Assembly (NCBI GenBank): GCA_022482815.1
Contig: JAKVOM010000001.1
Location: 2,500,946-2,564,945 of the forward strand
Origin: Acidaminococcus sp.
GTDB taxonomy: Bacteria; Bacillota; Negativicutes; Acidaminococcales; Acidaminococcaceae
DNA: 64,000 nt
Reading direction: 5' to 3'
Shown in pieces: positions 1-64,000 of the stretch. Every line of letters begins with the position of its first letter. The stretch's first letter is position 1. The notes beneath the pieces were generated by a model. It did not search any database and was not told the origin of the DNA. It was given only the letters and a program-made list of their open reading frames with translations. A program made the position numbers and the translations under genes.

Positions 1-694
1 GCTGCAGCAAAATGCCAAGTCCGCCCAGGATATAAAGCAGCGCCATAAAAGGAACGACTTTTTCCATGACGGAAGAAATACGTTTCAGGCCGCCAAAAAT
101 CGTCACGAAACAAGTAATGCCAAGGAAAGCAACCGTAATCCGTGAATCCATACCAAAGCCTTCCTTCATGGCACCGACTACGGACTCTGTCTGTACGCAG
201 TCAGTCCAGGGGCCAAGCATGAAGCAGGCCACAGCGAGAACGACAGCACCTTTGGCCCATCCCAGAGCGTTTTTCATGACAAAAGAACGGTCGCACATGT
301 ATTCATCCATGGATTTTGAGTATTTCACACGGAAGCGCTGTCCCAAAATGATTTCGCAGGCCTTAGTCGACATTCCGAGAAGCCCGGAAACCCACATCCA
401 GAACACAGCGCCCGGACCGCCGGAAACAATAGCTGTAGCTACGCCGCCGATATTTCCGACACCGATGGTATTGGCCATAGCTGTGCAGGCAGCGGCAAAC
501 CCCGATACAGTGCCGCGCCCTTCCCCTTTTTGAAACATTCGGCCAAAAGTATTTCTGAAATTAAATCCGATTTTACGGAAATTATAGCGAAAACCAAAAC
601 GGACACTGAGATACAGCCCTGTCCCCACAAGAATGACGACCATGGGCGTGCCCCACAGGGCATCAGAAATAGACGTCAGAATCGATAACAGCAA
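1..694 (-). CDS. Sodium:alanine/glycine symporter (AGCS family), 3' end outside window
   Basis: The minus strand is open from about 694 to the window edge and encodes the N-terminal ~230 residues of an AGCS-family Na+/amino-acid symporter, an inner-membrane protein importing alanine or glycine with sodium. Seen in sequence: an early LWGTPMVVILVGTG membrane segment, the family-typical ANTIGVGNIGGVATAI stretch, then GPGAVFWMWVSG and GGLKRISSVMEKVVPFMA, which match the family well. The start chosen is TTG at 692-694, six bases after a GGGGG ribosome site; no ATG fits upstream. A consensus-like promoter lies about 40 bp upstream, so it is probably transcribed alone. The substrate (alanine versus glycine) cannot be decided from this part. 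Confidence 0.88.
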   Translation of the reverse strand, partial: MLLSILTSISDALWGTPMVVILVGTGLYLSVRFGFRYNFRKIGFNFRNTFGRMFQKGEGRGTVSGFAAACTAMANTIGVGNIGGVATAIVSGGPGAVFWMWVSGLLGMSTKACEIILGQRFRVKYSKSMDEYMCDRSFVMKNALGWAKGAVVLAVACFMLGPWTDCVQTESVVGAMKEGFGMDSRITVAFLGITCFVTIFGGLKRISSVMEKVVPFMALLYILGGLGILLQ

Positions 695-734
695 TGCAAT
701 TCCCCCAATCAAATATCAATTGCTAATGATTGAG

Positions 735-763
735 ATTGTAACAAGTTATAGTTCAATAGTCAA
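735..763 (-). promoter_or_regulatory. Predicted sigma-70 promoter of the AGCS symporter gene
   Basis: On the minus strand TTGACT (758-763) and TACAAT (735-740) are separated by exactly 17 bp. They lie about 40 bp upstream of the predicted TTG start of the symporter gene. This is a prediction from hexamer match and spacing only. Confidence 0.6.
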
Positions 764-1152
764 CTAAAAGATTACATTTGTATATAGCAGTCCCTTGAAT
801 AGATTTTTTTGATTGTTCAGGACGTATTAGCTACGCGGAGATGATGATTGTCTTCCATACCTCCTGAAAGGCGTGCAAATAGCGTAAAAATCTTTTTTAG
901 GGAAGTAGTTAGTACAAGCAGATGGTTGGTCAAAACACAAGGCAGATAGCTGTTAGCAGTTAGCCGATAGCTGCAGATAGCAGTAGAGAAATTTTTTAAT
1001 TTTGTTTTCATGAACGGAAGACAAAAAAGGGCCTGTGAAATATGAAACCATTTTCCAGCGACCCTTTTAGTGCTTTCCTCCCCACTTCGTGGTCCTTCCG
1101 ACTGCGTGGAAGGAGGTGGCAGAGGAATGCCAAACCTAACGGTTTGGTCTAT
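764..1152. repeat. Intergenic repeats: degenerate short-unit repeat and double-hairpin element copy 1
   Basis: There is no convincing gene here. Bases about 895-1000 hold short degenerate units such as gatagctgttagcagttagccgata and a ttagtacaa motif seen in other gaps of this window. Bases 1075-1148 hold a copy of a modular element: a hairpin built on ccgactgcgtggaaggaggt followed by a second small hairpin (ccaaacc/ggtttgg). An imperfect stem (about 1025-1070) lies between them. Confidence 0.6.
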
Positions 1153-1190
1153 AAAAAACTGTCAATTGCCTCTGCAAAGACAATTGACAG
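1153..1190 (-). terminator. Rho-independent terminator of the MscS gene
   Basis: Perfect 10-bp inverted repeat ctgtcaattg (1159-1168) / caattgacag (1181-1190). On the minus strand it is followed by six T residues. It lies 10 bp after the MscS stop codon. Confidence 0.85.
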
Positions 1191-1200
1191 TGCTGTTATC

Positions 1201-2232
1201 TCAGGTCGTGCGAATCAGGATCTTAATATTTTCTTTTTTATATTCATTAAATATTGCTTTGATGAACTGATGCTTCAGCTTCGGTTCATCGATGATATTT
1301 TTGATGCGAAGCACTACGTTAAAAGAAATTCCGTAGTCACCCATTTTGTCATAGCGAACAGCCGGCTGAAATCCTTTGACACCATATTGACTGCGCTCGA
1401 GGATGGTCTGCGCAACACGTACAGTAACTTCTTCTACATGCTGCAGGTCATTGTCATAGGTAATGGTAATAGGTATCAGCATTGTGCATTCTGCCTGAGG
1501 CTGCTCGTAGTTGGTAATCACTGAAGCCGCAATATTTTTATTCGGGACTATAATCATATTCCCAGTGCTGGTCCGGATGGTCGTATTACGCCAGTTCATA
1601 TCTACCACGCGTCCTGCCTGCCCGGTAGCAAGGCTGATATAGTCCCCCATGCGAACCTGGTGAGATACAATGGTCGTAATACCGGAGAACAAGTTAGCCA
1701 AAGTGTCCTGCAAAGCCAGAGCGGAAGCAAGACCGCCGGCGCCAAGTGCTGTGAGGAGCGGGGAAATAGAGATACCGTAGGAATTGAGCAGAACCACGAA
1801 GCCCGCCATATAAACAGCAAGATCAATAACCGTCGTCAAAATGGACATGGACGACGATTCACTTTCACTGCGCGACAAGCGCGATTTAATAAGAGAAGAA
1901 CACAAATGGGCACAGAAAAACGTAACCGTAAACACGACAAGTCCGTGAAAGTTTTTATTCAGGAGGTCGGTGATAAACGGAGGTACATTCACGAACCTCT
2001 CGGTCATCTTAAAACCTGCCAGAAGTCCCAGAAGTACGTCCATAAACTTAAACGTCGAACGCCACGTAGAAGTCCTTGAATGTGTAATCTTAGCAAGAAG
2101 TTTAATCAAAAACTTGAATCCCCAGTGAAAAATAACGACACCGAGAATTTCAAACAGAACAAAAGCAATAAAATGAACATGAGGGCCCCCATGCTGCAGC
2201 TCTCCAATGAATCTATCTTTATCGAAATCCAT
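1201..2232 (-). CDS. Small-conductance mechanosensitive channel (MscS family)
   Basis: This encodes a 343-residue MscS-type channel, an inner-membrane tension-gated pore that releases solutes on osmotic downshift. Several hydrophobic segments occupy the N-terminal half. The pore-lining TM3 is visible as LLTALGAGGLASALALQD, with the Ala/Gly packing pattern typical of the family, followed by NLFSGITTIVSHQVRMGDYI and the beta domain (GRVVDMNWRNTTIRT, IIVPNK). The start at 2232 (MDFDKD) is preferred over a start 14 codons upstream because GGGGGC sits just before it. The gene is alone, with its own terminator at 1153-1190. Family assignment is firm; paralogue type is not decided. Confidence 0.93.
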   Translation of the reverse strand: MDFDKDRFIGELQHGGPHVHFIAFVLFEILGVVIFHWGFKFLIKLLAKITHSRTSTWRSTFKFMDVLLGLLAGFKMTERFVNVPPFITDLLNKNFHGLVVFTVTFFCAHLCSSLIKSRLSRSESESSSMSILTTVIDLAVYMAGFVVLLNSYGISISPLLTALGAGGLASALALQDTLANLFSGITTIVSHQVRMGDYISLATGQAGRVVDMNWRNTTIRTSTGNMIIVPNKNIAASVITNYEQPQAECTMLIPITITYDNDLQHVEEVTVRVAQTILERSQYGVKGFQPAVRYDKMGDYGISFNVVLRIKNIIDEPKLKHQFIKAIFNEYKKENIKILIRTT

Positions 2233-2325
2233 AATTGCCCCCATACTAAAAATTTGAAAGAATCTTACTCTCAATAAATGAAAATATCATGAAAAGTTCA
2301 TAAAATTGACATCAGCGCTCCGGCG

Positions 2326-3000
2326 TCAGTGTTTCGCCTCATAAGCTTCGAGATCCCTGAACCATTGATTAACGTCGCACGGCTTTTGGTCAGACTCCCG
2401 GTGCATCAAAAGGTCCAGCAAATAATAAGACTTCTTACCCGAAAGTGCCAGTATTTTCATACAGGTCACACAATAGGTCAGTACCTCATCAAGAGGCAGA
2501 CTGTCAGCACTTACCTGCATCGCCCGGCGAATGACTGCCGGATTCCCGCTGTCAAAGGCACGATTTCCGCAGCAAAGAGATTTTTCTCTTGCCCAGGCGG
2601 ATTCCACGACGGTAATATGCATCTTTTGCAGCAAACTGCGGACTGTATTGTAATATTCAGTTCGTCCCCGAACCCGGCATGAGTCGTGAATTGTCACGGT
2701 AAGGCCGCTGTAATCCGGGAAAGGAAAATCATTAAATGTGTCAATAAGATGGTAAATAGAAATTGTCGAAACACCTTCATAAAGCTCCCGCCATCTCATA
2801 TCGCAGCCGGGACACACATTGATGATTATGGATTCCCTCGGCAGCTTCGGATCTTTGCGGCAGCAGAGTGTATGATGTTTTAAGTGCGGGAAATGAGCCT
2901 TAAGGTATGAAAAAAGTGGTTTTTCATACTCCGGACGATATAGTGACAGTGCGCAGCTCATATTAAAGTATAAATTTTCCGCCATAGGATCAATTTTCAT
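2326..3000 (-). CDS. CCG-domain (cysteine-rich) Fe-S protein, HdrB/GlpC-like
   Basis: This 224-residue protein has the cysteine-rich CCG domain found in heterodisulfide reductase subunit B, GlpC and LutA-type proteins, where it binds an unusual Fe-S cluster or a metal and takes part in electron transfer. Visible cysteine groups are CC near residue 46, CPGC near 63, the signature SLCCGNRAFDSG in the second half and YCVTCM near residue 180. There is no ferredoxin-type CxxCxxC domain, so it would need a partner, and none is adjacent. Its start overlaps the stop of the upstream EamA transporter gene by 4 bp (ATGA), so the two are probably translationally coupled. Substrate and partner are unknown. 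Confidence 0.75.
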   Translation of the reverse strand: MKIDPMAENLYFNMSCALSLYRPEYEKPLFSYLKAHFPHLKHHTLCCRKDPKLPRESIIINVCPGCDMRWRELYEGVSTISIYHLIDTFNDFPFPDYSGLTVTIHDSCRVRGRTEYYNTVRSLLQKMHITVVESAWAREKSLCCGNRAFDSGNPAVIRRAMQVSADSLPLDEVLTYCVTCMKILALSGKKSYYLLDLLMHRESDQKPCDVNQWFRDLEAYEAKH

Positions 3001-3893
3001 GATAAGCTCCTTTGCGTCGCAAATTCGGTCAAAGCGGTTGCCCCGAGAATCAGGATACCGCCCGCGATAATTTCAAGAGTCAGCGGCTCATGGAGAGCCA
3101 GCGCAGAAAGTAAAACAGCCAGAATGGGATCAATATAGGTATAAATGGCAACTGTCTGTGCCGGCAAGTACGGCATTGAGCCGAAAAAAAGGGCATACGT
3201 AAATCCGGTTACAAACAGGCTCAAAATCATGAGCAGCAAAAACTGAAAAGGCGTACAGCTAAGGGCCCACCAGGCTTCATTGCCAAGAATATAGACGGCA
3301 AGAACTACGGCCGCAGAAGCAAGCTGCCCGATGGTTGATTCGAAGGCAGACAGATTTTGAAGCTTCTTGTTGCAGATCAGCACGCCTGCATATAGTACCG
3401 CTGCCAAAAGACCATACATGACGCCCAGCGGATTGACGACGCCCTGGTTCTGCAGCAGCCCGGAAACAAGTACGGTACCGGCAAAGGCCATGGCTACCGC
3501 CAAAATCTTGACAGGGCCTAACTTTTCCTGAAACAGAAACGGGGACAGGAGCACCACGAAAATCGGGGCCATGTAATAGCAGATGGAGGCGACGGCCACT
3601 GTCGTATATTTAAAAGAGGTAAATAGAAAGATCCAATTGAAACCCAGGAGAGCACCGCTCAGCACGAGAAGTTTGGCATTCTTACGCAGCTGCTCCCGGG
3701 AAAGCGGAATACGCCGCAGCCGCGTGATAACGTAGAGAAACAGCCCGCCGAACAGGGCTCGGGAAAAAGCAATCACACTGGAGGGCAGCGGAATGTAATG
3801 GACCAGGATTCCTACACTGCCAAAAATAACCATCGAAAAAATAAGGGCCGCTTTGGCCTTTCTGACGGTTTGCTGATTCACGTTACGGTTCAT
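2997..3893 (-). CDS. EamA/DMT-family transporter
   Basis: This 298-residue protein has about ten hydrophobic segments in two similar halves, the pattern of the EamA (DUF6) drug/metabolite transporter superfamily, inner-membrane exporters or importers of small metabolites. Landmarks are the N-terminal ALIFSMVIFGSVGILV, SRALFGGLFL, and the second-half DPILAVLLSALALHEPLT, a typical EamA ending. The start at 3893 is chosen because AGGTG lies nine bases upstream; an ATG eight codons earlier has a poor site. It precedes and overlaps the CCG Fe-S protein gene in what looks like a two-gene operon. Substrate cannot be inferred. Confidence 0.88.
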   Translation of the reverse strand: MNRNVNQQTVRKAKAALIFSMVIFGSVGILVHYIPLPSSVIAFSRALFGGLFLYVITRLRRIPLSREQLRKNAKLLVLSGALLGFNWIFLFTSFKYTTVAVASICYYMAPIFVVLLSPFLFQEKLGPVKILAVAMAFAGTVLVSGLLQNQGVVNPLGVMYGLLAAVLYAGVLICNKKLQNLSAFESTIGQLASAAVVLAVYILGNEAWWALSCTPFQFLLLMILSLFVTGFTYALFFGSMPYLPAQTVAIYTYIDPILAVLLSALALHEPLTLEIIAGGILILGATALTEFATQRSLS

Positions 3894-3933
3894 TTTCCAT
3901 TTCACCTGTCCATGCACTTTTTACATTGCTTCT

Positions 3934-3961
3934 ATTTTAATGGGAAAAACAAAAATTTCAA
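3934..3961 (-). promoter_or_regulatory. Predicted promoter of the EamA / CCG-protein operon
   Basis: TTGAAA (3956-3961) and TAAAAT (3934-3939) on the minus strand, spaced by 16 bp, about 40 bp before the EamA start codon. Confidence 0.5.
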
Positions 3962-4023
3962 GTATTTTTGATAGGGTTAATTACCTGGAAAGTTCAATTC
4001 TTCTTTCCGGCTCCTTTTTCAGC

Positions 4024-4062
4024 AAAAAACACCATTGGAACTTTCCGTCCCAATGGTGTTTT
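4024..4062 (-). terminator. Terminator of the aldo/keto reductase operon
   Basis: Perfect 13-bp arms aaaacaccattgg (4026-4038) and ccaatggtgtttt (4050-4062) with an 11-base loop; on the minus strand it ends in a T run. It lies about 70 bp past the second reductase gene. Confidence 0.85.
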
Positions 4063-4129
4063 GAGGAAAGATGAATGCACTTTAAAAATCCGCCAATAAA
4101 AATGCCTGCACGATTGCACTAATCCACTC

Positions 4130-4975
4130 TCACGCTTTGATGGAATGGAGCAGTCTGATGAATTCCGGATCAAAGTGATTCACAATTTCACTGTGGCCGA
4201 TATCAAGTGCGGCGATTTTTTTCATATCGTCTGCATCGAGGGAAAAATCCCAGATATCGAAGTTCTGTGCCATCCGATCCTTATGGATTGATTTAGGAAT
4301 CACGGAAACACCGCGTTCGATGTTCCAGCGCAAAGCCACCTGAGCCGCGCTCTTACCGTATTTTTTACCGATTTCCGTAAGTACGGGATGCGTAAAAATC
4401 CTATGCTTACCTTCGGCAAAAGGACCCCATGCCTGCGGCACCACGCCGTATTCCTTCATTGTCTTGAGATTCAGCGGCTGCTGGAAGAACGGATGAAGTT
4501 CAACCTGGTTGAGCATCGGTTTTTCCTCCACGGTTTCACAAATATCCGTCAGTACATGAGGATAGCAGTTAGCCATGCCGATAGCTCTGACTTTCCCTGC
4601 CTTGTAAGCTTCTTCCAATGCTCTCCAGGCCCCAATGTAATCTCCCATGGGCTGATGAAGCAATACCAAATCAAGATAGTTGAACCCAAGTTCTGTTAAG
4701 ATACGGTCAACGGCCTTGCCGCATTTTTCATAGGAATTATCCTGAACCCAGACCTTGCTCGTGACAAATATTTCTTCACGTTTCAGCCCGGACTCCCGGA
4801 CAGCATCGCCGACCGCCTTCTGGTTACCATATGCCTGTGCGGTATCAATCAACCGGTAGCCCACGGAAAGTGCGTCTTTCACTGCTTTTTTGCATACGTC
4901 GTAATCAGGAACCTGATACACACCAAAGCCTTCCTGGGGCATCTTTACTCCATTTCTAAACGTCAAATATTCCAT
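4130..4975 (-). CDS. Aldo/keto reductase, paralogue 2
   Basis: This 281-residue soluble NADPH-dependent aldo/keto reductase folds as a TIM barrel and reduces carbonyls to alcohols. The catalytic tetrad is visible: Asp and Tyr in RLIDTAQAYGNQ, Lys in VTSKVW and His in LLHQPMGDY. The C-terminal cofactor region VIPKSIHKDRMAQNFDIWDF is also family-typical. It lies 14 bp downstream of a second reductase gene of the same length (4990-5835), and the pair looks like a tandem duplication that has since diverged. A LysR regulator is transcribed divergently from them and a strong terminator follows. The physiological substrate is unknown. Confidence 0.93.
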   Translation of the reverse strand: MEYLTFRNGVKMPQEGFGVYQVPDYDVCKKAVKDALSVGYRLIDTAQAYGNQKAVGDAVRESGLKREEIFVTSKVWVQDNSYEKCGKAVDRILTELGFNYLDLVLLHQPMGDYIGAWRALEEAYKAGKVRAIGMANCYPHVLTDICETVEEKPMLNQVELHPFFQQPLNLKTMKEYGVVPQAWGPFAEGKHRIFTHPVLTEIGKKYGKSAAQVALRWNIERGVSVIPKSIHKDRMAQNFDIWDFSLDADDMKKIAALDIGHSEIVNHFDPEFIRLLHSIKA

Positions 4976-4989
4976 CGTGCTGCCTCCTC

Positions 4990-5835
4990 TTATTCCTGTC
5001 CGTCAAAATCCAGATCCATGTCCGCATATTTTTGGACTATCTCCGGCGTTGCATAATAATATCTCTTGTTCTTATTGACACTGGCAATAGCCTTCATATC
5101 TGCTTCGGTCAGTTTAAAATCAAAGAGGTCAAAGTTGGCACGAATATGTTCCGGATTTTTGGAGCCGGGGAACACCACGTCGCCCATCTGAATGTGCCAG
5201 CGCAGAATGATCTGAGCCGGCGTCTTGCCGTACTTCTTGCCAAGTTCGGCAAAAACGGGCTCCGACAGCAGCGCTGTGTCACCATGTCCCAGCGGATACC
5301 ACGCCATCATACCGATACCGTAAGGAGCCAGTTTTTTCTTCAGTTCGGTTTCCGGGAAATAAGGATGTGCCTCTACCTGCACCATCTGCGGTTTGATTTC
5401 CATTTCATCCAGTGCTTCCTGCAGCATATCATCCGGAAAATTTGAAAGACCGATTGCCTTGATTTTGCCTTCTTTGTACGCTTTTTCCAGCTGACGGTAA
5501 CCGGCTTTCCAGTTCTTCGTCGGCTGATGGAGGAACATCAGATCCACATAGTCCGTATCAAGACGACGCAGGGTGTCATCGACAGCCGTATCCGAATCAT
5601 AAACGGTCGGCCACAATTTAGATACGAGGAAAATATCGCTGCGCTTTACGCCGCTGGCCTTTATGGCACGGCCTACCGCTTTTTCATTCAGGTACGCATT
5701 GGCCGTATCAATCAGGCGGACGCCATCCTTCAGTGCCGTTTTAACAGAAGCTTCCGCTTCAGCGGGGCTGAATAAAAACACACCGATCCCAGCCATTGGC
5801 ATTTTGATTCCGTTGTTCATAACAAAATATTCCAT
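4990..5835 (-). CDS. Aldo/keto reductase, paralogue 1
   Basis: This is a 281-residue aldo/keto reductase of the same group as its downstream neighbour. The catalytic tetrad appears as RLIDTANAYLNEKAVG (Asp, Tyr), VSKLWP (Lys) and FLHQPTKNW (His). The end VVFPGSKNPEHIRANFDLFDF forms the NADPH-binding part. It is the first gene of a two-gene operon divergent from the lysR-type gene at 5984, with a 148-bp shared intergenic region where that regulator would be expected to bind. A good ribosome site (GGGAGG) precedes the ATG. Related proteins often act on diketones, glyoxals or xenobiotic quinones, but nothing here fixes the substrate. Confidence 0.93.
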   Translation of the reverse strand: MEYFVMNNGIKMPMAGIGVFLFSPAEAEASVKTALKDGVRLIDTANAYLNEKAVGRAIKASGVKRSDIFLVSKLWPTVYDSDTAVDDTLRRLDTDYVDLMFLHQPTKNWKAGYRQLEKAYKEGKIKAIGLSNFPDDMLQEALDEMEIKPQMVQVEAHPYFPETELKKKLAPYGIGMMAWYPLGHGDTALLSEPVFAELGKKYGKTPAQIILRWHIQMGDVVFPGSKNPEHIRANFDLFDFKLTEADMKAIASVNKNKRYYYATPEIVQKYADMDLDFDGQE

Positions 5836-5919
5836 CTGTCATACCTCCCTGATTTATTTCTTATGCGATTTCGCTTTTAATTATCGTTTTCACGTATACT
5901 TTACCGAAAAATTTCTTTC

Positions 5920-5948
5920 TTGTACAAGGCTTTTGAATCATATATACT
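5920..5948 (+). promoter_or_regulatory. Predicted promoter of the LysR-type gene
   Basis: TTGTAC (5920-5925) and TATACT (5943-5948) with a 17-bp spacer, about 35 bp before the GTG start. It lies in the shared region with the divergent reductase operon, so regulator binding here could control both directions. Confidence 0.6.
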
Positions 5949-5983
5949 ATTACTGACATGCATAATAAGAGGGAGGTATCTCC

Positions 5984-6865
5984 GTGCGGATTGAAACTTA
6001 TCTGTTAGAACAGCTCAGCGCGTTCCGCAAAGCCGGTACCATATCCGGTGCGGCCGAAGCACTTCATATGTCACAGCCCGCTCTTTCCCGTTCCATGCAA
6101 AAACTGGAGAAGATGCTGGGCGTCACCTTGTTTGTGCATCAAAAAAACAGGCTATATCTGACGGAAATAGGGAATCTGGCTGCCGATTATGCCGACCGCA
6201 TTCTCCGTGACCAGGACGAAATGATAGAGACACTGCTGGCCCGGGACGGCATGCTGCGCACGATTTCCATCGGTTCCTGTGCTCCGGGGCCGCTGCTTGC
6301 TTATACTTACTCCCTGCCTTCCTTTTTCCCGGGAAGGACGATTGCTACGGAAATGAATAAGGATGAAGACCAGCTCATAGAAAAACTGAAACGCGGCCAT
6401 TTTAATTTGATTTTTCTTTCCCATGCGGTCGATATACAAGACTTTTGCTGCGTCCCCTGCGGTACAGAGCATCTTTTTATCAACGTAATTCCGGCCCATC
6501 CGGCTGCCCTTTTTAAAGATAAAGGTGTCACTTTTGCCGAGATGGATGGAGAGACGTTCCTCATGAATGCCAGCATCGGTGTCTGGGAAGATATTACACG
6601 GGAACACCTTCCTAATTCTCTTTTGGTACTCCAGGATAACATGGAATCCCTTTCAGCTGTGGTCAATACTTCCACTCTGCCTTCATTTACTACAGACCTG
6701 GCACAGCGTGTCTTCAACGGCCGCTATAAAAACAGGATTGATGTGCCCTTTAACGACCCGGAGGCAACGCTTTCTTTTTATGCCATCTTCCCTAAAAAGA
6801 GCAGGAAAAACTGGACGAACTGGATTGAGCATATCAAAGAGGAGTGGAAAAATCGGACGGAGTAA
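5984..6865 (+). CDS. LysR-family transcriptional regulator
   Basis: This 293-residue LysR-type regulator has an N-terminal winged helix-turn-helix (residues about 1-60, with the typical ALHMSQPALSRSMQKLEKMLG) and a C-terminal type 2 periplasmic-binding-protein-like effector domain starting near residue 90 (ISIGSCAPGPLL). The start is GTG, supported by GGGAGG at about 5971-5976. It is divergent from the two aldo/keto reductase genes, the usual arrangement for a LysR regulator of its neighbour, so it probably activates or represses them in response to a reductase substrate. The effector is unknown. Confidence 0.92.
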   Translation: MRIETYLLEQLSAFRKAGTISGAAEALHMSQPALSRSMQKLEKMLGVTLFVHQKNRLYLTEIGNLAADYADRILRDQDEMIETLLARDGMLRTISIGSCAPGPLLAYTYSLPSFFPGRTIATEMNKDEDQLIEKLKRGHFNLIFLSHAVDIQDFCCVPCGTEHLFINVIPAHPAALFKDKGVTFAEMDGETFLMNASIGVWEDITREHLPNSLLVLQDNMESLSAVVNTSTLPSFTTDLAQRVFNGRYKNRIDVPFNDPEATLSFYAIFPKKSRKNWTNWIEHIKEEWKNRTE

Positions 6866-6952
6866 AAAATCCGCAGCCCGCCACACCAACCTGCCATCAG
6901 CCGCCCGCTGCTGATGGCAAAATTGCCGCGGTAATTTTGCCATAAAATAACA

Positions 6953-6996
6953 AAAACAGCTGCAGCCAAAATATAACGGCTACAGCTGTTTTATTA
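6953..6996. terminator. Bidirectional terminator between lysR-type and yczE-like genes
   Basis: Arms aaaacagctgcagcc (6953-6967) and ggctacagctgtttt (6978-6992) with one mismatch and T-rich tracts on both sides, between convergent genes. Two further stem-loops (gccatcag.../...ctgatggc and ggcaaaatt/aattttgcc) lie just before it, around 6890-6941. Confidence 0.8.
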
Positions 6997-7111
6997 TTCT
7001 CGAACAAAAAGCTTGTACCATGCCAAGCTAAAAGCTGAACGCTAAATGCGATTTTTATCTCTATGCCATCAACTCACTAGATTATATCAACACCCTCCGC
7101 TGTCCGCCACT

Positions 7112-7762
7112 TTATTTCTCAAGCAGCTTTTTAGCATAGCGGACAGAAAGCAGACGCGGGGTCAGAAAACTGACAAAACGGCCTACCAGGACTGCAGAGC
7201 AAAGGGTACCGAAACCCAGCCCATTCAGGCGATGGAAAAAGATAAAAGAAGAAATAACGGCGAGCACCATGAGCGTTATATCGAAAAGAACCTTAACCTT
7301 ACCAAATTCTTTCTTCGTAACGATAGCAATTGCTCTCACGATACCTTCGCCCGGCACCAAAAGTACGTCCGGTGCGACTTCCGTACAGATTCCGGCTGCA
7401 AGAACCACACATCCGACAAGAAGGGACAGCAGCCGGGCCCACAGACTGACAGGCTGCATCGGCGTCAATAAGTACATGCTCAAATCAATAAAAGAGCTGA
7501 AGATAAAATTCACAACGATCTGCAAATATTGGACCGGCTTGAAGTCATCTTTCAGCAGCACTTTCTGAATCAGGATAAAAATCATATTCAAGATAAAAGT
7601 CATCATGCCGAAAGTCAGATTCGTAAAATACAAGCTATAGACGTAAGGGACGCTGGAAATAGGCGAAGTACCTAGATTACTTTTGGTAATAAAAGCGATA
7701 CCAAATGAATTAATGAAGAGGCCGGATAAGAAAATCAGGTTCCGCTGTAATAATTTACTCAT
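7112..7762 (-). CDS. YczE/YyaS/YitT-family integral membrane protein
   Basis: This 216-residue membrane protein has about five hydrophobic segments and resembles the YczE/YyaS/YitT family of integral membrane proteins, whose biochemical role is not established. Recognisable features are the N-terminal GIAFITKSNLGTSPISSVPY and the central VAPDVLLVPGEGIV, both typical of the family. Its 5' end overlaps the 3' end of the marR-type gene by 8 bp, so the two are co-transcribed and probably co-regulated by the MarR protein. Such MarR plus YczE pairs are a common arrangement. A transport or stress-response role is possible but not shown. Confidence 0.8.
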   Translation of the reverse strand: MSKLLQRNLIFLSGLFINSFGIAFITKSNLGTSPISSVPYVYSLYFTNLTFGMMTFILNMIFILIQKVLLKDDFKPVQYLQIVVNFIFSSFIDLSMYLLTPMQPVSLWARLLSLLVGCVVLAAGICTEVAPDVLLVPGEGIVRAIAIVTKKEFGKVKVLFDITLMVLAVISSFIFFHRLNGLGFGTLCSAVLVGRFVSFLTPRLLSVRYAKKLLEK

Positions 7763-8183
7763 TTTCTGCCTCCATATTCCGGTTTACTTTTTCCAAAAGA
7801 CGCAGAAAAAGTTTCCTTTCTTCTTCCGTCATGCCCCGAAAAATAGCGGCGTCAACCTGCTTTCCGCACTCAGCTACCGCCTGGGCAATCTTTCTTCCTT
7901 CTGCAGTCAGAAAAATCCGAACCGACCGGTGGTCTTCTTCATGTACTTCCCGGCGCATCAAGCCGCGTGCTTCCAATTTTTTCAGTAAACTGGTCACTGT
8001 CGACTGATCCAGGACGCAACGCTTCCCAATAACTTTCGGCGTCAGCCCATCCTCTGCGAGTAGTGTTTCGAGAATCTTTGGCTGACCGGGAAATAACCCA
8101 AGCTTTGCTACAGCCTTCTGCATCAAGCGGTTGCTGCCATGAAAGGCAGTCATTAACGTAAAATGAACATGTGAATGTTCCAT
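7755..8183 (-). CDS. MarR-family transcriptional repressor
   Basis: This encodes a 142-residue MarR-type winged-helix dimeric regulator. The recognition region KVIGKRCVLDQSTVTSLLKK and the wing RREVHEEDHRSVRIFLTAEG are clear. The start at 8183 (MEHSHVH) is chosen because AAGGA lies seven bases upstream; an ATG six codons earlier would lie inside the operator-like palindrome and has no ribosome site. Its own promoter is followed immediately by a perfect 26-bp palindrome (8202-8227), so autorepression is likely. It is co-transcribed with the YczE-like membrane protein gene. The inducer is unknown. Confidence 0.9.
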   Translation of the reverse strand: MEHSHVHFTLMTAFHGSNRLMQKAVAKLGLFPGQPKILETLLAEDGLTPKVIGKRCVLDQSTVTSLLKKLEARGLMRREVHEEDHRSVRIFLTAEGRKIAQAVAECGKQVDAAIFRGMTEEERKLFLRLLEKVNRNMEAENE

Positions 8184-8201
8184 AGTGATTCCTTCTTCCA
8201 T

Positions 8202-8227
8202 AAATTACTTTGAATTCAAAGTAATTT
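8202..8227. promoter_or_regulatory. Perfect 26-bp palindrome, probable MarR operator
   Basis: The half site aaattactttgaa (8202-8214) is followed directly by its exact reverse complement (8215-8227). It lies between the predicted -10 element and the marR-type start codon, the usual place for a repressor site that blocks transcription. Binding by the adjacent MarR protein is inferred from position and symmetry. Confidence 0.82.
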
Positions 8228-8232
8228 GTTAT

Positions 8233-8261
8233 ACTTTAACTCTTTTTCCACTTTCTGTCAA
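8233..8261 (-). promoter_or_regulatory. Predicted promoter of the marR-yczE-like operon
   Basis: A perfect TTGACA (8256-8261) with TAAAGT (8233-8238) at 17 bp spacing. The palindromic operator starts 5 bp downstream of the -10 element. Confidence 0.6.
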
Positions 8262-8344
8262 ACAAAAAAATTCATATCTATGTCCGAAAACCGCGAGATT
8301 TTTATGTTTCAACATGCTATAGTATCGTCAAGAGGTGAAAATAA

Positions 8345-9811
8345 ATGCTGCCCAACCAAAAAGAAGCCTGTTATGAAGCGTTCCGCTCAAAAGATGCCCG
8401 TTTTGACGGCCGTCTCTTTGTCGGAGTCAGTTCTACTGGAATTTACTGCCGTCCTGTCTGCCCGGCACGAGTACCTAAGATTGAAAACTGTACTTTCTTC
8501 ACAAGCGCTGCCGAAGCGGAAAAAGCAGGCTATCGCCCCTGCCTGCTCTGCCGGCCCGAACTGGCACCCGGTCAGGCCCCGATGGACGCATCCCATGTAC
8601 TTGCCCGAAAAGCAGCCCGTATGCTGGAAGAAAACTGCAGCGGCGGTATGAGTCTTGCGGAAGCAGCAACTTATCTCGGGTGCAGCGACCGTCATTTACG
8701 GCGCGTATTTCAGGAAGAATTCCATGTGACACCCGTGGCCTACACGGAAACCTGCCGTCTGCTCCTTGCCAAGAATCTGCTGACGGACACAGCGCTTTCC
8801 GTGATGGATGTAGCTATGGCTGCCGGGTTTGGAAGTGCCCGCCGCATGAATGAATTATTTAAAAAGAGATACCATCTGACCCCTACCCAGCTTCGCCGCA
8901 AAGCCGCGGGAAAAGCAGTCGACCAGGAAATTTCTCTGGATATCGGCTACCGGGTTCCCTATTGCTGGGATGAAATCCATGATTTCCTGGCAGGACGTGC
9001 CATTGCAGGCGTAGAGACTGCCGATGAAACAAGTTATGCCCGGACAGTTTCCCTTACGAGCCGATCAGGAAAGGAAGTCACGGGATGGATGCGCGTCCAA
9101 AATGATGCTAAAAAGCACTGTCTCCGCGTAACCTTAGCCGAATCACTGATTCCGGTTCTCTCCCAGGTACTTGCCGGGGTACGCCGCGTCTTTGATCTGT
9201 ACTGTGACCCGGAAATCGTCTATGAAAAATTAAAAATCATGAATGAGCTGCACCCGGGTCTTGCAAGACCCGGCATGCGGATTCCGGGCGCCTTCGTACC
9301 TTTTGAGACAGCAGTACGAGCTATACTGGGGCAGCAAATCACAGTCAAAGCGGCCGGGACGCTCGCCGGACGCATCGCGGCAAAATTTGGGAAACCGATA
9401 GAGACAGGAGTGGAAGGCCTGAACCGGATTTTTCCGACCCCGGCAGTATTACTCTCCATGAAAGATTCACTCGAAGATGAATTCGGAAAACTTGGCATTA
9501 TCGCCAGCCGTTCCCGCACTATCTTATCCCTTGCCGAAGCAGTTCAGTCAGGAGAGATTCGGCTCGATTCCATTGCCGATGCAGAAATGGAAATGGCTAA
9601 ACTGAAAAAAATCAAAGGCATTGGCAATTGGAGTGCGCAGTATATTGCAATGCGGACAATGGCTTACCCTGATGCTTTTTTGGAAACCGATATCGGTATT
9701 AAACGGGCCCTGCCGGACCTTAGTCCTAAAAAGCGTCTGGAACTGGCAGAAGCATGGCGGCCCTGGCGCAGTTATGCCGTTATTAATTTATGGAACAGGA
9801 AAAAGGAGTAA
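8345..9811 (+). CDS. Ada-AlkA fusion: methyl-sensing regulator and 3-methyladenine DNA glycosylase
   Basis: This 488-residue protein joins two DNA alkylation-repair modules. Residues 1-75 form the Ada zinc/methylphosphotriester domain with cysteines 35, 39, 66 and 69 (IYCRPVCPAR, CLLCRP). Residues about 85-190 are an AraC-type helix-turn-helix pair. Residues about 195-488 are an AlkA glycosylase: AVRAILGQQITVKAAGTLAG, the helix-hairpin-helix LKKIKGIGNWSAQYIAMR, and the catalytic aspartate in ETDIGIKRAL. By analogy with Ada, methyl transfer to Cys35 would activate transcription, while the C-terminal part removes alkylated bases. It lacks the O6-methylguanine transferase domain of E. coli Ada; that function is encoded by the gene 3 bp downstream. 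The ribosome site is GAGGTG before the ATG. Confidence 0.93.
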   Translation: MLPNQKEACYEAFRSKDARFDGRLFVGVSSTGIYCRPVCPARVPKIENCTFFTSAAEAEKAGYRPCLLCRPELAPGQAPMDASHVLARKAARMLEENCSGGMSLAEAATYLGCSDRHLRRVFQEEFHVTPVAYTETCRLLLAKNLLTDTALSVMDVAMAAGFGSARRMNELFKKRYHLTPTQLRRKAAGKAVDQEISLDIGYRVPYCWDEIHDFLAGRAIAGVETADETSYARTVSLTSRSGKEVTGWMRVQNDAKKHCLRVTLAESLIPVLSQVLAGVRRVFDLYCDPEIVYEKLKIMNELHPGLARPGMRIPGAFVPFETAVRAILGQQITVKAAGTLAGRIAAKFGKPIETGVEGLNRIFPTPAVLLSMKDSLEDEFGKLGIIASRSRTILSLAEAVQSGEIRLDSIADAEMEMAKLKKIKGIGNWSAQYIAMRTMAYPDAFLETDIGIKRALPDLSPKKRLELAEAWRPWRSYAVINLWNRKKE

Positions 9812-9814
9812 CTC

Positions 9815-10354
9815 ATGATTTATACAACTACGTATCACTCCCCCATCGGTTTATTGACACTGGCAGCCGACGATAAAGGAATCTGCGGTTTGTGGATTGA
9901 AAATCAGAAATATTTTGCCAATGAACTTCCGCAGGAAACCAAAAGAGGAAATAGTTTTCCTATTCTCAAAGCGGCAAAATCCTGGCTGGACAGGTATTTT
10001 AAAGGCGAAAAGCCACTCCCTCAAGAGCTGCCTCTTAATCCGTCAGGCAGTCCGTTTCGTCAGGCGGTCTGGCAGATTCTCTGCACGATTCCTTATGGTC
10101 AGACGATGACTTATGGAGAAATTGCAGAGCGGCTTACTGCAAAATTTTCTGGTAAAAAAGCAAGTGCCCGGGCGGTCGGAGGGGCTGTCGGACATAACCC
10201 AATTTCCATCATTATCCCCTGTCATCGAGTTGTCGGCGCAAATTGCAATCTTACAGGGTACGCCGGCGGTATCCAGAATAAGATTAAGCTGCTGAAACAT
10301 GAAGGTGTGAATATGGATAAGTTTTGGATTCCGAAGAAGGGAACAGCGCTGTAA
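9815..10354 (+). CDS. ogt: Methylated-DNA--protein-cysteine S-methyltransferase
   Basis: This 179-residue enzyme directly reverses O6-methylguanine (and O4-methylthymine) damage by moving the methyl group to its own cysteine. The acceptor motif is visible as IIPCHRVVGANCNLTGYAGG, with the DNA-binding helix GQTMTYGEIAERL upstream and the N-terminal ribonuclease-like domain beginning TYHSPIGLLTLAADDKG. It starts 3 bp after the Ada-AlkA gene and is surely co-transcribed, forming an alkylation-response operon. It supplies the activity missing from the Ada part of its neighbour. A strong stem-loop terminator follows at 10426-10484. Confidence 0.95.
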   Translation: MIYTTTYHSPIGLLTLAADDKGICGLWIENQKYFANELPQETKRGNSFPILKAAKSWLDRYFKGEKPLPQELPLNPSGSPFRQAVWQILCTIPYGQTMTYGEIAERLTAKFSGKKASARAVGGAVGHNPISIIIPCHRVVGANCNLTGYAGGIQNKIKLLKHEGVNMDKFWIPKKGTAL

Positions 10355-10425
10355 GGAAGGGCCAATTTCAACGACCGGCTGAAGCGCCGCAAAAAAAGAG
10401 GCGAAAATAATATCCTCCAAAAACA

Positions 10426-10484
10426 AAAGATGAGCTTTGAGGAAATACATCAAGTAACTCTTCAAAGCCCATCTTTGATTTTAC
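10426..10484. terminator. Terminator between ogt and an EamA transporter gene
   Basis: A long stem with arms aaagatgagctttgagg (10426-10442) and cttcaaagcccatcttt (10460-10476), with T-rich sequence on both strands. The genes on either side are convergent, so it can serve both. Confidence 0.8.
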
Positions 10485-10561
10485 CAAACAAGTTTATTGC
10501 TATGCTGCAGAGGGGGAGTTAAAAGCTATATGCAAAAGGCCAAAAGCGCCTTTAATCTTTT

Positions 10562-11455
10562 TTACTTTCTGCAATACAGTACTTTGGATGGAAGCTGAGC
10601 GAGGACAATACCGACGGCCATCAGGACAGCTCCTGTCATTTCCCGGCCAGACATAACTTCACCGAGAAACAGCCATGCGCTCAAAACGCCAAAGATTGTT
10701 TCCATACTGAGAATCAGCGATGATTCGGCAGGCGGTACGTCACGCTGCCCGATCATTTGGAAGGAATAAGCCAGTCCCCCGCCGATGCAGCCGCAGTACA
10801 AGATAGGTACAAAGGCCGCCGAAAGTACTTCTCCATTAATCACTTCTCCCGAGATTAAAGCCAGAACAAGGTTATAGATCCCACCAAAGAAAAATTCCCA
10901 GGCAATAAACCGGAACCCAGGATAATACACAGAAATCCGACCGATGACAATAATATATACCGACCATATGACCGAACAGATTCCAATGAGAATATCGCCC
11001 CGGTTCAGGGCCCCGCCGTCTTCAGGATAGGCCAGCAGGAAAAGTCCGATAACCGCAAAAATCGATCCAGCAAGAGCCGAGCGATAAAGCGGTTTTCCCA
11101 TAAGACAGGAAAGAAAAGGCACCATGACAATATAAAGACTGGTAATGAACCCTGCCTTCCCTGCTGTTGTATAGAAGATTCCCATTTGCTGAAATCCGGT
11201 TCCTCCGGTTAGAAGCAGTGCCATGAGAGCAGACGCTGCCCAGAGAGGTAAGGGAGCCTTGCGCTGTACCGCAGATCCTGTTGTATAACGTTTCTCCCAA
11301 TAAACCAGCGGAAGCAGTGTCAGCATGCCCAGAAAATAACGTGCTGACAAAAAGGTAAACCCTCCGATGAGGCTCGTACTGACCCTCTGAGCCACCAGGG
11401 TTCCGCCCCAGAAAAGAGCCGCCATGAGTAACAGGAATCTTGCTTTCATCATCAT
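10562..11455 (-). CDS. EamA/DMT-family transporter (second)
   Basis: This 297-residue membrane protein has two EamA repeats and about ten hydrophobic segments. Landmarks are LLLMAALFWGGTLVAQRVS at the N-terminus, AGFITSLYIVMVPFLS in repeat one, and the ESSLILSMETIFGVLSAWLFLGE ending of repeat two, the last being the classic EamA signature. It belongs to the inner-membrane drug/metabolite transporter superfamily, and the substrate is not predictable. It is monocistronic. Upstream, 8-bp arms agtagaat (11467-11474) and attctact (11498-11505) could be an operator, but no regulator gene is adjacent. It is only distantly similar to the EamA protein at 2997-3893. Confidence 0.9.
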   Translation of the reverse strand: MMMKARFLLLMAALFWGGTLVAQRVSTSLIGGFTFLSARYFLGMLTLLPLVYWEKRYTTGSAVQRKAPLPLWAASALMALLLTGGTGFQQMGIFYTTAGKAGFITSLYIVMVPFLSCLMGKPLYRSALAGSIFAVIGLFLLAYPEDGGALNRGDILIGICSVIWSVYIIVIGRISVYYPGFRFIAWEFFFGGIYNLVLALISGEVINGEVLSAAFVPILYCGCIGGGLAYSFQMIGQRDVPPAESSLILSMETIFGVLSAWLFLGEVMSGREMTGAVLMAVGIVLAQLPSKVLYCRK

Positions 11456-11505
11456 CTCTCCAATAAAGTAGAATTACATTTGCGCATAACTGTATCCATT
11501 CTACT

Positions 11506-11825
11506 CTAAATCAGTTAATTTGGCTAGAGAAGCGAGGTGATTGTACTTATCTGCTGCATTGCTAGTGGCACCGGAAGAAAAAGCGCCCCTGGCATTTGGC
11601 ATATGGCATTTGGCATTTGATCTCGCCTTCGATACATAGAAAAAACTAAACAGTGGTTGGTGGTGAGGGAGTGGTTAGTACAATCGTGCAGACATATGCC
11701 CTGGTGGATTCTCAAATATAGATTGCAGGTGAAACTTAGTTTTTAATTCGCTGTAAACCGTTTACTATTTTCTACCTGCAGACTGACCATCAATCTATAG
11801 TTTTGGAAATACAAGACAGTAAATG
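11506..11825. repeat. Intergenic short-unit repeats (ggcattt and gtggttagt units)
   Basis: No gene is supported here. Bases about 11590-11625 hold four imperfect units of ggcatttggcatat type. Bases about 11650-11680 hold gtggttggtggtgagg, then gtggttagtacaatcgtgc; the string ttagtacaatcgt recurs near 27275. aaaccgttta near 11755 also recurs in the gap near 42530. Confidence 0.55.
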
Positions 11826-11870
11826 AAAAAGAGACTGTGAAATAATGATTGCTCATTGTTTCACAGTCTC
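11826..11870 (-). terminator. Terminator of the metQ-M20 peptidase operon
   Basis: Near-perfect hairpin with outer arms gagactgtgaaa (11831-11842) and tttcacagtctc (11859-11870); the minus strand continues into five T residues. It lies 15 bp after the peptidase stop codon. Confidence 0.88.
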
Positions 11871-11885
11871 TCATTAAATACAATT

Positions 11886-13220
11886 TTAATATGCTTTTAA
11901 CAGACGGGTAAAGAATTCCACGCTGGCTTTCAGACAATCGGCCGGCATCTTTTCATTGACCTGGTGCATCTGTCTCCACCGCTCGTCAAGCTTAAAGCCA
12001 TTAAAGAGCAATACGTTGTCGGTAATGCGCTTGTAATAGCGAGTATCCGTCGCGCCAAGCATCAAATACGGAATAATCGGCAGGTCCTTGCCATACATAT
12101 CGTGCAGAATTTTCTCCGTCAACTGGAAAGAAGCGCTGTCCGGTGTTGAAGTCGGCACCGGCGTCTTGCCGGAAATATGCTTTACTTTTACGCCTTCCGG
12201 GCAGAAGCTTTCCAGATATTTCTGCACAGATTCCACCGTATCTCCCTGCAGTACGCGCACACTCAGACCTACAGCAGCATGGCTCGGCAGCACGTTAGGC
12301 TGATTGCTGGCTGAAGCCATCGTAAAAGCAATGGTAGTATGCAGCAGTGCATCAAGGGCAGGATCCTCGTTGGCAAGTTTGCAAAGTTCGTCCCAATGGC
12401 CCTTAGGATCAGCATAAATGCTCTTTCTCGGTTCTTCCTGGAGCCCGGCTTCTGCCTTGAGCTGTGCCTCCGCAAGCGGCGTCAGGCGATACGGGAACGG
12501 ATGCGCCTCAATAGCAACTACGGCTTTTGCCACAGCACCCAGTCCGGTTCCTTTGCCCGGTTTGCTGGAGTGTCCGCCTGGCCGGTCACAATAGATTTCA
12601 TAGTTGACGGCCGCCTTTTCACCCAGGCCGATTCGGGCAGCAACACCATGCTTTCCTTCCGGTGCGATTTGTCCGCCTTCATCAAAAATGGTCCCGATCC
12701 GCACGCCCTGGTTTGCCAGATGCTGCGTCAACTGTTCCGCCGCATCGACATCATTTTCCAAATAGACTTCCTCGGCATATCCCAAAGAAATATAAAGATC
12801 ATAATCAGGACGCCAGCCTGATGCCAGGAGGGCATCCACAGCTTCCATTTCGCAGACAAGCAGATTTTTGCAGTCCGTCGTCCCGCGTCCGCATACGCAG
12901 CCATCAATGAGCTCCCCGCCAAATGGATCAAATTTCCACTGGCTGCGGTCACCCACTTCGACGACATCCTGGTGACTCATGAGAAGCAGCGGCTTCTTTT
13001 TTGTGCCGGGACATTTCAGAGAAAACTGCAGTCCGGCCTTTCCTACTTCATCAAGGTGCATGACACTGTAAATGTGAGGATAAAATTTCCGCAGCAGGTC
13101 GTGTAGCTTGCTAAATTCATTCCAATCAACTTTATTTACGTCTGAGTTCGACACGGTAGCGCACTGGACAAGTTGTGACAAATGCGCTGCCAGTTTTTCA
13201 TCCTCTTGCGATAACGTCAT
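11886..13220 (-). CDS. M20-family metallopeptidase (PM20D1/carboxypeptidase-like)
   Basis: This 444-residue cytoplasmic di-zinc hydrolase belongs to peptidase family M20. Metal and catalytic residues are visible: His83 and Asp85 in LLLMSHQDVVEVGD, Asp116 in GRGTTDCKN, and the Glu pair at 150-151 in SLGYAEEVY. The dimerisation lid starts near CDRPGGHSSKPGKGTG and the last metal ligand region is QMHQVNEKMP. Family members cleave dipeptides, N-acyl amino acids or carboxy-terminal residues. It is 16 bp downstream of metQ under a SAM riboswitch, so it probably releases methionine from an imported peptide or derivative; this is an inference from context. Usual family members of this type are 450-500 residues, so it appears full length. 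Confidence 0.9.
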   Translation of the reverse strand: MTLSQEDEKLAAHLSQLVQCATVSNSDVNKVDWNEFSKLHDLLRKFYPHIYSVMHLDEVGKAGLQFSLKCPGTKKKPLLLMSHQDVVEVGDRSQWKFDPFGGELIDGCVCGRGTTDCKNLLVCEMEAVDALLASGWRPDYDLYISLGYAEEVYLENDVDAAEQLTQHLANQGVRIGTIFDEGGQIAPEGKHGVAARIGLGEKAAVNYEIYCDRPGGHSSKPGKGTGLGAVAKAVVAIEAHPFPYRLTPLAEAQLKAEAGLQEEPRKSIYADPKGHWDELCKLANEDPALDALLHTTIAFTMASASNQPNVLPSHAAVGLSVRVLQGDTVESVQKYLESFCPEGVKVKHISGKTPVPTSTPDSASFQLTEKILHDMYGKDLPIIPYLMLGATDTRYYKRITDNVLLFNGFKLDERWRQMHQVNEKMPADCLKASVEFFTRLLKAY

Positions 13221-13236
13221 GACTTATACCCCTTTC

Positions 13237-14061
13237 TCACCACGCAGGAACCAAAGCGCCATTGCAGTTCTTTTCGATATATTCCTTCACAGGAGCACTG
13301 CGGAAGATTTCTACAAATTTCTTGTAAGTCGGATTATCCTTGTCTACTTCGCGAGCTGCGATAATGTTGACATACGGGCTCGTGTTGTCTTCTTTGGCAA
13401 TGGACTTGTTCGGATCAAGTCCTGCGGAGTTCGCATATCCGGCATTGATGACGGAACATGCCGTATCATCGAGAGAACGAGGCAGCTGGGCTGCTTCCAG
13501 TTCAAGCAGCTGAATGTGCTTCGGATTATCCGTAACGTCATTGACCGTCAGTGCCGTTGCGCTGACGCCATCTTTAATCTTGAAGAGTCCCAGCTTGCTG
13601 AGCATCAGGATAGCACGGCCGCCGTTAGAAGGATCATTCGGAATGGCAATCTTATCGCCATCTTTGATTTCCTTGATGTCTTTAATCTTGTTGGAGTAAA
13701 CACGAAGCGGAGCCAGGTATGTCTGCCCGATAGAGACCAGCTTGGTTCCATTTTTCTTGTTGAAGGCTTCCAGGAAAGGACCATGCTGGAAGGAGTTCAG
13801 ATCGATATCACCGCTTGCCAGCGCCTGGTCCGGCGTTACATAGTCGGAGAACACTTTCAGTTCGACCTTAAGGCCCTTCTTTTCAGCTTCCTTCTTGACA
13901 ACTTCCATGATTTCTTCGGAATATCCCGGCGTAATCCCTACGGTAATGGATTTTTTGTCCGCCGGCGCCTTTTCCGCCTTCTTTTCCCCACCGCAGCCAG
14001 CAAATAAACCGACCGCTGCCAGTGCGACGAGCACACCGGCTGTCCATCTTTTCAAATTCAT
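13237..14061 (-). CDS. metQ: MetQ/NlpA-family substrate-binding lipoprotein
   Basis: This 274-residue lipoprotein has a signal peptide ending in the lipobox LFAGC, an acidic/lysine linker and a NlpA (type 2 periplasmic-binding) domain: SITVGITPGYSEEIMEVVKK, DLNSFQHGPFLEAFN, IAIPNDPSNGGRAILML, and YVNIIAARE. It would capture methionine or a methionine-containing compound outside the membrane and pass it to a MetNI ABC transporter. The start at 14061 has AAGGAGG upstream; a longer reading would run into the riboswitch. Transcription is preceded by a SAM-I riboswitch, which confirms the link to methionine. metN and metI are not in this window, so the transporter core must lie elsewhere or be shared. 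Confidence 0.92.
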   Translation of the reverse strand: MNLKRWTAGVLVALAAVGLFAGCGGEKKAEKAPADKKSITVGITPGYSEEIMEVVKKEAEKKGLKVELKVFSDYVTPDQALASGDIDLNSFQHGPFLEAFNKKNGTKLVSIGQTYLAPLRVYSNKIKDIKEIKDGDKIAIPNDPSNGGRAILMLSKLGLFKIKDGVSATALTVNDVTDNPKHIQLLELEAAQLPRSLDDTACSVINAGYANSAGLDPNKSIAKEDNTSPYVNIIAAREVDKDNPTYKKFVEIFRSAPVKEYIEKNCNGALVPAW

Positions 14062-14100
14062 AACAATTCCTCCTTCTTTTCTCCATCCTCTAAGCACAAA

Positions 14101-14251
14101 AGAAAAACGCCATCCGAACAGATGACGTTTTATTACGTGCACATCAAATCATCTGCCAGGTTTCCCTGTTGGAATTGGCACCTTCCCATCCCTGGGGGTT
14201 GCCGCAGCTTCATAGGGCCAAATCCCTCTGCTGCTCTGGATGAAGTATTCA
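14101..14251 (-). ncRNA. SAM-I (S-box) riboswitch with terminator, controlling metQ
   Basis: Read on the minus strand this has the S-box core: cttcatccagagcagcagag, agggatttggccct, tgaagc.gcggcaacc, ggtgccaattcc and cctggcagatga, in the canonical order. A terminator follows: stem aaaacgtcatc / gatggcgtttt with a T run (about 14101-14132). The switch itself is visible: cagatga at the 3' side of P1 can pair with tcatctg in the terminator's 5' arm. High S-adenosylmethionine would therefore switch off metQ and the downstream peptidase gene. Confidence 0.95.
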
Positions 14252-14264
14252 ATTTATGTTTAAA

Positions 14265-14293
14265 ATTTTAACGAGCTGATTTCCATTTGTCAA
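14265..14293 (-). promoter_or_regulatory. Predicted promoter of the metQ riboswitch transcript
   Basis: TTGACA (14288-14293) and TAAAAT (14265-14270) spaced by exactly 17 bp, directly before the riboswitch aptamer. Confidence 0.72.
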
Positions 14294-14636
14294 GAAAAGA
14301 AAACAAAAAAGCATTAATTTTACGTAAATTAGTGAAAATTGTATACTTTTATACATATATTATAGTGTTTTACTAGGATATGGAGTGGTCATAAACTGAA
14401 CAATGAAGCGAAAAAGAAAATATAAAAAATAAAACCGCTTTTGGCTTTTAGCGCATAGCATTTAGCCCTGTTCTTGGCAAATCAATACGACCTTGAGGCA
14501 GATAAAACAAAAATTAAAACTAACCTTATAACAGTAGGCATGAAGCTAAGGGCTTGTTTTTATAAGTTCAAAGCAAAATACCTTTGTCATTTTGCTTCCA
14601 CGGGCGGACAGCGGATTTGGCGGGCTGCGGAAAGCG
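14294..14636. repeat. Intergenic region with short-unit repeat
   Basis: No gene is supported. Bases about 14430-14475 read ccgcttttggcttttagcgc followed by atagcatttagccctg, part of the degenerate repeat family also present near 7030, 27180 and 42400. Nothing recognisable lies in 14500-14636. Confidence 0.5.
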
Positions 14637-14675
14637 TGAAAAAGGGGCTGTGAAATAGTGCTTTCACAGCCCCTT
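14637..14675 (-). terminator. Terminator of glmS
   Basis: A perfect 14-bp stem aaggggctgtgaaa (14642-14655) / tttcacagcccctt (14662-14675) with a six-base loop and five T residues on the minus strand, 12 bp after the glmS stop. Confidence 0.92.
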
Positions 14676-14686
14676 GTGTTTAAATC

Positions 14687-16516
14687 TTATTCTACTGTAA
14701 CGGATTTTGCCAGATTTCTCGGCTTATCTACATCACAGCCTCTGGCAAGAGCTGCATAGTAAGCCAGGAGCTGCAGCGGAATAACCGCCAGAATCGGAGC
14801 CAGTTCCTCATCTGCTTTCGGAATGGTAATGACGGAATTAGCATGTTTTGCCAGTTCCTTATCCCCTTCCATTCCAATGCCGATTACAATAGCACCGCGG
14901 CTCTTCACTTCCTGCAGATTGCTGATGGTCTTGTCATAGACATGAGGCTGTGTAGCCAGTACGATGACAGGAACGCCTTCTTCAATCAGAGCCAGCGTAC
15001 CATGCTTTAATTCACCGGCAGCATAAGCTTCAGCATGGATATAGGAAATTTCCTTAAGCTTCAAAGCGCCTTCCAGGGCTACGGCATAGTCCAGGGAACG
15101 GCCAAGGAAAAATGCATCTTCGCAGTTTGCATAATTGGTTGCAAAGACCTTGATCGGATCCACATTTTCCAGGATTTCATGCATCTGTTCCGGAATTTCA
15201 AGAATATCCTGAATCAGTTCATGAAGTCTCTTGCTCTCAATCTTGCCAAGGAGTTTGGAAATATAAAGAGACAGCACAAGCATAATGATGAGCTGCGTTG
15301 TATAGGCTTTCGTCGATGCCACAGCAATTTCCGGACCGGCATACGTGTAAATCACCTGGTCAGCTTCCCGGGCAATGGAAGAACCTACCACGTTCGTCAC
15401 AGCCATCGTAGCGGCGCCGCGGCGTTTAGCTTCTTTCAGGGCTTCCAGCGTGTCGCTCGTTTCGCCGGACTGACTGATGACAATGCACAGGCAGGAATCG
15501 TCAATAATCGGATCGCGATAGCGGAACTCGCTGGCGATGTCGACTTCAACAGGAATACGAGCCATCTTTTCAATGTAGTACTTGCCAACGATACCCGCAT
15601 GGTAAGCCGTACCGCAGGCCACGATGAAGATTTTTTTAATCTTCTTCAGCCAGTCTGCCGTCCAGTTCAGTTCCGGCAAGTTGATATCATCGCTGTCCTT
15701 GCTCAAACGGCCGCGCAGAGTGTCACGGACACACTTCGGCTGTTCGTAGATTTCTTTCAGCATGAAATGCTCGAAACCACCCTTTTCGGCTGCTTCAGCA
15801 TCCCACGTAACACGGAATACTTCCTTCTTGATGGCGTTCCCTTTCAAATCCGTTATACGGACGCTGTCAGCCTTGACAATAGCCATTTCACCATCTGCCA
15901 GGATATAAGTGTCGCGCGTCTTGGAAATAATAGCCGGGATATCGGAAGCAATGTAATTCTCACCTTTGCCCAGCCCGATAACCAGAGGGTTATTTTTCTT
16001 GGCACAGATAATCTTATCCGGTTCTTTGGCACACAGGAAGACCAGAGAATAGGAACCCTGGATGATGCCCAAAACCTTGCGGACCGTTGCTTCAAAATTC
16101 CCATCGTAGTATTCAGCCATCAGATGCGGAACCACTTCCGTATCGGTCTGGGACTTGAAATGATGTCCTTTCTTCACGAGTTCCTGCTTCAATGACATGT
16201 AGTTTTCAATAATGCCGTTGTGAACCACGGCAAACATGCCCGTATCATCTACGTGAGGATGAGCATTGATATCAGAAGGTTTCCCGTGCGTAGCCCAGCG
16301 CGTATGGCCGATGCCGACATTGCCGACCGGTTCATGGCCGATCAGTTTCTGACGGAGTGCATCCAGACGGCCTACACACTTTTCTACATCAATTTTTCCA
16401 TCATGGTATACAGCAATCCCGGCAGAGTCATAGCCTCTGTATTCCAGCTTGCTGAGCCCTTCCAGAAGGAAAGGTGTAGCCTGATGGTGTCCAATATATC
16501 CTACAATACCGCACAT
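14687..16516 (-). CDS. glmS: Glutamine--fructose-6-phosphate aminotransferase (isomerizing)
   Basis: This 609-residue enzyme makes glucosamine-6-phosphate from fructose-6-phosphate and glutamine, the entry to peptidoglycan (and lipid A) amino-sugar synthesis. The N-terminal class II amidotransferase domain begins MCGIVGYIG with the catalytic Cys2, and GHTRWATHGKPS follows. Two SIS sugar-isomerase domains occupy residues about 290-600 (ACGTAYHAG, SQSGETSDTLEALKEA), and the C-terminal RNLAKSVTVE is the near-invariant tail. Length is normal. A glmS ribozyme is encoded in its leader, so expression is limited by the product, glucosamine-6-phosphate. It is a single-gene unit with its own promoter and terminator. 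Confidence 0.98.
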   Translation of the reverse strand: MCGIVGYIGHHQATPFLLEGLSKLEYRGYDSAGIAVYHDGKIDVEKCVGRLDALRQKLIGHEPVGNVGIGHTRWATHGKPSDINAHPHVDDTGMFAVVHNGIIENYMSLKQELVKKGHHFKSQTDTEVVPHLMAEYYDGNFEATVRKVLGIIQGSYSLVFLCAKEPDKIICAKKNNPLVIGLGKGENYIASDIPAIISKTRDTYILADGEMAIVKADSVRITDLKGNAIKKEVFRVTWDAEAAEKGGFEHFMLKEIYEQPKCVRDTLRGRLSKDSDDINLPELNWTADWLKKIKKIFIVACGTAYHAGIVGKYYIEKMARIPVEVDIASEFRYRDPIIDDSCLCIVISQSGETSDTLEALKEAKRRGAATMAVTNVVGSSIAREADQVIYTYAGPEIAVASTKAYTTQLIIMLVLSLYISKLLGKIESKRLHELIQDILEIPEQMHEILENVDPIKVFATNYANCEDAFFLGRSLDYAVALEGALKLKEISYIHAEAYAAGELKHGTLALIEEGVPVIVLATQPHVYDKTISNLQEVKSRGAIVIGIGMEGDKELAKHANSVITIPKADEELAPILAVIPLQLLAYYAALARGCDVDKPRNLAKSVTVE

Positions 16517-16539
16517 ATAGTTGTGCCTCCTAATTTTCT

Positions 16540-16692
16540 ATTTACCGTCTGCTCCGAAATCTTTGTTCCCTCCGTTACCGGCGGGGTTTGTCATTCGTTT
16601 ACGGCTGCAGCACACCGAGAGGCATCCGCTGACGTCTCGATACTCCTCTTCCTCGTCTGCCTGTTCACGATTCTATCACAGGCACTTGCGCT
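16540..16692 (-). ncRNA. glmS ribozyme/riboswitch in the glmS leader
   Basis: On the minus strand the leader shows the conserved glmS ribozyme elements in order: the cleavage site a|gcgc (predicted between 16692 and 16691), paired gcctgt / acaggc, gacgaggaagaggagtatcg, gcggatgcctctcgg, and the peripheral helices through acaaaccccgccggtaacgg. Known biology: glucosamine-6-phosphate acts as cofactor for self-cleavage, after which the downstream mRNA is degraded. The 3' boundary given is approximate. Confidence 0.93.
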
Positions 16693-16783
16693 CGATGGTC
16701 ATACAAATCTCTTTGAGAAGCTCCTTTCACCTTCTCCACTTTCCAGCCCGGTACACGGGAAAGCCTGTTTATACGACTTACTT

Positions 16784-16812
16784 ATGATACTATGTTTTGT
16801 CAATATGGTCAA
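16784..16812 (-). promoter_or_regulatory. Predicted promoter of glmS
   Basis: TTGACC (16807-16812) and TATCAT (16784-16789) spaced by 17 bp. The start point would leave about 85 nt upstream of the ribozyme cleavage site. A second TTGACA occurs 9 bp further down but lacks a well-placed -10. Confidence 0.5.
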
Positions 16813-16946
16813 CTCATGCCGGTTTCAGGCTGCCCGTCAGCACTTTTCCATGCATTTTATGTACCTTTAGATGCAAAATGTGTCCCTCTCGGACAGTTAA
16901 CGTCCCACTATATGAGAAAGCGTCTCCTTTCCGAATCCGACAAATA

Positions 16947-18329
16947 TTAAAACATTTCATTGACGATATAGGAAACATTATTCTTTCCTTCCCGGTGATC
17001 ACTGCCTGTCTTCGCTATAGTGACGGAATACCGTTCATCGCCATGATAAATTAATTTATAATGTTTCCCGTCTTCCTTGATAACAAAGCCAAATTTCTCA
17101 AGATCCCTGCGCAGACCATCCCCCATCTTTCCGTAGCCATTTAAAAGACGGCGGATAGTCTTTTTGTGCTGCTCTACTAAATGGCCGAATTGATTTTCGT
17201 TCAGGATATCTTCCAACACGTCCCGGCGACGCGTTTTCTTATCAGGAAGATTATTTTTCTTTTCTTCCAGGATGGAGAGAAGGATTTCCCGGATTTCTCC
17301 CTCATATAAGTCGTGCTCCTGCCCTCTGTAAAGAATGGGTTCCTTACTGCCGCCCATCGTGCTCATTTTCCTGCGCAGCCCGGCAAGTTCTGCTTCAAGG
17401 GACATACGGCGCTGCTGCAGCACCTGATTCTGCTTTTCAAGCTGGGCATTTTCATCCATCGCAGCCTCAAGAAGATCATTATCTTCATCTTGATTCTTTA
17501 TTTTCTCCCTGAGTCCTTCTATACGGCGGGCCAGCAGGGCATTTTGTACGCCTTCCCACGTTTCGAGAGAATCAATGACCTGCACATTAAGGAAAAAGGC
17601 AATAAGCCGGCAGATTCGGTTTAGAAAGGCTTCGCCGCTTTCACTACCACCAGCCTTTACGACTTCTTTTCTCCCGTTAGGAAAACAAATACCAATAGCT
17701 CCATTGTCCGCAATTTCGGGCAGCGTTCCATTTGAAGCGGCAGTAAATACGTGAGCCTGTCCTTTCAAACGCCATGCGAAAGCCTCTGCATCGCAGGGCA
17801 ATTGATTTTTCTTGTCCCTGGATATATAGACGAGGGGCAGACGATACGCATCCGAATGACGAAAGGCGTCCTGAAGAAAAGATACCTGTTCCGAATCCAC
17901 CATTTGGGGCTGACTCAAAATCGGAATTTTTCCATCATCCTGGACGTATCCTTCACGAATGAGGAGCGAAATGAAATAGGGTGTTGAAAACCGGATATTT
18001 TCCATTAACGCTCCCTCGGAGTACGTCCGGTCCAGCCGGATTGCCATCTTGTGGCTGCGGAAATTCATGATATAGTCTGTATCCCAAATGGTGCCGTCAG
18101 GATCCCGCTTTTCATAGCGGACTGCCTCAATGGCCTGTTCTTCCAGATTTTGAAAAGCGAGCCATAAGCGGTCGTTCCCATATCGAATATTCAATTCTCC
18201 GTTCCAGGTAATTCCGGAAATAATATTATCCTGGTGAGGACTTTCCTGGTTCCAACGAATAACCAGTTCTATAAAGGCATCCAGTGTCAGTGATTCCTTG
18301 ATACAAAGTACTGTAGAGTAAAGCAGCAT
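16947..18329 (-). CDS. Uncharacterised coiled-coil protein with HicA-like C-terminus
   Basis: I do not recognise the full 460-residue protein. It has an N-terminal alpha/beta region (1-140), a middle region (about 160-225) with LPLVYISRDKKNQLPCDAEA followed by a Gly-rich hydrophobic core, a charged coiled coil (about 262-325), a basic segment (about 362-398), and a C-terminal 55 residues whose pattern LEKFGFVIKEDGKHYKLIYH then SDHREGKN resembles the small HicA mRNA-interferase fold, with His423 where HicA has its catalytic His. No HicB-like antitoxin gene is adjacent. It is a lone gene between glmS and rpsO, flanked by a repeat element, which suggests an accessory insertion. A regulatory, RNA-binding or defence role is possible. 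The gene itself is well supported; its function is not. Confidence 0.7.
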   Translation of the reverse strand: MLLYSTVLCIKESLTLDAFIELVIRWNQESPHQDNIISGITWNGELNIRYGNDRLWLAFQNLEEQAIEAVRYEKRDPDGTIWDTDYIMNFRSHKMAIRLDRTYSEGALMENIRFSTPYFISLLIREGYVQDDGKIPILSQPQMVDSEQVSFLQDAFRHSDAYRLPLVYISRDKKNQLPCDAEAFAWRLKGQAHVFTAASNGTLPEIADNGAIGICFPNGRKEVVKAGGSESGEAFLNRICRLIAFFLNVQVIDSLETWEGVQNALLARRIEGLREKIKNQDEDNDLLEAAMDENAQLEKQNQVLQQRRMSLEAELAGLRRKMSTMGGSKEPILYRGQEHDLYEGEIREILLSILEEKKNNLPDKKTRRRDVLEDILNENQFGHLVEQHKKTIRRLLNGYGKMGDGLRRDLEKFGFVIKEDGKHYKLIYHGDERYSVTIAKTGSDHREGKNNVSYIVNEMF

Positions 18330-18448
18330 CGAACTGTTCCTTTCGTGAATATATTCTAATGATTATTGTACCATGAAAAAGTGTATAAAAGCAGCCGGCA
18401 AGCGGATAAGTAAACTTCCTCCGTCAGTTTGATAATTCAATAGCTATC

Positions 18449-18516
18449 TTCCCTCCTTCCGACTGCGTGGAAGGAGGTGATAGAAGATAAGCAAACCTCC
18501 GTCGTCGGTTTGCTTT
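18449..18516. repeat. Double-hairpin repeat element, copy 2
   Basis: The hairpin cctccttcc/ggaaggagg around gactgcgt is followed by gataagcaaacctcc and a second hairpin gcaaacc/ggtttgc. The string ccgactgcgtggaaggaggt is identical to copies near 1098 and 54858. It lies between the coiled-coil protein gene and the rpsO terminator. Confidence 0.8.
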
Positions 18517-18521
18517 GAAAT

Positions 18522-18556
18522 TAAAAACCCCGGAAAGCACAAGGCTTTCCGGGGTG
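18522..18556 (-). terminator. Terminator of rpsO
   Basis: A perfect 11-bp stem ccccggaaagc (18528-18538) / gctttccgggg (18544-18554), followed on the minus strand by five T residues. Confidence 0.93.
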
Positions 18557-18570
18557 ACACGTCAGAAAAA

Positions 18571-18837
18571 TTACTTTCTCAGACCCAGTCTGTCAACGAT
18601 AGATCTGTATCTTTCGATGTTCTTCTTCATAAGGTAGTTCAACAGACCACGACGCTGACCAACCATTTTCAGCAGGCCGCGGCGGGAATGATGGTCCTTC
18701 TTGTTGTTCTTCAGATGTTCAGTCAGATAGTTGATGCGTTCCGTCAGGATTGCAATCTGAACTTCAGGAGAACCAGTATCAGCTTCGTTGATACGATAGG
18801 TTTCGATTAATTCTTTCTTTCTTGCAGGTGTTAACAT
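18571..18837 (-). CDS. rpsO: 30S ribosomal protein S15
   Basis: This 88-residue ribosomal protein binds the central domain of 16S rRNA early in 30S assembly. The sequence is a textbook S15: [35 protein letters not shown] and a C-terminal [12 protein letters not shown]. The start at 18837 (MLTPARKK) matches the family length and has GAGGAGG upstream; the frame stays open further 5' but that part is leader. A promoter with a GC-rich leader hairpin precedes it, the usual place for S15 autoregulation. It follows ribF at the end of the infB supercluster, as in many Firmicutes, but has its own promoter. Confidence 0.98.
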
Positions 18838-18917
18838 TGTTTTTTTCCTCCTCGATACTTTAAATGCCATAACTGCAGCCGGCGTTGGAGATCGCTCGAC
18901 AGCGTTAAGGTTAATGA

Positions 18918-18972
18918 TGCGGGCCGATTGCGGCCCGGGGCTTATTATACCATAGTAAGATAGTCTACACAA
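18918..18972 (-). promoter_or_regulatory. rpsO promoter and leader hairpin
   Basis: TTGTGT (18967-18972) and TATAAT (18944-18949) spaced by 17 bp with an extended TG before the -10. The first transcribed bases form gggccg-caat-cggccc (about 18921-18936). In other bacteria S15 represses its own mRNA through a leader structure; that this hairpin does so here is an inference. Confidence 0.6.
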
Positions 18973-19069
18973 CAAAAAATATAAAAAGTTCGGCATTACC
19001 GGCAAAACTGGCGGTTTATTCCAAGACCATGAGCGCTCTTTACTGGCAGCGTCGCAAGACACTGCCGGT

Positions 19070-19990
19070 TTACTCACCCGAAAGAATCGTCTCCCGGTCT
19101 TTTTTTAGCTGCTCCATGAGCTCTTCAGCTGAAGCAAATTGATGCTCGTCACGAATCTTGCGCAGCAGGGCAACACGCAGGTAATCTCCGTAAAGGTCGC
19201 CGTGGAAACCAATGATATGCGCCTCCAGCGTCACCTTTTCAAGTGCAAAGGTAGGATTCTTTCCGATGTTCACCATGACCTTATAGCGTCTGCCGTCCAC
19301 AACGGATTCGCCTTCATAGACTCCATCAGCCGGTACGGCCATCTTCGTTCCCGTCAGATCCAGATTGGCGGTCGGGAATCCCATCTTACGGCCGCGCTGG
19401 TAACCGGGCACGACTTTTCCCTGCATGACGTAGGGCCGCCCCAGCATTTTTCTGGCAAGGGCCACATCGCCTTCCTTGATGGCCTTGCGAATCTGGGTAC
19501 TGCTCACAATGAGCCCGTCCATCTTCAGCAGCGGGCAGGAAAGAATTTTCAGCCCGTACTTGCCGCCCTGCATATTCAGGTACTGGACATTGCCGCGTCC
19601 GCCGGATCCAAAGCTGAAATTCATACCAATACTGACTGCACGAACGCCAAGATTTTTCAAAAGCTGCAGAAAGTCATCTGCCGACATCTGAGAAAGCGAT
19701 TTTGTGAAGGGAATATTGATCAGCACATTGACGCCGAGACGTCTCATGATAATCTCTTTATCCCCATTGATGAGGAGCCGTTTCGGTTCCAGTTCCGGCA
19801 TCAGCGTGGCGAGCGGATGACTGCTGAACGTAAAAACCATCTTGCTGAGTCCGTGTGTCTCTGCATAACGGTTACACGTGCTGATGACCCTTTGGTGTCC
19901 CAGATGCAGGCCGTCAAACGTGCCAAGTGCCGCCGCTGAAGGTTCAAGAGGTGCAGTTTGCAATTCTTCAAAACTAGTTATGATTCTCAT
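19070..19990 (-). CDS. ribF: Bifunctional riboflavin kinase / FAD synthetase
   Basis: This 306-residue enzyme phosphorylates riboflavin to FMN and adenylates FMN to FAD. The N-terminal FAD synthetase domain has the nucleotidyltransferase motif [14 protein letters not shown]; the ISSTQIRK-type motif appears as [10 protein letters not shown]. The C-terminal riboflavin kinase domain has [15 protein letters not shown] and a GVYEG strand. The length is standard. It is 14 bp downstream of truB, the last gene of the rimP-nusA-infB operon. No FMN riboswitch is seen in front of it, so control is probably by the operon. Confidence 0.97.
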
Positions 19991-20004
19991 GCGATTTCAG
20001 CCTT

Positions 20005-20880
20005 TTATTTCTCAGTTTCGGGAATATAAATGATTTTATGCGCACAGAGCCGCCCATTTTTTGCTTCTGCCAGCCCGATGACGGGGCCGTCCGAAAGAGC
20101 TACACAATAGAGTGTGCCTTCCGTAAGACCCGGCAGCGTCGTGGCAACACCTTGGGCAATGCGCCTTCCCTGCAGAGGGTTAACGACGATCCGCGGGAAT
20201 TCTTTTAAAATAAATTCTACCGGCAGCATGCAGGCTTCCGGATTTTCGGCAATTTCTTCCAGCGTATGTGCCATTGCAAGGGTAAACATGCCGGCAGATG
20301 TCCGCAGAAGAAAACTCATCGTTCCCTTCATGCCGAGTGCCGCCGCAATATCCTCACACAGCGTGCGGATAAAAGTTCCCTTGGAGCAGTCCACATCAAA
20401 AAGTAGTTTTGCTCCGTCATAGGCGATGCGCTTCAGTTTATAGATGATGATTGGTCTGGGACTGCGCTCTACTTCAATGCCTTTGCGGGCCAGTTTATAA
20501 AGCTTCTGTCCCCCCACACTGATTGCCGAATACATCGGAGGAATCTGTGTGCCTTCCCCAAGGAAAGAAGCAAGAACGCGGTCGAGTTCTTCCACGGGCA
20601 CCTGGCGAACAGGGCTTTTTTCCAGGACCTTGCCCTCGAGATCACCCGTATCGGTCTTCATGCCGAAAGTCAATTCAGCACGGTACGTTTTGCGGTCGTG
20701 AGCGGCATATTCCAAAAACCGAGCAGCCGTCCCCGTAAAAACAGGAAGTACGCCCGCCGCCATGGGGTCGAGCGTACCGCCATGCCCAATCTTCTTCATG
20801 TTCAAAATCTTGCGCATGGCCCCCACTACATCGTGGCTGGTCATGCCCGGTGGTTTCAGTACGTTAAAGATGCCATCCAT
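20005..20880 (-). CDS. truB: tRNA pseudouridine(55) synthase
   Basis: This 291-residue enzyme converts U55 in the T-loop of nearly all tRNAs to pseudouridine. The catalytic aspartate sits in [16 protein letters not shown]; other landmarks are the N-terminal [33 protein letters not shown], and [19 protein letters not shown]-like C-terminal region follows ([12 protein letters not shown]). Its start codon shares a base with the nrnA stop codon, so translation is coupled. Its position between nrnA and ribF is conserved in Firmicutes. Confidence 0.97.
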
Positions 20881-21839
20881 TATTTCAAATTCCTTACTGC
20901 CTGGATAAGAGCATCTACTACTCGCTTCTTAGCTGCCTGTAAAGGCGCATTCACTGTGCAGCCTGCAGCGCGTACGTGTCCGCCTCCGCCAAAGCTCAAG
21001 GCCACGGCGCTGACGTCAACATTTTTGGAACGCATGCTGACCCGCGTCACTGCAGGTTCCACTTCCTTAAACATGACAGCCGCATCAACACCCTCTACAT
21101 AACGCGGATAATAGATAAAGCTGTCCGTCGGAATGTCTTTGTTGTACAGTTCATGCGAAATCTCCATGGACGCCACCTTGCCGTCTTCGTAAAAAGTCAG
21201 CGTCGGCAGTACTTTGCGCAGCAGTTCCATAGTTTCTCGTGACTTCATTTCAAGGCGGTCAGAAATTTCTGCGGCATGAATTCCATAACCCAGAAGATCA
21301 GCTCCTGCCCGCATTGCCTTTACCGTTGTATTGGCGTATTTGAAATAGCCGCAGTCCGTGACAATAGCTGTATAAAGACACAGTGCTGTTTCGTAATCAA
21401 ACTCCACGTCATTTGCCTTTAAGATATCGTAAATAATTTCACCGGTTGCACTGGCCTCTGCATCCAGAAGCAGTGATTCGGCGTATTTGGTATTGGAAAT
21501 GTGATGGTCAATGTTGACAAGGGTTCCTGTAAGTACCTTTTCACAAAGCCCCATCCTGTCCGCCGAACTGATATCGATGGATACAACCAGATCAAAGGCA
21601 AGAGTCTTACCCTCTTCGGGATGTTCGTAGTCCTTGATGCCCGGCAGGAAATCCATATTTCCGGGTACATCGTCATCGACAAAAAGACGGACGTCCTTTC
21701 CCTTCTGCCGCAGCACGCGGGCCAGTCCCAGGGCTGCGCCCAGCGTATCACCGTCAGGACCGATATGGCTGACAAGAGCCAGTTTCCCGGCTCCCATAAG
21801 CATCTGCCACATTTCCTTGTAATCCACGATTTTACTCAT
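20880..21839 (-). CDS. nrnA: Bifunctional oligoribonuclease / pAp phosphatase (DHH family)
   Basis: This 319-residue DHH-DHHA1 phosphoesterase degrades short oligoribonucleotides (nanoRNA) and dephosphorylates 3'-phosphoadenosine 5'-phosphate. Metal-binding motifs are [21 protein letters not shown] and the DHH motif in NIDHHISN; the C-terminal DHHA1 domain has [12 protein letters not shown]. It overlaps rbfA by 8 bp and abuts truB, so all three are translated from one message. This order (rbfA-nrnA-truB) is the standard Gram-positive one. Confidence 0.95.
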
Positions 21840-22191
21840 GATGAGCTTCTTTCTCTTTGATTTCCTTCAGGATGGATTCAATATGGGCACTGTATTCCAT
21901 CGAAGTATCCTTATGGAAACTCAGAATGGGAGCCACTCTGAGATCGATACGGTGAGCAATTTCAGAACGGAAATATCCCAGTCCGTTCTGCAGCCCCTTC
22001 CAAGCCTGATCCTGCTGCTCCGGAGTACCGTACAAGCTTACATACACCTTGGCGTAAGAGAGGTCATTGCTGACCTCCACGCCCGTTACGGTAACAAACT
22101 TGATCCGCGGATCCTTTACGTCCCGGATGAGCATCGTACTCAGTTCTTGTTTGATCAGTGCCTGTAATTTTTCTGCACGAAGTTTTCCCAT
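21832..22191 (-). CDS. rbfA: 30S ribosome-binding factor A
   Basis: This 119-residue KH-fold protein binds immature 30S subunits and helps process the 5' end of 16S rRNA. It begins MGKLRAEKLQALIKQELSTM, with KDPRIKFVTVTGVEVSNDLSYAKVYVS as the central strand pattern and IDLRVAPILSFHKDTS at the C-terminal half, all typical. It lies 2 bp downstream of infB and overlaps nrnA by 8 bp. The length is normal. Confidence 0.96.
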   Translation of the reverse strand: MGKLRAEKLQALIKQELSTMLIRDVKDPRIKFVTVTGVEVSNDLSYAKVYVSLYGTPEQQDQAWKGLQNGLGYFRSEIAHRIDLRVAPILSFHKDTSMEYSAHIESILKEIKEKEAHHE

Positions 22192-22193
22192 GC

Positions 22194-24833
22194 TTACTCC
22201 TTACTTTCGGGGTTCACTTCTTCCATGATATAGACTTCCAACTGGTCGCCTTCACGGATATCGCGGTAATCCTTTATCGTCAGGCCGCATTCGAAGTTTG
22301 CCGCCACTTCTTTCACGTCATCCTTGAACCGGCGCAGGGAATCAAGTTCGCCTTCATGAATGACAATACCGTCACGAATCAAACGAATCTTGGAAGTGCG
22401 GGTAATCTTACCATCCTTCACATAAGCACCGGCAATGAGCATCTTGTTGATGGGGATTACCTTGCGGATTTCCACATGGCCGATAATGTTTTCCTTGTAC
22501 TTCGGTGCCAGCATGCCATTGATAGCATCTTTTACATCGTTCAAAGCATCGTAGATGACGCGATACGTACGAATATCGACTTTTTCGGCATCAGCGGCCT
22601 TGCGCGCATTGGCGTCAGGACGGACGTTGAAACCGATGATCAGGGCATTGGAGGCACTGGCCAGCATAACATCGGACTCATTGATGGTACCGACGCCGGA
22701 GTGCACGACAACGACCTTGACTTCATTATTCTTGATGTTCGTCAGAGCCTGGTCCAGAGCCTCAATCGTACCCTGAACATCAGCCTTGACAACAATATTC
22801 AATTCCTTCATTTCGCCTTCCTGGATGCGGTTGAAGATGTCATCCAGGGAAACCTTGGCTTTCTTCTGCTCTTCCATCTTGGCCTTGGCCAGACGTTTTT
22901 CAGCAATAGTCCGGCACAGATGTTCATCGAGCGCATCCATAAAGTCGCCCGCTTCCGGTACATCGTTCAGGCCCAGCACCTCGACAGGCGTGGAAGGCAG
23001 TGCCTTCTTAACCTTTTCACCGCGGTCATTGACCATAGCACGTACTTTACCATAAGTCGTTCCGCACAGGATAGAATCGCCAATATGCAGCGTACCTCTG
23101 TCGATGAGGACGGTAGCAACAGGGCCGCGGCCCTTATCAAGCTTAGCTTCAATAATCGTGCCGTGTGCCGGCAGTTTCGGGTTGGCCTTCAATTCGAGCA
23201 TATCAGCTTCAAGCAGAATCATTTCCAAAATATCGGAAATACCGGTCTTCTGACGGGCCGAAACGGGAACCATGATGGTATCGCCGCCCCAGGCTTCCGG
23301 AATGAGGCCCTGTTCGGAAAGCTGCTGCATAACAAATTCAGGATTAGCGCCTTCCTTATCAATCTTGTTGATAGCGACAATGATAGGTACCTTTGCCGCA
23401 CGAGCGTGGTGAATAGCCTCGATGGTCTGCGGCATAACACCGTCATCGGCAGCTACAACGAGGACTGCAATATCGGTGACCTGAGCGCCGCGTGCACGCA
23501 TTGCCGTGAATGCTTCGTGGCCCGGCGTATCAAGGAAGACTATCGGACGGCCCTGGCAGATAACACGGTAAGCACCGATGTGCTGCGTGATACCGCCGGC
23601 TTCACGAGCCGTTACGTTGGTCTTGCGGATGGCATCCAGAAGGGACGTCTTACCATGGTCAACGTGCCCCATAACCGTAACAACAGGCGGTCTGGGAACA
23701 CGCAGTGCCGGATCATCATAGACTTCCGGTACTTCCGTCGGATCAGCTTCAGGAGGCGGTTCCTTGACTTCACAGTCAAATTCAAGTCCGACAAGTTCTG
23801 CAGTATCATGGTCGATTTCCTGATTGATGGTAACCATCTTACCCAGCAGGAACAGCTTCTTGATGACTTCATTGACATCGCGGCCGATCAGTTTGGCGAA
23901 ATCCTTGACGCTGATGCTCTCCCCGACTTCCACACTGGTCGGTCTTACGACTTCGACCTTCTTCGGTGCGGCATTTTGATTTTGTTTCTTGTTCTTATGG
24001 CTCTTCATCATATGATCTGCGCTATGTGTCTGGCGGGTCTCACGACTTGCATAAGAGCCCTTGATTTTCTCCTTCTTTTCCTTACGACCGAAATTATTGC
24101 CGCGTCTGCCCATATCCTTACCGGCATGGGTGCTGTTCATGCCCACAGCTGTTTCCTGACGGCTGCCATGCTGATTGTTCTTTTTATTGAACTGGCCGCT
24201 GTGAGCATTATTGCGGTTGTCATTATGATGGAAGTTGTTACGACTATTATTACCGCCGCGGTTTTGGTAATTATTGCGGTCATTGCCGCTGCGGTTAAAG
24301 TTACTGCCGTGATTCTCATTGCGGCGATTTCCGTCACGATTGTTATCACGGTTACCGCCGCGATTATCGCGGTTATCCCGATTGCCTCCATGGAAATCAT
24401 GGGCATTGTCATGGCGGTTCCGATTTTCATTGCGGCCGCCAAAATTATTATTCCGATTCTCGTTGTTCCGGTTTTCTACAGGACGATTAGAATGGTTCTC
24501 CGGACGAGCAGCCGATTTCTGATCTTTTACCGCAGCTTCATGGGCTGCTGCGGTAGCCTTGGGTGCGGACGCAGGACGCACAGGTGCAGCCGGTTTAACG
24601 GTCTTCTTTTCCGGGGCAGCCGGAGCTTTCTTCGGCTGAGCTTCTGCCTGTACCTTCTTAGGAGCTTCGGTCTTCTTGCCGGACAGTTCCTTCAGTACGA
24701 GCTGACGCATATCGTCATCCACGGAATTCAGACTGCTTTTCACAGCGACCTTATGCTTTTGAAGGACGTTCATCACGTCCTTGATATCTCTGTTTGCTTC
24801 TTTTGCAATTTCATATATTCTAAATTTTGTCAT
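22194..24833 (-). CDS. infB: Translation initiation factor IF-2
   Basis: This 879-residue GTPase brings initiator fMet-tRNA to the 30S subunit and promotes subunit joining. The N-terminal IF2N domain is followed by a long disordered region (about 113-250) very rich in Asn, Arg, Gly and His, then IF2N2 and the G domain: [15 protein letters not shown] (G1, near residue 390), DTPGHEAF (G3) and INKID (G4), and the C-terminal initiator-tRNA domain. The start at 24833 is chosen because GGAGGTG lies just upstream. It is co-transcribed with ylxQ upstream and rbfA downstream. The Asn/Arg/Gly-rich linker replaces the more usual Ala/Glu/Lys-rich linker. Confidence 0.97.
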
Positions 24834-24852
24834 CCGCACACCTCCAGTAAAT

Positions 24853-25146
24853 TTACACCATTAACTGCAGAAAATGGTGATCCAATATCACAACGGCAGC
24901 CCGGGGAGAACGTCCGATGGCAAGGCCCATGTCCGACATGGTAAGACCTTGGCGCACCGGCACCTTACAGCGGCGGCACAAACTTTCAATCCGGTCACGG
25001 GTCCTGTCAGAAACGTCCGATGCAATAAGCACGAGACAAGCCTGACCATTTTTCAGTGCGTCTTCCACACCTTGGTCGCCCGACGCCAGTTTCCCGGCTT
25101 TTTGTGCCAGTCCCAGGGCAAAATAAATTTGTTTATCACTTTTCAT
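24853..25146 (-). CDS. ylxQ: YlxQ: L7Ae-family K-turn RNA-binding protein
   Basis: This 97-residue protein belongs to the L7Ae/L30e/S12e/Gadd45 family. Members bind kink-turn RNA; YlxQ-type proteins are encoded between nusA and infB in Gram-positives and their exact role is unclear. Seen: [20 protein letters not shown], a lysine/glycine start typical of L7Ae proteins, then [16 protein letters not shown] and [20 protein letters not shown]. It overlaps ylxR by 11 bp and precedes infB, so it is surely co-transcribed with both. Confidence 0.9.
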
Positions 25147-25405
25147 GAGAAAGCTCCGTCAGCAAGGCATCCTTCGTTTCTGCCGATACAGAAACCTGCA
25201 GGGCCCGTTCCAGGCTCTTGGAATGAATAGCCTTATCAATGCAGGCAGGGTCAGGGCAGATGTACGCTCCACGTCCCGCCATCTTGCCGGTCTTGTCCAG
25301 GGCAACTGTCCCGTCCACCCGGCGTACAATACGGATTAATTCTTTCTTCGGTTTGGTTTGGCCGCAGCCGATACAAGTCCGCTGCGGGATCTTTTTTACT
25401 TTCAT
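25136..25405 (-). CDS. rnpM: YlxR/RnpM-family RNA-binding protein
   Basis: This 89-residue YlxR-fold protein is encoded next to nusA in most Gram-positives; in Bacillus the homologue has been reported to bind and modulate RNase P RNA. Diagnostic residues are the N-terminal RTCIGCGQTKPKKELIRIVR and GRGAYICPDPACIDKA. The start overlaps the nusA stop by 4 bp (ATGA) and the end overlaps ylxQ. The protein is of normal size. Assignment to the family is strong; the regulatory role is taken from the family. Confidence 0.92.
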   Translation of the reverse strand: MKVKKIPQRTCIGCGQTKPKKELIRIVRRVDGTVALDKTGKMAGRGAYICPDPACIDKAIHSKSLERALQVSVSAETKDALLTELSHEK

Positions 25406-26478
25406 TCTGCGTCACCGTTTTTACTGCCAAAAGCATCCGGTTCCTGTGCCGCCTGAGTCTCGCTCTTGATATCAATCTTCCAGCCGGTCAGTTTCGCAGC
25501 AAGGCGGGCATTCTGCCCTTCTTTGCCGATAGCCAGGGAAAGTTGATAATCCGGAACAATCACGCGGCAAATCTTATTGTCAGGATCGGCAATCGCCTTA
25601 TCCACCTTAGCGGGAGAAAGGGCGTTGGCTACGTATTCTTCAGGGTCTTCGCTGTATTTGACGATATCCACTTTTTCGCCGCGCAGTTCGTCAACGACGG
25701 TCTGAACGCGGCTCCCCTTCGGGCCGACGCAGGCTCCGACAGGGTCAACATTCGGATTCGTGCTGTGAACGGCAATCTTGGAACGCATACCCGGTTCACG
25801 GGCCACGCTGTCAATGACAACCGTACCGTCCTGGATTTCGGCTACTTCCAGCTCGAAAAGACGCTTCAGGAGGCCGGGATGAGTCCGGGACAGAATAATC
25901 TGCGGGCCCTTGGTCGTCTTCTTGACTTCTACGACGTAGCACTTCAGGCGTTCATGGTATTCATAGGTTTCATTAGGAATCTGTTCATTCGGCAGCAGTG
26001 TGCCTTCCGCACTCCCGAGGTCGATGAATACACTTTTTCCTTCAATGCGCTGCACGGTACCGGTTACGATGTCATTCTCGCGGTCGGAATATCTCGCATA
26101 CACCATGCCGCGCTCTGCTTCGCGAATACGCTGTACAATTACCTGCTTTGCGTTCTGGGCAGCAATGCGGCCGAAGTTTTTCGGAGTAATTTCCTCTTCG
26201 ATGACATCACCGGCCTGGTAATGGCTGTTGATTTTCTGGGCATCCGTTACAGACAATTCCGTGTTGGGGTCATGAACCTCATCCACGATGTTCTTGCGGG
26301 CATACACCTTGATTTCACCATTTTCTTTATCCATTGACACCCGTACATTCTGGGCAGATCCGAAATTCTTCTTGTACGCAGTAATCAGCGCTTCTTCCAC
26401 TGCACTGTACAGAAAATCTACAGAGATTCCCTTCTCCTTCCCAAGCTGTGCAATGGCTTTCACGAAATCTGCATTCAC
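25402..26478 (-). CDS. nusA: Transcription termination/antitermination factor NusA
   Basis: This 358-residue RNA-polymerase-binding factor modulates pausing, termination and antitermination. Domain order: N-terminal RNAP-binding domain (MNADFVKAIAQLGKEKGIS...), S1 domain (about 135-200, VTGTVQRIEGKSVFIDLGSA), and two KH domains (DPVGACVGPKGSRVQTVVDE; LSLAIGKEGQNARLAAKLTG). It lacks the C-terminal acidic repeats of proteobacterial NusA, as usual in Firmicutes. It follows rimP and overlaps ylxR. A terminator-like hairpin in the rimP leader may be the site of autoregulation. Confidence 0.97.
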   Translation of the reverse strand: MNADFVKAIAQLGKEKGISVDFLYSAVEEALITAYKKNFGSAQNVRVSMDKENGEIKVYARKNIVDEVHDPNTELSVTDAQKINSHYQAGDVIEEEITPKNFGRIAAQNAKQVIVQRIREAERGMVYARYSDRENDIVTGTVQRIEGKSVFIDLGSAEGTLLPNEQIPNETYEYHERLKCYVVEVKKTTKGPQIILSRTHPGLLKRLFELEVAEIQDGTVVIDSVAREPGMRSKIAVHSTNPNVDPVGACVGPKGSRVQTVVDELRGEKVDIVKYSEDPEEYVANALSPAKVDKAIADPDNKICRVIVPDYQLSLAIGKEGQNARLAAKLTGWKIDIKSETQAAQEPDAFGSKNGDAE

Positions 26479-26502
26479 TTTTTATTTCCTCCTTGTCTTT
26501 GT

Positions 26503-26967
26503 CTAAAAATCCAAATGCGGACGTACCGACGAGAGCAGTTTTCTGTCGATGACGAGTTTTCTATTCTTGAAATCTTTTACAGTCAATGAGGCATCATCAT
26601 GGGACAAAAGGACAACGCCGGGTAGATTCTTCTTTCCTTCATAAGGGGCATAAAATGCCAGGTCTACCTTCTGGCCGTAGTGGTCTGTAAAATCCTTATC
26701 TTTCTTCAGCGGACGATCGATGCCCGGGGAAGAAACTTCCAGATAATATTTTTCTTTGATAAAGTCCCTCGCGTCCAGCTCTTTTTCCAGATCGCCGCTG
26801 ACGGCGCTGCAGTCATCAATGTCGATGCCGCCTTCTTTATCGATGTAGACACGCAGGTACCAATCCCGTTCCCTGACGTATTCCACATCCACGAGTTCCA
26901 CACCGTACTTTTCCGCAATCGGCCGGGCCAGTTCCGCCACCTTTTTCACGATGTTGTTTTTGTCCAT
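26503..26967 (-). CDS. rimP: Ribosome maturation factor RimP
   Basis: This 154-residue protein is needed for 30S subunit maturation. It shows the typical AELARPIAEKYGVELVDVEYV, LRVYIDKEGGIDIDDCSAVS and YLEVSSPGIDRPLKKDKDF. The start at 26967 (MDKNNIVKK) matches family length; the frame is open 18 codons further up, but that part overlaps the leader hairpin. It is the first gene of the rimP-nusA-ylxR-ylxQ-infB-rbfA-nrnA-truB-ribF operon and has a predicted promoter about 100 bp upstream. Confidence 0.95.
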   Translation of the reverse strand: MDKNNIVKKVAELARPIAEKYGVELVDVEYVRERDWYLRVYIDKEGGIDIDDCSAVSGDLEKELDARDFIKEKYYLEVSSPGIDRPLKKDKDFTDHYGQKVDLAFYAPYEGKKNLPGVVLLSHDDASLTVKDFKNRKLVIDRKLLSSVRPHLDF

Positions 26968-26993
26968 TTCGGATTTTGCCTCTTTCCTTAAAG

Positions 26994-27024
26994 TAAACAA
27001 AAGAGCGGGTATAATACCCACTCT
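26994..27024 (-). promoter_or_regulatory. Terminator-like hairpin in the rimP-nusA operon leader
   Basis: Arms agagtgggta (27024-27015) and tacccgctct (27011-27002) with a three-base loop, followed on the minus strand by ttttgttt. It lies between the operon promoter and rimP, about 30 bp before the start codon. This is an intrinsic-terminator shape inside a leader, consistent with an attenuator that NusA could control. Function is inferred. Confidence 0.65.
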
Positions 27025-27051
27025 CTAAGGTCTGCCTCAGTTTTCTAGGCT

Positions 27052-27080
27052 ATTATAACACTTGATACAATTTAAAGCAA
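27052..27080 (-). promoter_or_regulatory. Predicted promoter of the rimP-nusA-infB operon
   Basis: TTGCTT (27075-27080) and TATAAT (27052-27057) spaced by 17 bp. Confidence 0.65.
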
Positions 27081-27084
27081 GGAA

Positions 27085-27400
27085 AATAGCCGTCGGGCAG
27101 CGGCTGACTGCATTGGTTAGTACTGTAGTGCGGGCAGATTTTGGTTTGAAGCCCAAGGCAAACAGCAGTTGGCATTCAGCCGATAGCAGCAGTCAGCAAG
27201 AAGCGCTTCCAGCGTATAGCGTTTGGCTTTTGTCCTACTCTTCGGAAAAAAGTAGGTGGTTAGTGAATAGATTAGTACAATCGTACGAACAGCTACTTTA
27301 GCGGATTTTTAATGAAAAATCATGCTGACAGAGAAAAAGCGCCTTCAACATTCGTCCCCAATCCACAAACGGTCTGCGGACTGGCGGAAGGCGGATTTTT
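27085..27400. repeat. Intergenic short-unit repeats between polC and rimP
   Basis: No gene is supported. The region contains gcagttggcattcagccgat, agcgtatagcgtttggcttt, gtggttagtgaatag and ttagtacaatcgtacgaac. These are imperfect copies of units found in other gaps, notably near 11670 (ttagtacaatcgt) and 57045 (gtggttagtga). Confidence 0.55.
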
Positions 27401-27434
27401 AAACAACAAGGCTGCCGCAGAAGCGACAGCCTTG
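27401..27434 (-). terminator. Terminator after polC
   Basis: Arms caaggctgccgc (27407-27418) and gcgacagccttg (27423-27434) with one mismatch, followed on the minus strand by the T-rich ttgttgttt. It lies 10 bp after the polC stop codon. Confidence 0.75.
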
Positions 27435-27443
27435 CTTATGTGT

Positions 27444-30400
27444 TCAGAACAATTCAATCTGATCAGTAGCCGGGAGATCTCCGAGAATGCCGAGATCTGC
27501 CAGTTCTTCCACAGCGGAATTACTGATTTTGGCTCTCGTGCGCAGGTCTTCACGGGAAATGAAAGGACCCGCTTTACGCGCTTCGACAATGCCTTCCGCA
27601 GCCACCCCGCCGATACCGCCGATAGAACCCAACGGCGGCAGCAGTCCTTTTTCAGTCACAAGGAATTTGTGAGCATCGGATTTATACAGATCCACATCTT
27701 CGAATTCAAATCCGCGCGCCAGCATTTCCACGGCAAGTTCCATATAAGTTGCCGTATCCTTGTCATTGACGGACGCTTTCGTGCCCTGCACATAGACGTT
27801 CTTGATGAACTGCCGCATGTAGTTGATGCCTTTATGCACCTCAGTGTAATCAAAGTGCGGTGCCCGGATGGTAAAATACGCCGAATAGAATTCCTTCGGG
27901 TGATGTACCTTACAGTATGCAATGCGATAGGCTGAAAGGACGTATGCCACGGCATGCGCCTTCGGGAACAAATACTGCAGTGTCTGGCATGCCTTGATAT
28001 AGAACTCAGGGATGTTGGCTTTCTTGAATGCTTCCAGTTGTTCGGCTTTGAACCCTTTTTTGTGAGCCTTGCCTTTACGGCTCCACTCCATGATACCGAA
28101 TGCCATGCTCGGTTCCATGCCCTTATTGATCAGCCAGTTCATGATATCGTCACGTGTCGAGATTGTATCTTCCGTCGGCGTACCGTTACGAATCAAATCC
28201 TGTGCATTGTTCAGCCATACATCTGTACCATGAGAGTAACCGGAAATACGCAGTAAGTCAGAAAAGTTCTTCGGTTTAACGTCGGAAATCATCTGACGTA
28301 CAAAGTGGGTGCCGCATTCAGGAACCCCATACGTCGCGACGTTCGTGCCGATATCTTCCGGTTCCACTCCGATGGACTTCGTACTGAGGAACAGTTCCAT
28401 CGTATCTTTATCACCGATAGGAATACTCTTGCAGTAGCCATCCCCCAGCATATTATCCAGCATCTTAATGACCGTCGGATCATCGTGGCCGAGAATATCA
28501 AGCTTAACGATACGTTCATCGATAGAATGGAAATCGTAGTGCGTCGTAATCGTTCCTACCGTCGGATCGTCGGCCGGATAGGAGACCGGCGTGATGTAGT
28601 GCACATCGAGGTTACGCGGAATAACGACGATACCGCCCGGGTGCTGGCCCGTTGTCCGCTTGACTCCTGCCAGTTTCGGGATAAGGCTCTCAATAAAAGC
28701 CATACGCTTTATCTCACCGCGGTTTTCATAGTACTTCTTGATATAACCGTATGCCGTTTTCTCCTTAATGGTACCCAGGGTACCGGCACGGAACACGTTA
28801 TCACGGCCAAAAAGTTCTTCCGTGTACTTATGAGCACGAGGCTGATATTCACCGGAGAAGTTCAGGTCGATATCAGGCACTTTATCACCATGAAATCCCA
28901 GGAATACGGCAAACGGGATATTATGTCCGTCGCGGATCATCGGCGTGCCGCATTCCGGACAATTCTTTTCGGGCAGGTCAAAACCGGATCCGACAGAACC
29001 ATCCGTAAAGAATTCCGTATGGAAACACTTTGGGCAGCGGTAATGAGGTGCCAGCGGATTGACTTCCGTGATATTGAGCATCGTTGCTACAAAAGAGGAA
29101 CCGACACTACCACGGGAACCTACCATGTAACCATCGTCGTTAGACTTCTTCACGAGCAGATGAGCAATATAGTACAGCACGGAGAAACCGTTGCCGATGA
29201 TGGAAGACAGTTCTGCTTTCAGCCGGTCTTCCACAATTTTCGGCAGCTTCGGCCCATACCATTCGTGGGCCCGGGCGTAGGACATAGATTCTACTTTCTG
29301 CTCAGCACCGGGGATGTACGGGGAATACAGCTGATCACGATCCGGAACCGGTTTGAAATTCTCAATCTGGTCGCTGATTTTATTGGTATTCGTCACGACC
29401 ACTTCGTAAGCCCGCTCTTTGCCCAGATAGGAGAATTCCTCGAGCATTTCTTCGGTCGTCCGCAGAAAGAGCGGCGGCTGCTCTTCATCGGGATAGCCCA
29501 TACCTGCCTGCAGAATCTTACGGGCGAGACCATCTTCCGGATTGAGGAAATGCACGTCGCAGGTAGCCACGGTCAGTTTACCCAGCTCGTCCCCCAGCGA
29601 CAGAATCGTCTTATTGATATTCTGCAAATCTTCAAAGCTCTTGATTTCAGGATGGGTCTCATCCTTCAGCAAGTACTGGTTGTTGCGCAAAGGCTGAATT
29701 TCCAGGTAGTCGTAATAAGAAGCAATCTGCAGCAGCTCCTCATGGGAAGCCCCGGCCAGAATAGCACGGAAAATTTCTCCGGCTGCACAGGCAGAACCGA
29801 CAATAATACCATCGCGGTACTGGTCTATCAGCCCCTTGGTCATGCGCGGCCGTTTCGGTTTTCCGCCAAAATACTGCAGATGTGACAAAGATACAAGCCG
29901 GTACAAATTGCGCAGGCCGGCAATATTCTTGGCCAGCAGGATAATGTGATAATTTTTCTTATCGTCAATGCTGTGGGTCAGATACCCTTCAACGCCATAG
30001 ATAAGTTTGATATCCTTACCCTTCTTCGCCATTTCTTTGGCTTCGTCATAACAGAACGGGAAAGCCTGAACGACACCGTGATCCGTAATGGCAAGCGCCT
30101 TGTGGCCCCAGTTGGCTGCCGTATCAACGAGTTCTTTCATCGGCGTCAGACCGTCCATCTTACTCATCTTCGTATGGCAGTGCAGTTCGACACGCTTATG
30201 TTCGGCGTTGTCCATCCGCTTCTCTGTCTTTTCGAGCATGATGCCCTTGACATTGGACATAACGAGTTCAGAGTTAGCGTACTTGTCCACGGCTACATTG
30301 CCCTGGATCAGGATTTTAGACCCGACAGGCAGCTTGTTCTGAAGGTCTTCACTTGCCTTTTTATTCTTGACAAGGTCATTGCCCTCCCGGTCGCCGAAGC

Positions 30401-31061
30401 GAATCTTAACGAGCAGCCCGTTTGTCTCATCAGCGAGATAGATGGACAAAATTACAGCATTCGTGCGCAGCTCACGGGTGTCATACTTGACGATGGTGCC
30501 TTCCACCACAACCCCGTTTTCTTCTTCCACGACTTCATCCATAGGCCGTGGTTTCTTCGTGATTTTGCGCCCATAAATGACGCCGTTTCCTTTCGGTCCT
30601 GCCATTTCGCCGCGCAGTGCCCGAAGTGCCTGCTGGTAGGCTTCGCTCTGGAACACACTGTTTTCCGTAACCTCACTGCTGTCACTGTCGTCGTCACTGC
30701 ACTCTTCTTCGCAGGCTTCCGGTGCATCATCGTCAGGCAGCGGGACGTCCGGATCCGGCAGCGGAGCGGCATCCATATAAGGCGGATAATCCGTCTCTTC
30801 ATGTTCATTGACAAAGGAAACGCGGGTAACGGAACAAGCAGCGGCAAGTTTATTTCCCACCGCTGCCAGATTTTGTTCTTCCAAGGGGTTCGTGACCATG
30901 TCATAGGCAACTTTCCACGTATTGTTCCCGCAGTCAATTTCCACGTAATCAAGAACCAGCCGGTTTAAACACGACTGCTGCTCCGGAGACAAATCAATGG
31001 TCTTCATAAAGGATAAGAAGTGATTCCTTTCAGGAATCAACCGATAACATGTTTCCTTCAC
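27444..31061 (-). CDS. polC: DNA polymerase III alpha subunit, PolC type, lacking the exonuclease domain
   Basis: This is the 1205-residue replicative polymerase. Order: N-terminal domain with an acidic stretch (about 96-130), OB fold (about 185-275), PHP domain (VELHCHTKMSKMDG near 291, LAITDHGV near 323), zinc finger CPKC...CPEC, palm with PDIDLNFSGEYQP and KLDILGHDDPT, and the C-terminal IFPKAHAVAYVL-like fingers/tandem HhH region. In B. subtilis PolC (about 1437 residues) a DEDD proofreading exonuclease is inserted in the PHP domain. Here YGVEGYLTHSIDDKKNYHII (about 355-374) runs straight across that point and no DxETTG motif occurs anywhere. Proofreading must come from another protein, if present. 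It ends the pyrH-to-polC cluster. Confidence 0.95.
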   Translation of the reverse strand: MKETCYRLIPERNHFLSFMKTIDLSPEQQSCLNRLVLDYVEIDCGNNTWKVAYDMVTNPLEEQNLAAVGNKLAAACSVTRVSFVNEHEETDYPPYMDAAPLPDPDVPLPDDDAPEACEEECSDDDSDSSEVTENSVFQSEAYQQALRALRGEMAGPKGNGVIYGRKITKKPRPMDEVVEEENGVVVEGTIVKYDTRELRTNAVILSIYLADETNGLLVKIRFGDREGNDLVKNKKASEDLQNKLPVGSKILIQGNVAVDKYANSELVMSNVKGIMLEKTEKRMDNAEHKRVELHCHTKMSKMDGLTPMKELVDTAANWGHKALAITDHGVVQAFPFCYDEAKEMAKKGKDIKLIYGVEGYLTHSIDDKKNYHIILLAKNIAGLRNLYRLVSLSHLQYFGGKPKRPRMTKGLIDQYRDGIIVGSACAAGEIFRAILAGASHEELLQIASYYDYLEIQPLRNNQYLLKDETHPEIKSFEDLQNINKTILSLGDELGKLTVATCDVHFLNPEDGLARKILQAGMGYPDEEQPPLFLRTTEEMLEEFSYLGKERAYEVVVTNTNKISDQIENFKPVPDRDQLYSPYIPGAEQKVESMSYARAHEWYGPKLPKIVEDRLKAELSSIIGNGFSVLYYIAHLLVKKSNDDGYMVGSRGSVGSSFVATMLNITEVNPLAPHYRCPKCFHTEFFTDGSVGSGFDLPEKNCPECGTPMIRDGHNIPFAVFLGFHGDKVPDIDLNFSGEYQPRAHKYTEELFGRDNVFRAGTLGTIKEKTAYGYIKKYYENRGEIKRMAFIESLIPKLAGVKRTTGQHPGGIVVIPRNLDVHYITPVSYPADDPTVGTITTHYDFHSIDERIVKLDILGHDDPTVIKMLDNMLGDGYCKSIPIGDKDTMELFLSTKSIGVEPEDIGTNVATYGVPECGTHFVRQMISDVKPKNFSDLLRISGYSHGTDVWLNNAQDLIRNGTPTEDTISTRDDIMNWLINKGMEPSMAFGIMEWSRKGKAHKKGFKAEQLEAFKKANIPEFYIKACQTLQYLFPKAHAVAYVLSAYRIAYCKVHHPKEFYSAYFTIRAPHFDYTEVHKGINYMRQFIKNVYVQGTKASVNDKDTATYMELAVEMLARGFEFEDVDLYKSDAHKFLVTEKGLLPPLGSIGGIGGVAAEGIVEARKAGPFISREDLRTRAKISNSAVEELADLGILGDLPATDQIELF

Positions 31062-31073
31062 GTCTTTCTCCCT

Positions 31074-31751
31074 TTATTCTTCTAAAATTTCAATCCGCTC
31101 CACCGATTTCTGTTTCTTGATACCTTCCAGAATTTGGTGGGCATTTTCAAATTTACTGATTTTGAGGCTTACCGTGATAGCAATATTTGAAGCTTCCGGG
31201 TGGTTTGTAATATTGAGCACACGTACCTTTACATTCATGCGCCTCAGGTAGTCAAGCACATCCACCATGCTGTCCGGCGAATTTGCCATCAGCATGCGCA
31301 CTTTCCACTTGACATTCCTGCCGGGGGGCAGCACTTTCTTTTCAAGTCCGCGTACCGCCTCGAGCGTTACAAAGGTCACAATGGTGGTTACCGTACCAAG
31401 CACGTACATGCCGCACCCTACAGCGAGGCCGATAGCTGATACAATCCACAGGCTGGCTGCCGTTGTCAATCCTTTGACAGTCATTCCTTCGTGCAAAATC
31501 GTTCCTGCACCGAGAAAGCCGATGCCGCTGACCACCTGGGAAGCAATGCGGGAGGGATCACGCGACTGAGTGACGCCGTCCGTACCATAAATGGAGACAA
31601 TCATGAGCAATGCGGAACCTGCCGCCACCAGAACGTGAGTCCGCAGCCCCGCCGGCCGATCACCGGCACTGCGCTCCAAGCCGATAATACCGCCCAAAAA
31701 GACTGCCAGCAGGATACGCAGGATCAGATGGCCAATCAGGATTGGCTCCAT
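31074..31751 (-). CDS. MgtC/SapB-family membrane protein
   Basis: This 225-residue protein has an MgtC/SapB membrane domain (about five hydrophobic segments) and a cytoplasmic ACT-like tail. The family signature is clear in AVFLGGIIGLERSAGDRPAG, LRTHVLVAAGSALLM and GIGFLGAGTILHEG. The tail MANSPDSMVDVLDYLRRMNV carries the regulatory domain. MgtC proteins influence magnesium homeostasis and, in some bacteria, the F-ATPase; the role here is unknown. The start at 31751 follows GAGGAGG by seven bases. It sits between proS and polC with short gaps and is probably part of that transcript. Confidence 0.9.
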   Translation of the reverse strand: MEPILIGHLILRILLAVFLGGIIGLERSAGDRPAGLRTHVLVAAGSALLMIVSIYGTDGVTQSRDPSRIASQVVSGIGFLGAGTILHEGMTVKGLTTAASLWIVSAIGLAVGCGMYVLGTVTTIVTFVTLEAVRGLEKKVLPPGRNVKWKVRMLMANSPDSMVDVLDYLRRMNVKVRVLNITNHPEASNIAITVSLKISKFENAHQILEGIKKQKSVERIEILEE

Positions 31752-31771
31752 TGTATTGCCTCCTCTCAAGA

Positions 31772-33487
31772 TCAGAGAGTCTTATCGAGGATCTCCTTGA
31801 TCTTTTCTACATAATCAGACTCCAGGGGAACATCGCACATTTCCCCGGTATAACGTACTTTGACTTCCATGGCATTACGCGCCATCGTCTTCGGTCCGAC
31901 AACAATACGAACCGGATAACCGATAAGATCTGCATCTTTAAACTTGACACCGGCACGTTCATCACGGTCGTCGATGATAGCTTCTATGCCCTTTGCGTTC
32001 AGGGCATTGTAGATTTCTTCTGCCTTGGCCACACTGGGTTCATCCTTCATGTTGACCGGCAGCACAATCACTTCATATGGAGCAATGCTCTTCGGCATAA
32101 TCATGCCGTTTTTATCGTGATATTGTTCCACTACAGCGGCGAGGGTACGGCCGACGCCAATACCGTAGGAGCCCATATACATCGGCTTTTCCTTACCGTC
32201 AGGATCAAGGAACGTAGCACCGAGTGCGGCGGAATACTTCGTGTAAAGCTTAAAGACCTGGCCTACTTCAATGCCCCGGGCTTCTTTCAAATGCCCCTCG
32301 CAATGCGGGCACTTGTCACCGGCCACAGCCGTGCGGATATCAAGGACTTTGGTGTAAACAAAGTCACGGGACGGCTCCGCATTCACATAGTGTGTGTCTT
32401 TTTCATTGGCACCACAGCAGACATTATGCATATTCATGACGGTAGAATCAATGAGAATGGTGCACTTCTTTGTATCAAGACCGATAGGTCCCATAAAGCC
32501 CGGAACCGTACCAGCAGCCAGAATCATATCATCCGGAGCCATCGTTACTTCATTGGCACCGATAGCATTGGTCACTTTGATTTCGTTAACTTCATGGTCG
32601 CCGCGGACAAAGCACAGCACAAGGCCGCCTTTGTCGGAAGTGAAAGCAACAGCCTTTACACTCTTGAGGATCGGAGCTTTGAGGAAGTCACAGACAGCTT
32701 CAATCGTATTGCAGCCCGGTGTATTCTTCTTCTCAAGCGGCAGCGGAGCTTCATCCGGTGCCGGCAGTGCTGCACATTCAGCCTTTTCCACATCGGCCGC
32801 ATAGTCGCAGGTATCGCAGTATACAATGCCTGCTTCACCGCTGTCTGCAATACCCATGAATTCGTGAGACCCATTGCCGCCGATTGCGCCCGGATCAGCT
32901 TCTACAGGTCGATACTTAAGGGCACAGCGGTCAAAGATGCGGGAATAAGCATCATACATTTTCTTATAAGACTCATCCAGGCCTGCTTCGTCGGCATCAA
33001 AAGAATAGGCGTCCTTCATAATGAATTCACGGCTGCGCATAAGTCCGAAACGAGGTCTCTTTTCGTCGCGGAACTTGCTTTGGATCTGATAGAGGTTTGT
33101 CGGCAGCTGGCGATAAGAATGCAGTTCGTTCTTCACGAGCGTCGTAATCATTTCCTCATGCGTTGGTCCAAGGCAGAATTCGCGGCTGTGACGATCGCGC
33201 AGACGGAACATTTCAGCACCGTATACATCCCAGCGGCCGCTTTCCTTCCAGATTTCAGAAGGTTGGACAATAGGCATCATAATTTCCTGGGCGCCTGTGC
33301 AATCCATTTCTTCGCGAATAATCTGTTCAATCTTTTTGATACTTCTCCAGGCAAGCGGCAGATACGTATAAAGTCCGCCTGCCAGCTTACGAATATAGCC
33401 GGCACGCAGCATTAATTTGTGACTTTCGAGGACTGCTTCCGCAGGTACCTCACGAAGGGTCGGTGCATACAGCTTTGAAACGCGCAT
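31772..33487 (-). CDS. proS: Prolyl-tRNA synthetase (bacterial type with editing domain)
   Basis: This 571-residue class II synthetase charges tRNA-Pro. Class II motifs are visible: motif 2 in FRDEKRPRFGLMRSREFIMKD, motif 3 in GSYGIGVGRTLAAVVEQ, plus the proline-site IMMPIVQPSEIWKESGRWD. The editing INS domain lies between motifs 2 and 3 (residues about 225-400), which marks the bacterial rather than archaeal type. The C-terminal anticodon domain begins APYEVIVLPVN. It shares one base with the upstream ispG stop region and is inside the pyrH-polC cluster, as in many Clostridia. Confidence 0.97.
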   Translation of the reverse strand: MRVSKLYAPTLREVPAEAVLESHKLMLRAGYIRKLAGGLYTYLPLAWRSIKKIEQIIREEMDCTGAQEIMMPIVQPSEIWKESGRWDVYGAEMFRLRDRHSREFCLGPTHEEMITTLVKNELHSYRQLPTNLYQIQSKFRDEKRPRFGLMRSREFIMKDAYSFDADEAGLDESYKKMYDAYSRIFDRCALKYRPVEADPGAIGGNGSHEFMGIADSGEAGIVYCDTCDYAADVEKAECAALPAPDEAPLPLEKKNTPGCNTIEAVCDFLKAPILKSVKAVAFTSDKGGLVLCFVRGDHEVNEIKVTNAIGANEVTMAPDDMILAAGTVPGFMGPIGLDTKKCTILIDSTVMNMHNVCCGANEKDTHYVNAEPSRDFVYTKVLDIRTAVAGDKCPHCEGHLKEARGIEVGQVFKLYTKYSAALGATFLDPDGKEKPMYMGSYGIGVGRTLAAVVEQYHDKNGMIMPKSIAPYEVIVLPVNMKDEPSVAKAEEIYNALNAKGIEAIIDDRDERAGVKFKDADLIGYPVRIVVGPKTMARNAMEVKVRYTGEMCDVPLESDYVEKIKEILDKTL

Positions 33488-34557
33488 TACTTTGACTTCC
33501 TTTCAGCAATAATTTTTTGAATTTCTACAGCCAATTGAGGAACCAGTTCTTTTTCGGGAACTTTCCTCAGAATCTCTCCCTTACGGAAGAGCAATCCTTC
33601 ACCTTTACCGCCGGCAATCCCGACGTCGGCTTCCCGGGCTTCGCCCGGTCCATTAACTACGCAGCCCATGACAGCCACGGTAATCGGTTCCCTGACTTCA
33701 GCAAGGATTTTTTCGACTTCCGCTGCCATAGCAGCGAGATTGACACTCGTGCGTCCGCACGTCGGGCAGGAAACGAGCGTCGGTCCATGCCGTCTCAGGC
33801 CAAGCGCTTTCAGGATTTCATACCCCGTCGTAACTTCCGGACCCGGATCACCGGTGAGAGAAATACGCAAGGTGTCCCCGATGCCTTCTGCGAGAAGCGT
33901 CCCGATACCCACGGCCGATTTAATCACACCCGTGTGCACGGTCCCAGCCTCGGTAATCCCCAAATGAAGCGGATAATCACACTCTTTTGCCATCAGCCGA
34001 TAGGCATCGATAGTCATAGGTACATCGTGGGCTTTGAGTGAAATGACGATATCATTATAATCCATTTCTTCCAAAATATGAATATGACGCCATGCTGCTT
34101 CTACCATTCCTTTCGGCGTCGGATGTCCGTCTCTTGCGATGATATCTTTCGGAATCGAACCGGCGTTGACGCCGATGCGGATTGGAATGCCCCGCGGCCG
34201 TGCCTCGCTGACTACTTTCCGGACATTATCGGCACCTCCGATATTACCGGGATTAAGCCGCAGCGCATCTACCCCGGAATGAATTGCCTCCAGCGCAAGC
34301 CGGTAATCAAAATGGATATCGGCCACAAGGGGGATCGAAATTTGTTTCTTGATTTCCTTCAGTGCCTCTGCCGCTTCCGGCGTCGGTACAGCACAGCGGA
34401 TAATTTCACAGCCAAGATCGGTCAGACGATGAATCTGCTCGACGGTAGATGCCACATCCTCAGTTTTCGTATTGGTCATAGATTGGACTGCAATCGGATT
34501 CTTACCGCCGATTGCCACATCACCGATTTGTACAACCCGGGATGTCCTTCTCTGCAT
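33487..34557 (-). CDS. ispG: 4-hydroxy-3-methylbut-2-en-1-yl diphosphate synthase (GcpE)
   Basis: This 356-residue iron-sulfur enzyme of the MEP isoprenoid pathway converts 2-C-methyl-erythritol 2,4-cyclodiphosphate to HMBPP. It begins RTSRVVQIGDVAIGG, with the TIM-barrel strand IPLVADIHFDYRLAL and NPGNIGG, and ends with the cluster ligands in SCPTCGRTSVNL and GCVVNGPGEA. It is of the two-domain bacterial type. It lies between rseP and proS with dxr two genes upstream, so two MEP-pathway genes share one transcript. Confidence 0.97.
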   Translation of the reverse strand: MQRRTSRVVQIGDVAIGGKNPIAVQSMTNTKTEDVASTVEQIHRLTDLGCEIIRCAVPTPEAAEALKEIKKQISIPLVADIHFDYRLALEAIHSGVDALRLNPGNIGGADNVRKVVSEARPRGIPIRIGVNAGSIPKDIIARDGHPTPKGMVEAAWRHIHILEEMDYNDIVISLKAHDVPMTIDAYRLMAKECDYPLHLGITEAGTVHTGVIKSAVGIGTLLAEGIGDTLRISLTGDPGPEVTTGYEILKALGLRRHGPTLVSCPTCGRTSVNLAAMAAEVEKILAEVREPITVAVMGCVVNGPGEAREADVGIAGGKGEGLLFRKGEILRKVPEKELVPQLAVEIQKIIAERKSK

Positions 34558-34569
34558 GCAGAAGACCTC

Positions 34570-35586
34570 CTATCGTAAGATATCATTCACAGTAGCAAAG
34601 ACAGTCAGTGCCAGAATGAGTGCGACACCAACTCCCTGAATCGCCATTTTCACCTTTGGATTGAGTCTTCTTCCTGCAATTCCTTCCGCGACAAGAATCA
34701 GGAACTGACCGCCGTCAAGGGCAGGAATCGGGATAAGGTTCAAAATAGCAAGGTTGAGGCTCAAAAAAGCAATAAAACTGAGGAGCGGTTCCATGCCTTC
34801 CTTAGCAACACTGCCTGCCATCTGGGCAACTCCAATCGGGCCGGCCAGCTCAGCCGAAGCCTTCCCCGTCACAATCATGCGGAGACCGTCCAGCATTCCC
34901 AGCGTAATCCGTTTTTCGGCGGTGCCGGCGTACTTCAGGCTTTCCACAAAACCCATCTGTTTTTTCTCAAATTTGGGAGATACGCCAATCATATAGCGTT
35001 TGACTTCCGGCACATACTTCGGCAGTATAGATTTTTCGAGCTCTTTATCCCCGCGCCGGATGACAACCGTCACCTTTTTTTCCTGTGTTTCCTGAAGAAT
35101 ATCCCGGATATCATACCACTGCGTCAATTTTTTCCCATCAATGGAAAGAATCTCGTCGCCTTCGACGAGACCGGCAAGTGCAGCCGGCTGTCCGGCGACA
35201 ACATTGCCAAGCACAGGCTGGTTTATGGGAATATCCATGCCGGACACAAAAAAGATGCCAAAATAAATCACAAAGGAAAGAAGAAAGTTCATTCCGACGC
35301 CGGCAAGAATCACCAGCATTCTCGCCCAAAGCGGCTTGCTTCCAAAACCGTTCGGCGTGTCTTCTTCCCCCGGTTCCATTCCGGCAATCCGGTTATAACC
35401 GCCCATCGGAATCAGGCGTAAACTATATTTTGTTTCTTTATCCTGAGTTTGGTAAAGACGCGGGCCAAAACCGATAGCGAACTCATCTACACGCATGCCC
35501 ACGGCCTTGGCCATCAGAAAATGGCCTAATTCGTGGACAGAGATGAGAACGCCAAATACGATAATGCTCGCAATGAGTGCTATCAA
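34570..35586 (-). CDS. rseP: Site-2 intramembrane zinc metalloprotease RseP
   Basis: This 338-residue membrane protease cleaves transmembrane substrates such as anti-sigma factors and leftover signal peptides. The zinc motif HELGHFL (near residue 18) is in the first membrane segment, a single PDZ domain follows (about 115-200, LAGLVEGDEILSIDGKKL), and the second catalytic segment has NLIPIPALDGGQ. The single PDZ and 338-residue size fit the Gram-positive RasP type rather than the longer E. coli form. It overlaps dxr by 4 bp (ATGA) and precedes ispG. Confidence 0.96.
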   Translation of the reverse strand: MIALIASIIVFGVLISVHELGHFLMAKAVGMRVDEFAIGFGPRLYQTQDKETKYSLRLIPMGGYNRIAGMEPGEEDTPNGFGSKPLWARMLVILAGVGMNFLLSFVIYFGIFFVSGMDIPINQPVLGNVVAGQPAALAGLVEGDEILSIDGKKLTQWYDIRDILQETQEKKVTVVIRRGDKELEKSILPKYVPEVKRYMIGVSPKFEKKQMGFVESLKYAGTAEKRITLGMLDGLRMIVTGKASAELAGPIGVAQMAGSVAKEGMEPLLSFIAFLSLNLAILNLIPIPALDGGQFLILVAEGIAGRRLNPKVKMAIQGVGVALILALTVFATVNDILR

Positions 35587-36749
35587 CTTATTCTATCCTC
35601 CATCCTCTTCACAATTGCCGAAGCTTTTTCCCGTGCGACACGGTCTGTCTCGACAATGGTTTCATAGGTTAAGGTAAATTCAGGTGTTACTACGTTAAGT
35701 GTCTGCTCAATGAGTTCCGCGATTTCAAGAAAAGTAATTTGGCCTTTGACGAAGCTTGCCACAGCGACTTCGTTAGCCGCGTTAAAAACAGCTGGCAGCG
35801 TTCCGCCCTTTCTGCCGCATTCAATGGCAATGGGCAGGCAGCGGAAAACTTCATAATCCGGCTTCATAAACGTAAGCGGCCCGCAGGTCAGAAGGTCAAG
35901 TGTATCAAAATGGGTATCCCAGCGATCAGGATAGCTGAGCGCGTATTGAATGGGCAGCCGCATATCCGGTGCACCGAGCTGGGCAATGACAGCCCCGTCC
36001 TGATATTCCACCAGGGAATGGACAATGCTCTGCGGATGCACAATCGGTACGATCTGATCATAGGAAGCATCGAAAAGCCAGTGTGCTTCGATGACTTCCA
36101 GTCCCTTATTGGCCAGAGTGGAAGAATCGATGGTGACTTTGGTGCCCATGTTCCAGGTCGGATGCTTCAGGCACTGGGCCACCGTTGCGTTTTTAAGTTC
36201 CTCCCGTTTTTTCCCACGGAAAGGACCGCCGGACGCAGTCAGGAGGATGCGTTTCAATTCTTTGTGATGACTGCCCTGAAGAGACTGAAAAATCGCGCTA
36301 TGTTCGCTGTCTACCGGTGTCAGATGCACGCCTTCGCGCCGGATGGCATCCATGACAATGCTGCCTGCCGCCACCAGCGTTTCCTTATTGGCAAGCGCCA
36401 GGTTCTTCTTGGCATGAATAGCCGCCAGTGTCGGCTTCAGGCCGGCATATCCGACCATAGCACCCAGGACCGTATCTGCTTCGTCACATGTCGCCGCAGC
36501 CATGATACCTTCTTCACCGGCAAGAATTTCCGTCGGGCCGTGATAGCGCCTCTTGAGACGTAAAGCCGCCTCCGGGTCGGATAGTGCCGCAATTTTCGGA
36601 GCAAATGTCCGGATCTGTTCTTCCATCAGCTTGTCATTACTGCGGGCAGCAAGTGCCGCTACACTGAGTTTATCCGGATTGGATTTAACCACATCCAGTG
36701 TCTGCGTACCAATAGAACCGGTCGACCCCAAAATAGCAATGGATTTCAT
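35583..36749 (-). CDS. dxr: 1-deoxy-D-xylulose 5-phosphate reductoisomerase
   Basis: This 388-residue NADPH-dependent enzyme makes 2-C-methyl-erythritol 4-phosphate, the first committed MEP-pathway step. The nucleotide site is GSTGSIGTQTLDVV at the N-terminus; catalytic and metal residues lie in ANKETLVAAG, PVDSEHSAIFQ and the flexible loop after LLTASGGPFRG. It has standard length. It lies between cdsA and rseP and overlaps rseP by 4 bp. Confidence 0.98.
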   Translation of the reverse strand: MKSIAILGSTGSIGTQTLDVVKSNPDKLSVAALAARSNDKLMEEQIRTFAPKIAALSDPEAALRLKRRYHGPTEILAGEEGIMAAATCDEADTVLGAMVGYAGLKPTLAAIHAKKNLALANKETLVAAGSIVMDAIRREGVHLTPVDSEHSAIFQSLQGSHHKELKRILLTASGGPFRGKKREELKNATVAQCLKHPTWNMGTKVTIDSSTLANKGLEVIEAHWLFDASYDQIVPIVHPQSIVHSLVEYQDGAVIAQLGAPDMRLPIQYALSYPDRWDTHFDTLDLLTCGPLTFMKPDYEVFRCLPIAIECGRKGGTLPAVFNAANEVAVASFVKGQITFLEIAELIEQTLNVVTPEFTLTYETIVETDRVAREKASAIVKRMEDRIS

Positions 36750-36761
36750 ATTTCCTCCCGA

Positions 36762-37592
36762 TTAGTGAAGCATCACGAATGTAATGAAATAGTAAGCAAG
36801 CGGTACAGAAAAAATCAAACTGTCGCAGCGGTCGAGTACGCCGCCGTGTCCGGGGAAGAAATTCCCCGAATCCTTGATTTCGCAGTTACGCTTAAGAATC
36901 GACTCCACAAGGTCACCGAGCGGTGCAAAGATGGCTACAACAAGGCTCAGTATAAAAACTTCCAGCACAGGAAAACGCAGCCAGCAGGTCCCCATGAGCA
37001 TAATCATGACAACAGAACCAATGAAGCCCCAAACGGCGCCTTCAAGCGTCTTGTGCGGGCTGATGGCAGGTGCCAGAGGGTGTTTTCCCATAAGGCGGCC
37101 CCCGAAATAAGCAAAGGTATCGCTCGCCCAGGTGCCGAACATTACTGTCCACAAAAGGGCTTCCCCCAGGGACATGGTGCCCCATATCGGCACCTGATAA
37201 ACAGCACCCGTGAGTTCCCGCATCATGATGACATGAGAAAAAGGCAGGCCGATGTAGACAATCGCAAGGCAGGATAAAGCTGAGTTTTCAGCCCACTTGC
37301 CGCGGGCATAGTGATAGAGGCCGTTCAACAGTACAAAGAGCACAGAAATCGTAATAATCGGCGTCAGAAGATCTGCTCTTCCAAACGCTGCAGCAACAAT
37401 CTGACAGATAATCGACAACACAGCAAATTTTTCATAAAGCACGTACCCAATTTTCTTAAGCATGTGCTTGTACTCCAGCCAGGCAACGAGTCCCAGCAGC
37501 AGGACACCGGCCGCAAAAGGCAGACCGCCCAGCTTGATCAGAGCCAATGCGATAGGAATCGCAATGAGAGCCGTGCGTATTCTTTGTCCCAT
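36762..37592 (-). CDS. cdsA: Phosphatidate cytidylyltransferase
   Basis: This 276-residue multi-pass membrane enzyme makes CDP-diacylglycerol from phosphatidic acid and CTP, the branch point of phospholipid synthesis. The CDS signature is seen near the C-terminus: SPHKTLEGAVWGFIGS and, after the cytoplasmic loop, HGGVLDRCDSLIFSVP. The start at 37592 (MGQRIRTALIAIPI) gives the usual family N-terminus; the frame is open 13 codons upstream within uppS. It directly follows uppS, the conserved pairing. Confidence 0.96.
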   Translation of the reverse strand: MGQRIRTALIAIPIALALIKLGGLPFAAGVLLLGLVAWLEYKHMLKKIGYVLYEKFAVLSIICQIVAAAFGRADLLTPIITISVLFVLLNGLYHYARGKWAENSALSCLAIVYIGLPFSHVIMMRELTGAVYQVPIWGTMSLGEALLWTVMFGTWASDTFAYFGGRLMGKHPLAPAISPHKTLEGAVWGFIGSVVMIMLMGTCWLRFPVLEVFILSLVVAIFAPLGDLVESILKRNCEIKDSGNFFPGHGGVLDRCDSLIFSVPLAYYFITFVMLH

Positions 37593-37599
37593 AACTTCT

Positions 37600-38403
37600 T
37601 TATTTCCCCTTCTTCTTAGACAGCCCGCCAAAACGGCGATCCCGTTTTTGGTAGCTTAAAATAGCCTCTTTAAAGAGAGCTTCTGAAAAATCCGGCCAGT
37701 AGGTCGGCGTTGTCCAGATTTCCGAATAGGCAATCTGCCACAGCAGAAAGTTGCTGACGCGCAGATCTCCGCCGGTACGGATCAGAAGATCCGGCATCGG
37801 CAGTCCTCTGGTATAAAGATGATTTTCAAAAATTTCTTTTGTTATCTGATCAGGCGCCAGCGAACCCTCTTTCACTTCCGCGGCAATTTCGCGCACGGCA
37901 TGAAGAATCTCATCCTGACCGCCATAGTTGATTGCAACATTAAGCTGAATGCCCGTATTATTCTTTGTGTCTTCCACGGCTTCGTCCATCTTTTCAAGGA
38001 CAACTTCGGGCAGGCCTTCCCGACTGCCAAGAAAACGCATCCGTACCTGATATTTCTTGAACTCATCCAGTTCTTTCGTCAGGTACTCAACGAGCAGGTT
38101 CATTATAAAACGGACTTCCGTAACAGGCCGTTTCCAATTTTCTGTTGAAAAAGCATATGCCGTAAGCGCTTCAATCCCGAGCGAATCGGCGTATTCTACG
38201 ATGCGGCGCAGCACGCGGGCTCCGGCAGCATGACCGAAAGTTCTGGGTTTCCCTTGATTTTGTGCCCATCTTCCGTTGCCATCCATAATAATGGCCACGT
38301 GGCGTGGAATTTTAGCTGCATCCAAATCGGGGTCCGCACAATGGGGGACGAATGTTTGAGGAGTTTCCGCTCTTTGATTGCGCCTTAAAATTTTATTCAG
38401 CAT
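37600..38403 (-). CDS. uppS: Isoprenyl (undecaprenyl) diphosphate synthase
   Basis: This 267-residue cis-prenyltransferase makes undecaprenyl diphosphate, the lipid carrier for cell-wall synthesis. Landmarks are HVAIIMDGNGRWAQNQGKPR (catalytic Asp), TAYAFSTENWKRP, the substrate-binding DLLIRTGGDLRVSNFLLWQ and the C-terminal FTxxxWPDF-like YSEIWTTPTYWPDF. The start at 38403 (MLNKILRR) follows AGGGG; an earlier in-frame start would extend into the ferredoxin gap. It lies between the ferredoxin and cdsA genes. Confidence 0.96.
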   Translation of the reverse strand: MLNKILRRNQRAETPQTFVPHCADPDLDAAKIPRHVAIIMDGNGRWAQNQGKPRTFGHAAGARVLRRIVEYADSLGIEALTAYAFSTENWKRPVTEVRFIMNLLVEYLTKELDEFKKYQVRMRFLGSREGLPEVVLEKMDEAVEDTKNNTGIQLNVAINYGGQDEILHAVREIAAEVKEGSLAPDQITKEIFENHLYTRGLPMPDLLIRTGGDLRVSNFLLWQIAYSEIWTTPTYWPDFSEALFKEAILSYQKRDRRFGGLSKKKGK

Positions 38404-38475
38404 GTTCTGTTTTCCCCTATAAAAAATGAGCGCAGCCTGCAAATGCGGGCTGCGCATTGCGCCTAAAGACTGAGA

Positions 38476-38652
38476 TTAGTCAGCAGCTTTAATAGCGCCT
38501 ACCGGACAACCGCCGGTGCAAGCATCGCAGTCGATGCAAGTAGCTTCATCAACTTTGTACTTGCCATTGTCTTCAGAGATTGCGCCTACGGGGCAGGTAC
38601 CAGCGCAGGAACCGCAGCCGATGCAAGCGTCTTGATCAATCTTGTGTGCCAT
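38476..38652 (-). CDS. 2[4Fe-4S] ferredoxin, clostridial type
   Basis: This 58-residue electron carrier has two perfect cluster motifs, CIGCGSCAGTCP and CIDCDACTGGCP, each followed by VGAI, showing an internal duplication. It would serve low-potential reactions such as pyruvate:ferredoxin oxidoreductase, hydrogenase or IspG/IspH reduction. The start at 38652 (MAHKID) follows AAGGGGG. Its location inside the frr-uppS interval is unusual; frr and uppS are normally adjacent. Supply of electrons to the Fe-S enzyme IspG in the same cluster is a plausible but untested link. Confidence 0.95.
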   Translation of the reverse strand: MAHKIDQDACIGCGSCAGTCPVGAISEDNGKYKVDEATCIDCDACTGGCPVGAIKAAD

Positions 38653-38884
38653 GAGCAGTGCACCCCCTTTCAAATTGACAACCGACAATTAATAGTAATT
38701 TATGGTCAGGCCCGATAATCTGCTTAAGTACATAAGCATGATTGTCAGACCAGACTAGCTCTTTGCGGCGGAAAAAAGGCTCCGCCCGTTTGACCTCAAC
38801 GGTCCACCCTGCTTCTTCTGCCATTTTAAGGGCCAGAGGCAGCGGTCTTGCCAAAAGGTCAGGTACTTGGGATGCACTCATCAA
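38636..38884 (-). CDS. Small uncharacterised protein between frr and ferredoxin
   Basis: I do not recognise this 82-residue ORF. It overlaps the frr stop by 4 bp (ATGA) and the ferredoxin start by 17 bp, a tight arrangement that supports real translation. The N-terminal VPDLLARPLPLALKMAEEAG followed by WTVEV faintly resembles the start of a PASTA repeat, but length and the rest (LKQIIGPDHKLLLIVGCQFE) do not confirm it. No signal peptide or membrane segment is seen. Function unknown. Confidence 0.6.
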   Translation of the reverse strand: MMSASQVPDLLARPLPLALKMAEEAGWTVEVKRAEPFFRRKELVWSDNHAYVLKQIIGPDHKLLLIVGCQFERGCTAHGTQD

Positions 38885-39444
38885 ACCGACATAACTTCCT
38901 TTTCTTTCTTCTCAAGGACTTCTTCAATCTGTTTGGTAAACTTATCCGTCATCTTTTGGCTGATGTCCGTAGCATCCTTGGCATCATCTTCCGTGATTTC
39001 TTTTGCTTTCAGAGCCTTCTTGACGCCATCATTGAAGTCACGGCGAATATTGCGGATTTCTACGCGGGAAGCTTCGCCCTTTTTGTTGACGACCTTCACC
39101 AGTTCTTTACGGCGTTCTTCCGTCAGAATCGGCAGACTGAGACGAATCACAGTGCCGTCGTTGTTCGGATTGATGCCGAGGTCACTTGTCATAATGGCCT
39201 TTTCAATGGCCTTCAGCAGAGATTTATCCCACGGCTGAATCATAATCATACGCGGTTCGGGAACCGAAACGTTGGCCAGCTGGTTTATCGGAGTCGGGGT
39301 TCCGTAATAGTCAACCTTGATTCGATCCAGCAAAGCCGGCGTAGCCCGGCCCGTACGAATGGCAGCCAGTTCAGAACGTAATGCCTTGACCGCATTCGTC
39401 ATTTTTTCTTCACTTTTTGTCTTTAATTCTTCAATCGTAGCCAT
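38881..39444 (-). CDS. frr: Ribosome recycling factor
   Basis: This 187-residue protein splits post-termination ribosomes with EF-G. It shows the typical RTGRATPALLDRIKVDYYGT, PWDKSLLKAIEKAI, GINPNNDGTVIRLSLPILTEERRKELVK and the coiled C-terminal helix. The start at 39444 is ATG following AGGAGG by 7 bases, with TTG one codon before it. The ATG overlaps the pyrH stop (TGATG). The order pyrH-frr-uppS-cdsA is conserved, here interrupted by two small genes. Confidence 0.98.
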   Translation of the reverse strand: MATIEELKTKSEEKMTNAVKALRSELAAIRTGRATPALLDRIKVDYYGTPTPINQLANVSVPEPRMIMIQPWDKSLLKAIEKAIMTSDLGINPNNDGTVIRLSLPILTEERRKELVKVVNKKGEASRVEIRNIRRDFNDGVKKALKAKEITEDDAKDATDISQKMTDKFTKQIEEVLEKKEKEVMSV

Positions 39445-40169
39445 CAAAGTCCTCCTACCAGGGTTCCGATTTCCTCCCCTGCGGCAGCCCTCATAATATT
39501 CCCTTTCTGGTCGATATTAAACACGACAATGGGAATATGGTTGTCCATGCAGAGGCTGATTGCTGTGGAATCCATGACACCCAATTCTCTTTGGATGACA
39601 TCCATGTAATCCAGATGATCAAACTTCTTGGCATTCGGGTTAACCTTTGGATCACTGTCATAAACACCGTCAACGCCCTTCTTTGCCATCAAGATAGCGT
39701 CGGCTTCAATTTCAGCGGCTCTCAGAGCTGCCGTAGTATCCGTAGAAAAGTACGGGTTACCGGTACCAGCCGCAAAGATCACGACACGGCCCTTTTCAAG
39801 GTGCCGTATAGCACGGCGGCGGATATACAGTTCAGCAATCTGTCGCATTTCGATAGCCGTCTGTACACGAGTAGGTACGCCGCGGTTTTCCAAAGCATCC
39901 TGTAAAGCCAGGGAATTGATAACTGTAGCCAACATGCCCATGTAATCGGCAGTGGCTCTGTCCATACCTTTGGAGCTGCCCGAAAGTCCTCTCCAGATAT
40001 TGCCGCCGCCATTGACGACTGCGACATCCAGCCCACTTTCACGTACAGCTTGAATCTGACCGGCAATGCTGTCTACCGTTACGGGATCGATACCAAAGCC
40101 TTTATTTCCAGCTAAAGCCTCTCCGCTAAGTTTGAGAATTACGCGTTTGAATTTTCTTTTTGCCGACAT
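39444..40169 (-). CDS. pyrH: UMP kinase
   Basis: This 241-residue hexameric kinase phosphorylates UMP to UDP for RNA and cell-wall precursor synthesis. Visible motifs are [32 protein letters not shown], the ATP-site [22 protein letters not shown], and [15 protein letters not shown]. The start at 40169 (MSAKRKFKR) follows GGGAGG; earlier in-frame codons lie in the promoter region. It is the first gene of the long cluster that runs to polC and has its own promoter. Confidence 0.97.
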
Positions 40170-40218
40170 CAAACTGTCCCTCCCATGGATTCTGACACGT
40201 GCAAAATAACCTAATGCC

Positions 40219-40247
40219 ATTATATGAGAATTTGCCTGTTCATGCAA
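40219..40247 (-). promoter_or_regulatory. Predicted promoter of the pyrH-to-polC cluster
   Basis: TTGCAT (40242-40247) and TATAAT (40219-40224) spaced by 17 bp, about 50 bp before pyrH. It follows the tsf terminator. Confidence 0.7.
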
Positions 40248-40399
40248 GGATAAATCACCTATCAGAACAATAATTCATCTGCTGTATCTTCTTACGGATT
40301 ATGAGCTGTCCTTTGTCTTCCTGAAAAATATAGCGTGTCAGCCTGAAAATACTGCAGGCCATCTCCTTCTGCAGCAGCATGAATCCGGCCGAATCTTCT

Positions 40400-40438
40400 C
40401 AAAAAATAAGGGAACACCGTACAGTGTCCCCTTATATT
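40400..40438 (-). terminator. Terminator of the rpsB-tsf operon
   Basis: Stem ataagggaacac / gtgtccccttat (about 40406-40435) with one mismatch and six T residues on the minus strand, about 18 bp after the tsf stop. Confidence 0.88.
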
Positions 40439-40455
40439 GTGTTTTAAAGAAAAGC

Positions 40456-41340
40456 TTATTTGTTCATGAAGCTCTTCACTTCAGCAGCGAAGTCTTCCTT
40501 CTTCTTTTCAATGCCTTCGCCCAGCTGATAACGCACGAATCTCAGAGCCTTGGCACCATGTTCCTTCAGCAGGCCGCTGATGTTCTTGTCATTATCCATA
40601 ATGAATTCCTGGTCAACGAGGCAGTTTTCCTTATAGAACTTCTGGAGACGGCCCATAACCATCTTTTCAATGATCTTTTCAGGTTTGCCTTCGTTTCTAG
40701 CCTGTTCGGACAGTACTTCTTTTTCATGGTTCAGTACATCTTCCGGAACCTGGGTACGATCCAGCCAGGAAGGAGCAGCAGCAGCAATCTGCATTGCCAC
40801 GTGCTTAGCCACTTCTTCATCGCCGCCTTCGAGTTCAACCATAGCGCCGATCTTGCCTGCGCCATGAATGTAATGGCCCAGCGTATGATCGCCGTATTCA
40901 TATACCGTGAAGCGGCGGAGATCAATCTTTTCACCAATCTTGGCAACAGCTTCGGTCAGTACTTCGCTGACTTTCTTGCCCGTGCCGTTGAATTCCTGAT
41001 TCTTCAGGGCATCCATATCAGCCGGCTTGTTTTCGGCAATGTGCTTTGCCAGAGCCTTAACCATGTTCTTGTATTCATCCGTGTTGGCCACGAAGTCGGT
41101 TTCGCAGTTTACTTCTACGAGAGCAGCTACTTTGTTGGCTTCATCGATGTAGCATTCTACAATACCTTCAGCAGCTACGCGGCTTGCTTTCTTGGCAGCC
41201 TTGGAAAGACCTTTCTCTCTCAGATAGTCAATTGCTTTATCCATGTCACCGTCGGTAGCAGTCAGGGCCTTTTTGCAGTCCATCATGCCTGCGCCGGTAC
41301 GACTACGCAGTTCTTTTACCATACTAGCAGTAATTTGCAT
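40456..41340 (-). CDS. tsf: Elongation factor Ts
   Basis: This 294-residue protein is the guanine-nucleotide exchange factor for EF-Tu. It begins [24 protein letters not shown], with the conserved [10 protein letters not shown] near residue 80, followed by the two-domain core ([20 protein letters not shown]) and a coiled-coil region. It lies about 40 bp downstream of rpsB, as in almost all bacteria. Confidence 0.98.
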
Positions 41341-41383
41341 GCTTATTCCTCCTAAAGATGATATCCCGTTATCCTAAAGTGGA

Positions 41384-42136
41384 TTACTCAGCCTTTTCGT
41401 CCGTTTCTTCAACCTTGGCTTCTTCTTCAGCAGCGACTTCTTCTTCATCCACAGCGCTTGCCTTACCTTCCAGGATAGCGTCAGCCATCTTGCTGGTCAG
41501 GAGACGTACGGCACGGATAGCGTCGTCGTTTGCAGGCATCAGATAATCAATTTCATCCGGATCGCAGTTGGTATCAACCGTTGCAACCACAGGGATGTGG
41601 AGCTTACGGGCTTCCATGATTGCATTGTGTTCCTTGCGCGGGTCAATAACGAAAATAGCATCCGGCAGCTTCTTCATATCTTTGATACCGCCGAGGTATT
41701 TTTCCAGTTTAGCCATTTCATGGCGGAGAACGATGACTTCCTTCTTAGGCAGTACATCGAAAGTGCCTTCTTCTTCCATCTTTTCGAGATCATGCAGTCT
41801 CTTGATACGGGTCTGGATGGTCTTGAAGTTGGTCAGCATGCCGCCGAGCCATCTTTCGTTGACATAGAACATGCCGGCTCTTTCAGCTTCTTCCTTGATA
41901 GCGCTCTGAGCCTGCTTCTTGGTGCCGACGAACAGGACTTTACCGCCCTGGGCAGCGAGATCACGCAGGAATGCATAGCATTCTTCTACCTTCTTAACAG
42001 TCTTCTGCAGGTCAATGATGTAGATACCATTGCGTTCCGTGAAGATGTAAGGAGCCATCTTCGGGTTCCAGCGTCTGGTCTGATGACCAAAGTGAACACC
42101 TGCTTCTAAGAGTTGCTTCATTGATACAATTGCCAT
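41384..42136 (-). CDS. rpsB: 30S ribosomal protein S2
   Basis: This 250-residue ribosomal protein carries the S2 signature [20 protein letters not shown], the second signature [20 protein letters not shown], and an acidic Glu-rich C-terminal tail ([19 protein letters not shown]). The start at 42136 (MAIVSMKQ) follows CAGGAGG; the frame is open 37 codons upstream but that is leader. A long leader of about 110 nt separates it from its promoter. It is followed by tsf. Confidence 0.97.
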
Positions 42137-42252
42137 AATACTTCCTCCTGTTTTTACCGCCGCAGCTATTTTCCGAATTCCCTCCGAAAAGGACAGTAAC
42201 GTCAAACGCTGCGTGTGTAGTGTATATTGCTGTGAGTTCACAGCCAAGTGAG

Positions 42253-42282
42253 ATTATAGCACAAAATAGGAATGTCGTTCAA
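42253..42282 (-). promoter_or_regulatory. Predicted promoter of rpsB-tsf
   Basis: TTGAAC (42277-42282) and TATAAT (42253-42258) with an 18-bp spacer. The roughly 110-nt leader that follows contains a ctgtgaactcacag hairpin and could carry S2 autoregulation. Confidence 0.65.
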
Positions 42283-42576
42283 GGGGCAAATCAGCATCAC
42301 GCGTAAAAGTGGGTGATGCTGCGAAGCTGTGGCCGCCGGAGGCGGCTTGTCGGCAAATTTGTAAGGACTGCGGCAAAATGGAATGGAAAACAAAAATCGC
42401 TTTTGGCCTTTGGCTTTTAGCATACAGCCCCAACGGTACGACCTGTCGGCCTAAATGAAATACAAAAACAGGAACTGTAAAGGTACTTTGTAGAAATTCT
42501 TCACAATTCCTGTTTTTTCATTAATTCACAGCAAACCGTTTACGGTTTGCTTCTTACAGAGCGACCCGCCACCTGG
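42283..42576. repeat. Intergenic region: hairpin, short-unit repeat and terminator
   Basis: No gene is supported. cagcatcac (42292-42300) and gtgatgctg (42313-42321) form a hairpin. Bases about 42385-42430 read tcgcttttggcctttggcttttagc, a member of the short-unit repeat family. A strong terminator occupies 42464-42518 and gcaaaccgtttacggtttgc (from about 42531) is another small hairpin. Confidence 0.55.
42464..42518. terminator. Terminator, probably of the radical SAM-alaX-like operon before IS insertion
   Basis: Arms aaaaacaggaactgt (42464-42478) and acaattcctgtttttt (42503-42518) with T-rich tracts on both strands. The nearest upstream minus-strand gene, apart from the IS3 element, is the alanyl-tRNA editing gene. 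Confidence 0.75.
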
Positions 42577-42648
42577 TGTGCTCCCCGTCAAGCGGAGACT
42601 AAAACATTTCAAAATCCTGCTTAAAAATGTATCATTTCTTACATATTC

Positions 42649-43569
42649 TTAAACAGCACTGGCATAGAAATTGTGGAACGCTATCGGGGACATTCTCATC
42701 AGTTTACGTTGAGTTCTCTTTGTATTGTAATATAGAATGTAATCCCGGATATCCCACTCCAGTTCTTCGATACTGTAGTATGTATGCATATAGATTCTTT
42801 CCCGCTTTAACATTCCCCAGAACCCTTCTATTGGGGCATTATCAAGGCATCTGCCGGTTCTGGACATACTTCTTGTTAAGTTGTACTGTTCCGCCATTTC
42901 CAGATATTCATTGCTTGTATATTGAAAACCCTGGTCTGTATGGACCAATGGATGTGCATTGGGATTCTGTTTGAAGGCTTTCCTGAAAGTCTCCATAACA
43001 AGAGGTGTATCATTACGGTCACTCATCGCATAGGATACAATTCTATGGTCATATAGATCTAAAATCGCGCTTAAATAGAGATGTTTAACAATATAAGTTC
43101 CACTGACAGGGCCTGGAATGTTAAGCCGGAATTCGGATACATCTGTCACCCACTTCTGGTCAGGCATGTCTGCATGGAATTTCCTGTTCAGTACGTTCTC
43201 TGCTTTGCGTGGACTGTCCTTACCCACACAGCTGTGGGTGCAGCCCTTTGGTCTCCACTTAATCTGGGAATGAATATGCAGCTTACGGAAAAGACGGTAA
43301 CACCGTTTATCAGAGATATCGATGTTGCATTCTTCCCTTAATTTATCAGCCATCATGCGGTATCCCGCTTCAGGATATTTAATATGAAGCCTGAGAATAT
43401 GGCAGCAGATCCCCTTGTTTATGAGCTCATTCAGGCTAAGGGGCGTCTTGCGCCAGCTATAGTAGGCAGAGGGGGAAACGTGCAGGATAGCACAACACTT
43501 TTGCACGGAAGCCCCATTTTCCTCGCAAACCTCTTGAATCGCTTCATACTGCTTACGATTACGAGTCAA
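42649..43569 (-). CDS. IS3-family transposase OrfB (DDE integrase domain)
   Basis: This 306-residue product has a helical HTH_21-type N-terminus (SPSAYYSWRK, KYPEAGYRMMADKL) and an rve-type DDE integrase core: WVTDVSEF (first Asp), LVHTDQGFQYTS (second Asp) and the catalytic Glu region DNAPIEGFWGMLKRE. The C-terminal YYNTKRTQRKLMRMSPIAF is typical of the IS3/IS150 group. The separate reading starts at TTG and overlaps orfA by 4 bp; the active transposase is expected to be an OrfAB fusion made by -1 frameshifting. All three catalytic residues are present, so it is probably functional. Confidence 0.93.
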   Translation of the reverse strand: MTRNRKQYEAIQEVCEENGASVQKCCAILHVSPSAYYSWRKTPLSLNELINKGICCHILRLHIKYPEAGYRMMADKLREECNIDISDKRCYRLFRKLHIHSQIKWRPKGCTHSCVGKDSPRKAENVLNRKFHADMPDQKWVTDVSEFRLNIPGPVSGTYIVKHLYLSAILDLYDHRIVSYAMSDRNDTPLVMETFRKAFKQNPNAHPLVHTDQGFQYTSNEYLEMAEQYNLTRSMSRTGRCLDNAPIEGFWGMLKRERIYMHTYYSIEELEWDIRDYILYYNTKRTQRKLMRMSPIAFHNFYASAV

Positions 43570-44267
43570 CGAAAGCGATTCCTTTTCGTCAACTCGTCCA
43601 GTTTTTTTAGAAGCAAAATCTCCAATTCGAGATCCTTGACTTTTTGTCTCAGGCGCACCAGTTCCTCATCTTTTGTTTCCTTGTGGGAAGGATCCATCGG
43701 TTTCTTCTTGGGTCTGCCCTGATGGTTGGCCAGTCCTGAATTCCCGTCCTTTTCGTAGCGTTTAACCCAGTTGTAGACCTGACGATAGGAATAACCGTAT
43801 TTTTCGGCTACAGAACGGTAATCACGGTTGGATTCCAGACATTCCTTGACGATTTTGCAGCGTTCTTCAAGGGTACTTGCCTTACCTTTCATGGATTTAT
43901 CACATCTCTCTTGATAAGCGTAAGAATCTAATTCTCCATGAATATTATAATGCTTAACCCAGTCTGCAAGAACCCTGGGGGAACGGATCTTGTATTTCTT
44001 ACAGATTTGAATGTAGCTGCCTTTACCATTCAGATAATCCTCAACGGCATTTTCCATAAGGGAAAGGGGATAGGTTTTCTTTCCCTTTTTCGGGGAAAAG
44101 GCTTCTGCGCCCTCGTTCTTGTAATTCATTACCCAAACAGAAACGTTCTGCCGCCGGATACCAAGGTTTTTAGCCACTTGGTAGGTGTTGGATCTGTGTT
44201 CAAGGATATCTTTGACAGCATTGAGTTTAATCTCAGGAGAGATGAATTTATTATTGCTCTTTACCAT
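43566..44267 (-). CDS. IS3-family transposase OrfA (helix-turn-helix)
   Basis: This 233-residue DNA-binding subunit has repeated helix-turn-helix units (YQVAKNLGIRRQNVSVWVMN, CKKYKIRSPRVLADWVKHYN, YRSVAEKYGYSYRQVYNWVK) and a C-terminal leucine-zipper-like helix (ELVRLRQKVKDLELEILLLK). Near its end the run of seven A residues on the coding strand (43602-43608) is a slippery site; shifting -1 there gives KKTGRVDEKESLSLTRNRKQ, leading straight into OrfB. Family: IS3, IS150 group. Confidence 0.92.
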   Translation of the reverse strand: MVKSNNKFISPEIKLNAVKDILEHRSNTYQVAKNLGIRRQNVSVWVMNYKNEGAEAFSPKKGKKTYPLSLMENAVEDYLNGKGSYIQICKKYKIRSPRVLADWVKHYNIHGELDSYAYQERCDKSMKGKASTLEERCKIVKECLESNRDYRSVAEKYGYSYRQVYNWVKRYEKDGNSGLANHQGRPKKKPMDPSHKETKDEELVRLRQKVKDLELEILLLKKLDELTKRNRFR

Positions 44268-44343
44268 GACATGCCTCCTTAAAACATTGACATAATTTTT
44301 TTCTCCGTCTTAAGGGGAGCATATCAACCGGCGGCCTGCGGGT

Positions 44344-45546
44344 TTATTGGATCTTTGCCAGTACTTCGTTTTTCAGGGCTTCTGCTTTTTCTTTCCAGTC
44401 TGCACCGGCCGTGCCGCCGCCCTGGGCAGTAGCATTACCACCACCGCCGCGGCCCTCAAAGGCTGTATTGGCCATCTGGCAGATTTCACGGCAGTTGATG
44501 GAAGAACCTTTCGGTGCCGCAAACTGATACATCAGACGATCGCCATTTTTGAGAATGATTCCTGCAAAGACATTTTTCTGGGCGGAAACGAGTTTCATTA
44601 TGCTCTTGCCGTCCGCAGGAGATCCCGTCGTCTCAATCCAGACAAATTTAGTTCCGTCCGGAAGTACAGGAGCTTTTTCGAGAATTTCCGGAAGTTCGTG
44701 TTTAAACAGCGCCTGAGCTTTTTCTCTTACCTGGGAGTGCAGATCAAGGATTTCCTGGTGCATCTTCTTTACGGCATCAAGTACTTCTTCAGCCTTTACA
44801 GACAGCACATTGCTCGTTTCTTCCAGGATGTAATTCCGTTTGTACATTTCTTCCACGGCACGGCGTCCGCAGAGAAATTCTATCCGGCTGCCGCCTTTAT
44901 GACGAACAAAACGAATGACCTTCACGCAGCCGACCATACCTGTAAAAGGAGGATGCGTACCGCAGCAAGTACAGGTATCACCGTTTTTAATGTCGACAAG
45001 GCGCACGGTGCCGCGCAGTTTATCGTTTTTCTTGCGAAGATTGAAGCGGCCAAGTTCTGTATGCTGTACGTAATGCAGGGTAATCGGATTATTTTCCCAG
45101 ATGGCCTGATTCGTCAAAAGCTCTGCCTTTTTGACCTCTTCCTCAGTCACTTCTTTATCGAGATCGATAAAGACACTTTCTTCATTCATATGGAAACCGA
45201 CATTGTTCGCTTTGCAGGAAGACCAGAACGCATAAGACAGCATGTGTTCCCCGCAGTGCTGCTGCATCCGGTCGAGGCGAATGTCCCAATTCAGTTTAAC
45301 CGTAACTATCATACCTGTCTCTATTGCCTTATGGGTCCAGTGCCAGACGTTCTCGCCCTCTTCAGAAGCATAATACACAGGAACATCATTCAGCCATCCC
45401 TGGTCGGAGAGCTGCCCGCCGCCTTCCGGGAAAATGACGGTTTTATCCAGCAGAATTTCAAAATGATCGTCTTTCTGGCGGCATTCGGTCACTTTGGAAA
45501 CACAAGACTTCAGCATCGAATCATTTTCATAAAGTTTCTCTGTCAT
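44344..45546 (-). CDS. Alanyl-tRNA editing protein (AlaX-like, with DHHA1 domain)
   Basis: This 400-residue protein resembles the editing and C-terminal parts of alanyl-tRNA synthetase without the aminoacylation core. It would hydrolyse mischarged Ser- or Gly-tRNA(Ala). The editing-domain zinc motifs are visible: HCGEH in RMQQHCGEHMLSYAF and CTCCGTH. A coiled segment (about 240-290) leads to a DHHA1 domain ending GGGGNATAQGGG. The N-terminal FPEGGGQLSDQGW is also typical. It overlaps the radical SAM gene by 20 bp and is the last gene of that unit; an IS3 element follows closely. Confidence 0.9.
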   Translation of the reverse strand: MTEKLYENDSMLKSCVSKVTECRQKDDHFEILLDKTVIFPEGGGQLSDQGWLNDVPVYYASEEGENVWHWTHKAIETGMIVTVKLNWDIRLDRMQQHCGEHMLSYAFWSSCKANNVGFHMNEESVFIDLDKEVTEEEVKKAELLTNQAIWENNPITLHYVQHTELGRFNLRKKNDKLRGTVRLVDIKNGDTCTCCGTHPPFTGMVGCVKVIRFVRHKGGSRIEFLCGRRAVEEMYKRNYILEETSNVLSVKAEEVLDAVKKMHQEILDLHSQVREKAQALFKHELPEILEKAPVLPDGTKFVWIETTGSPADGKSIMKLVSAQKNVFAGIILKNGDRLMYQFAAPKGSSINCREICQMANTAFEGRGGGGNATAQGGGTAGADWKEKAEALKNEVLAKIQ

Positions 45547-46543
45547 AAAAATTCACCCCTACCTTATCTCCCTTTCGGAACTCCACATGGATGCGGCCGC
45601 TTGCTTCCCAGGCACGAATGTTGCAGCGATGCTGCCCGCGAAGAATGGAAGTAAGTCGTTCCGGACAAGTAATAATCATATTATAATTCCCATCGGGCTG
45701 CGCTTCAATAAGCGATTGGATAGAAATTCGATATTCATAGGATCGTACCAGTTCCCCGAAGGCCGGATGAAACGGCCCGTCAAGGATGTGCCCGGGAGCG
45801 CACAGTTCCTTATCGGGCTGCAGACCCATGCGAATGACTTGGATGTTATGTGCTTCCAGGCGTTCATGCAGATAGGCCGTCTGAACCACGGCTTCTTTCA
45901 GGGATAACGGTGTATATTCGCCTTTTTGATACCATGAAGCAAGCTTAGTTCCGGCAATGACAAGGAGCGGATAGATTCTTGCACAGTCTGGTGCCAGTTC
46001 ACAAACTTCATGACACGTCCGGCGAAGACTTTCCCAATCCTGCCCGGGCAGCCCGACCATGAGCTGAAGCCCGACGGAAAAACCATACTGCCGGAGAAGC
46101 GCCGCAGCATCTTTTACGTCGCGTGCGGTATGGCCCCTTTCAGCGCGTTTTAAGACTTCATCATCCAGTGACTGCACACCAAGTTCTACGGTTTTCACGT
46201 GAAAAGCTTTCATCTGCTCCAGAATTTCCGGCGTAATGGCATCGGGCCGAGTGGAAAGGCGCAGTTCTCCAAAAAGGCCCTCCTTACGCTTATTATCAGC
46301 GAGAGTCAGTAACTCCTTCTGTCTTTCCAGAGGAAGCGCCGTAAAGGAACCTCCGAAAAATGCCAGCTCATTCCGGGAGCTTGGTTTCACCCACTGCTCC
46401 GCTTCGGCAATCTGCCTTTTGGCAGAAGCAAGGCTGTTATCCTGCTGACCATTGATGACCTGCTGATTACAGAACACGCAGCGATGGGGACAGCCGGCAA
46501 AGGAGATGAATACGGGAATAATAGTATGTTTATTTTCAGCCAT
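45527..46543 (-). CDS. Elp3-like radical SAM protein
   Basis: This 338-residue radical S-adenosylmethionine protein has the cluster motif CPHRCVFCNQ and a TIM-barrel typical of the Elp3-type group (FFGGSFTALPLERQ, RLSTRPDAITPEIL, VELGVQSLDDEVL). It lacks the GNAT acetyltransferase domain of true Elp3. Homologues are commonly encoded between rnc and smc in Clostridia; here it follows rnc, but smc is absent and an alanyl-tRNA editing gene follows instead. The start at 46543 (MAENKHTII) follows AAAGGA; the longer reading runs through a terminator. Substrate unknown; tRNA modification is a possibility. Confidence 0.88.
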   Translation of the reverse strand: MAENKHTIIPVFISFAGCPHRCVFCNQQVINGQQDNSLASAKRQIAEAEQWVKPSSRNELAFFGGSFTALPLERQKELLTLADNKRKEGLFGELRLSTRPDAITPEILEQMKAFHVKTVELGVQSLDDEVLKRAERGHTARDVKDAAALLRQYGFSVGLQLMVGLPGQDWESLRRTCHEVCELAPDCARIYPLLVIAGTKLASWYQKGEYTPLSLKEAVVQTAYLHERLEAHNIQVIRMGLQPDKELCAPGHILDGPFHPAFGELVRSYEYRISIQSLIEAQPDGNYNMIITCPERLTSILRGQHRCNIRAWEASGRIHVEFRKGDKVGVNFYDRETL

Positions 46544-46570
46544 GCCGTCTTTTCCTTTCTCTCCTATTTT

Positions 46571-46615
46571 AAAAAATACACCGCTAAAACGCATTGCTTC
46601 ACGTTCTAACGGTGT
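46571..46615 (-). terminator. Terminator after rnc
   Basis: Imperfect stem acaccgctaaaacg (46578-46591) / cgttctaacggtgt (46602-46615) with six T residues on the minus strand. It begins 5 bp after the rnc stop and ends only about 28 bp before the radical SAM start codon. Confidence 0.8.
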
Positions 46616-46620
46616 ATGGT

Positions 46621-47328
46621 TCATTTTGAAAAATTCTTAAAGGCGACTCTCGCTGCATACTGCTCGGCGGCTTTTTTGGTCCGTCCTTTGCCGGTACCAC
46701 ATTCCTTGCCGTTCACTAAAACTTTCATGATAAAGGTGCGGTTGTGCGGAGGCCCTTCCATGGCAGACAACTTGTATTCGATATCCACCGGGCCGTCTTT
46801 CTGGACCAGCTCCTGGAACTTTGTCTTGTAGTCGCGGCTGATGCCGCCGTCAGTGAGTTCCGGAATCCGCCGGATCAAAAGTTCGTAGAGGAGTTGAGAA
46901 GCTTTTTCATATCCCTCATCGAGGTAGTACGCCCCAATTACGGATTCAAAAGCATCAGCCAGGATGGAAGGATTCTTCTCCCCGTCAAGATGCTGCTCCC
47001 CTTTGCCAAGGAGCAGATACTGCCCCAGGTGCATATCCGCTGCCAGCTCGGCCAGTGTTTCCTCGCATACCAGAAAGGCACGAAACTTGGAAAGCCTGCC
47101 TTCATCCATTTCAGGATGCTGCTTATACAGATATGTGCTGACAACAAGACTCAGCACGGAGTCACCCAAAAATTCAAGACGCTGATTGAATTCCGGACGC
47201 TTTTCTGCCTTTACTTCGTACGCATAGGAAGAATGGGTCAGCGCCGTGTCCATAAGCGACAGGTCCTGCATCGTAATATGGAGACTGTTTAGAAATTCCG
47301 TCAGCGCTTCTTCACGCGCTTTCTTCAT
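46621..47328 (-). CDS. rnc: Ribonuclease III
   Basis: This 235-residue double-stranded-RNA endonuclease processes rRNA precursors. The catalytic signature is RLEFLGDSVLSLVVSTYLY, the second acidic cluster is ADAFESVIGAYYLDEG, and residues about 160-235 form the dsRNA-binding domain (GKGRTKKAAEQYAARVAFKN). The start shares its first base with the fabF stop codon. It is the last gene of the fatty-acid operon before a terminator, an arrangement common in Firmicutes (plsX-fab-acpP-rnc). Confidence 0.97.
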   Translation of the reverse strand: MKKAREEALTEFLNSLHITMQDLSLMDTALTHSSYAYEVKAEKRPEFNQRLEFLGDSVLSLVVSTYLYKQHPEMDEGRLSKFRAFLVCEETLAELAADMHLGQYLLLGKGEQHLDGEKNPSILADAFESVIGAYYLDEGYEKASQLLYELLIRRIPELTDGGISRDYKTKFQELVQKDGPVDIEYKLSAMEGPPHNRTFIMKVLVNGKECGTGKGRTKKAAEQYAARVAFKNFSK

Positions 47329-48575
47329 CAGCCTTTATATTTACGGAAGCAGATGCTGGCGTTATGGCCGCCGAAGCCAAAGTTGTTGGACAGAACCACA
47401 TCCACATCTGCCTTGCGGGCGACATTCGGAACATAGTCAAGGTCAAGACCTTCTTCTACGTCTACATCTTCATAGTTGATGGTCGGAGGAATGATGCCGT
47501 TTTCAATGGTCAGCACGGAAGCAACGGCTTCCATACCGCCGGCAGCACCCAGCAGATGGCCCGTCATGGACTTGTTGGAGCTGATAGGCACCTTCTTGGC
47601 ACGGTCGCCGAAAATCTTCTTGCAGGCAATCGTTTCGTTCCGGTCATTGGCATGGGTAGAAGTACCATGTGCGTTGATGTAGCTGACATCATCCGGCGTA
47701 ATACCACCGTCTTTGATAGCAGCCATGATGCAGTCAGCCTGCATTTCAGCAGTCGGTTCAGGAGCAGTGATGTGGTAAGCATCGGAATTGAAGCCATACC
47801 CAATCAGTTCAGCATAGATATGAGCGCCTCTCTTCTTGGCGTGTTCCAGTTCTTCCAGTACGATGATCCCGGCACCTTCGCCCAGGACAAAACCGTTTCT
47901 TTTCTTATCGAACGGGCAGGAAGCTTTTTCCGGCTCGTCATTGTTGCGGGACAAAGCCTTCATGTTTTCAAAACCGGCAATGGCCAGTTCCGTAACGGCA
48001 GCTTCTGCACCGCCGGCCAGCATCACATCTGCATCCCCGTATTGAATGGTACGGAGAGAATCACCGATGCAGTTGGTACCCGTTGCACAAGCCGTGACAA
48101 TAGCCGTGTTCGGGCCCTTAAGACCCAGGGTAATAGCAATCTGGGCAGCCGACATATTCGGAATTTCCATAGGGATGAAGAACGGGCTGATGCGGCTCGG
48201 GCCCTTTTCTGCCAGCTTCTGAGAAGCTTCCAGGAAAGTTTCCATACCGCCGATACCTGAACCTACGCAGACACCGATACGCTTCGGGTCTTCGTCTTCC
48301 ATCTTCAGTCCGGAATCTTCAAAAGCCATCTTGCCGCAGGCTACAGCAAACTGAGTTACACGATCCATCCGTCTGCCTTCCTTACGGTCACCATAGTTGG
48401 CAAAATCAAAGTTCTTGACTTCACCGGCAATTTTTACAGCCGTCCGTTCCGGGTCAAAACGGGTAATCCGGGCGATACCGGACTTCCCTGCAATCAGGTT
48501 CTTCCAAAACTCATCCTTGCCGATACCAATAGGAGTGATGGCGCTGACACCTGTTACTACGACTCTACGCTTCAA
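47328..48575 (-). CDS. fabF: 3-oxoacyl-[acyl-carrier-protein] synthase II
   Basis: This 415-residue condensing enzyme elongates acyl-ACP with malonyl-ACP in type II fatty-acid synthesis. The catalytic triad is visible: Cys in TACATGTNCIGD, His in NAHGTSTHANDRNE and His in NKSMTGHLLGAAGG. The start is TTG at 48573-48575, chosen for its spacing from AGGTG; a GTG three codons upstream would overlap the ribosome site. The C-terminus NNFGFGGHNASICFRKY is standard. It sits between the FabK-like flavoprotein and rnc. Confidence 0.97.
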   Translation of the reverse strand: MKRRVVVTGVSAITPIGIGKDEFWKNLIAGKSGIARITRFDPERTAVKIAGEVKNFDFANYGDRKEGRRMDRVTQFAVACGKMAFEDSGLKMEDEDPKRIGVCVGSGIGGMETFLEASQKLAEKGPSRISPFFIPMEIPNMSAAQIAITLGLKGPNTAIVTACATGTNCIGDSLRTIQYGDADVMLAGGAEAAVTELAIAGFENMKALSRNNDEPEKASCPFDKKRNGFVLGEGAGIIVLEELEHAKKRGAHIYAELIGYGFNSDAYHITAPEPTAEMQADCIMAAIKDGGITPDDVSYINAHGTSTHANDRNETIACKKIFGDRAKKVPISSNKSMTGHLLGAAGGMEAVASVLTIENGIIPPTINYEDVDVEEGLDLDYVPNVARKADVDVVLSNNFGFGGHNASICFRKYKG

Positions 48576-48588
48576 AAGGATCACCTCA

Positions 48589-49542
48589 TTATAAAGATTG
48601 ACTTAATTCTGCTTTTAATCTTCTAAAAATTTCATGAACAGGAAGAATTTCTTTGATTTTCCACATATTGGCGCCGGTAAAAACAAGGCCAGTTTCCAAA
48701 TCTCCCTGTTGAGCTCGCGTCAGGGCCCGGATGATGCAAAAACTCCGGGAACAATGCTTCAGGCAGCGGTCGCACTTTTCCGGTGCGGGAGCGCGCCCTT
48801 CCAAAATGGCCTTGGAGAAAGGACTGAGGACAGCTCTTCCCTTAAAACCAACCGGACTATCTATCTGAACCACGTCATCCTTGGTCATTTTCAAATAAAA
48901 TTCTTTCAATGCCGGTGCACCGTTGGATTCCTCACTGGCTGCAAAACGGCTGCCCATCTGGACTCCGCTTGCTCCCATATGAAGAAGATCCGCCACATCC
49001 TGGCCTGTAATAGCGCCGCCTGCAGCGATCACTGGAATCTTCACAACGGATAAAATTTCCGGCAGAATATCTTTTATCGAACGCTGGGTTCCCAGATGAC
49101 CACCGGCCTCTGTGCCTTCTACCACAATGGCGGAAGCGCCCAGGCGTTCAGCAATTTTCGCTAATTTAGCATATGAAACAATGGGAACAATGGGTACCCC
49201 ATATTCCCTGCCGACAGAAAACATATCACGGGAAAAGCCTGCGCCGGCCACAATCAAATCGACTTTTTCCTCGGCTGCGGTTGTGATAAGTCCCTTAAAC
49301 TCACGCGCCGCCACCATCGCGTTGATACCAATCATTCCCTTGCCGTTGGATAATTTCCTGGCAAGGCGGATTTCTTTGCGCAGTTGGTCAAACGGCAGAC
49401 CGGAAGCAGCAATCAGGCCAATACCGCCTTCATTTGCCACCGAAGCCGCAAGTTTCGCCGTAGACAGGCGAATTGCCATACCACCCTGTACAATAGGCAC
49501 CGTGGCAACTTTATCACCAATCTTAAGCTCTGGCAATTTCAA
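48589..49542 (-). CDS. FMN-dependent oxidoreductase of the FabK/nitronate monooxygenase family
   Basis: This 317-residue FMN-binding TIM-barrel protein shows PIVQGGMAIRLSTAKLAASV, EGTEAGGHLGTQ (His149) and IPVIAAGGAITGQDV, the superfamily pattern shared by enoyl-ACP reductase II (FabK) and nitronate monooxygenases. Position between acpP and fabF suggests it is the enoyl-ACP reductase of the operon; no other enoyl reductase is present here. Unlike FabK from Streptococcus, its C-terminus carries a CxxCxxxCxxxxC motif (Cys257, 260, 264, 269), possibly binding a metal or Fe-S cluster. The start is TTG at 49540-49542 after GGGGGAG. Assignment as FabK is an inference from context. Confidence 0.75.
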   Translation of the reverse strand: MKLPELKIGDKVATVPIVQGGMAIRLSTAKLAASVANEGGIGLIAASGLPFDQLRKEIRLARKLSNGKGMIGINAMVAAREFKGLITTAAEEKVDLIVAGAGFSRDMFSVGREYGVPIVPIVSYAKLAKIAERLGASAIVVEGTEAGGHLGTQRSIKDILPEILSVVKIPVIAAGGAITGQDVADLLHMGASGVQMGSRFAASEESNGAPALKEFYLKMTKDDVVQIDSPVGFKGRAVLSPFSKAILEGRAPAPEKCDRCLKHCSRSFCIIRALTRAQQGDLETGLVFTGANMWKIKEILPVHEIFRRLKAELSQSL

Positions 49543-49626
49543 GAAAACTCCCCCAATCAGGATGAAAAAGATCATGGATAAAGTTCGGAAAGTCCCCGCA
49601 GGGACCTTCCGAATTCTGGTGACAAA

Positions 49627-49869
49627 TTATTTGTCTGCTTTATCCAACAGTTCAACTGCATCTTTCACGGTACGGATCTTTTCAGCAACATCATCGGGGA
49701 TTTCAGTATTGAATTCCTCTTCAAATGCCATGATCAGCTCCACAATGTCCAGGGAATCAGCTCCTAAGTCATCGATGAAAGTAGAGTCCATCTTTACATC
49801 ATCAGGATCAACGCTCAGCTGATCAACGGTGATTGCCTTTACTTTTTCAAAAGTACTCTGTTCGCTCAT
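49627..49869 (-). CDS. acpP: Acyl carrier protein
   Basis: This 80-residue acidic four-helix protein carries growing acyl chains on a 4'-phosphopantetheine arm. The attachment serine is in [15 protein letters not shown] (near residue 40). The start at 49869 is ATG after GGGAGGTG; a GTG three codons upstream is part of the ribosome site. It lies between fabG and the FabK-like gene, as in many FapR-controlled operons. Confidence 0.98.
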
Positions 49870-49907
49870 TCCATTCACCTCCCTTCAATCTCCATCCATT
49901 AATCATA

Positions 49908-50651
49908 CTACATTACCATGCCACCGTCCACATTTAAAACCTGGCCGGTTATATAAGCAGCTTCTTCCGAAGCAAAGAAAGAAACTGCATTGGCAACATC
50001 TTGAGGCTGGCCCTGCCGTCCCAGAGGAATGGCAGTCAGCATCTGGCTCTGCACTTCATCGCTCAGCACCTTCGTCATATCGGTTGCAATGAACCCGGGG
50101 GCTACGGCATTGACCGTAATACCGCGGGAAGCGACTTCCTTGGCTACCGCCTTGGTAAAACCAATGACACCGGCTTTGGCAGCGGCATAATTGGCCTGAC
50201 CGGCATTGCCCATCTCTCCGACTACGGAGGCCATATTGACGATACGACCGCTCTTCTGCTTCATCATGGTCCGCATAACGGCCTTTGTGCAGTTGAAAAC
50301 GCCCTTCAGATTGGTAGTCAGCACGGCATCCCAGTCTTCTTCCTTCATGCGCATGAGCAGTCCGTCACGGGTGATTCCGGCATTATTGACGAGGATATCC
50401 AGACGGCCCATCTCTTTAACGACGGATTTGACCATTTCCTGGCAGGCATCGGTGTCAGCAACGCTGCATTTGCACAGCATAACTTTGCGCCCGAGTTTGC
50501 GGATTTCTTCTGCCGTAGCCTCGGCAGCGGCCGTATTGCCGGCGTAGTTTACTGCGATATCGGCCCCAGCCTTAGCAAGGGTAAGAGCAATAGCCCGACC
50601 GATTCCGCGGGAAGCCCCCGTTACCAGTGCTACTTTGCCAATCAAAGTCAT
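49908..50651 (-). CDS. fabG: 3-oxoacyl-[acyl-carrier-protein] reductase
   Basis: This 247-residue NADPH-dependent short-chain dehydrogenase reduces 3-oxoacyl-ACP. It has the cofactor motif [14 protein letters not shown], the NNAG motif, and the catalytic Ser-Tyr-Lys in [21 protein letters not shown]. It ends [14 protein letters not shown], the typical FabG terminus. It is 1 bp from fabD and 38 bp from acpP. Confidence 0.97.
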
Positions 50652-50652
50652 T

Positions 50653-51600
50653 TTATCTGACCTCCTTCAATTTAGCAAGAGATTTTTCCAAACTATCCAT
50701 ATCTTCCACGTTAAGCGCCGTGTAGGAACGGTCTACTTTACGAATGAAGCCGCACAGGGTCTTACCGGGTCCGACTTCCACAAACGTATCTACACCGTCT
50801 GCCATCATGTTGCGAACGGTATCTTCCCACAGAACGGGGCTGGCAGCCTGTTTTACGAGCTGCTTGCGGATTTCATCGCCCTTGGTTTCCGGTTTAGCCG
50901 TTACATTGGCATAGACAGGAATAGCAGCATCCTTGATATCAATTTTATCGAGTACTTCAGCAAGTCTGTCTGCGGCAGGCTGCATCAGGGCACTATGGAA
51001 AGGTGCACTGACGGCGAGCATAATGGCACGCTTTGCGCCAGCTTCCTTCATGGCATCAGCCGCTTTTTGAACCGCTTCCGTGTGGCCGGCAATAACAACC
51101 TGGCCCGGGCAGTTGAAGTTGACAGCTTGTACGCATTGACCGGTCTTGGCAGCGACATCGGCGCAGATAGCTTTGATTTTTTCCGTATCAAGAGCAATGA
51201 TGGCAGCCATGGCACCCTGACCGACAGGAACCGCTTCCTGCATAAAACGGCCTCTTTGACGAACCGTACGAACGGCGTCAGCAAAGCTCATGGCACCGGC
51301 GGCCACAAGAGCGGAATATTCTCCCAGGCTATGACCGGCAGCCACAGCGGGTTTCACACCATTTTCTTCCAGAACTCTGAGAGCAGCAACACTGCAGGTC
51401 AGAATAGCGGGCTGTGTGTTATAGGTCAGACGCAGCTGATCCTCCGGGCCCTTGAAGATCAGGTCCGTCATAGAAAAGTCAAGTGCCTCATCAGCTTCCT
51501 TGAAAACATCTTTCACGACGGCATAGTTATCGTACAGTTCCTTCATCATGCCGACTTTCTGCGCTCCCTGTCCAGGGAACATAAAAGCAATTTTACTCAT
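50653..51600 (-). CDS. fabD: Malonyl-CoA:ACP transacylase
   Basis: This 315-residue enzyme moves malonyl groups from CoA to ACP. The catalytic serine is in [11 protein letters not shown], with [13 protein letters not shown] at the N-terminus and the conserved [13 protein letters not shown] (His) region later. The start at 51600 follows AAGGAGG and overlaps the fabH stop by 4 bp; an in-frame codon nine residues earlier lies in fabH. It is in the usual place between fabH and fabG. Confidence 0.97.
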
Positions 51601-52607
51601 GATTTTGCCTCCTTGTTTTTTTGCCATCTTACAGCCAGTGATCCGTAGGTCAGACCGGCTCCAAAACCGACCATGACCACATGATCATCTTTATGGATGC
51701 GGCCCTTGTCCCATGCCTCGCAAAGTGCAATAGGAATGGAAGCCGCTGATGTATTGGCATACTCATTCACATTGACTACAATTTTCTCCATTGGGAAATT
51801 CAGTCTCTTTGCAGCGGATTCAATGATTCGCAGGTTTGCCTGGTGCGGAATCAGCAGATCAATATCCGCCACTGTCAGGCCCGCTTTCTTTAGAACATCC
51901 AAAGTGCAGCGGGGAACCGTCTTTACGGCAAATTTAAATACTTCCGAACCGTTCATATGAAGGAAATGTGCCCCCGCATCAACCGTCTCATGGGAGGCCG
52001 GTCTGCGCGATCCGCCGGCAGGAAGGTTCAGGAATTGTCCTCCGGATCCCTGCGCGCCGAGGCTTACCGCCAAGATTCCGTATCCCGGTTCCACACGGCC
52101 GAGAACAACGGCTCCGGCTCCGTCTCCAAAGAGGATGCAGGTACTGCGGTCCTTCCAGTTCAGAATACGGGAGAGAGTCTCCGCGCCTACCACAAGGATG
52201 TGGCGATAAAGTCCGGAAGCAATCATCTGGCTCACAACGGCGCAGGCATAGACGAAACCGGAACACCCTGCCGCCAGGTCAAAAGCGGCTGCATGGGATG
52301 CTCCCAAACGGTCCTGCAGCATGCAGGCCACGGACGGAAACTTCATATCAGGCGATTCGGTAGCAACAACAATCAGGTCAAGCTCCTCTGCAGTAATCCG
52401 GGCATCAGCAAGCGCCCGTTTTGCTGCTCTGAAGGCAAGATCAGAAGTGGCTTCATCAGGGGCGGCAATATGCCGCCGAACGATACCAGTACGGGTCCGA
52501 ATCCACTCGTCACTGGTATCCATCAATTTTGCAAGGTCAAAATTCGTAAGAACTTTTTCCGGGACATCATATCCCATACCGAGAAATCCGACTCCAAATG
52601 GGGTCAT
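51597..52607 (-). CDS. fabH: 3-oxoacyl-[acyl-carrier-protein] synthase III
   Basis: This 336-residue enzyme condenses acetyl-CoA (or another acyl-CoA) with malonyl-ACP to start fatty-acid synthesis. The Cys-His-Asn triad is visible: Cys in DLAAGCSGFVYA, His in LIPHQANLRII and Asn in NVNEYANTSAASIP. The N-terminus FLGMGYDVPEKVLTN is typical. Its start codon shares a base with the plsX stop (TAATG), so translation is coupled. Confidence 0.97.
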   Translation of the reverse strand: MTPFGVGFLGMGYDVPEKVLTNFDLAKLMDTSDEWIRTRTGIVRRHIAAPDEATSDLAFRAAKRALADARITAEELDLIVVATESPDMKFPSVACMLQDRLGASHAAAFDLAAGCSGFVYACAVVSQMIASGLYRHILVVGAETLSRILNWKDRSTCILFGDGAGAVVLGRVEPGYGILAVSLGAQGSGGQFLNLPAGGSRRPASHETVDAGAHFLHMNGSEVFKFAVKTVPRCTLDVLKKAGLTVADIDLLIPHQANLRIIESAAKRLNFPMEKIVVNVNEYANTSAASIPIALCEAWDKGRIHKDDHVVMVGFGAGLTYGSLAVRWQKNKEAKS

Positions 52608-53629
52608 TACTTTAGCTCACCACTTTCGTCTTCATCGTGCATGATTTCTTTGCGAATACGGCCTACTACATCTTTTTCCGTCAGTTCCATGGCCACACGA
52701 ACGGCATTTTTGATGGCCTTGGCTTTGGAACTGCCATGACAAATAATAAACGGTGCACGGACGCCCAGTAAAAGAGCCCCGCCATATTCAGAAGCATCCA
52801 TTTTGTGCTTCATCTTTTCAAGAGCAGGTTTCATCAGGAGCGCACCCAGTTTTGCCATGATGCCGCTCGAAAAAATGGTATTCTTGAAAATATCTACAAT
52901 GGCAATGCCCAGGCCTTCCATGGTCTTCAGGACCACGTTCCCTGTAAATCCGTCACAGACAACCACATCGACCGTGCCCTTATTGATGTCACGGCCTTCC
53001 ACATTACCAATAAAGTTAATATGTTTCTCCTGTTTCATCAGCGGATACGTGGCAAGTGTCTGTTCGTTGCCCTTCGTTTCCTCTTCGCCGATATTAAGGA
53101 GCCCGACGCGGGGATTTTTGATGCCAAGCTGAAGCTCTGCATAAACCGATCCCATAATGGCACTCTGCACCATCTGCTCCGGCTTCGTATCAACTTTAGC
53201 CCCGGAATCAAGCAGCACAGTAGCACCCGTAATACTCGGAATCACCGTTGCAATGGCCGGACGTTCAATGCCTCTGATACGGCCGAGGCCGAACAGGGCC
53301 GAAGCCACGGCAGCACCTGTACTTCCTGAAGAGACGAGAGCATCGCACTCCTTTTCATGGAGCAGATGCGTAGCCACCACGATGGAGGCATCCTTCTTTT
53401 TCTTGACACTGATGCCAGGGTGTTCTTTCATCTCAATTACCTGACTGGCATGATGGATAGAAACTTTCGGATTGTTTTCCTGGTGTTCCTTTTGCAGTTC
53501 AGCTTTGATGACATCCTGATCACCGACCAGGACGACCTCACAGCCGTACTCCCCTACTGCTTCCAAAACCCCTTTGATGATTTCAGCAGGACCATAGTCG
53601 GTCCCCATAACATCAACCGCGATTTTCAT
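52607..53629 (-). CDS. plsX: Phosphate acyltransferase PlsX
   Basis: This 340-residue peripheral membrane enzyme makes acyl-phosphate from acyl-ACP, the first step of Gram-positive-type phospholipid synthesis. Family landmarks are KIAVDVMGTDYGPAEIIKG, DALVSSGSTGAAVASALFGLG and VVCDGFTGNVVLKTMEGLG. It overlaps fapR by 17 bp and fabH by one codon base. The order fapR-plsX-fab is conserved in Firmicutes. Confidence 0.97.
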   Translation of the reverse strand: MKIAVDVMGTDYGPAEIIKGVLEAVGEYGCEVVLVGDQDVIKAELQKEHQENNPKVSIHHASQVIEMKEHPGISVKKKKDASIVVATHLLHEKECDALVSSGSTGAAVASALFGLGRIRGIERPAIATVIPSITGATVLLDSGAKVDTKPEQMVQSAIMGSVYAELQLGIKNPRVGLLNIGEEETKGNEQTLATYPLMKQEKHINFIGNVEGRDINKGTVDVVVCDGFTGNVVLKTMEGLGIAIVDIFKNTIFSSGIMAKLGALLMKPALEKMKHKMDASEYGGALLLGVRAPFIICHGSSKAKAIKNAVRVAMELTEKDVVGRIRKEIMHDEDESGELK

Positions 53630-54203
53630 TTTCCTGATTCCTCTCTTCAGGCAAGGCTGTGATCAGGAACTTCGCTCTGAAAACTTCCTTTCGGTTGTTC
53701 CTGATTTTCACCCAGATTGTATACTTATCTTCTTGTTTCCTTTTTACTTCAGCTCGAGCAACGAGCACGGAACCACTGTAGACGGGGATCTTATACTTGA
53801 CATTAGCCACCCCGGTCACTGCGGCCGGAGCATCGATCACGGCAAGTGCCAGTGAATTTGCCTGTGCGAACATATACTGCCCGCGGGCAACACCCGTCTT
53901 TTGCAGGACCATCTCTTTGGTGACAGTCATCATGGAAATCCCGCTGACTCCGATTTCCAGGTCAATCAGTTCACCGACAATATCGTCACTCGTGATGGAC
54001 TGCAGCTTTTTCTGGGCATTCTCGGCCATATACCGCGTTCTTTCACGCAGTTCCGGAATGCCAAGAGCCAGCCTGTCAAGACGAATGGTCTGGATACTGA
54101 CGTCAAACTGTTCGGCCAGGTTCTCATCAGTCAGAAAGGGATTCTTCGCAAGAAGCGTCTGCAATTTTGTTTGACGAAGCTTTTTATTTGCGGCAGAGCC
54201 CAT
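53613..54203 (-). CDS. fapR: Transcription factor FapR, malonyl-CoA-responsive repressor of lipid synthesis
   Basis: This 196-residue repressor has an N-terminal DeoR-like helix-turn-helix (LTDENLAEQFDVSIQTIRLD) and a C-terminal hot-dog thioesterase-like domain that binds malonyl-CoA (about 90-190, with GVARGQYMFAQANSLALAV). Known biology: free FapR represses fap operons; malonyl-CoA releases it. The start at 54203 follows AGGTG by six bases; a GTG three codons earlier overlaps that site. A FapR box lies 16 bp upstream, so it should repress its own operon (fapR-plsX-fabH-fabD-fabG-acpP-FabK-like-fabF-rnc). Confidence 0.96.
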   Translation of the reverse strand: MGSAANKKLRQTKLQTLLAKNPFLTDENLAEQFDVSIQTIRLDRLALGIPELRERTRYMAENAQKKLQSITSDDIVGELIDLEIGVSGISMMTVTKEMVLQKTGVARGQYMFAQANSLALAVIDAPAAVTGVANVKYKIPVYSGSVLVARAEVKRKQEDKYTIWVKIRNNRKEVFRAKFLITALPEERNQENENRG

Positions 54204-54218
54204 AACTTTCACCTACTT

Positions 54219-54235
54219 TTAGTACCTAGTCCTAA
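54219..54235. promoter_or_regulatory. FapR operator
   Basis: ttagtacctagtcctaa matches the FapR consensus ttagtacctggtactaa at nearly all positions. It lies between the fapR promoter (TSS about 54240) and the start codon, so bound repressor would block elongation or initiation. Confidence 0.9.
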
Positions 54236-54246
54236 CAACAGACATT

Positions 54247-54275
54247 ATTATAAGGTGATAAACCATAAATTGCAA
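54247..54275 (-). promoter_or_regulatory. Predicted promoter of the fapR-fab operon
   Basis: TTGCAA (54270-54275) and TATAAT (54247-54252) spaced by 17 bp; the FapR box starts about 12 bp downstream of the -10. Confidence 0.75.
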
Positions 54276-54917
54276 CTTTTCAGGCCTTATTGTCACATAT
54301 AGTTTACAGTATGGAATAGAAAAAGGCCAGAGCGTGGAGAAAAAGTACCGGCAGTACGGCCTTTGGCCGAAAAAGCAGTTGGTGACTAATGCCGTAGTAC
54401 AGACAGGGCCTCTGTAACGCAATGATGCAATGAAGCCATGAAGCTGCGGACGGCTTCACTTCTGACCTGCAGCAGCGCAATCCGACTTCTGTCGGGAATA
54501 AAATGAGAATTATAAACCGCTTTTGCAGGTTAGTCGAATTTAAGAACATGTTTTGTCAATATCGCTGCTCTCAGTGGCAATCTACGGCCAGCGGATTAAT
54601 TAATAGTTTTTCTCCCCCCCTCTGTGGTTATTTCTTTTTCCGACTTCGTGGAAGGAGATTGCGTGCTCTTTTTCGCCGTAGTGATAACCGGATTTCCATC
54701 CTCCACCACTTCGTGGTTCTCCTTTTCAAAGCCACTGCGTGGCGTGAAAGGAGGTTGTAGAAGATAAGCAAACCTCCTTCGTCGGTTTCAGGATGGCCAA
54801 GCTTTGGCTTGGCCTACCAAGAAAGCTTTCCTCCCCCACTGCGTGGTCCTTCCTTCCGACTGCGTGGAAGGAGGTGGCAGAGGATAAGCAAACCTCCTTC
54901 GTCGGTTTGCTTTTAAT
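54276..54917. repeat. Repeat island: double-hairpin element copies 3 and 4
   Basis: No gene is supported in this 640-bp gap. Bases about 54610-54788 hold a longer, partly degenerate copy of the double-hairpin element (ccgacttcgtggaaggag, then ccactgcgtggcgtgaaagg, then gataagcaaacctcc). Bases 54829-54912 hold a near-perfect copy (ccgactgcgtggaaggaggt, gataagcaaacctcc, gtcggtttgc). Between them is the hairpin ggccaagc (54795-54802) / gcttggcc (54807-54814). The first 300 bp (54300-54600) contain ttggtgactaatgccgtagtac, like the other repeat family, and the hairpin-rich aagccatgaagctgcggacggcttc. Confidence 0.7.
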
Positions 54918-54956
54918 AAAAAAAGCGTACCGCCAATCGACGGTACGCTCTTTTAT
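54918..54956 (-). terminator. Terminator of the yceD-rpmF operon
   Basis: A perfect 9-bp stem agcgtaccg (54924-54932) / cggtacgct (54941-54949) with A/T tracts on both sides. It lies about 10 bp after the rpmF stop. Confidence 0.9.
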
Positions 54957-54964
54957 TCATAGAC

Positions 54965-55147
54965 TTATTCCTCTTCGGTCTTGACAACTTCCTTGCCATC
55001 GTAATACCCACATTCAGGGCATACATGGTGCGGACGCATCAGCTCGTGGCATTGCGGACATTCAACCAAGCCAGGAGCAGTCAGTTTCCAATTAGCGCGA
55101 CGGGAATCGCGGCGAGCTTTAGACATCTTTCTCTTTGGTACTGCCAT
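54965..55147 (-). CDS. rpmF: 50S ribosomal protein L32
   Basis: This 60-residue zinc-ribbon ribosomal protein begins AVPKRKMSKARRDSRRANWK, the standard L32 start, and keeps all four zinc-ligand cysteines (CPQC and CPEC), unlike the cysteine-free paralogue form. It lies 24 bp downstream of the DUF177 gene, the usual yceD-rpmF pairing. In many bacteria the pair precedes plsX; here they are separated from fapR-plsX by the repeat island. Confidence 0.97.
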   Translation of the reverse strand: MAVPKRKMSKARRDSRRANWKLTAPGLVECPQCHELMRPHHVCPECGYYDGKEVVKTEEE

Positions 55148-55171
55148 TGTTGTACACCTCCTACACTCAAC

Positions 55172-55675
55172 CTATTTCTTGAGCAATGCCTCGAGAGCCT
55201 GTAATCTAGGATCAATGGATCTCGTTTCACAATGACACGGCGTCACGTTTCTGTCGGCTCCACAGACCGGACAGATACCCTTACAGTCCGGTTTGCACAG
55301 TGCTCGTGCAGGAACAGAAAGCAGAAGGGACTCCCTCAAAGCATCCGTAACATCAACCATATCAAACTTATAGGTCATGGCATCTTCCTCCAGGCCTTCC
55401 GTCCCTTCGGGATAATACCGTTCGTCAAGGTCTGCCGTCAGATTCAGCACAATGTCCTTGAGACACCGCGCACACTGCGTCTTCACGCGGAACTGCAGCT
55501 TACCCTCCAGAAGAATCATGTCTCCCCCGTTGGAAAGCGTAAAGTCAGCGGACACAGGCCCGTCAAGTTCAACGTCTTCCTTCTGAAGATCCAAATCCCC
55601 TGCTTCCAAGTCATAATGATAGGAAGCAGACCCGATAAGTTGTTTCTTGATTTCTGCTACATTGATCTTAATCAT
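55172..55675 (-). CDS. yceD: YceD/DUF177-family protein
   Basis: This 167-residue protein belongs to the DUF177 (YceD) family, encoded before rpmF in most bacteria and implicated in 23S rRNA metabolism; its biochemical function is not established. Family features are RVKTQCARCLKDI and the C-terminal cysteine cluster LCKPDCKGICPVCGADRN. It has a consensus promoter 20 bp upstream and is co-transcribed with rpmF. Confidence 0.92.
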   Translation of the reverse strand: MIKINVAEIKKQLIGSASYHYDLEAGDLDLQKEDVELDGPVSADFTLSNGGDMILLEGKLQFRVKTQCARCLKDIVLNLTADLDERYYPEGTEGLEEDAMTYKFDMVDVTDALRESLLLSVPARALCKPDCKGICPVCGADRNVTPCHCETRSIDPRLQALEALLKK

Positions 55676-55693
55676 AATAATATCAACCGTTAC

Positions 55694-55722
55694 ATTATAA
55701 CGGTGTGTCCATCCTTTGTCAA
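55694..55722 (-). promoter_or_regulatory. Consensus promoter of yceD-rpmF
   Basis: TTGACA (55717-55722) and TATAAT (55694-55699), both perfect, spaced by 17 bp. It begins only 5 bp after the ackA stop codon. Confidence 0.85.
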
Positions 55723-55726
55723 GAAA

Positions 55727-56923
55727 TTACTTTCCGCAAAGCATGTTGGTGTCGCGGGCAATCACCAATTCTTCGTTGGTCGGAATCAGATATACCTTAA
55801 CCTTGGAATCAGCTTTGCTGATTTCGGTAACTTTGCCGCGGACATTGTTGCGTTCAGGATCCAGTTCTACACCGAGGAATTCCAGGCCGGAGCAGATCTT
55901 AGCACGGGTTCCGATATCGTTTTCGCCGACACCGGCAGTGAAGACGATAGCATCTACACCACCCATAGCGGCAGCATAAGCGCCGATGTAACGCTTTACC
56001 TGATAGCAGAACATATCCAGAGCCAGCTGAGAGCGCTTGTCGCCTTTTTCTGCAGCTGCTTCGAGGTCACGGAAGTCACTGGAAACGCCGGAAATACCAA
56101 GAACGCCGCATTCCTTGTTCATGTACTTGTCCATACCGGCAGCATCCAGGCCCAGTTTATCCATCAGAATAGGAACGATAGCCGGGTCAATGGAACCGCA
56201 GCGGGTGCCCATCAGAACACCATCCAGCGGAGTGAAGCCCATGGAAGTATCTACAGACTTGCCGCCCTTGACAGCGGTGATGGAAGAACCGTTGCCCAGA
56301 TGGCAGGTGATGATACGGCTTTCAGCAACCGGTTTACCCAGGAGCTTAGCAGCATATTCGGAAACATAACGATGAGAAGTACCATGGAAGCCGTATTTAC
56401 GGATGCCATACTTCTTGTATTCGTCATACTTTACACCAAACATGTAAGCCACAGGAGGCATGGTTTGATGGAAAGCAGTGTCGAAAACGCCGACTTGCGG
56501 AGTATTCGGCATCAGTTTCTGGCAAGCTCTGATACCAGCAACATTAGGCGGTTGATGCAGCGGAGCCATATCGCTCAGGCTTTCAATCTTCTTCAGGACA
56601 TCTTCCGTAATCAGAACGGACTTGTCGAAGATTTCGCCGCCATGTACGACTCTGTGGCCGACAGCGTCAATTTCATCCATGGATTTGATAACGCCATAGT
56701 TCGGATCAACGAGTGCAGCCAGTACCTTTTTGATACCATCTACATGATCAGGAATAACACTCGGCAGTACAACCTTGTCCTTGCCGGCAGGTCTGTGGGT
56801 CAGGCAGGAACCTTCGATACCAATTCTTTCTACCAGACCTTTTGCGATGACGGATTCGTCTTCCATGTTGATCAGCTGATACTTAATGGAAGAACTGCCA
56901 CAGTTAACAACAAAGATCTTCAT
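55727..56923 (-). CDS. ackA: Acetate kinase
   Basis: This 398-residue ASKHA-fold kinase interconverts acetyl phosphate and acetate with ADP/ATP, yielding ATP in fermentation. Motifs are [12 protein letters not shown] at the N-terminus, [12 protein letters not shown] (phosphate loop), [16 protein letters not shown] and FTAGVGEND near the C-terminus. Full length. No phosphotransacetylase gene is adjacent, so pta lies elsewhere. It is a single gene with its own promoter; the yceD promoter starts right after its stop codon. Confidence 0.98.
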
Positions 56924-56991
56924 TATTTGCCTCCCAATTTTTTGCTGGTATAAAGCCAGTTTTTAATCTTGATATGGAATCATACCTTTTC

Positions 56992-57020
56992 ATTTTAGCA
57001 AATCATGCCTTAATTGTCTA
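56992..57020 (-). promoter_or_regulatory. Predicted promoter of ackA
   Basis: TAGACA (57015-57020) and TAAAAT (56992-56997) spaced by 17 bp, about 70 bp before the start codon. Confidence 0.55.
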
Positions 57021-57196
57021 GAATCAGCGAATATATGAGTAAAACAGTGGTTAGTGAGTGGTTAATACAGATGTGCCGGCGCCCTCTTCGGCGGAATTTT
57101 GATAAAGATTATAACGGACAGTTTATTTCTATTGCTGCAAAACGCTTGTCGCCTTGCTTCCTAAAAGTACGGCCGGCGGCATTTTTCTTTACTCCA
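57021..57196. repeat. Intergenic region with short-unit repeat
   Basis: No gene is supported. Bases about 57042-57070 read cagtggttagtgagtggtta, a unit shared with the gaps near 11660 and 27255. The rest shows nothing recognisable apart from the tmcAL promoter that follows. Confidence 0.5.
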
Positions 57197-57205
57197 TGGT
57201 ATAAT
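57197..57205 (+). promoter_or_regulatory. Predicted extended -10 promoter of tmcAL
   Basis: tggtataat is a consensus extended -10 element about 33 bp before the start codon. No convincing -35 is seen at 17 bp. Confidence 0.5.
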
Positions 57206-57237
57206 AGAGACAACAATGTACATAATAAGGAGGAGCT

Positions 57238-58446
57238 ATGACTACTACACCCGTTGTCGGAATTGTGGCTGAGTATAATCCTTTTCATAAGGGTCATGCC
57301 CACCAGCTTGCAGAAATCAAGAAAGAACTCGGTGCTGTTCCTGTAATTGCCGTGATGAGCGGTTCCCTCACGCAGCGCGGAGAAGCGGCTCTGTGGGATA
57401 AATGGGCCCGTGCTTCCCTGGCGCTTGCCGGCGGGGTCGATCTGGTGCTCGAACTGCCTGTCTCCTTTGCCTGCCGCAGTGCTGAATATTTTGCCCGCGG
57501 CGGCGTTGAAACGCTGGCAGCAACCGGACTTGTCACCCACCTCTCTTTTGGCTGCGAAACGGAAAACTACGGTCTTTTGAAACAACTAGCCAATGAAAAA
57601 ATTTCCCCGGAAGAATGGCAGGGTGCTTTGTCGGATGGTCATTCCTACGCCCAGGCTGCGCGTGCCATCCTGAAGCGCCGCAATCCGGCCTATAAAAAAT
57701 TGCTGGAAGGGTCCAACAACCAGCTGGCCCTGGAATATCTCCGGACGCTCAATAAAGAATATCCTGCCCTGCACGTAATTGCAGTGCAGCGCAGCGGTGC
57801 TTCCTACAGTGACTCCAAACTTGAGAAAGAACTGCCAAGTGCTTCCGCTCTGCGTGCCGAATTAAAAGAGCATGGATTTTCCCAGGCGTTCCTCGATGGA
57901 TTTACAAAAGAAGAACAACAACTGCTGCATGAACTTGCAGCCCGCTTTACGCGCGTCAAAGATAATTTGCTGAATGAACTGCTGCTCTATCGTCTGGAAC
58001 TCTCGAGTGCCGGTAAGATTGCCTCTCAGGCAGATGTTTCGGAAGGATTGGAAAACCTTCTCTACAAAAACAAAAGGGCCGGCAGCTTTGAGAAAATTGT
58101 TGCGGCCTGCACGACGAAGCGTTATTCCAAGTCTCGTCTGCGCCGTCTCTTGTGGCAGGTCATGCTCTCCAACAGTGAAGTTTCCTTTGCGGAAACAAAG
58201 CGCCTGAAACCGGCCTACATCCGTGTACTTGGATTCAATGACACGGGACGGAAGCTGCTTGCGGAAATGAAAGATACGGCAGCCCTTCCGATTCTTACAA
58301 ATGTTGAAAAGGATACGATGGCAAACCTTTCCGAGCGCGGGCGGAAACTGCTGCAGCTAGATATCCGGGCCACGAACCTCTATGAACTCATCACGCAGGA
58401 AAAAATTTCTGATCTGGATTATAAGATGGCGCCGGTAAAGGGTTAA
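57238..58446 (+). CDS. tmcAL: tRNA(Met) cytidine acetate ligase
   Basis: This 402-residue enzyme (formerly YlbM) uses acetate and ATP to form N4-acetylcytidine at the wobble position of elongator tRNA-Met. The nucleotidyltransferase site is GIVAEYNPFHKGHAHQLAEI, with the second conserved block RSGASYSDSKLEKELPSASALRAEL and a helical tRNA-binding C-terminal half. The ribosome site is AAGGAGGAG. It is divergent from ackA, which consumes or makes acetate; the proximity is suggestive but may be chance. An IS1182-type element follows about 60 bp downstream. Confidence 0.93.
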   Translation: MTTTPVVGIVAEYNPFHKGHAHQLAEIKKELGAVPVIAVMSGSLTQRGEAALWDKWARASLALAGGVDLVLELPVSFACRSAEYFARGGVETLAATGLVTHLSFGCETENYGLLKQLANEKISPEEWQGALSDGHSYAQAARAILKRRNPAYKKLLEGSNNQLALEYLRTLNKEYPALHVIAVQRSGASYSDSKLEKELPSASALRAELKEHGFSQAFLDGFTKEEQQLLHELAARFTRVKDNLLNELLLYRLELSSAGKIASQADVSEGLENLLYKNKRAGSFEKIVAACTTKRYSKSRLRRLLWQVMLSNSEVSFAETKRLKPAYIRVLGFNDTGRKLLAEMKDTAALPILTNVEKDTMANLSERGRKLLQLDIRATNLYELITQEKISDLDYKMAPVKG

Positions 58447-58555
58447 CCTTGAAACAGCCTTAAGGGTTTTATGACTCTACAAGTTCAATATTTACACACA
58501 AAAGGGGCTGTCGCATTTTGCGACGGCCCCTTTTGTATCAAAAACAAGGTAAAAG

Positions 58556-58590
58556 CAAGGCGCGGCCTCATTGAATGAGACCGCGCCTTG
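58556..58590. repeat. Long hairpin upstream of the IS1182 transposase
   Basis: Seventeen-base arms caaggcgcggcctcatt (58556-58572) and aatgagaccgcgccttg (58574-58590) with a single mismatch and a one-base loop, 15 bp before the transposase start. No T run follows, so it may limit translation or block incoming transcripts rather than terminate them; this is an inference. Confidence 0.75.
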
Positions 58591-58605
58591 GTGTAGAATT
58601 TAAAT

Positions 58606-60234
58606 ATGCAAAAAAAGAAACCTACACAAAAGGATTATACAAAAATTGGCAGTTCTTATCAACTTTTTCTTCCTCTAAATTTTGAAGTACAAATCCCTAA
58701 TGACGATCCTGTTCGCTTGGTGCGTGCCATGGTAGAAGGGATGGATGTAAAGGCATTGTATGACACGTATTCTCATGTCGAGAATAAATTAACGTCACCA
58801 ATTCAGCTGCTGGAAATCGTCATTTATGCATGTATGGAAGGAATTCGTGGTTCGCGTAAGATAGAGCAATCCTGTAAAAGAGACACTCATTTCATGTTCC
58901 TCTTAGATGGGAAAAAAGCTCCGGATAATGCAACCATTGCAAGATTTTGTTCCCTCCATCTAAAACCATGTATCAAGGAGCTCATGATTCAGATGGATAA
59001 ATGGCTGCTGGCTCGCGGTTTCATCACGCTGGATAGCCTGTTCATCGATGGGACAAAAATTGAATCTGTGGCAAACAAATACAAATTTGTTTGGAAAAAC
59101 AGAGTCTTAGGCAGCCAGAACAAACTCATAGAGAAACTGGAGCAACTGGTTCCCGAAATCGAGGAACGTTTCGGGATCAAGGTCTGTTACGGAAACACTT
59201 TCCACATCCGTCATTTAAAGAAGCTCCTAAAAAAACTGCTTGTCATAAAGCGGGCTGAAGGGATCGAGTTTGTTCACGGATGTGGGAAAAGAAAGACCAT
59301 TCTACAGAAGTACTATGAGATTTTAGCTAACTATCTCAAACGGCTTAAGGTGTATACGAAGCAGCTTCATATCTGTGGGGAACGGAACAGCTTTGCCAAA
59401 ACAGACCCGGATGCTACCTTTATGAGGATGAAAGAAGACGCCATGCTTAATGGCGCCTTAAAGCCGGGATACAATGTCCAATATGCAAACAATTCCGGTT
59501 TTACCTTGTTTGCAGATGTGAGTGCGCATCCCACAGATATGCGGACACTCATTCCTTTTCTTGAAGGATTTGAAGCCCACTTCGGTCAGAAATTTGCAAA
59601 CATTGTAGCCGATGCAGGCTATGAAAGCGAAGAGAACTTGGTCTGGCTGAAGAAGAATCAGTATACTTCATATATCAAGCCTAACAATTATGAAAGAAGC
59701 AAGAGGAAAAAGTATAAGAACGACATCGGCAAAGCAGAAAACATGACATATTTGCCTGAGCAAGACATGTATATCTGTAAAGGTAGGAGACTGCTGAAAG
59801 TCAGCAAAGTAACCCAGGTAAAGAACCGGTCAGGATATGTGTCAGAGAAAACATATTACGAATGTAAGGACTGCAGCGGTTGTCCCTACAAGGAACAGTG
59901 CATCCATGGGAACAATTGCAGGACACCCATGGAGAAAAGAAACAAGAAATTAGTGGTCTCGAAGAATTTTGCTGCATTGAGGGCAGAATCCCTGAAGAAC
60001 ATTACTTCCGAATATGGTAAGGAACTGAGGATGAACCGCAGTATACAGGCAGAAGGAGCCTTTGCGGATCTCAAGGATTCATTAAACGTCAGAAGACTAG
60101 AAACCCGAGGCAAAGGAAATGCCCTGGTAACAGTGGGAATATGTGCCATGGCACGGAATGTCCTGAAGGTCCATCACAAAGTTCAAGACGGCAAAGAGGA
60201 TTTGCACTTATATCCGCTGAAAAAAGAGGCCTAA
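58606..60234 (+). CDS. IS1182-family transposase
   Basis: This 542-residue DDE transposase belongs to IS1182 (DUF772 N-terminus plus DDE_Tnp_1-like core). Landmarks are YTKIGSSYQLFLPLNFE, the N-terminal helical domain, ITLDSLFIDGTKIES with the first Asp, IVADAGYESEENLVWL with the second Asp, a cysteine cluster YYECKDCSGCPYKEQC, and the third acidic site near QAEGAFADLKDSL. No frameshift or stop interrupts it, so it is probably active. A terminator follows at 60249-60298. Confidence 0.95.
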   Translation: MQKKKPTQKDYTKIGSSYQLFLPLNFEVQIPNDDPVRLVRAMVEGMDVKALYDTYSHVENKLTSPIQLLEIVIYACMEGIRGSRKIEQSCKRDTHFMFLLDGKKAPDNATIARFCSLHLKPCIKELMIQMDKWLLARGFITLDSLFIDGTKIESVANKYKFVWKNRVLGSQNKLIEKLEQLVPEIEERFGIKVCYGNTFHIRHLKKLLKKLLVIKRAEGIEFVHGCGKRKTILQKYYEILANYLKRLKVYTKQLHICGERNSFAKTDPDATFMRMKEDAMLNGALKPGYNVQYANNSGFTLFADVSAHPTDMRTLIPFLEGFEAHFGQKFANIVADAGYESEENLVWLKKNQYTSYIKPNNYERSKRKKYKNDIGKAENMTYLPEQDMYICKGRRLLKVSKVTQVKNRSGYVSEKTYYECKDCSGCPYKEQCIHGNNCRTPMEKRNKKLVVSKNFAALRAESLKNITSEYGKELRMNRSIQAEGAFADLKDSLNVRRLETRGKGNALVTVGICAMARNVLKVHHKVQDGKEDLHLYPLKKEA

Positions 60235-60248
60235 AAGATACAAAAAGA

Positions 60249-60298
60249 GCGCACGAAAAAAAGCAACTTAGAGTTGCTTAATTTCGTGCGCCCTTTTT
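60249..60298. terminator. Terminator at the end of the IS1182 transposase gene
   Basis: Nested stems gcgcacgaaa (60249-60258) / tttcgtgcgc (60282-60291) and aagcaac/gttgctt inside, followed by a T run (cccttttttc). Confidence 0.9.
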
Positions 60299-60407
60299 TC
60301 ATCTCAAAACATATTCAACTAAAAAGTAAGGCAATTTGGGGTCTTTAGCAAGTTATTTCAGGGATTAAAAATCGGTCACTTGCGACAGCCCCTTGTACAT
60401 TTTCAAA

Positions 60408-60983
60408 TTACTTATTTTCTTCGGAACCTTTTTCCAGGCGCTGATCCTCATCATAGGAGTTACGAAGTGCATCACCGTTTTCCTTGATGGCATTCAGAGT
60501 CTTCGTCAGATTATCTTCCAGATAGCTGAATACTTCCATAGCGTACTTCATGGATTCGCTGTGCAGCTTATCGGCATATGCATCAGCAGCAGCGCGCATA
60601 TCGCGGTCGTATTGCTGCGTATCGGAAACAATCTCGGAAGCCTTCTGTTCGGCAGCCTTCACAACTTCTTCCTGCCGCACCAGACGGTCTGCTTCAGCCT
60701 TGGCCAGGTCAATGATCCGGTCACCTTCGGCATGGGCCTGTTCCACAATTTTATCAGCTTCAGCACGGGCCTTCTTCAGGGTCTCGTTCTGTTCATCCAG
60801 GAGCTCATGAGCTCTCTTGATTTCCAGAGGCACAGCCCCTCTCAGCTTTTCAATGATGATATGAAGCTCATTTTCATCTACAATCAGCTTATTGAGAAGA
60901 GGAATTCTCATTCCATCTGCCAGCACATTCTCCATTTCATCCAGATACTTTTCTATTTCCATATCTCTATCCATACCTCTCAT
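60408..60983 (-). CDS. Coiled-coil protein (V-type ATPase subunit H/E-like annotation class)
   Basis: This 191-residue acidic protein is almost entirely helical coiled coil (residues about 35-150: AEADKIVEQAHAEGDRIIDL, AEADRLVRQEEVVKAAEQKA) with no signal or membrane segment. Such proteins next to coaD are often labelled ATPase subunit-like or DivIVA-like, but I cannot assign a function. It is 12 bp downstream of coaD and probably co-transcribed with rsmD-coaD. A cell-division or scaffold role is possible but unsupported. Confidence 0.7.
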   Translation of the reverse strand: MRGMDRDMEIEKYLDEMENVLADGMRIPLLNKLIVDENELHIIIEKLRGAVPLEIKRAHELLDEQNETLKKARAEADKIVEQAHAEGDRIIDLAKAEADRLVRQEEVVKAAEQKASEIVSDTQQYDRDMRAAADAYADKLHSESMKYAMEVFSYLEDNLTKTLNAIKENGDALRNSYDEDQRLEKGSEENK

Positions 60984-60995
60984 CTATCCTTCCCT

Positions 60996-61499
60996 TTATT
61001 TTTTGGGACGTGCCATAATCTGGGCACTCCGCTCCATGATGTCTTTTTGGATGCATTCCGGGACAAACCCCGTAATATCTCCCCCGAAGTAGAGCATTTC
61101 TCTTACTCCGGAAGAACTCAGATAAGAATACCTTTCATCCGTCATGATGAAAACGGTTTCCAACTCTTTGTCGATTTTCTTCATCAGCAAAGCCCGCTGG
61201 AATTCGTATTCAAAATCTGTAAAAGCCCTTAATCCGCGGACAATGAATTTAGCACCCTGCTCGCGGCAGAACTCGTTCAACAGTCCCGAAAAACTGGTGA
61301 CGACAAGATTCGGAATATGCGCGGTCGCTTTTTTAATCAAGTTGACCCGCTCTTCCATGGAAAACATGGCCTTGTCCTTTGTCGGATTCACAAACACGCT
61401 AACTATTACTTCGTCGAACATGACACTGGCCCGTTCAAAAATGTCCAGATGTCCCAACGTAACGGGATCAAAACTCCCGGGACAAACAGCTTTTCGCAC
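60996..61499 (-). CDS. coaD: Phosphopantetheine adenylyltransferase
   Basis: This 167-residue hexameric enzyme makes dephospho-CoA from 4'-phosphopantetheine and ATP, the penultimate step of CoA synthesis. The nucleotidyltransferase motif SFDPVTLGHLDIFERAS and the second motif YSYLSSSGVREML are clear. It follows rsmD by 55 bp, the conserved rsmD-coaD pairing, and precedes the coiled-coil protein gene. Confidence 0.97.
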   Translation of the reverse strand: MRKAVCPGSFDPVTLGHLDIFERASVMFDEVIVSVFVNPTKDKAMFSMEERVNLIKKATAHIPNLVVTSFSGLLNEFCREQGAKFIVRGLRAFTDFEYEFQRALLMKKIDKELETVFIMTDERYSYLSSSGVREMLYFGGDITGFVPECIQKDIMERSAQIMARPKK

Positions 61500-61554
61500 G
61501 TCAGACCCTCCATCAAGGCAGAATTCTACGTCTCATTATAGCAGAAAACAAAAC

Positions 61555-62106
61555 CTATTTCCACATGATTAACGAGATTTTTGTATCACCGTACTTCTCA
61601 GTACGAATTTGCGTACCCGGTTTCACATAGGATGCCGGGTCTTCATTAAGGGAATGTTCGAGCACAAGTATACCGCCGCTGCGCAGAATCGGGTGCTCAC
61701 AAAGCGCTTCATAAAGTTTTTGATTGAGCCCTTTGTCATAAGGCGGATCGGAAAAAATAAGATCAAATGTCTCGCCCCGGGCCGCAGCCTTAGCAATACC
61801 GGCAATGGCATCCGTATGACGGATGTCCGCAGCCTCTTCGGCCCGTGCTTTCTTCACGTTCGTCCGCACAAGGCGCAGGCTTTCATTGCTTTTATCAAAA
61901 AGAATAATCTTTTTAGCACCGCGGCTCCAGGCTTCCAATGCAAGATTGCCCGTCCCCGCAAACGCGTCCAGCACCACCGCGCCCGGCACGTAGTCACGGA
62001 TGATATTAAAGAGCGCTTCCTTGACGCGGTCCGCTGTCGGACGTACATCATAATTCTTAGGCGGCGTCAGTTTAAGTCCTCTGGCACGGCCTGTAATAAT
62101 TCTCAT
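61555..62106 (-). CDS. rsmD: 16S rRNA (guanine(966)-N(2))-methyltransferase
   Basis: This 183-residue SAM-dependent methyltransferase modifies G966 of 16S rRNA. It begins MRIITGRARGLKLTPP, has the SAM-binding loop VLDAFAGTGNLALEAWSRGA and the catalytic DPPY in FDLIFSDPPYDKG. The start at 62106 follows GGGAG; a longer in-frame reading to about 62598 runs antisense to the next gene and is rejected. It is divergent from the DUF4127 gene, with 79 bp between them. Confidence 0.96.
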   Translation of the reverse strand: MRIITGRARGLKLTPPKNYDVRPTADRVKEALFNIIRDYVPGAVVLDAFAGTGNLALEAWSRGAKKIILFDKSNESLRLVRTNVKKARAEEAADIRHTDAIAGIAKAAARGETFDLIFSDPPYDKGLNQKLYEALCEHPILRSGGILVLEHSLNEDPASYVKPGTQIRTEKYGDTKISLIMWK

Positions 62107-62185
62107 CGGATTTTTACTCCCAATCTCTGAAAAATCGTTTATAATTAAAAACATATCATGATAGATACGGAAAGGAGGACACCCC

Positions 62186-63856
62186 GTGAACCTGCAGACA
62201 CTGAAGCCGCATCGCAAGCTTATTGTTTTCGGTGCCGCCGTCTTTTCCGCAGCATGTGTATTGTACCATACATTTGCTCCGAAAGGCGTTATTTTTTCGC
62301 CTTCTCCTCTGCCGCCGAACGGTTCATGGGCCTTTGTCCCCCTGGATAACCGGCCGCCGTGCCGGGACTTTACGGTCGAACTTGCCGCACTGGGCGGGCT
62401 TTTTATGGAAACGCCGGAACCCGCCATTATGGACTGGTATGAAAATCCGGCAGATACGGCTGCCGTCCGTTCCTGGCTTACGACCCATATGGAAAATAAG
62501 GAAGGTGCCCTGCTATCGACGGATCTTCTTATCTTCGGGGGACTGCTGCACTCCCGGCAGGTTGCTATGACGCAGGAACTTTCCGGTTCTTTCTTCAACT
62601 ATATGAGTAAGCTCCGCGAAGAAAACCCGGATAAGCAATTTTATCTGTTCACGGTCATTCCGCGCCTCCTCATCAACGATCAGATTATTCCTGACCGCTG
62701 GTACCAGTGGCATCTCATGACATGGGTTATCAACATGGATAAAAAAATCCGCGGCCTGCCTTACGACGAAGAACTCTATGAGAGAGTCAAGGCAGAGATT
62801 CCCATGGAACTCAAATGGAAGTATCTCATGCTGTACCGCAGCAACGACTTATTCAACGAAGAATTAATTCAGTTTGTTTCTGAAGAAGGCATGAACGATC
62901 TGGTCATCGGCCAGGATGATGCGCACCCCTACGGACTGCCCAACTACAACCGGACCAATATTCCCCATTATGTGGCGCACCACGAAACGCATCCACCGAT
63001 TTACACGTCACAGGGTGCCGATGAACTGGGTACGCTGGCCGCTGCTCGTATCTATACAAGAAAGAAAGCCTGGCAGCCCCGTATCAAGATTATGTACGGT
63101 ACACCTGCGATGAAGGATTATACCCTGCCTTTTGTGCCCTTGACGCTTGAACAGATTGCCTTGGAAAAGATTCACCTCGCCAACGGGATCACAACGGAAA
63201 ACACAAAAGACGCCGACTTCATTTTATACCTGTACTGCGGCAACAAAGACACTGATAATGCTTCGGCGGCCGCAGACGAAGTCAAATCCCTGATGGAGCA
63301 AAAGCCGGTCGCCCTGGTCGATATGTCAAAACACTTTGCTGCGGGAGAATGTCTGCTGCCCCACCTTGCGGCAAACGGGACTCCCTTCGGCCGTCTCATT
63401 GCCTACGCCGGCTGGAATACAGCTTCAAACTCCGTGGGCACGGCTGTAGCGCAGGCGACGATTGTAACGGGTCAGGCACTCTTTTTACCAAAGGAAGCGC
63501 TGCCCGACCTTTATGCCAGAAACGTAACTTTTAATATGGCGCGCTTCCTTGATGACTGGGCTTATCAAAAAATGATCCGGCCGCACCTGTCGTCCCTGGC
63601 ATCCATAAACGGTGCCAATCCGCCCGTCAGCGAATACTCACTGCCACAGGCCACGGCCTACACGGCTCGTCATCTTGCAGTCTACAAGACGCTGCTGACC
63701 CTTGCCATGCGGCGCCATCCCTATTACGAGCAAGACGGCATCGCTTACTACGTCAATGACATTGATTTCACTGTTGCCTTCCCGTGGGAACGCGCCTTTG
63801 AAATCGATCTGAAACTCTACCCGCATTTTGCAAAAAGCAGGGTGAATAACTCATAA
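62186..63856 (+). CDS. DUF4127-family exported protein
   Basis: This 556-residue protein belongs to DUF4127. It has a single N-terminal hydrophobic segment (about 12-30) that could anchor it or act as a signal peptide, then a large domain with WAFVPLDNRPPCRDFTVEL, LLSTDLLIFGGLLHSRQV and HPYGLPNYNRTNIPHYVAHH. The family is common in Negativicutes and Clostridia and its function is unknown. The start is GTG after AAAGGAGG. The histidines and aspartates in the conserved blocks suggest a hydrolase-like active site, but this is not demonstrated. Confidence 0.9.
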   Translation: MNLQTLKPHRKLIVFGAAVFSAACVLYHTFAPKGVIFSPSPLPPNGSWAFVPLDNRPPCRDFTVELAALGGLFMETPEPAIMDWYENPADTAAVRSWLTTHMENKEGALLSTDLLIFGGLLHSRQVAMTQELSGSFFNYMSKLREENPDKQFYLFTVIPRLLINDQIIPDRWYQWHLMTWVINMDKKIRGLPYDEELYERVKAEIPMELKWKYLMLYRSNDLFNEELIQFVSEEGMNDLVIGQDDAHPYGLPNYNRTNIPHYVAHHETHPPIYTSQGADELGTLAAARIYTRKKAWQPRIKIMYGTPAMKDYTLPFVPLTLEQIALEKIHLANGITTENTKDADFILYLYCGNKDTDNASAAADEVKSLMEQKPVALVDMSKHFAAGECLLPHLAANGTPFGRLIAYAGWNTASNSVGTAVAQATIVTGQALFLPKEALPDLYARNVTFNMARFLDDWAYQKMIRPHLSSLASINGANPPVSEYSLPQATAYTARHLAVYKTLLTLAMRRHPYYEQDGIAYYVNDIDFTVAFPWERAFEIDLKLYPHFAKSRVNNS

Positions 63857-63915
63857 GCTATGGCAGTCACAGTGGAAACACAGGAGCTTCCGCTAAAATA
63901 TCACGGGATTTTTAC
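63857..63915. other. Short intergenic region after the DUF4127 gene
   Basis: No terminator or other feature was found in these 59 bases; a tRNA promoter begins right after them. Confidence 0.4.
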
Positions 63916-63944
63916 TTGACTTCTCAATCCCCCTGATGTATACT
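63916..63944 (+). promoter_or_regulatory. Promoter of the tRNA-Pro gene
   Basis: TTGACT (63916-63921) and TATACT (63939-63944) spaced by 17 bp, 12 bp upstream of the tRNA 5' end. Confidence 0.8.
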
Positions 63945-63956
63945 AGAGGACGTGTT

Positions 63957-64000
63957 CGGGACGTAGCGCAGTTTGGTAGCGCGCCTGGTTCGGGACTAGG
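63957..64000 (+). tRNA. tRNA-Pro(CGG), 3' part outside window
   Basis: The first 44 bases of a tRNA are visible: acceptor strand cgggacg, D-arm gcgcagtttggtagcgc, and anticodon stem-loop cctgg-ttcgggacta-gg with anticodon CGG (loop ttcggga). This reads proline codon CCG. The T-arm and 3' end lie beyond the window. Confidence 0.93.

Follow-up and report, generated by a model that had tools for sequence, protein, structure and literature searches.

An exonuclease-less PolC in Acidaminococcus and its PHP domain as a candidate proofreader

The polC gene of this genome of Acidaminococcus, a gut bacterium, encodes an ordinary chromosomal PolC in an exonuclease-less (exo-less) architecture that is common to the Negativicutes examined. 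How such an enzyme proofreads is probably best explained by its own PHP domain, because the metal ligands of this domain are invariant and some genomes with an exo-less PolC show no DEDDh exonuclease; that the domain is catalytic and serves proofreading is suggested by sequence.

The polymerase and the site of the missing domain

The gene lies in the window, that is, the whole stretch of 64,000 nucleotides that was analysed, and its features are listed below by position in the window.

27444..31061, minus strand: polC, PolC-type DNA polymerase III alpha subunit without the exonuclease domain (ORF, NCBIfam, AF2 model)
30822..31061, minus strand: N-terminal domain, residues 1-80 (AF2 blocks of pLDDT 76-93)
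30234..30566, minus strand: OB domain, about residues 166-276 (3f2b alignment from residue 172; OB folds)
29382..30188, minus strand: continuous PHP domain, about residues 292-560 (Pfam 292-448; PHP folds over model residues 285-560)
29946..29990, minus strand: PHP loop E358-H372, site of the exonuclease in exo-containing PolCs (insert lengths in 120 PolCs)
28950..29036, minus strand: four-cysteine putative zinc site, C676, C679, C701 and C704 (invariant columns of alignment A2)
28857..28877, minus strand: palm catalytic motif PDIDLNF, residues 729-735 (identical in 120/120 aligned PolCs)
27447..27461, minus strand: C-terminal clamp-binding motif QIELF, residues 1201-1205 (tail pattern in PolCs)

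The open reading frame, for which the sequence-only reading named no strand, lies on the minus strand, begins with GTG, has AGGGAG upstream of this start, and encodes 1205 amino acids, the length given in the sequence-only reading; B. subtilis PolC has about 1437. It scores as a PolC equivalog in NCBIfam (1374.5 bits against a cut-off of 873, and 1268.1 against 1043.45), and its Pfam matches are a single PHP domain (292-448) together with polymerase, finger and HHH domains. The AF2 model covers residues 6-1205 (model residue n is protein residue n+5) at a pLDDT of 88. PolC structures are the closest among the matches listed for it, with a Foldseek TM of 0.95 by target against the exonuclease-free G. 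kaustophilus (Gka) PolC, and the alpha subunits of E. coli, Thermus and M. tuberculosis (Mtb) are also fitted. After the N-terminal domain comes a mostly disordered linker (about 89-158, pLDDT 26-45), followed by an OB domain in front of the PHP domain; the latter placement is based on OB-fold matches over about model residues 161-276 (VIA-align), the Pfam OB match being weak by itself (E 0.11). All nine PHP metal ligands (H294, H296, D303, H328, E358, H372, C425, D502 and H504) are present in this protein, as located by an alignment of 120 PolCs and with the codons checked. The cysteine codons were likewise checked in polC, alignment A2 consisting of 50 exo-less PolCs, and a tail motif of the Qxx[LIMF][FWLY] type is present in 118/120 PolCs.

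The canonical Bacillus architecture, with a DEDDh exonuclease inside the PHP domain, is not found in this protein. As had been read from the letters, the PHP domain is continuous (the junction then quoted begins at residue 355), and a search of the whole protein detects no DxETTG motif. The absence is also a clean one in an intact gene, as first proposed: the frame is intact, and the OB domain, PHP domain, cysteine site and palm motif are kept. Neither PF00929 nor any other exonuclease family is matched in PolC by Pfam up to E = 1. By phmmer, residues 172-1205 align as a single piece to 3f2b, a G. kaustophilus construct described in the consulted part of PMC3656037 as built without the exonuclease, and in two pieces (163-361 and 369-1205) to the longer PolC chain 9qpc, of which residues 429-637 are skipped. 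Over the rest of the enzyme, identity to PolCs of the exo-containing type (full-length 9qpc, and Gka PolC in the form of the exonuclease-deleted construct 3f2b) is 48-51%, with VIA Z values of 45-54 across 900-1003 residues. The difference lies at the PHP loop, where 32 aligned exo-containing PolCs have 209-218 residues between the ligands matching E358 and H372, whereas Acidaminococcus PolC has 13.

An exonuclease fold elsewhere in the protein, which had been named as a possible objection, was seen neither by Pfam nor among the matches listed in the structure search. The matches listed are PolC and DnaE chains, with PHP and OB folds over single domains, and on these grounds a hidden exonuclease fold was rejected, more tentatively for the N-terminal 80 residues, which were covered as part of the whole 1200-residue model; no DnaQ-type chain alone is among the matches listed for that model. 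Two of the listed matches are the alpha-epsilon chimeras 4gx8 and 4gx9, aligned across the PHP part.

Distribution and history of the exo-less architecture

A survey of Negativicutes, proposed earlier as a check, found PolC in 225/227 genomes inspected row by row (23/250 were not so inspected, and G153 and G255 yielded no PolC row), and PolC offers space for an exonuclease domain in 0/225 of the genomes where it was matched. An assembly deletion or a decayed polC was rejected because the frame is intact and because 225 Negativicutes genomes, as well as five further Acidaminococcus records, show the same PolC architecture. Rarity, as the sequence-only reading implied, is therefore the wrong description: the architecture is not peculiar to this genome, is class-wide in the sample, and is already in print, exo-less PolCs of Clostridia and Negativicutes having been described in 2013 by Timinskas et al. 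(PMC3919608). The consulted part of that paper agrees with the present enzyme in OB, PHP, Pol3 and HhH domains, the lack of an Exo insertion, the class and the single DnaE, and no protein difference from it was seen. It puts the share of exo-less PolCs at 6%, whereas here they make up 225/225 in the class and 53/85 scorable PolCs in a family-spread draw from the rest of the phylum. The PolC fragments G308, G344 and G382 are excluded from the 85, and five members (exo-less G343, G334 and G337; exo-containing G348 and G378) enter the 53/85 count and not the motif count given below. By these family-spread counts, PolCs without the exonuclease domain are at least as common as those with it.

The idea that the exo-less state, or the exo-containing one, arose only once was rejected, as the PolC core tree demands several changes. 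The exonuclease label requires 8 changes on the 120-row tree and 8 on the 78-row tree, and 3 and 4 of these, respectively, are forced by starred branches; both trees omit the insert columns and carry no inferred root, and the smaller one leaves out 42/120 rows to suit the mixture model. A topology that keeps the exo-containing rows of the 78-row set in one group is rejected (p-AU 6e-89, in a comparison of two trees with a quick tree). The inserted exonucleases come close to being a single group (3 changes, of which 1 is forced) and share one insertion site, and one gain followed by repeated loss is therefore favoured as the probable history, with horizontal transfer as a possible alternative. 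Distances in the core and in the exonuclease correlate at 0.59 overall (0/2000 permutations as high) but at only 0.20 for deep pairs. A long DnaE frame in family f38, considered as a fusion, was judged by eye to be an ordinary DnaE plus a stop-free upstream stretch.

The PHP domain as a candidate proofreader

The PHP domain of Mtb DnaE1 is described in the consulted part of PMC5636811 as a Zn-dependent proofreading nuclease that is inhibited by mM Mg and whose exonuclease activity was abolished by D226N; according to the same source, the exonuclease of Gka PolC is inserted into the PHP loop. Acidaminococcus PolC shares the nine-ligand set with Mtb DnaE1, and a cis DEDDh domain is absent in both. 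The Mtb enzyme is, however, a DnaE and not a PolC, with 23% identity over the aligned part, and its nuclease activity is known, whereas that of the present PolC is predicted. The ligand set, HHDHEHCDH, is the criterion for an 'active' PHP domain in PMC12926913. It is intact at all positions in 88/88 aligned exo-less PolCs, 38 of them from Negativicutes, and broken in 4/32 exo-containing PolCs, which come from two lineages only. The other 28/32 keep the motif, so exo-less enzymes are not alone in conserving it. In three of the four broken sets, N replaces the D of the final DH pair, a site that by motif order, rather than structure, appears to be the Mtb D226N position. PHP proofreading has also been suggested for Sporomusa ovata PolC1, after a change in its PHP domain during adaptation (PMC4632017, consulted in part).

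Searches with PF00929 and then with a 31-row DEDDh profile found no DEDDh protein in 13/250 Negativicutes and in 14/53 non-Negativicutes genomes with an exo-less PolC. Four of these 27 DEDDh-less genomes are single-contig (G099, G283, G287 and G360). Absence in draft genomes is weak evidence: PF00929 missed one full domain (G077) that the second profile found, and among the 27, G133 and G139 carry a contamination mark of 7-8%, while the PolC of G020 is in pieces. PF00929 searches also match in 10/14 control genomes. With no DEDDh protein detectable in these 27 genomes, a separate exonuclease therefore seems not to be required where PolC is exo-less. According to the sequence-only reading, either a separate exonuclease or mismatch repair must secure fidelity, a statement that overlooked the PHP domain. 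Its two components, a separate DEDDh exonuclease that may help and MutL, are indeed present in the source genome; it is their necessity that is not supported. At least one DEDDh protein occurs in 236/250 Negativicutes, and the PHP domain therefore need not act alone there.

The exonuclease is absent from the PHP loop that carries it in other PolCs, and a short loop is left. In the mechanism we propose, the PHP domain itself would most probably clear mispaired primer ends, through a Zn-type 3'-5' nuclease like that of M. tuberculosis DnaE1. DnaE, which in the source genome also carries HHDHEHCDH and so has a likewise intact PHP site, would share replication with PolC, and MutL-dependent mismatch repair would stand behind PHP proofreading. 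A free DEDDh exonuclease may serve Acidaminococcus as a further proofreader, tethered to the clamp.

Free exonucleases and other routes to fidelity

The two genome searches that had been advised were run. There is no second PolC, the source genome having one PolC and one DnaE, and a single PF00929 protein was detected, the same one being recovered by the 31-row DEDDh profile. This is a free DEDDh exonuclease of 206 aa (RNase_T, 127.7 bits), with residues D39, E41, D126, H179 and D184 invariant in alignment A3 and with DinG, PolC-exo and DnaQ leading its structural match list; it thus has both the site and the fold of the family. It shares these, and perhaps a clamp motif, with E. coli epsilon/DnaQ, but lies far under the dnaQ_proteo cut-off (86.3 against 222.7 bits) and under that of PRK05711 (80.8 against 196), so that close homology to validated DnaQ is not seen; it does score above the cut-off of TIGR00573, a broad model of the dnaq subfamily (99.6 against 71.5). 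Each of 9/9 Acidaminococcus genomes encodes one free DEDDh exonuclease, of either of two types: one with a conserved N-terminus MEPYSxSLF (4/4), and one with a C-terminal QLSLW (5/5). An exonuclease with such a clamp-motif-like tail could be a clamp-tethered helper proofreader, which is a new lead.

It is possible, though we hold it to be rather unlikely, that the genus proofreads mainly in trans, with this exonuclease held at the fork on the sliding clamp by its tail and supplying the nuclease to the polymerase much as E. coli epsilon does to alpha. Its status as the only PF00929 protein of the source genome, the intact active site and fold, the occurrence of one tailed exonuclease in each of the nine genomes, the low pLDDT (mostly <50) of its own N-tail (1-19), and the small chance (~0.2% by composition) that a 12-aa C-tail holds a strict clamp motif are all in keeping with such a role. 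The tails themselves fit less well: SxSLF lacks the Q of QxxLF and is so a weak match to the clamp motif, and QLSLW ends in W, not F. Moreover, 22/61 genomes of the order, some of them incomplete, have no match to the 206-aa exonuclease. Terminal clamp motifs as a general compensation for an exo-less PolC are not supported: among the exonucleases compared outside Acidaminococcus, neither the strict motif (2/40 in exo-less against 0/16 in exo-containing genomes) nor QxxLF/QxxMF (1/40 against 0/16) is significantly commoner in exo-less genomes. A broader and more speculative idea, to which we give little credence, is that proofreading shifts between modules: PolC would repeatedly have dropped its cis exonuclease and fallen back on PHP, while two distinct free DEDDh exonucleases of Acidaminococcus, encoded at different genomic sites, would have gained clamp tails at opposite ends and become interchangeable clamp-tethered proofreaders of an exo-less PolC.

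Other explanations bear on the importance of PolC or on the origin of the free gene. The possibility that DnaE copies the chromosome and PolC serves special situations, so that its own proofreading matters little, was raised for Clostridia and Negativicutes in the consulted part of PMC3919608, which ascribes to DnaE1 co-occurring with PolC all properties of a sole genome replicase. For the exo-less variant, the partner polymerase is taken to be DnaE1 rather than DnaE3; the single DnaE of the source genome has an intact PHP site, as expected of DnaE1. A secondary PolC is nevertheless unlikely: polC sits in a conserved-looking gene cluster that we take to be a housekeeping one, the aligned exo-less enzymes do not differ in palm motif or PHP ligands and hardly differ in the clamp motif, and PolC is nearly universal in the class genomes inspected. 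Fidelity by mismatch repair alone, without proofreading, is very improbable in view of two intact PHP ligand sets (PolC and DnaE) and a DEDDh protein. MutL exceeds its curated cut-off in 25/28 genomes, the source genome included (27/28 at a lax E <= 0.001, where all 14 control genomes match too), but bacteria that proofread generally have mismatch repair too, which makes finding it hardly informative. Least credible for this genome is that the exonuclease domain was excised from PolC and kept as a free gene. Family f72 (G310 and G347, with exo-less PolC), a different lineage, does suggest such a history: its free exonucleases L177 and L178 score 222-227 bits against the PolC-exo profile, where 77/80 free DEDDh proteins score <=187, and are placed among PolC exonucleases in a tree, albeit a quick one of 208 columns. 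The Acidaminococcus exonuclease scores 173 bits and falls on a different branch, not among the PolC exonucleases, so excision does not explain it.

The invariance of the ligands and the existence of DEDDh-less genomes mean that a single purified enzyme and a single point mutant would allow a direct test of proofreading by the PHP domain of PolC. PolC is an antibiotic target (PMC12592400, consulted in part), and knowing which lineages are without the exonuclease may therefore bear on nucleotide-analogue inhibitors.

Architecture and gene neighbourhood

The PolC considered here belongs to a genome of a single contig (3,057,042 bases) that contains one PolC and one DnaE. The relevant features are as follows.
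31061-27444, minus strand: polC, 1205 aa, GTG start
31074-31769, minus strand: MgtC-family gene, directly upstream of polC, with 12 bases between
G000:C1:2907153-2907770, same genome, outside the window: free DEDDh exonuclease (encoded apart from PolC), 206 aa, sole PF00929 protein of the genome

The polC product is PolC by both NCBIfam equivalogs, and is 88% identical to an uncultured Acidaminococcus PolC and 78-79% to those of A. intestini, A. fermentans and A. massiliensis, identities that place the genome in Acidaminococcus. The sequence-only reading, that its proofreading exonuclease is cleanly absent, was correct: Pfam shows PHP (292-448), polymerase, fingers and HHH domains, and the G. 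kaustophilus crystal construct 3f2b aligns unbroken, in a single piece, while the longer PolC chain 9qpc aligns in two. According to an excerpt of PMC3656037, 3f2b was made without the N-terminal domain and the exonuclease; because it lacks the latter, our protein is, around the PHP loop, the natural counterpart of this hand-made crystal form. The AlphaFold2 model of residues 6-1205 (50-row input; mean pLDDT 88.1, pTM 0.75) is nearest to PolC structures (Foldseek, 3f2b, TM 0.95 by target; VIA-align, Z 45 to 54).

Pfam searches of the neighbours place polC within a run of minus-strand genes: CTP transferase, DXP reductoisomerase, M50 protease, GcpE, a class II tRNA synthetase with an editing domain, MgtC, polC, RimP_N, NusA, an L7Ae-family protein and IF-2. 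We take this to be the standard cdsA-dxr-rseP-ispG-proS-polC-rimP-nusA-infB cluster, in which mgtC, before polC, is not known to be a regular member. Co-transcription of mgtC and polC might be considered, given that the PHP nuclease of Mtb DnaE1 is inhibited by Mg in vitro (excerpt of PMC5636811).

Frequency and history of exonuclease-less PolC

We searched 250 Negativicutes genomes, each at least 90% complete, using residues 285-680 of our PolC as the query. Among the matches listed in the first search, 150 PolC rows from 147 genomes were all in a single piece by hand count. The second search, on 80 of the remaining 103 genomes, gave PolC rows in 78, with room for a 200-residue insert in none; most of the 78 match in one piece. 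The match was in two pieces with a gap of 25-26 codons in G006, G011, G016 and G024, covered only the region past the PHP loop in G012 and G237 (full frames of 1219 and 1180 aa), and was interrupted in a few genomes (G230, G210, G020, G037) where a contig ended or the frame changed; the PolC frames of G020, G037 and G165 were inspected individually. With this query G153 and G255 gave DnaE-like rows and no PolC row. In all, the survey for the same deletion that had been proposed found a PolC exonuclease in 0 of the 225 genomes with a PolC match (227 of the 250 sampled were inspected row by row). Second exonuclease-less PolC rows, some in shorter frames, occur in several genomes of family f13 (G227:C1:167772, G213:C5:6552, G117:C16:28120, G203:C69:98274, G236:C27:2026).

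A phylum draw, distributed across families, added 116 Bacillota genomes from outside the Negativicutes. The PHP loop was crossed in one piece in 51 PolC genomes (in G337 across two contigs); 32 had the exonuclease insert, PolC was fragmentary in 3, and the other 28 gave no PolC match. Together with G331 and G363, exonuclease-less PolC is present in 53 of 85 scorable genomes. In these two (loci L088 and L102) the loop contains a Pro/Ala/Gly-rich low-complexity insert of 84 and 39 residues, respectively, in which Pfam finds no exonuclease. The other two fetched members of f48, the family of G363, are exonuclease-containing (L087, L092), and the replacement looks like a recent independent loss. 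The excerpt of PMC3919608 already describes exonuclease-less PolC, at 6% of PolCs; we think that the gap between this share and the present frequency is due to genome sampling. The PolC of our genome is thus a known variant, normal within its class.

The Negativicutes PolCs form one group in the PolC tree (38 rows, SH-aLRT 100). In the 78-row set, tree comparison rejected a single clade of the exonuclease-containing rows. Because the inserted exonucleases form nearly one group while the exonuclease state switches 8 times across the PolC tree (likewise with a mixture model, 78 rows), one gain with repeated losses would be the simplest reading of these unrooted trees.

The PHP metal site

The Negativicutes include Sporomusa. 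For PolC1 of Sporomusa ovata, PHP proofreading has been suggested (excerpt of PMC4632017). The nine PHP metal ligands HHDHEHCDH, the criterion for an active PHP domain in the excerpt of PMC12926913, were compared in 120 PolCs (ours, 7 from named records and 112 others); they are complete in 88 of 88 exonuclease-less and 28 of 32 exonuclease-containing PolCs, and our DnaE has all nine as well. The four broken sites are L008 and L108-L110, the latter all of one family (f50), in which N replaces D in the final DH pair. This natural change in exonuclease-containing proteins looks like one at the position of D226N, which abolishes exonuclease activity in Mtb DnaE1, as excerpted from PMC5636811. The same excerpt places the DEDD exonuclease of Gka PolC in a PHP loop; the ligands flanking the loop (E358 and H372 in our PolC) are separated by 5 to 32 residues in exonuclease-less PolCs, except L088 and L102, and by 209 to 218 in exonuclease-containing ones.

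Candidate proofreaders

Replication fidelity had been assigned to a separate exonuclease or mismatch repair. By PF00929, 236 of 250 Negativicutes and 92 of 119 genomes of the phylum draw encode a DEDDh protein; the search also matches 10 of 14 control genomes. It found none in 15 of the 53 exonuclease-less genomes of the draw, four of these absences (G363, G364, G367, G372) being obtained by subtraction from the listed matches. A 31-row DEDDh profile was applied to these 15, the 14 Negativicutes without a PF00929 match and our genome. It recovered the known exonuclease in ours, a complete domain in G077 and a divided one in G323; the remaining 27 gave no match to it at E <= 0.001, after PF00929. 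Of these 27 genomes, four consist of a single contig, two (G133, G139) are flagged as 7-8% contaminated, and one, G020, has a fragmented PolC. In this last, 1.4-Mb relative without a detectable DEDDh exonuclease, PolC (L224, G020:C62) is broken across several frames, reflecting either a decaying gene or assembly errors. MutL scores above cut-off in 25 of 28 genomes, ours among them, and therefore mismatch repair is mostly present, as in bacteria generally.

The free exonuclease of our genome has the DEDDh residues and fold, and all nine Acidaminococcus genomes examined have a free-exonuclease match. Our type (4 of 9 genomes) begins with MEPYSxSLF and a variable linker; in G036, one of the four, the match reads across a TGA close to its end. 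Its four loci have common neighbours, recognised by eye as a DNA ligase gene and one for a CstA-like transporter. The second type (5 of 9) ends in QLSLW, is 33-35% identical to our exonuclease by alignment, and has different neighbours (4 of 5 loci examined); G008 encodes two additional DEDDh proteins. Both tails resemble the sliding-clamp-binding motif QxxLF, QLSLW more closely. Other free exonucleases end in QMSFF (L170, L172), QLDLFG (L208, whose genome has no PolC row), QSMLF (L175) or CMPLF (L153-L155). L170 and L172 (f24) are of the DFETAN type, and their end is clamp-motif-like.

Our exonuclease was rejected as a freed PolC domain, scoring 173 bits with the PolC-exonuclease profile. L177 (G310) and L178 (G347), from another family, have a PolC-exonuclease-like score (222-227 bits) and accompany exonuclease-less PolC loci (L072, L051); they may be liberated PolC exonuclease domains.

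In the open-access literature, represented mostly by titles and abstract openings, we recognised no description of the class-wide exonuclease-less state or of the tailed exonucleases. The latter are one fresh lead, and the identity of the proofreader is a useful, testable question.
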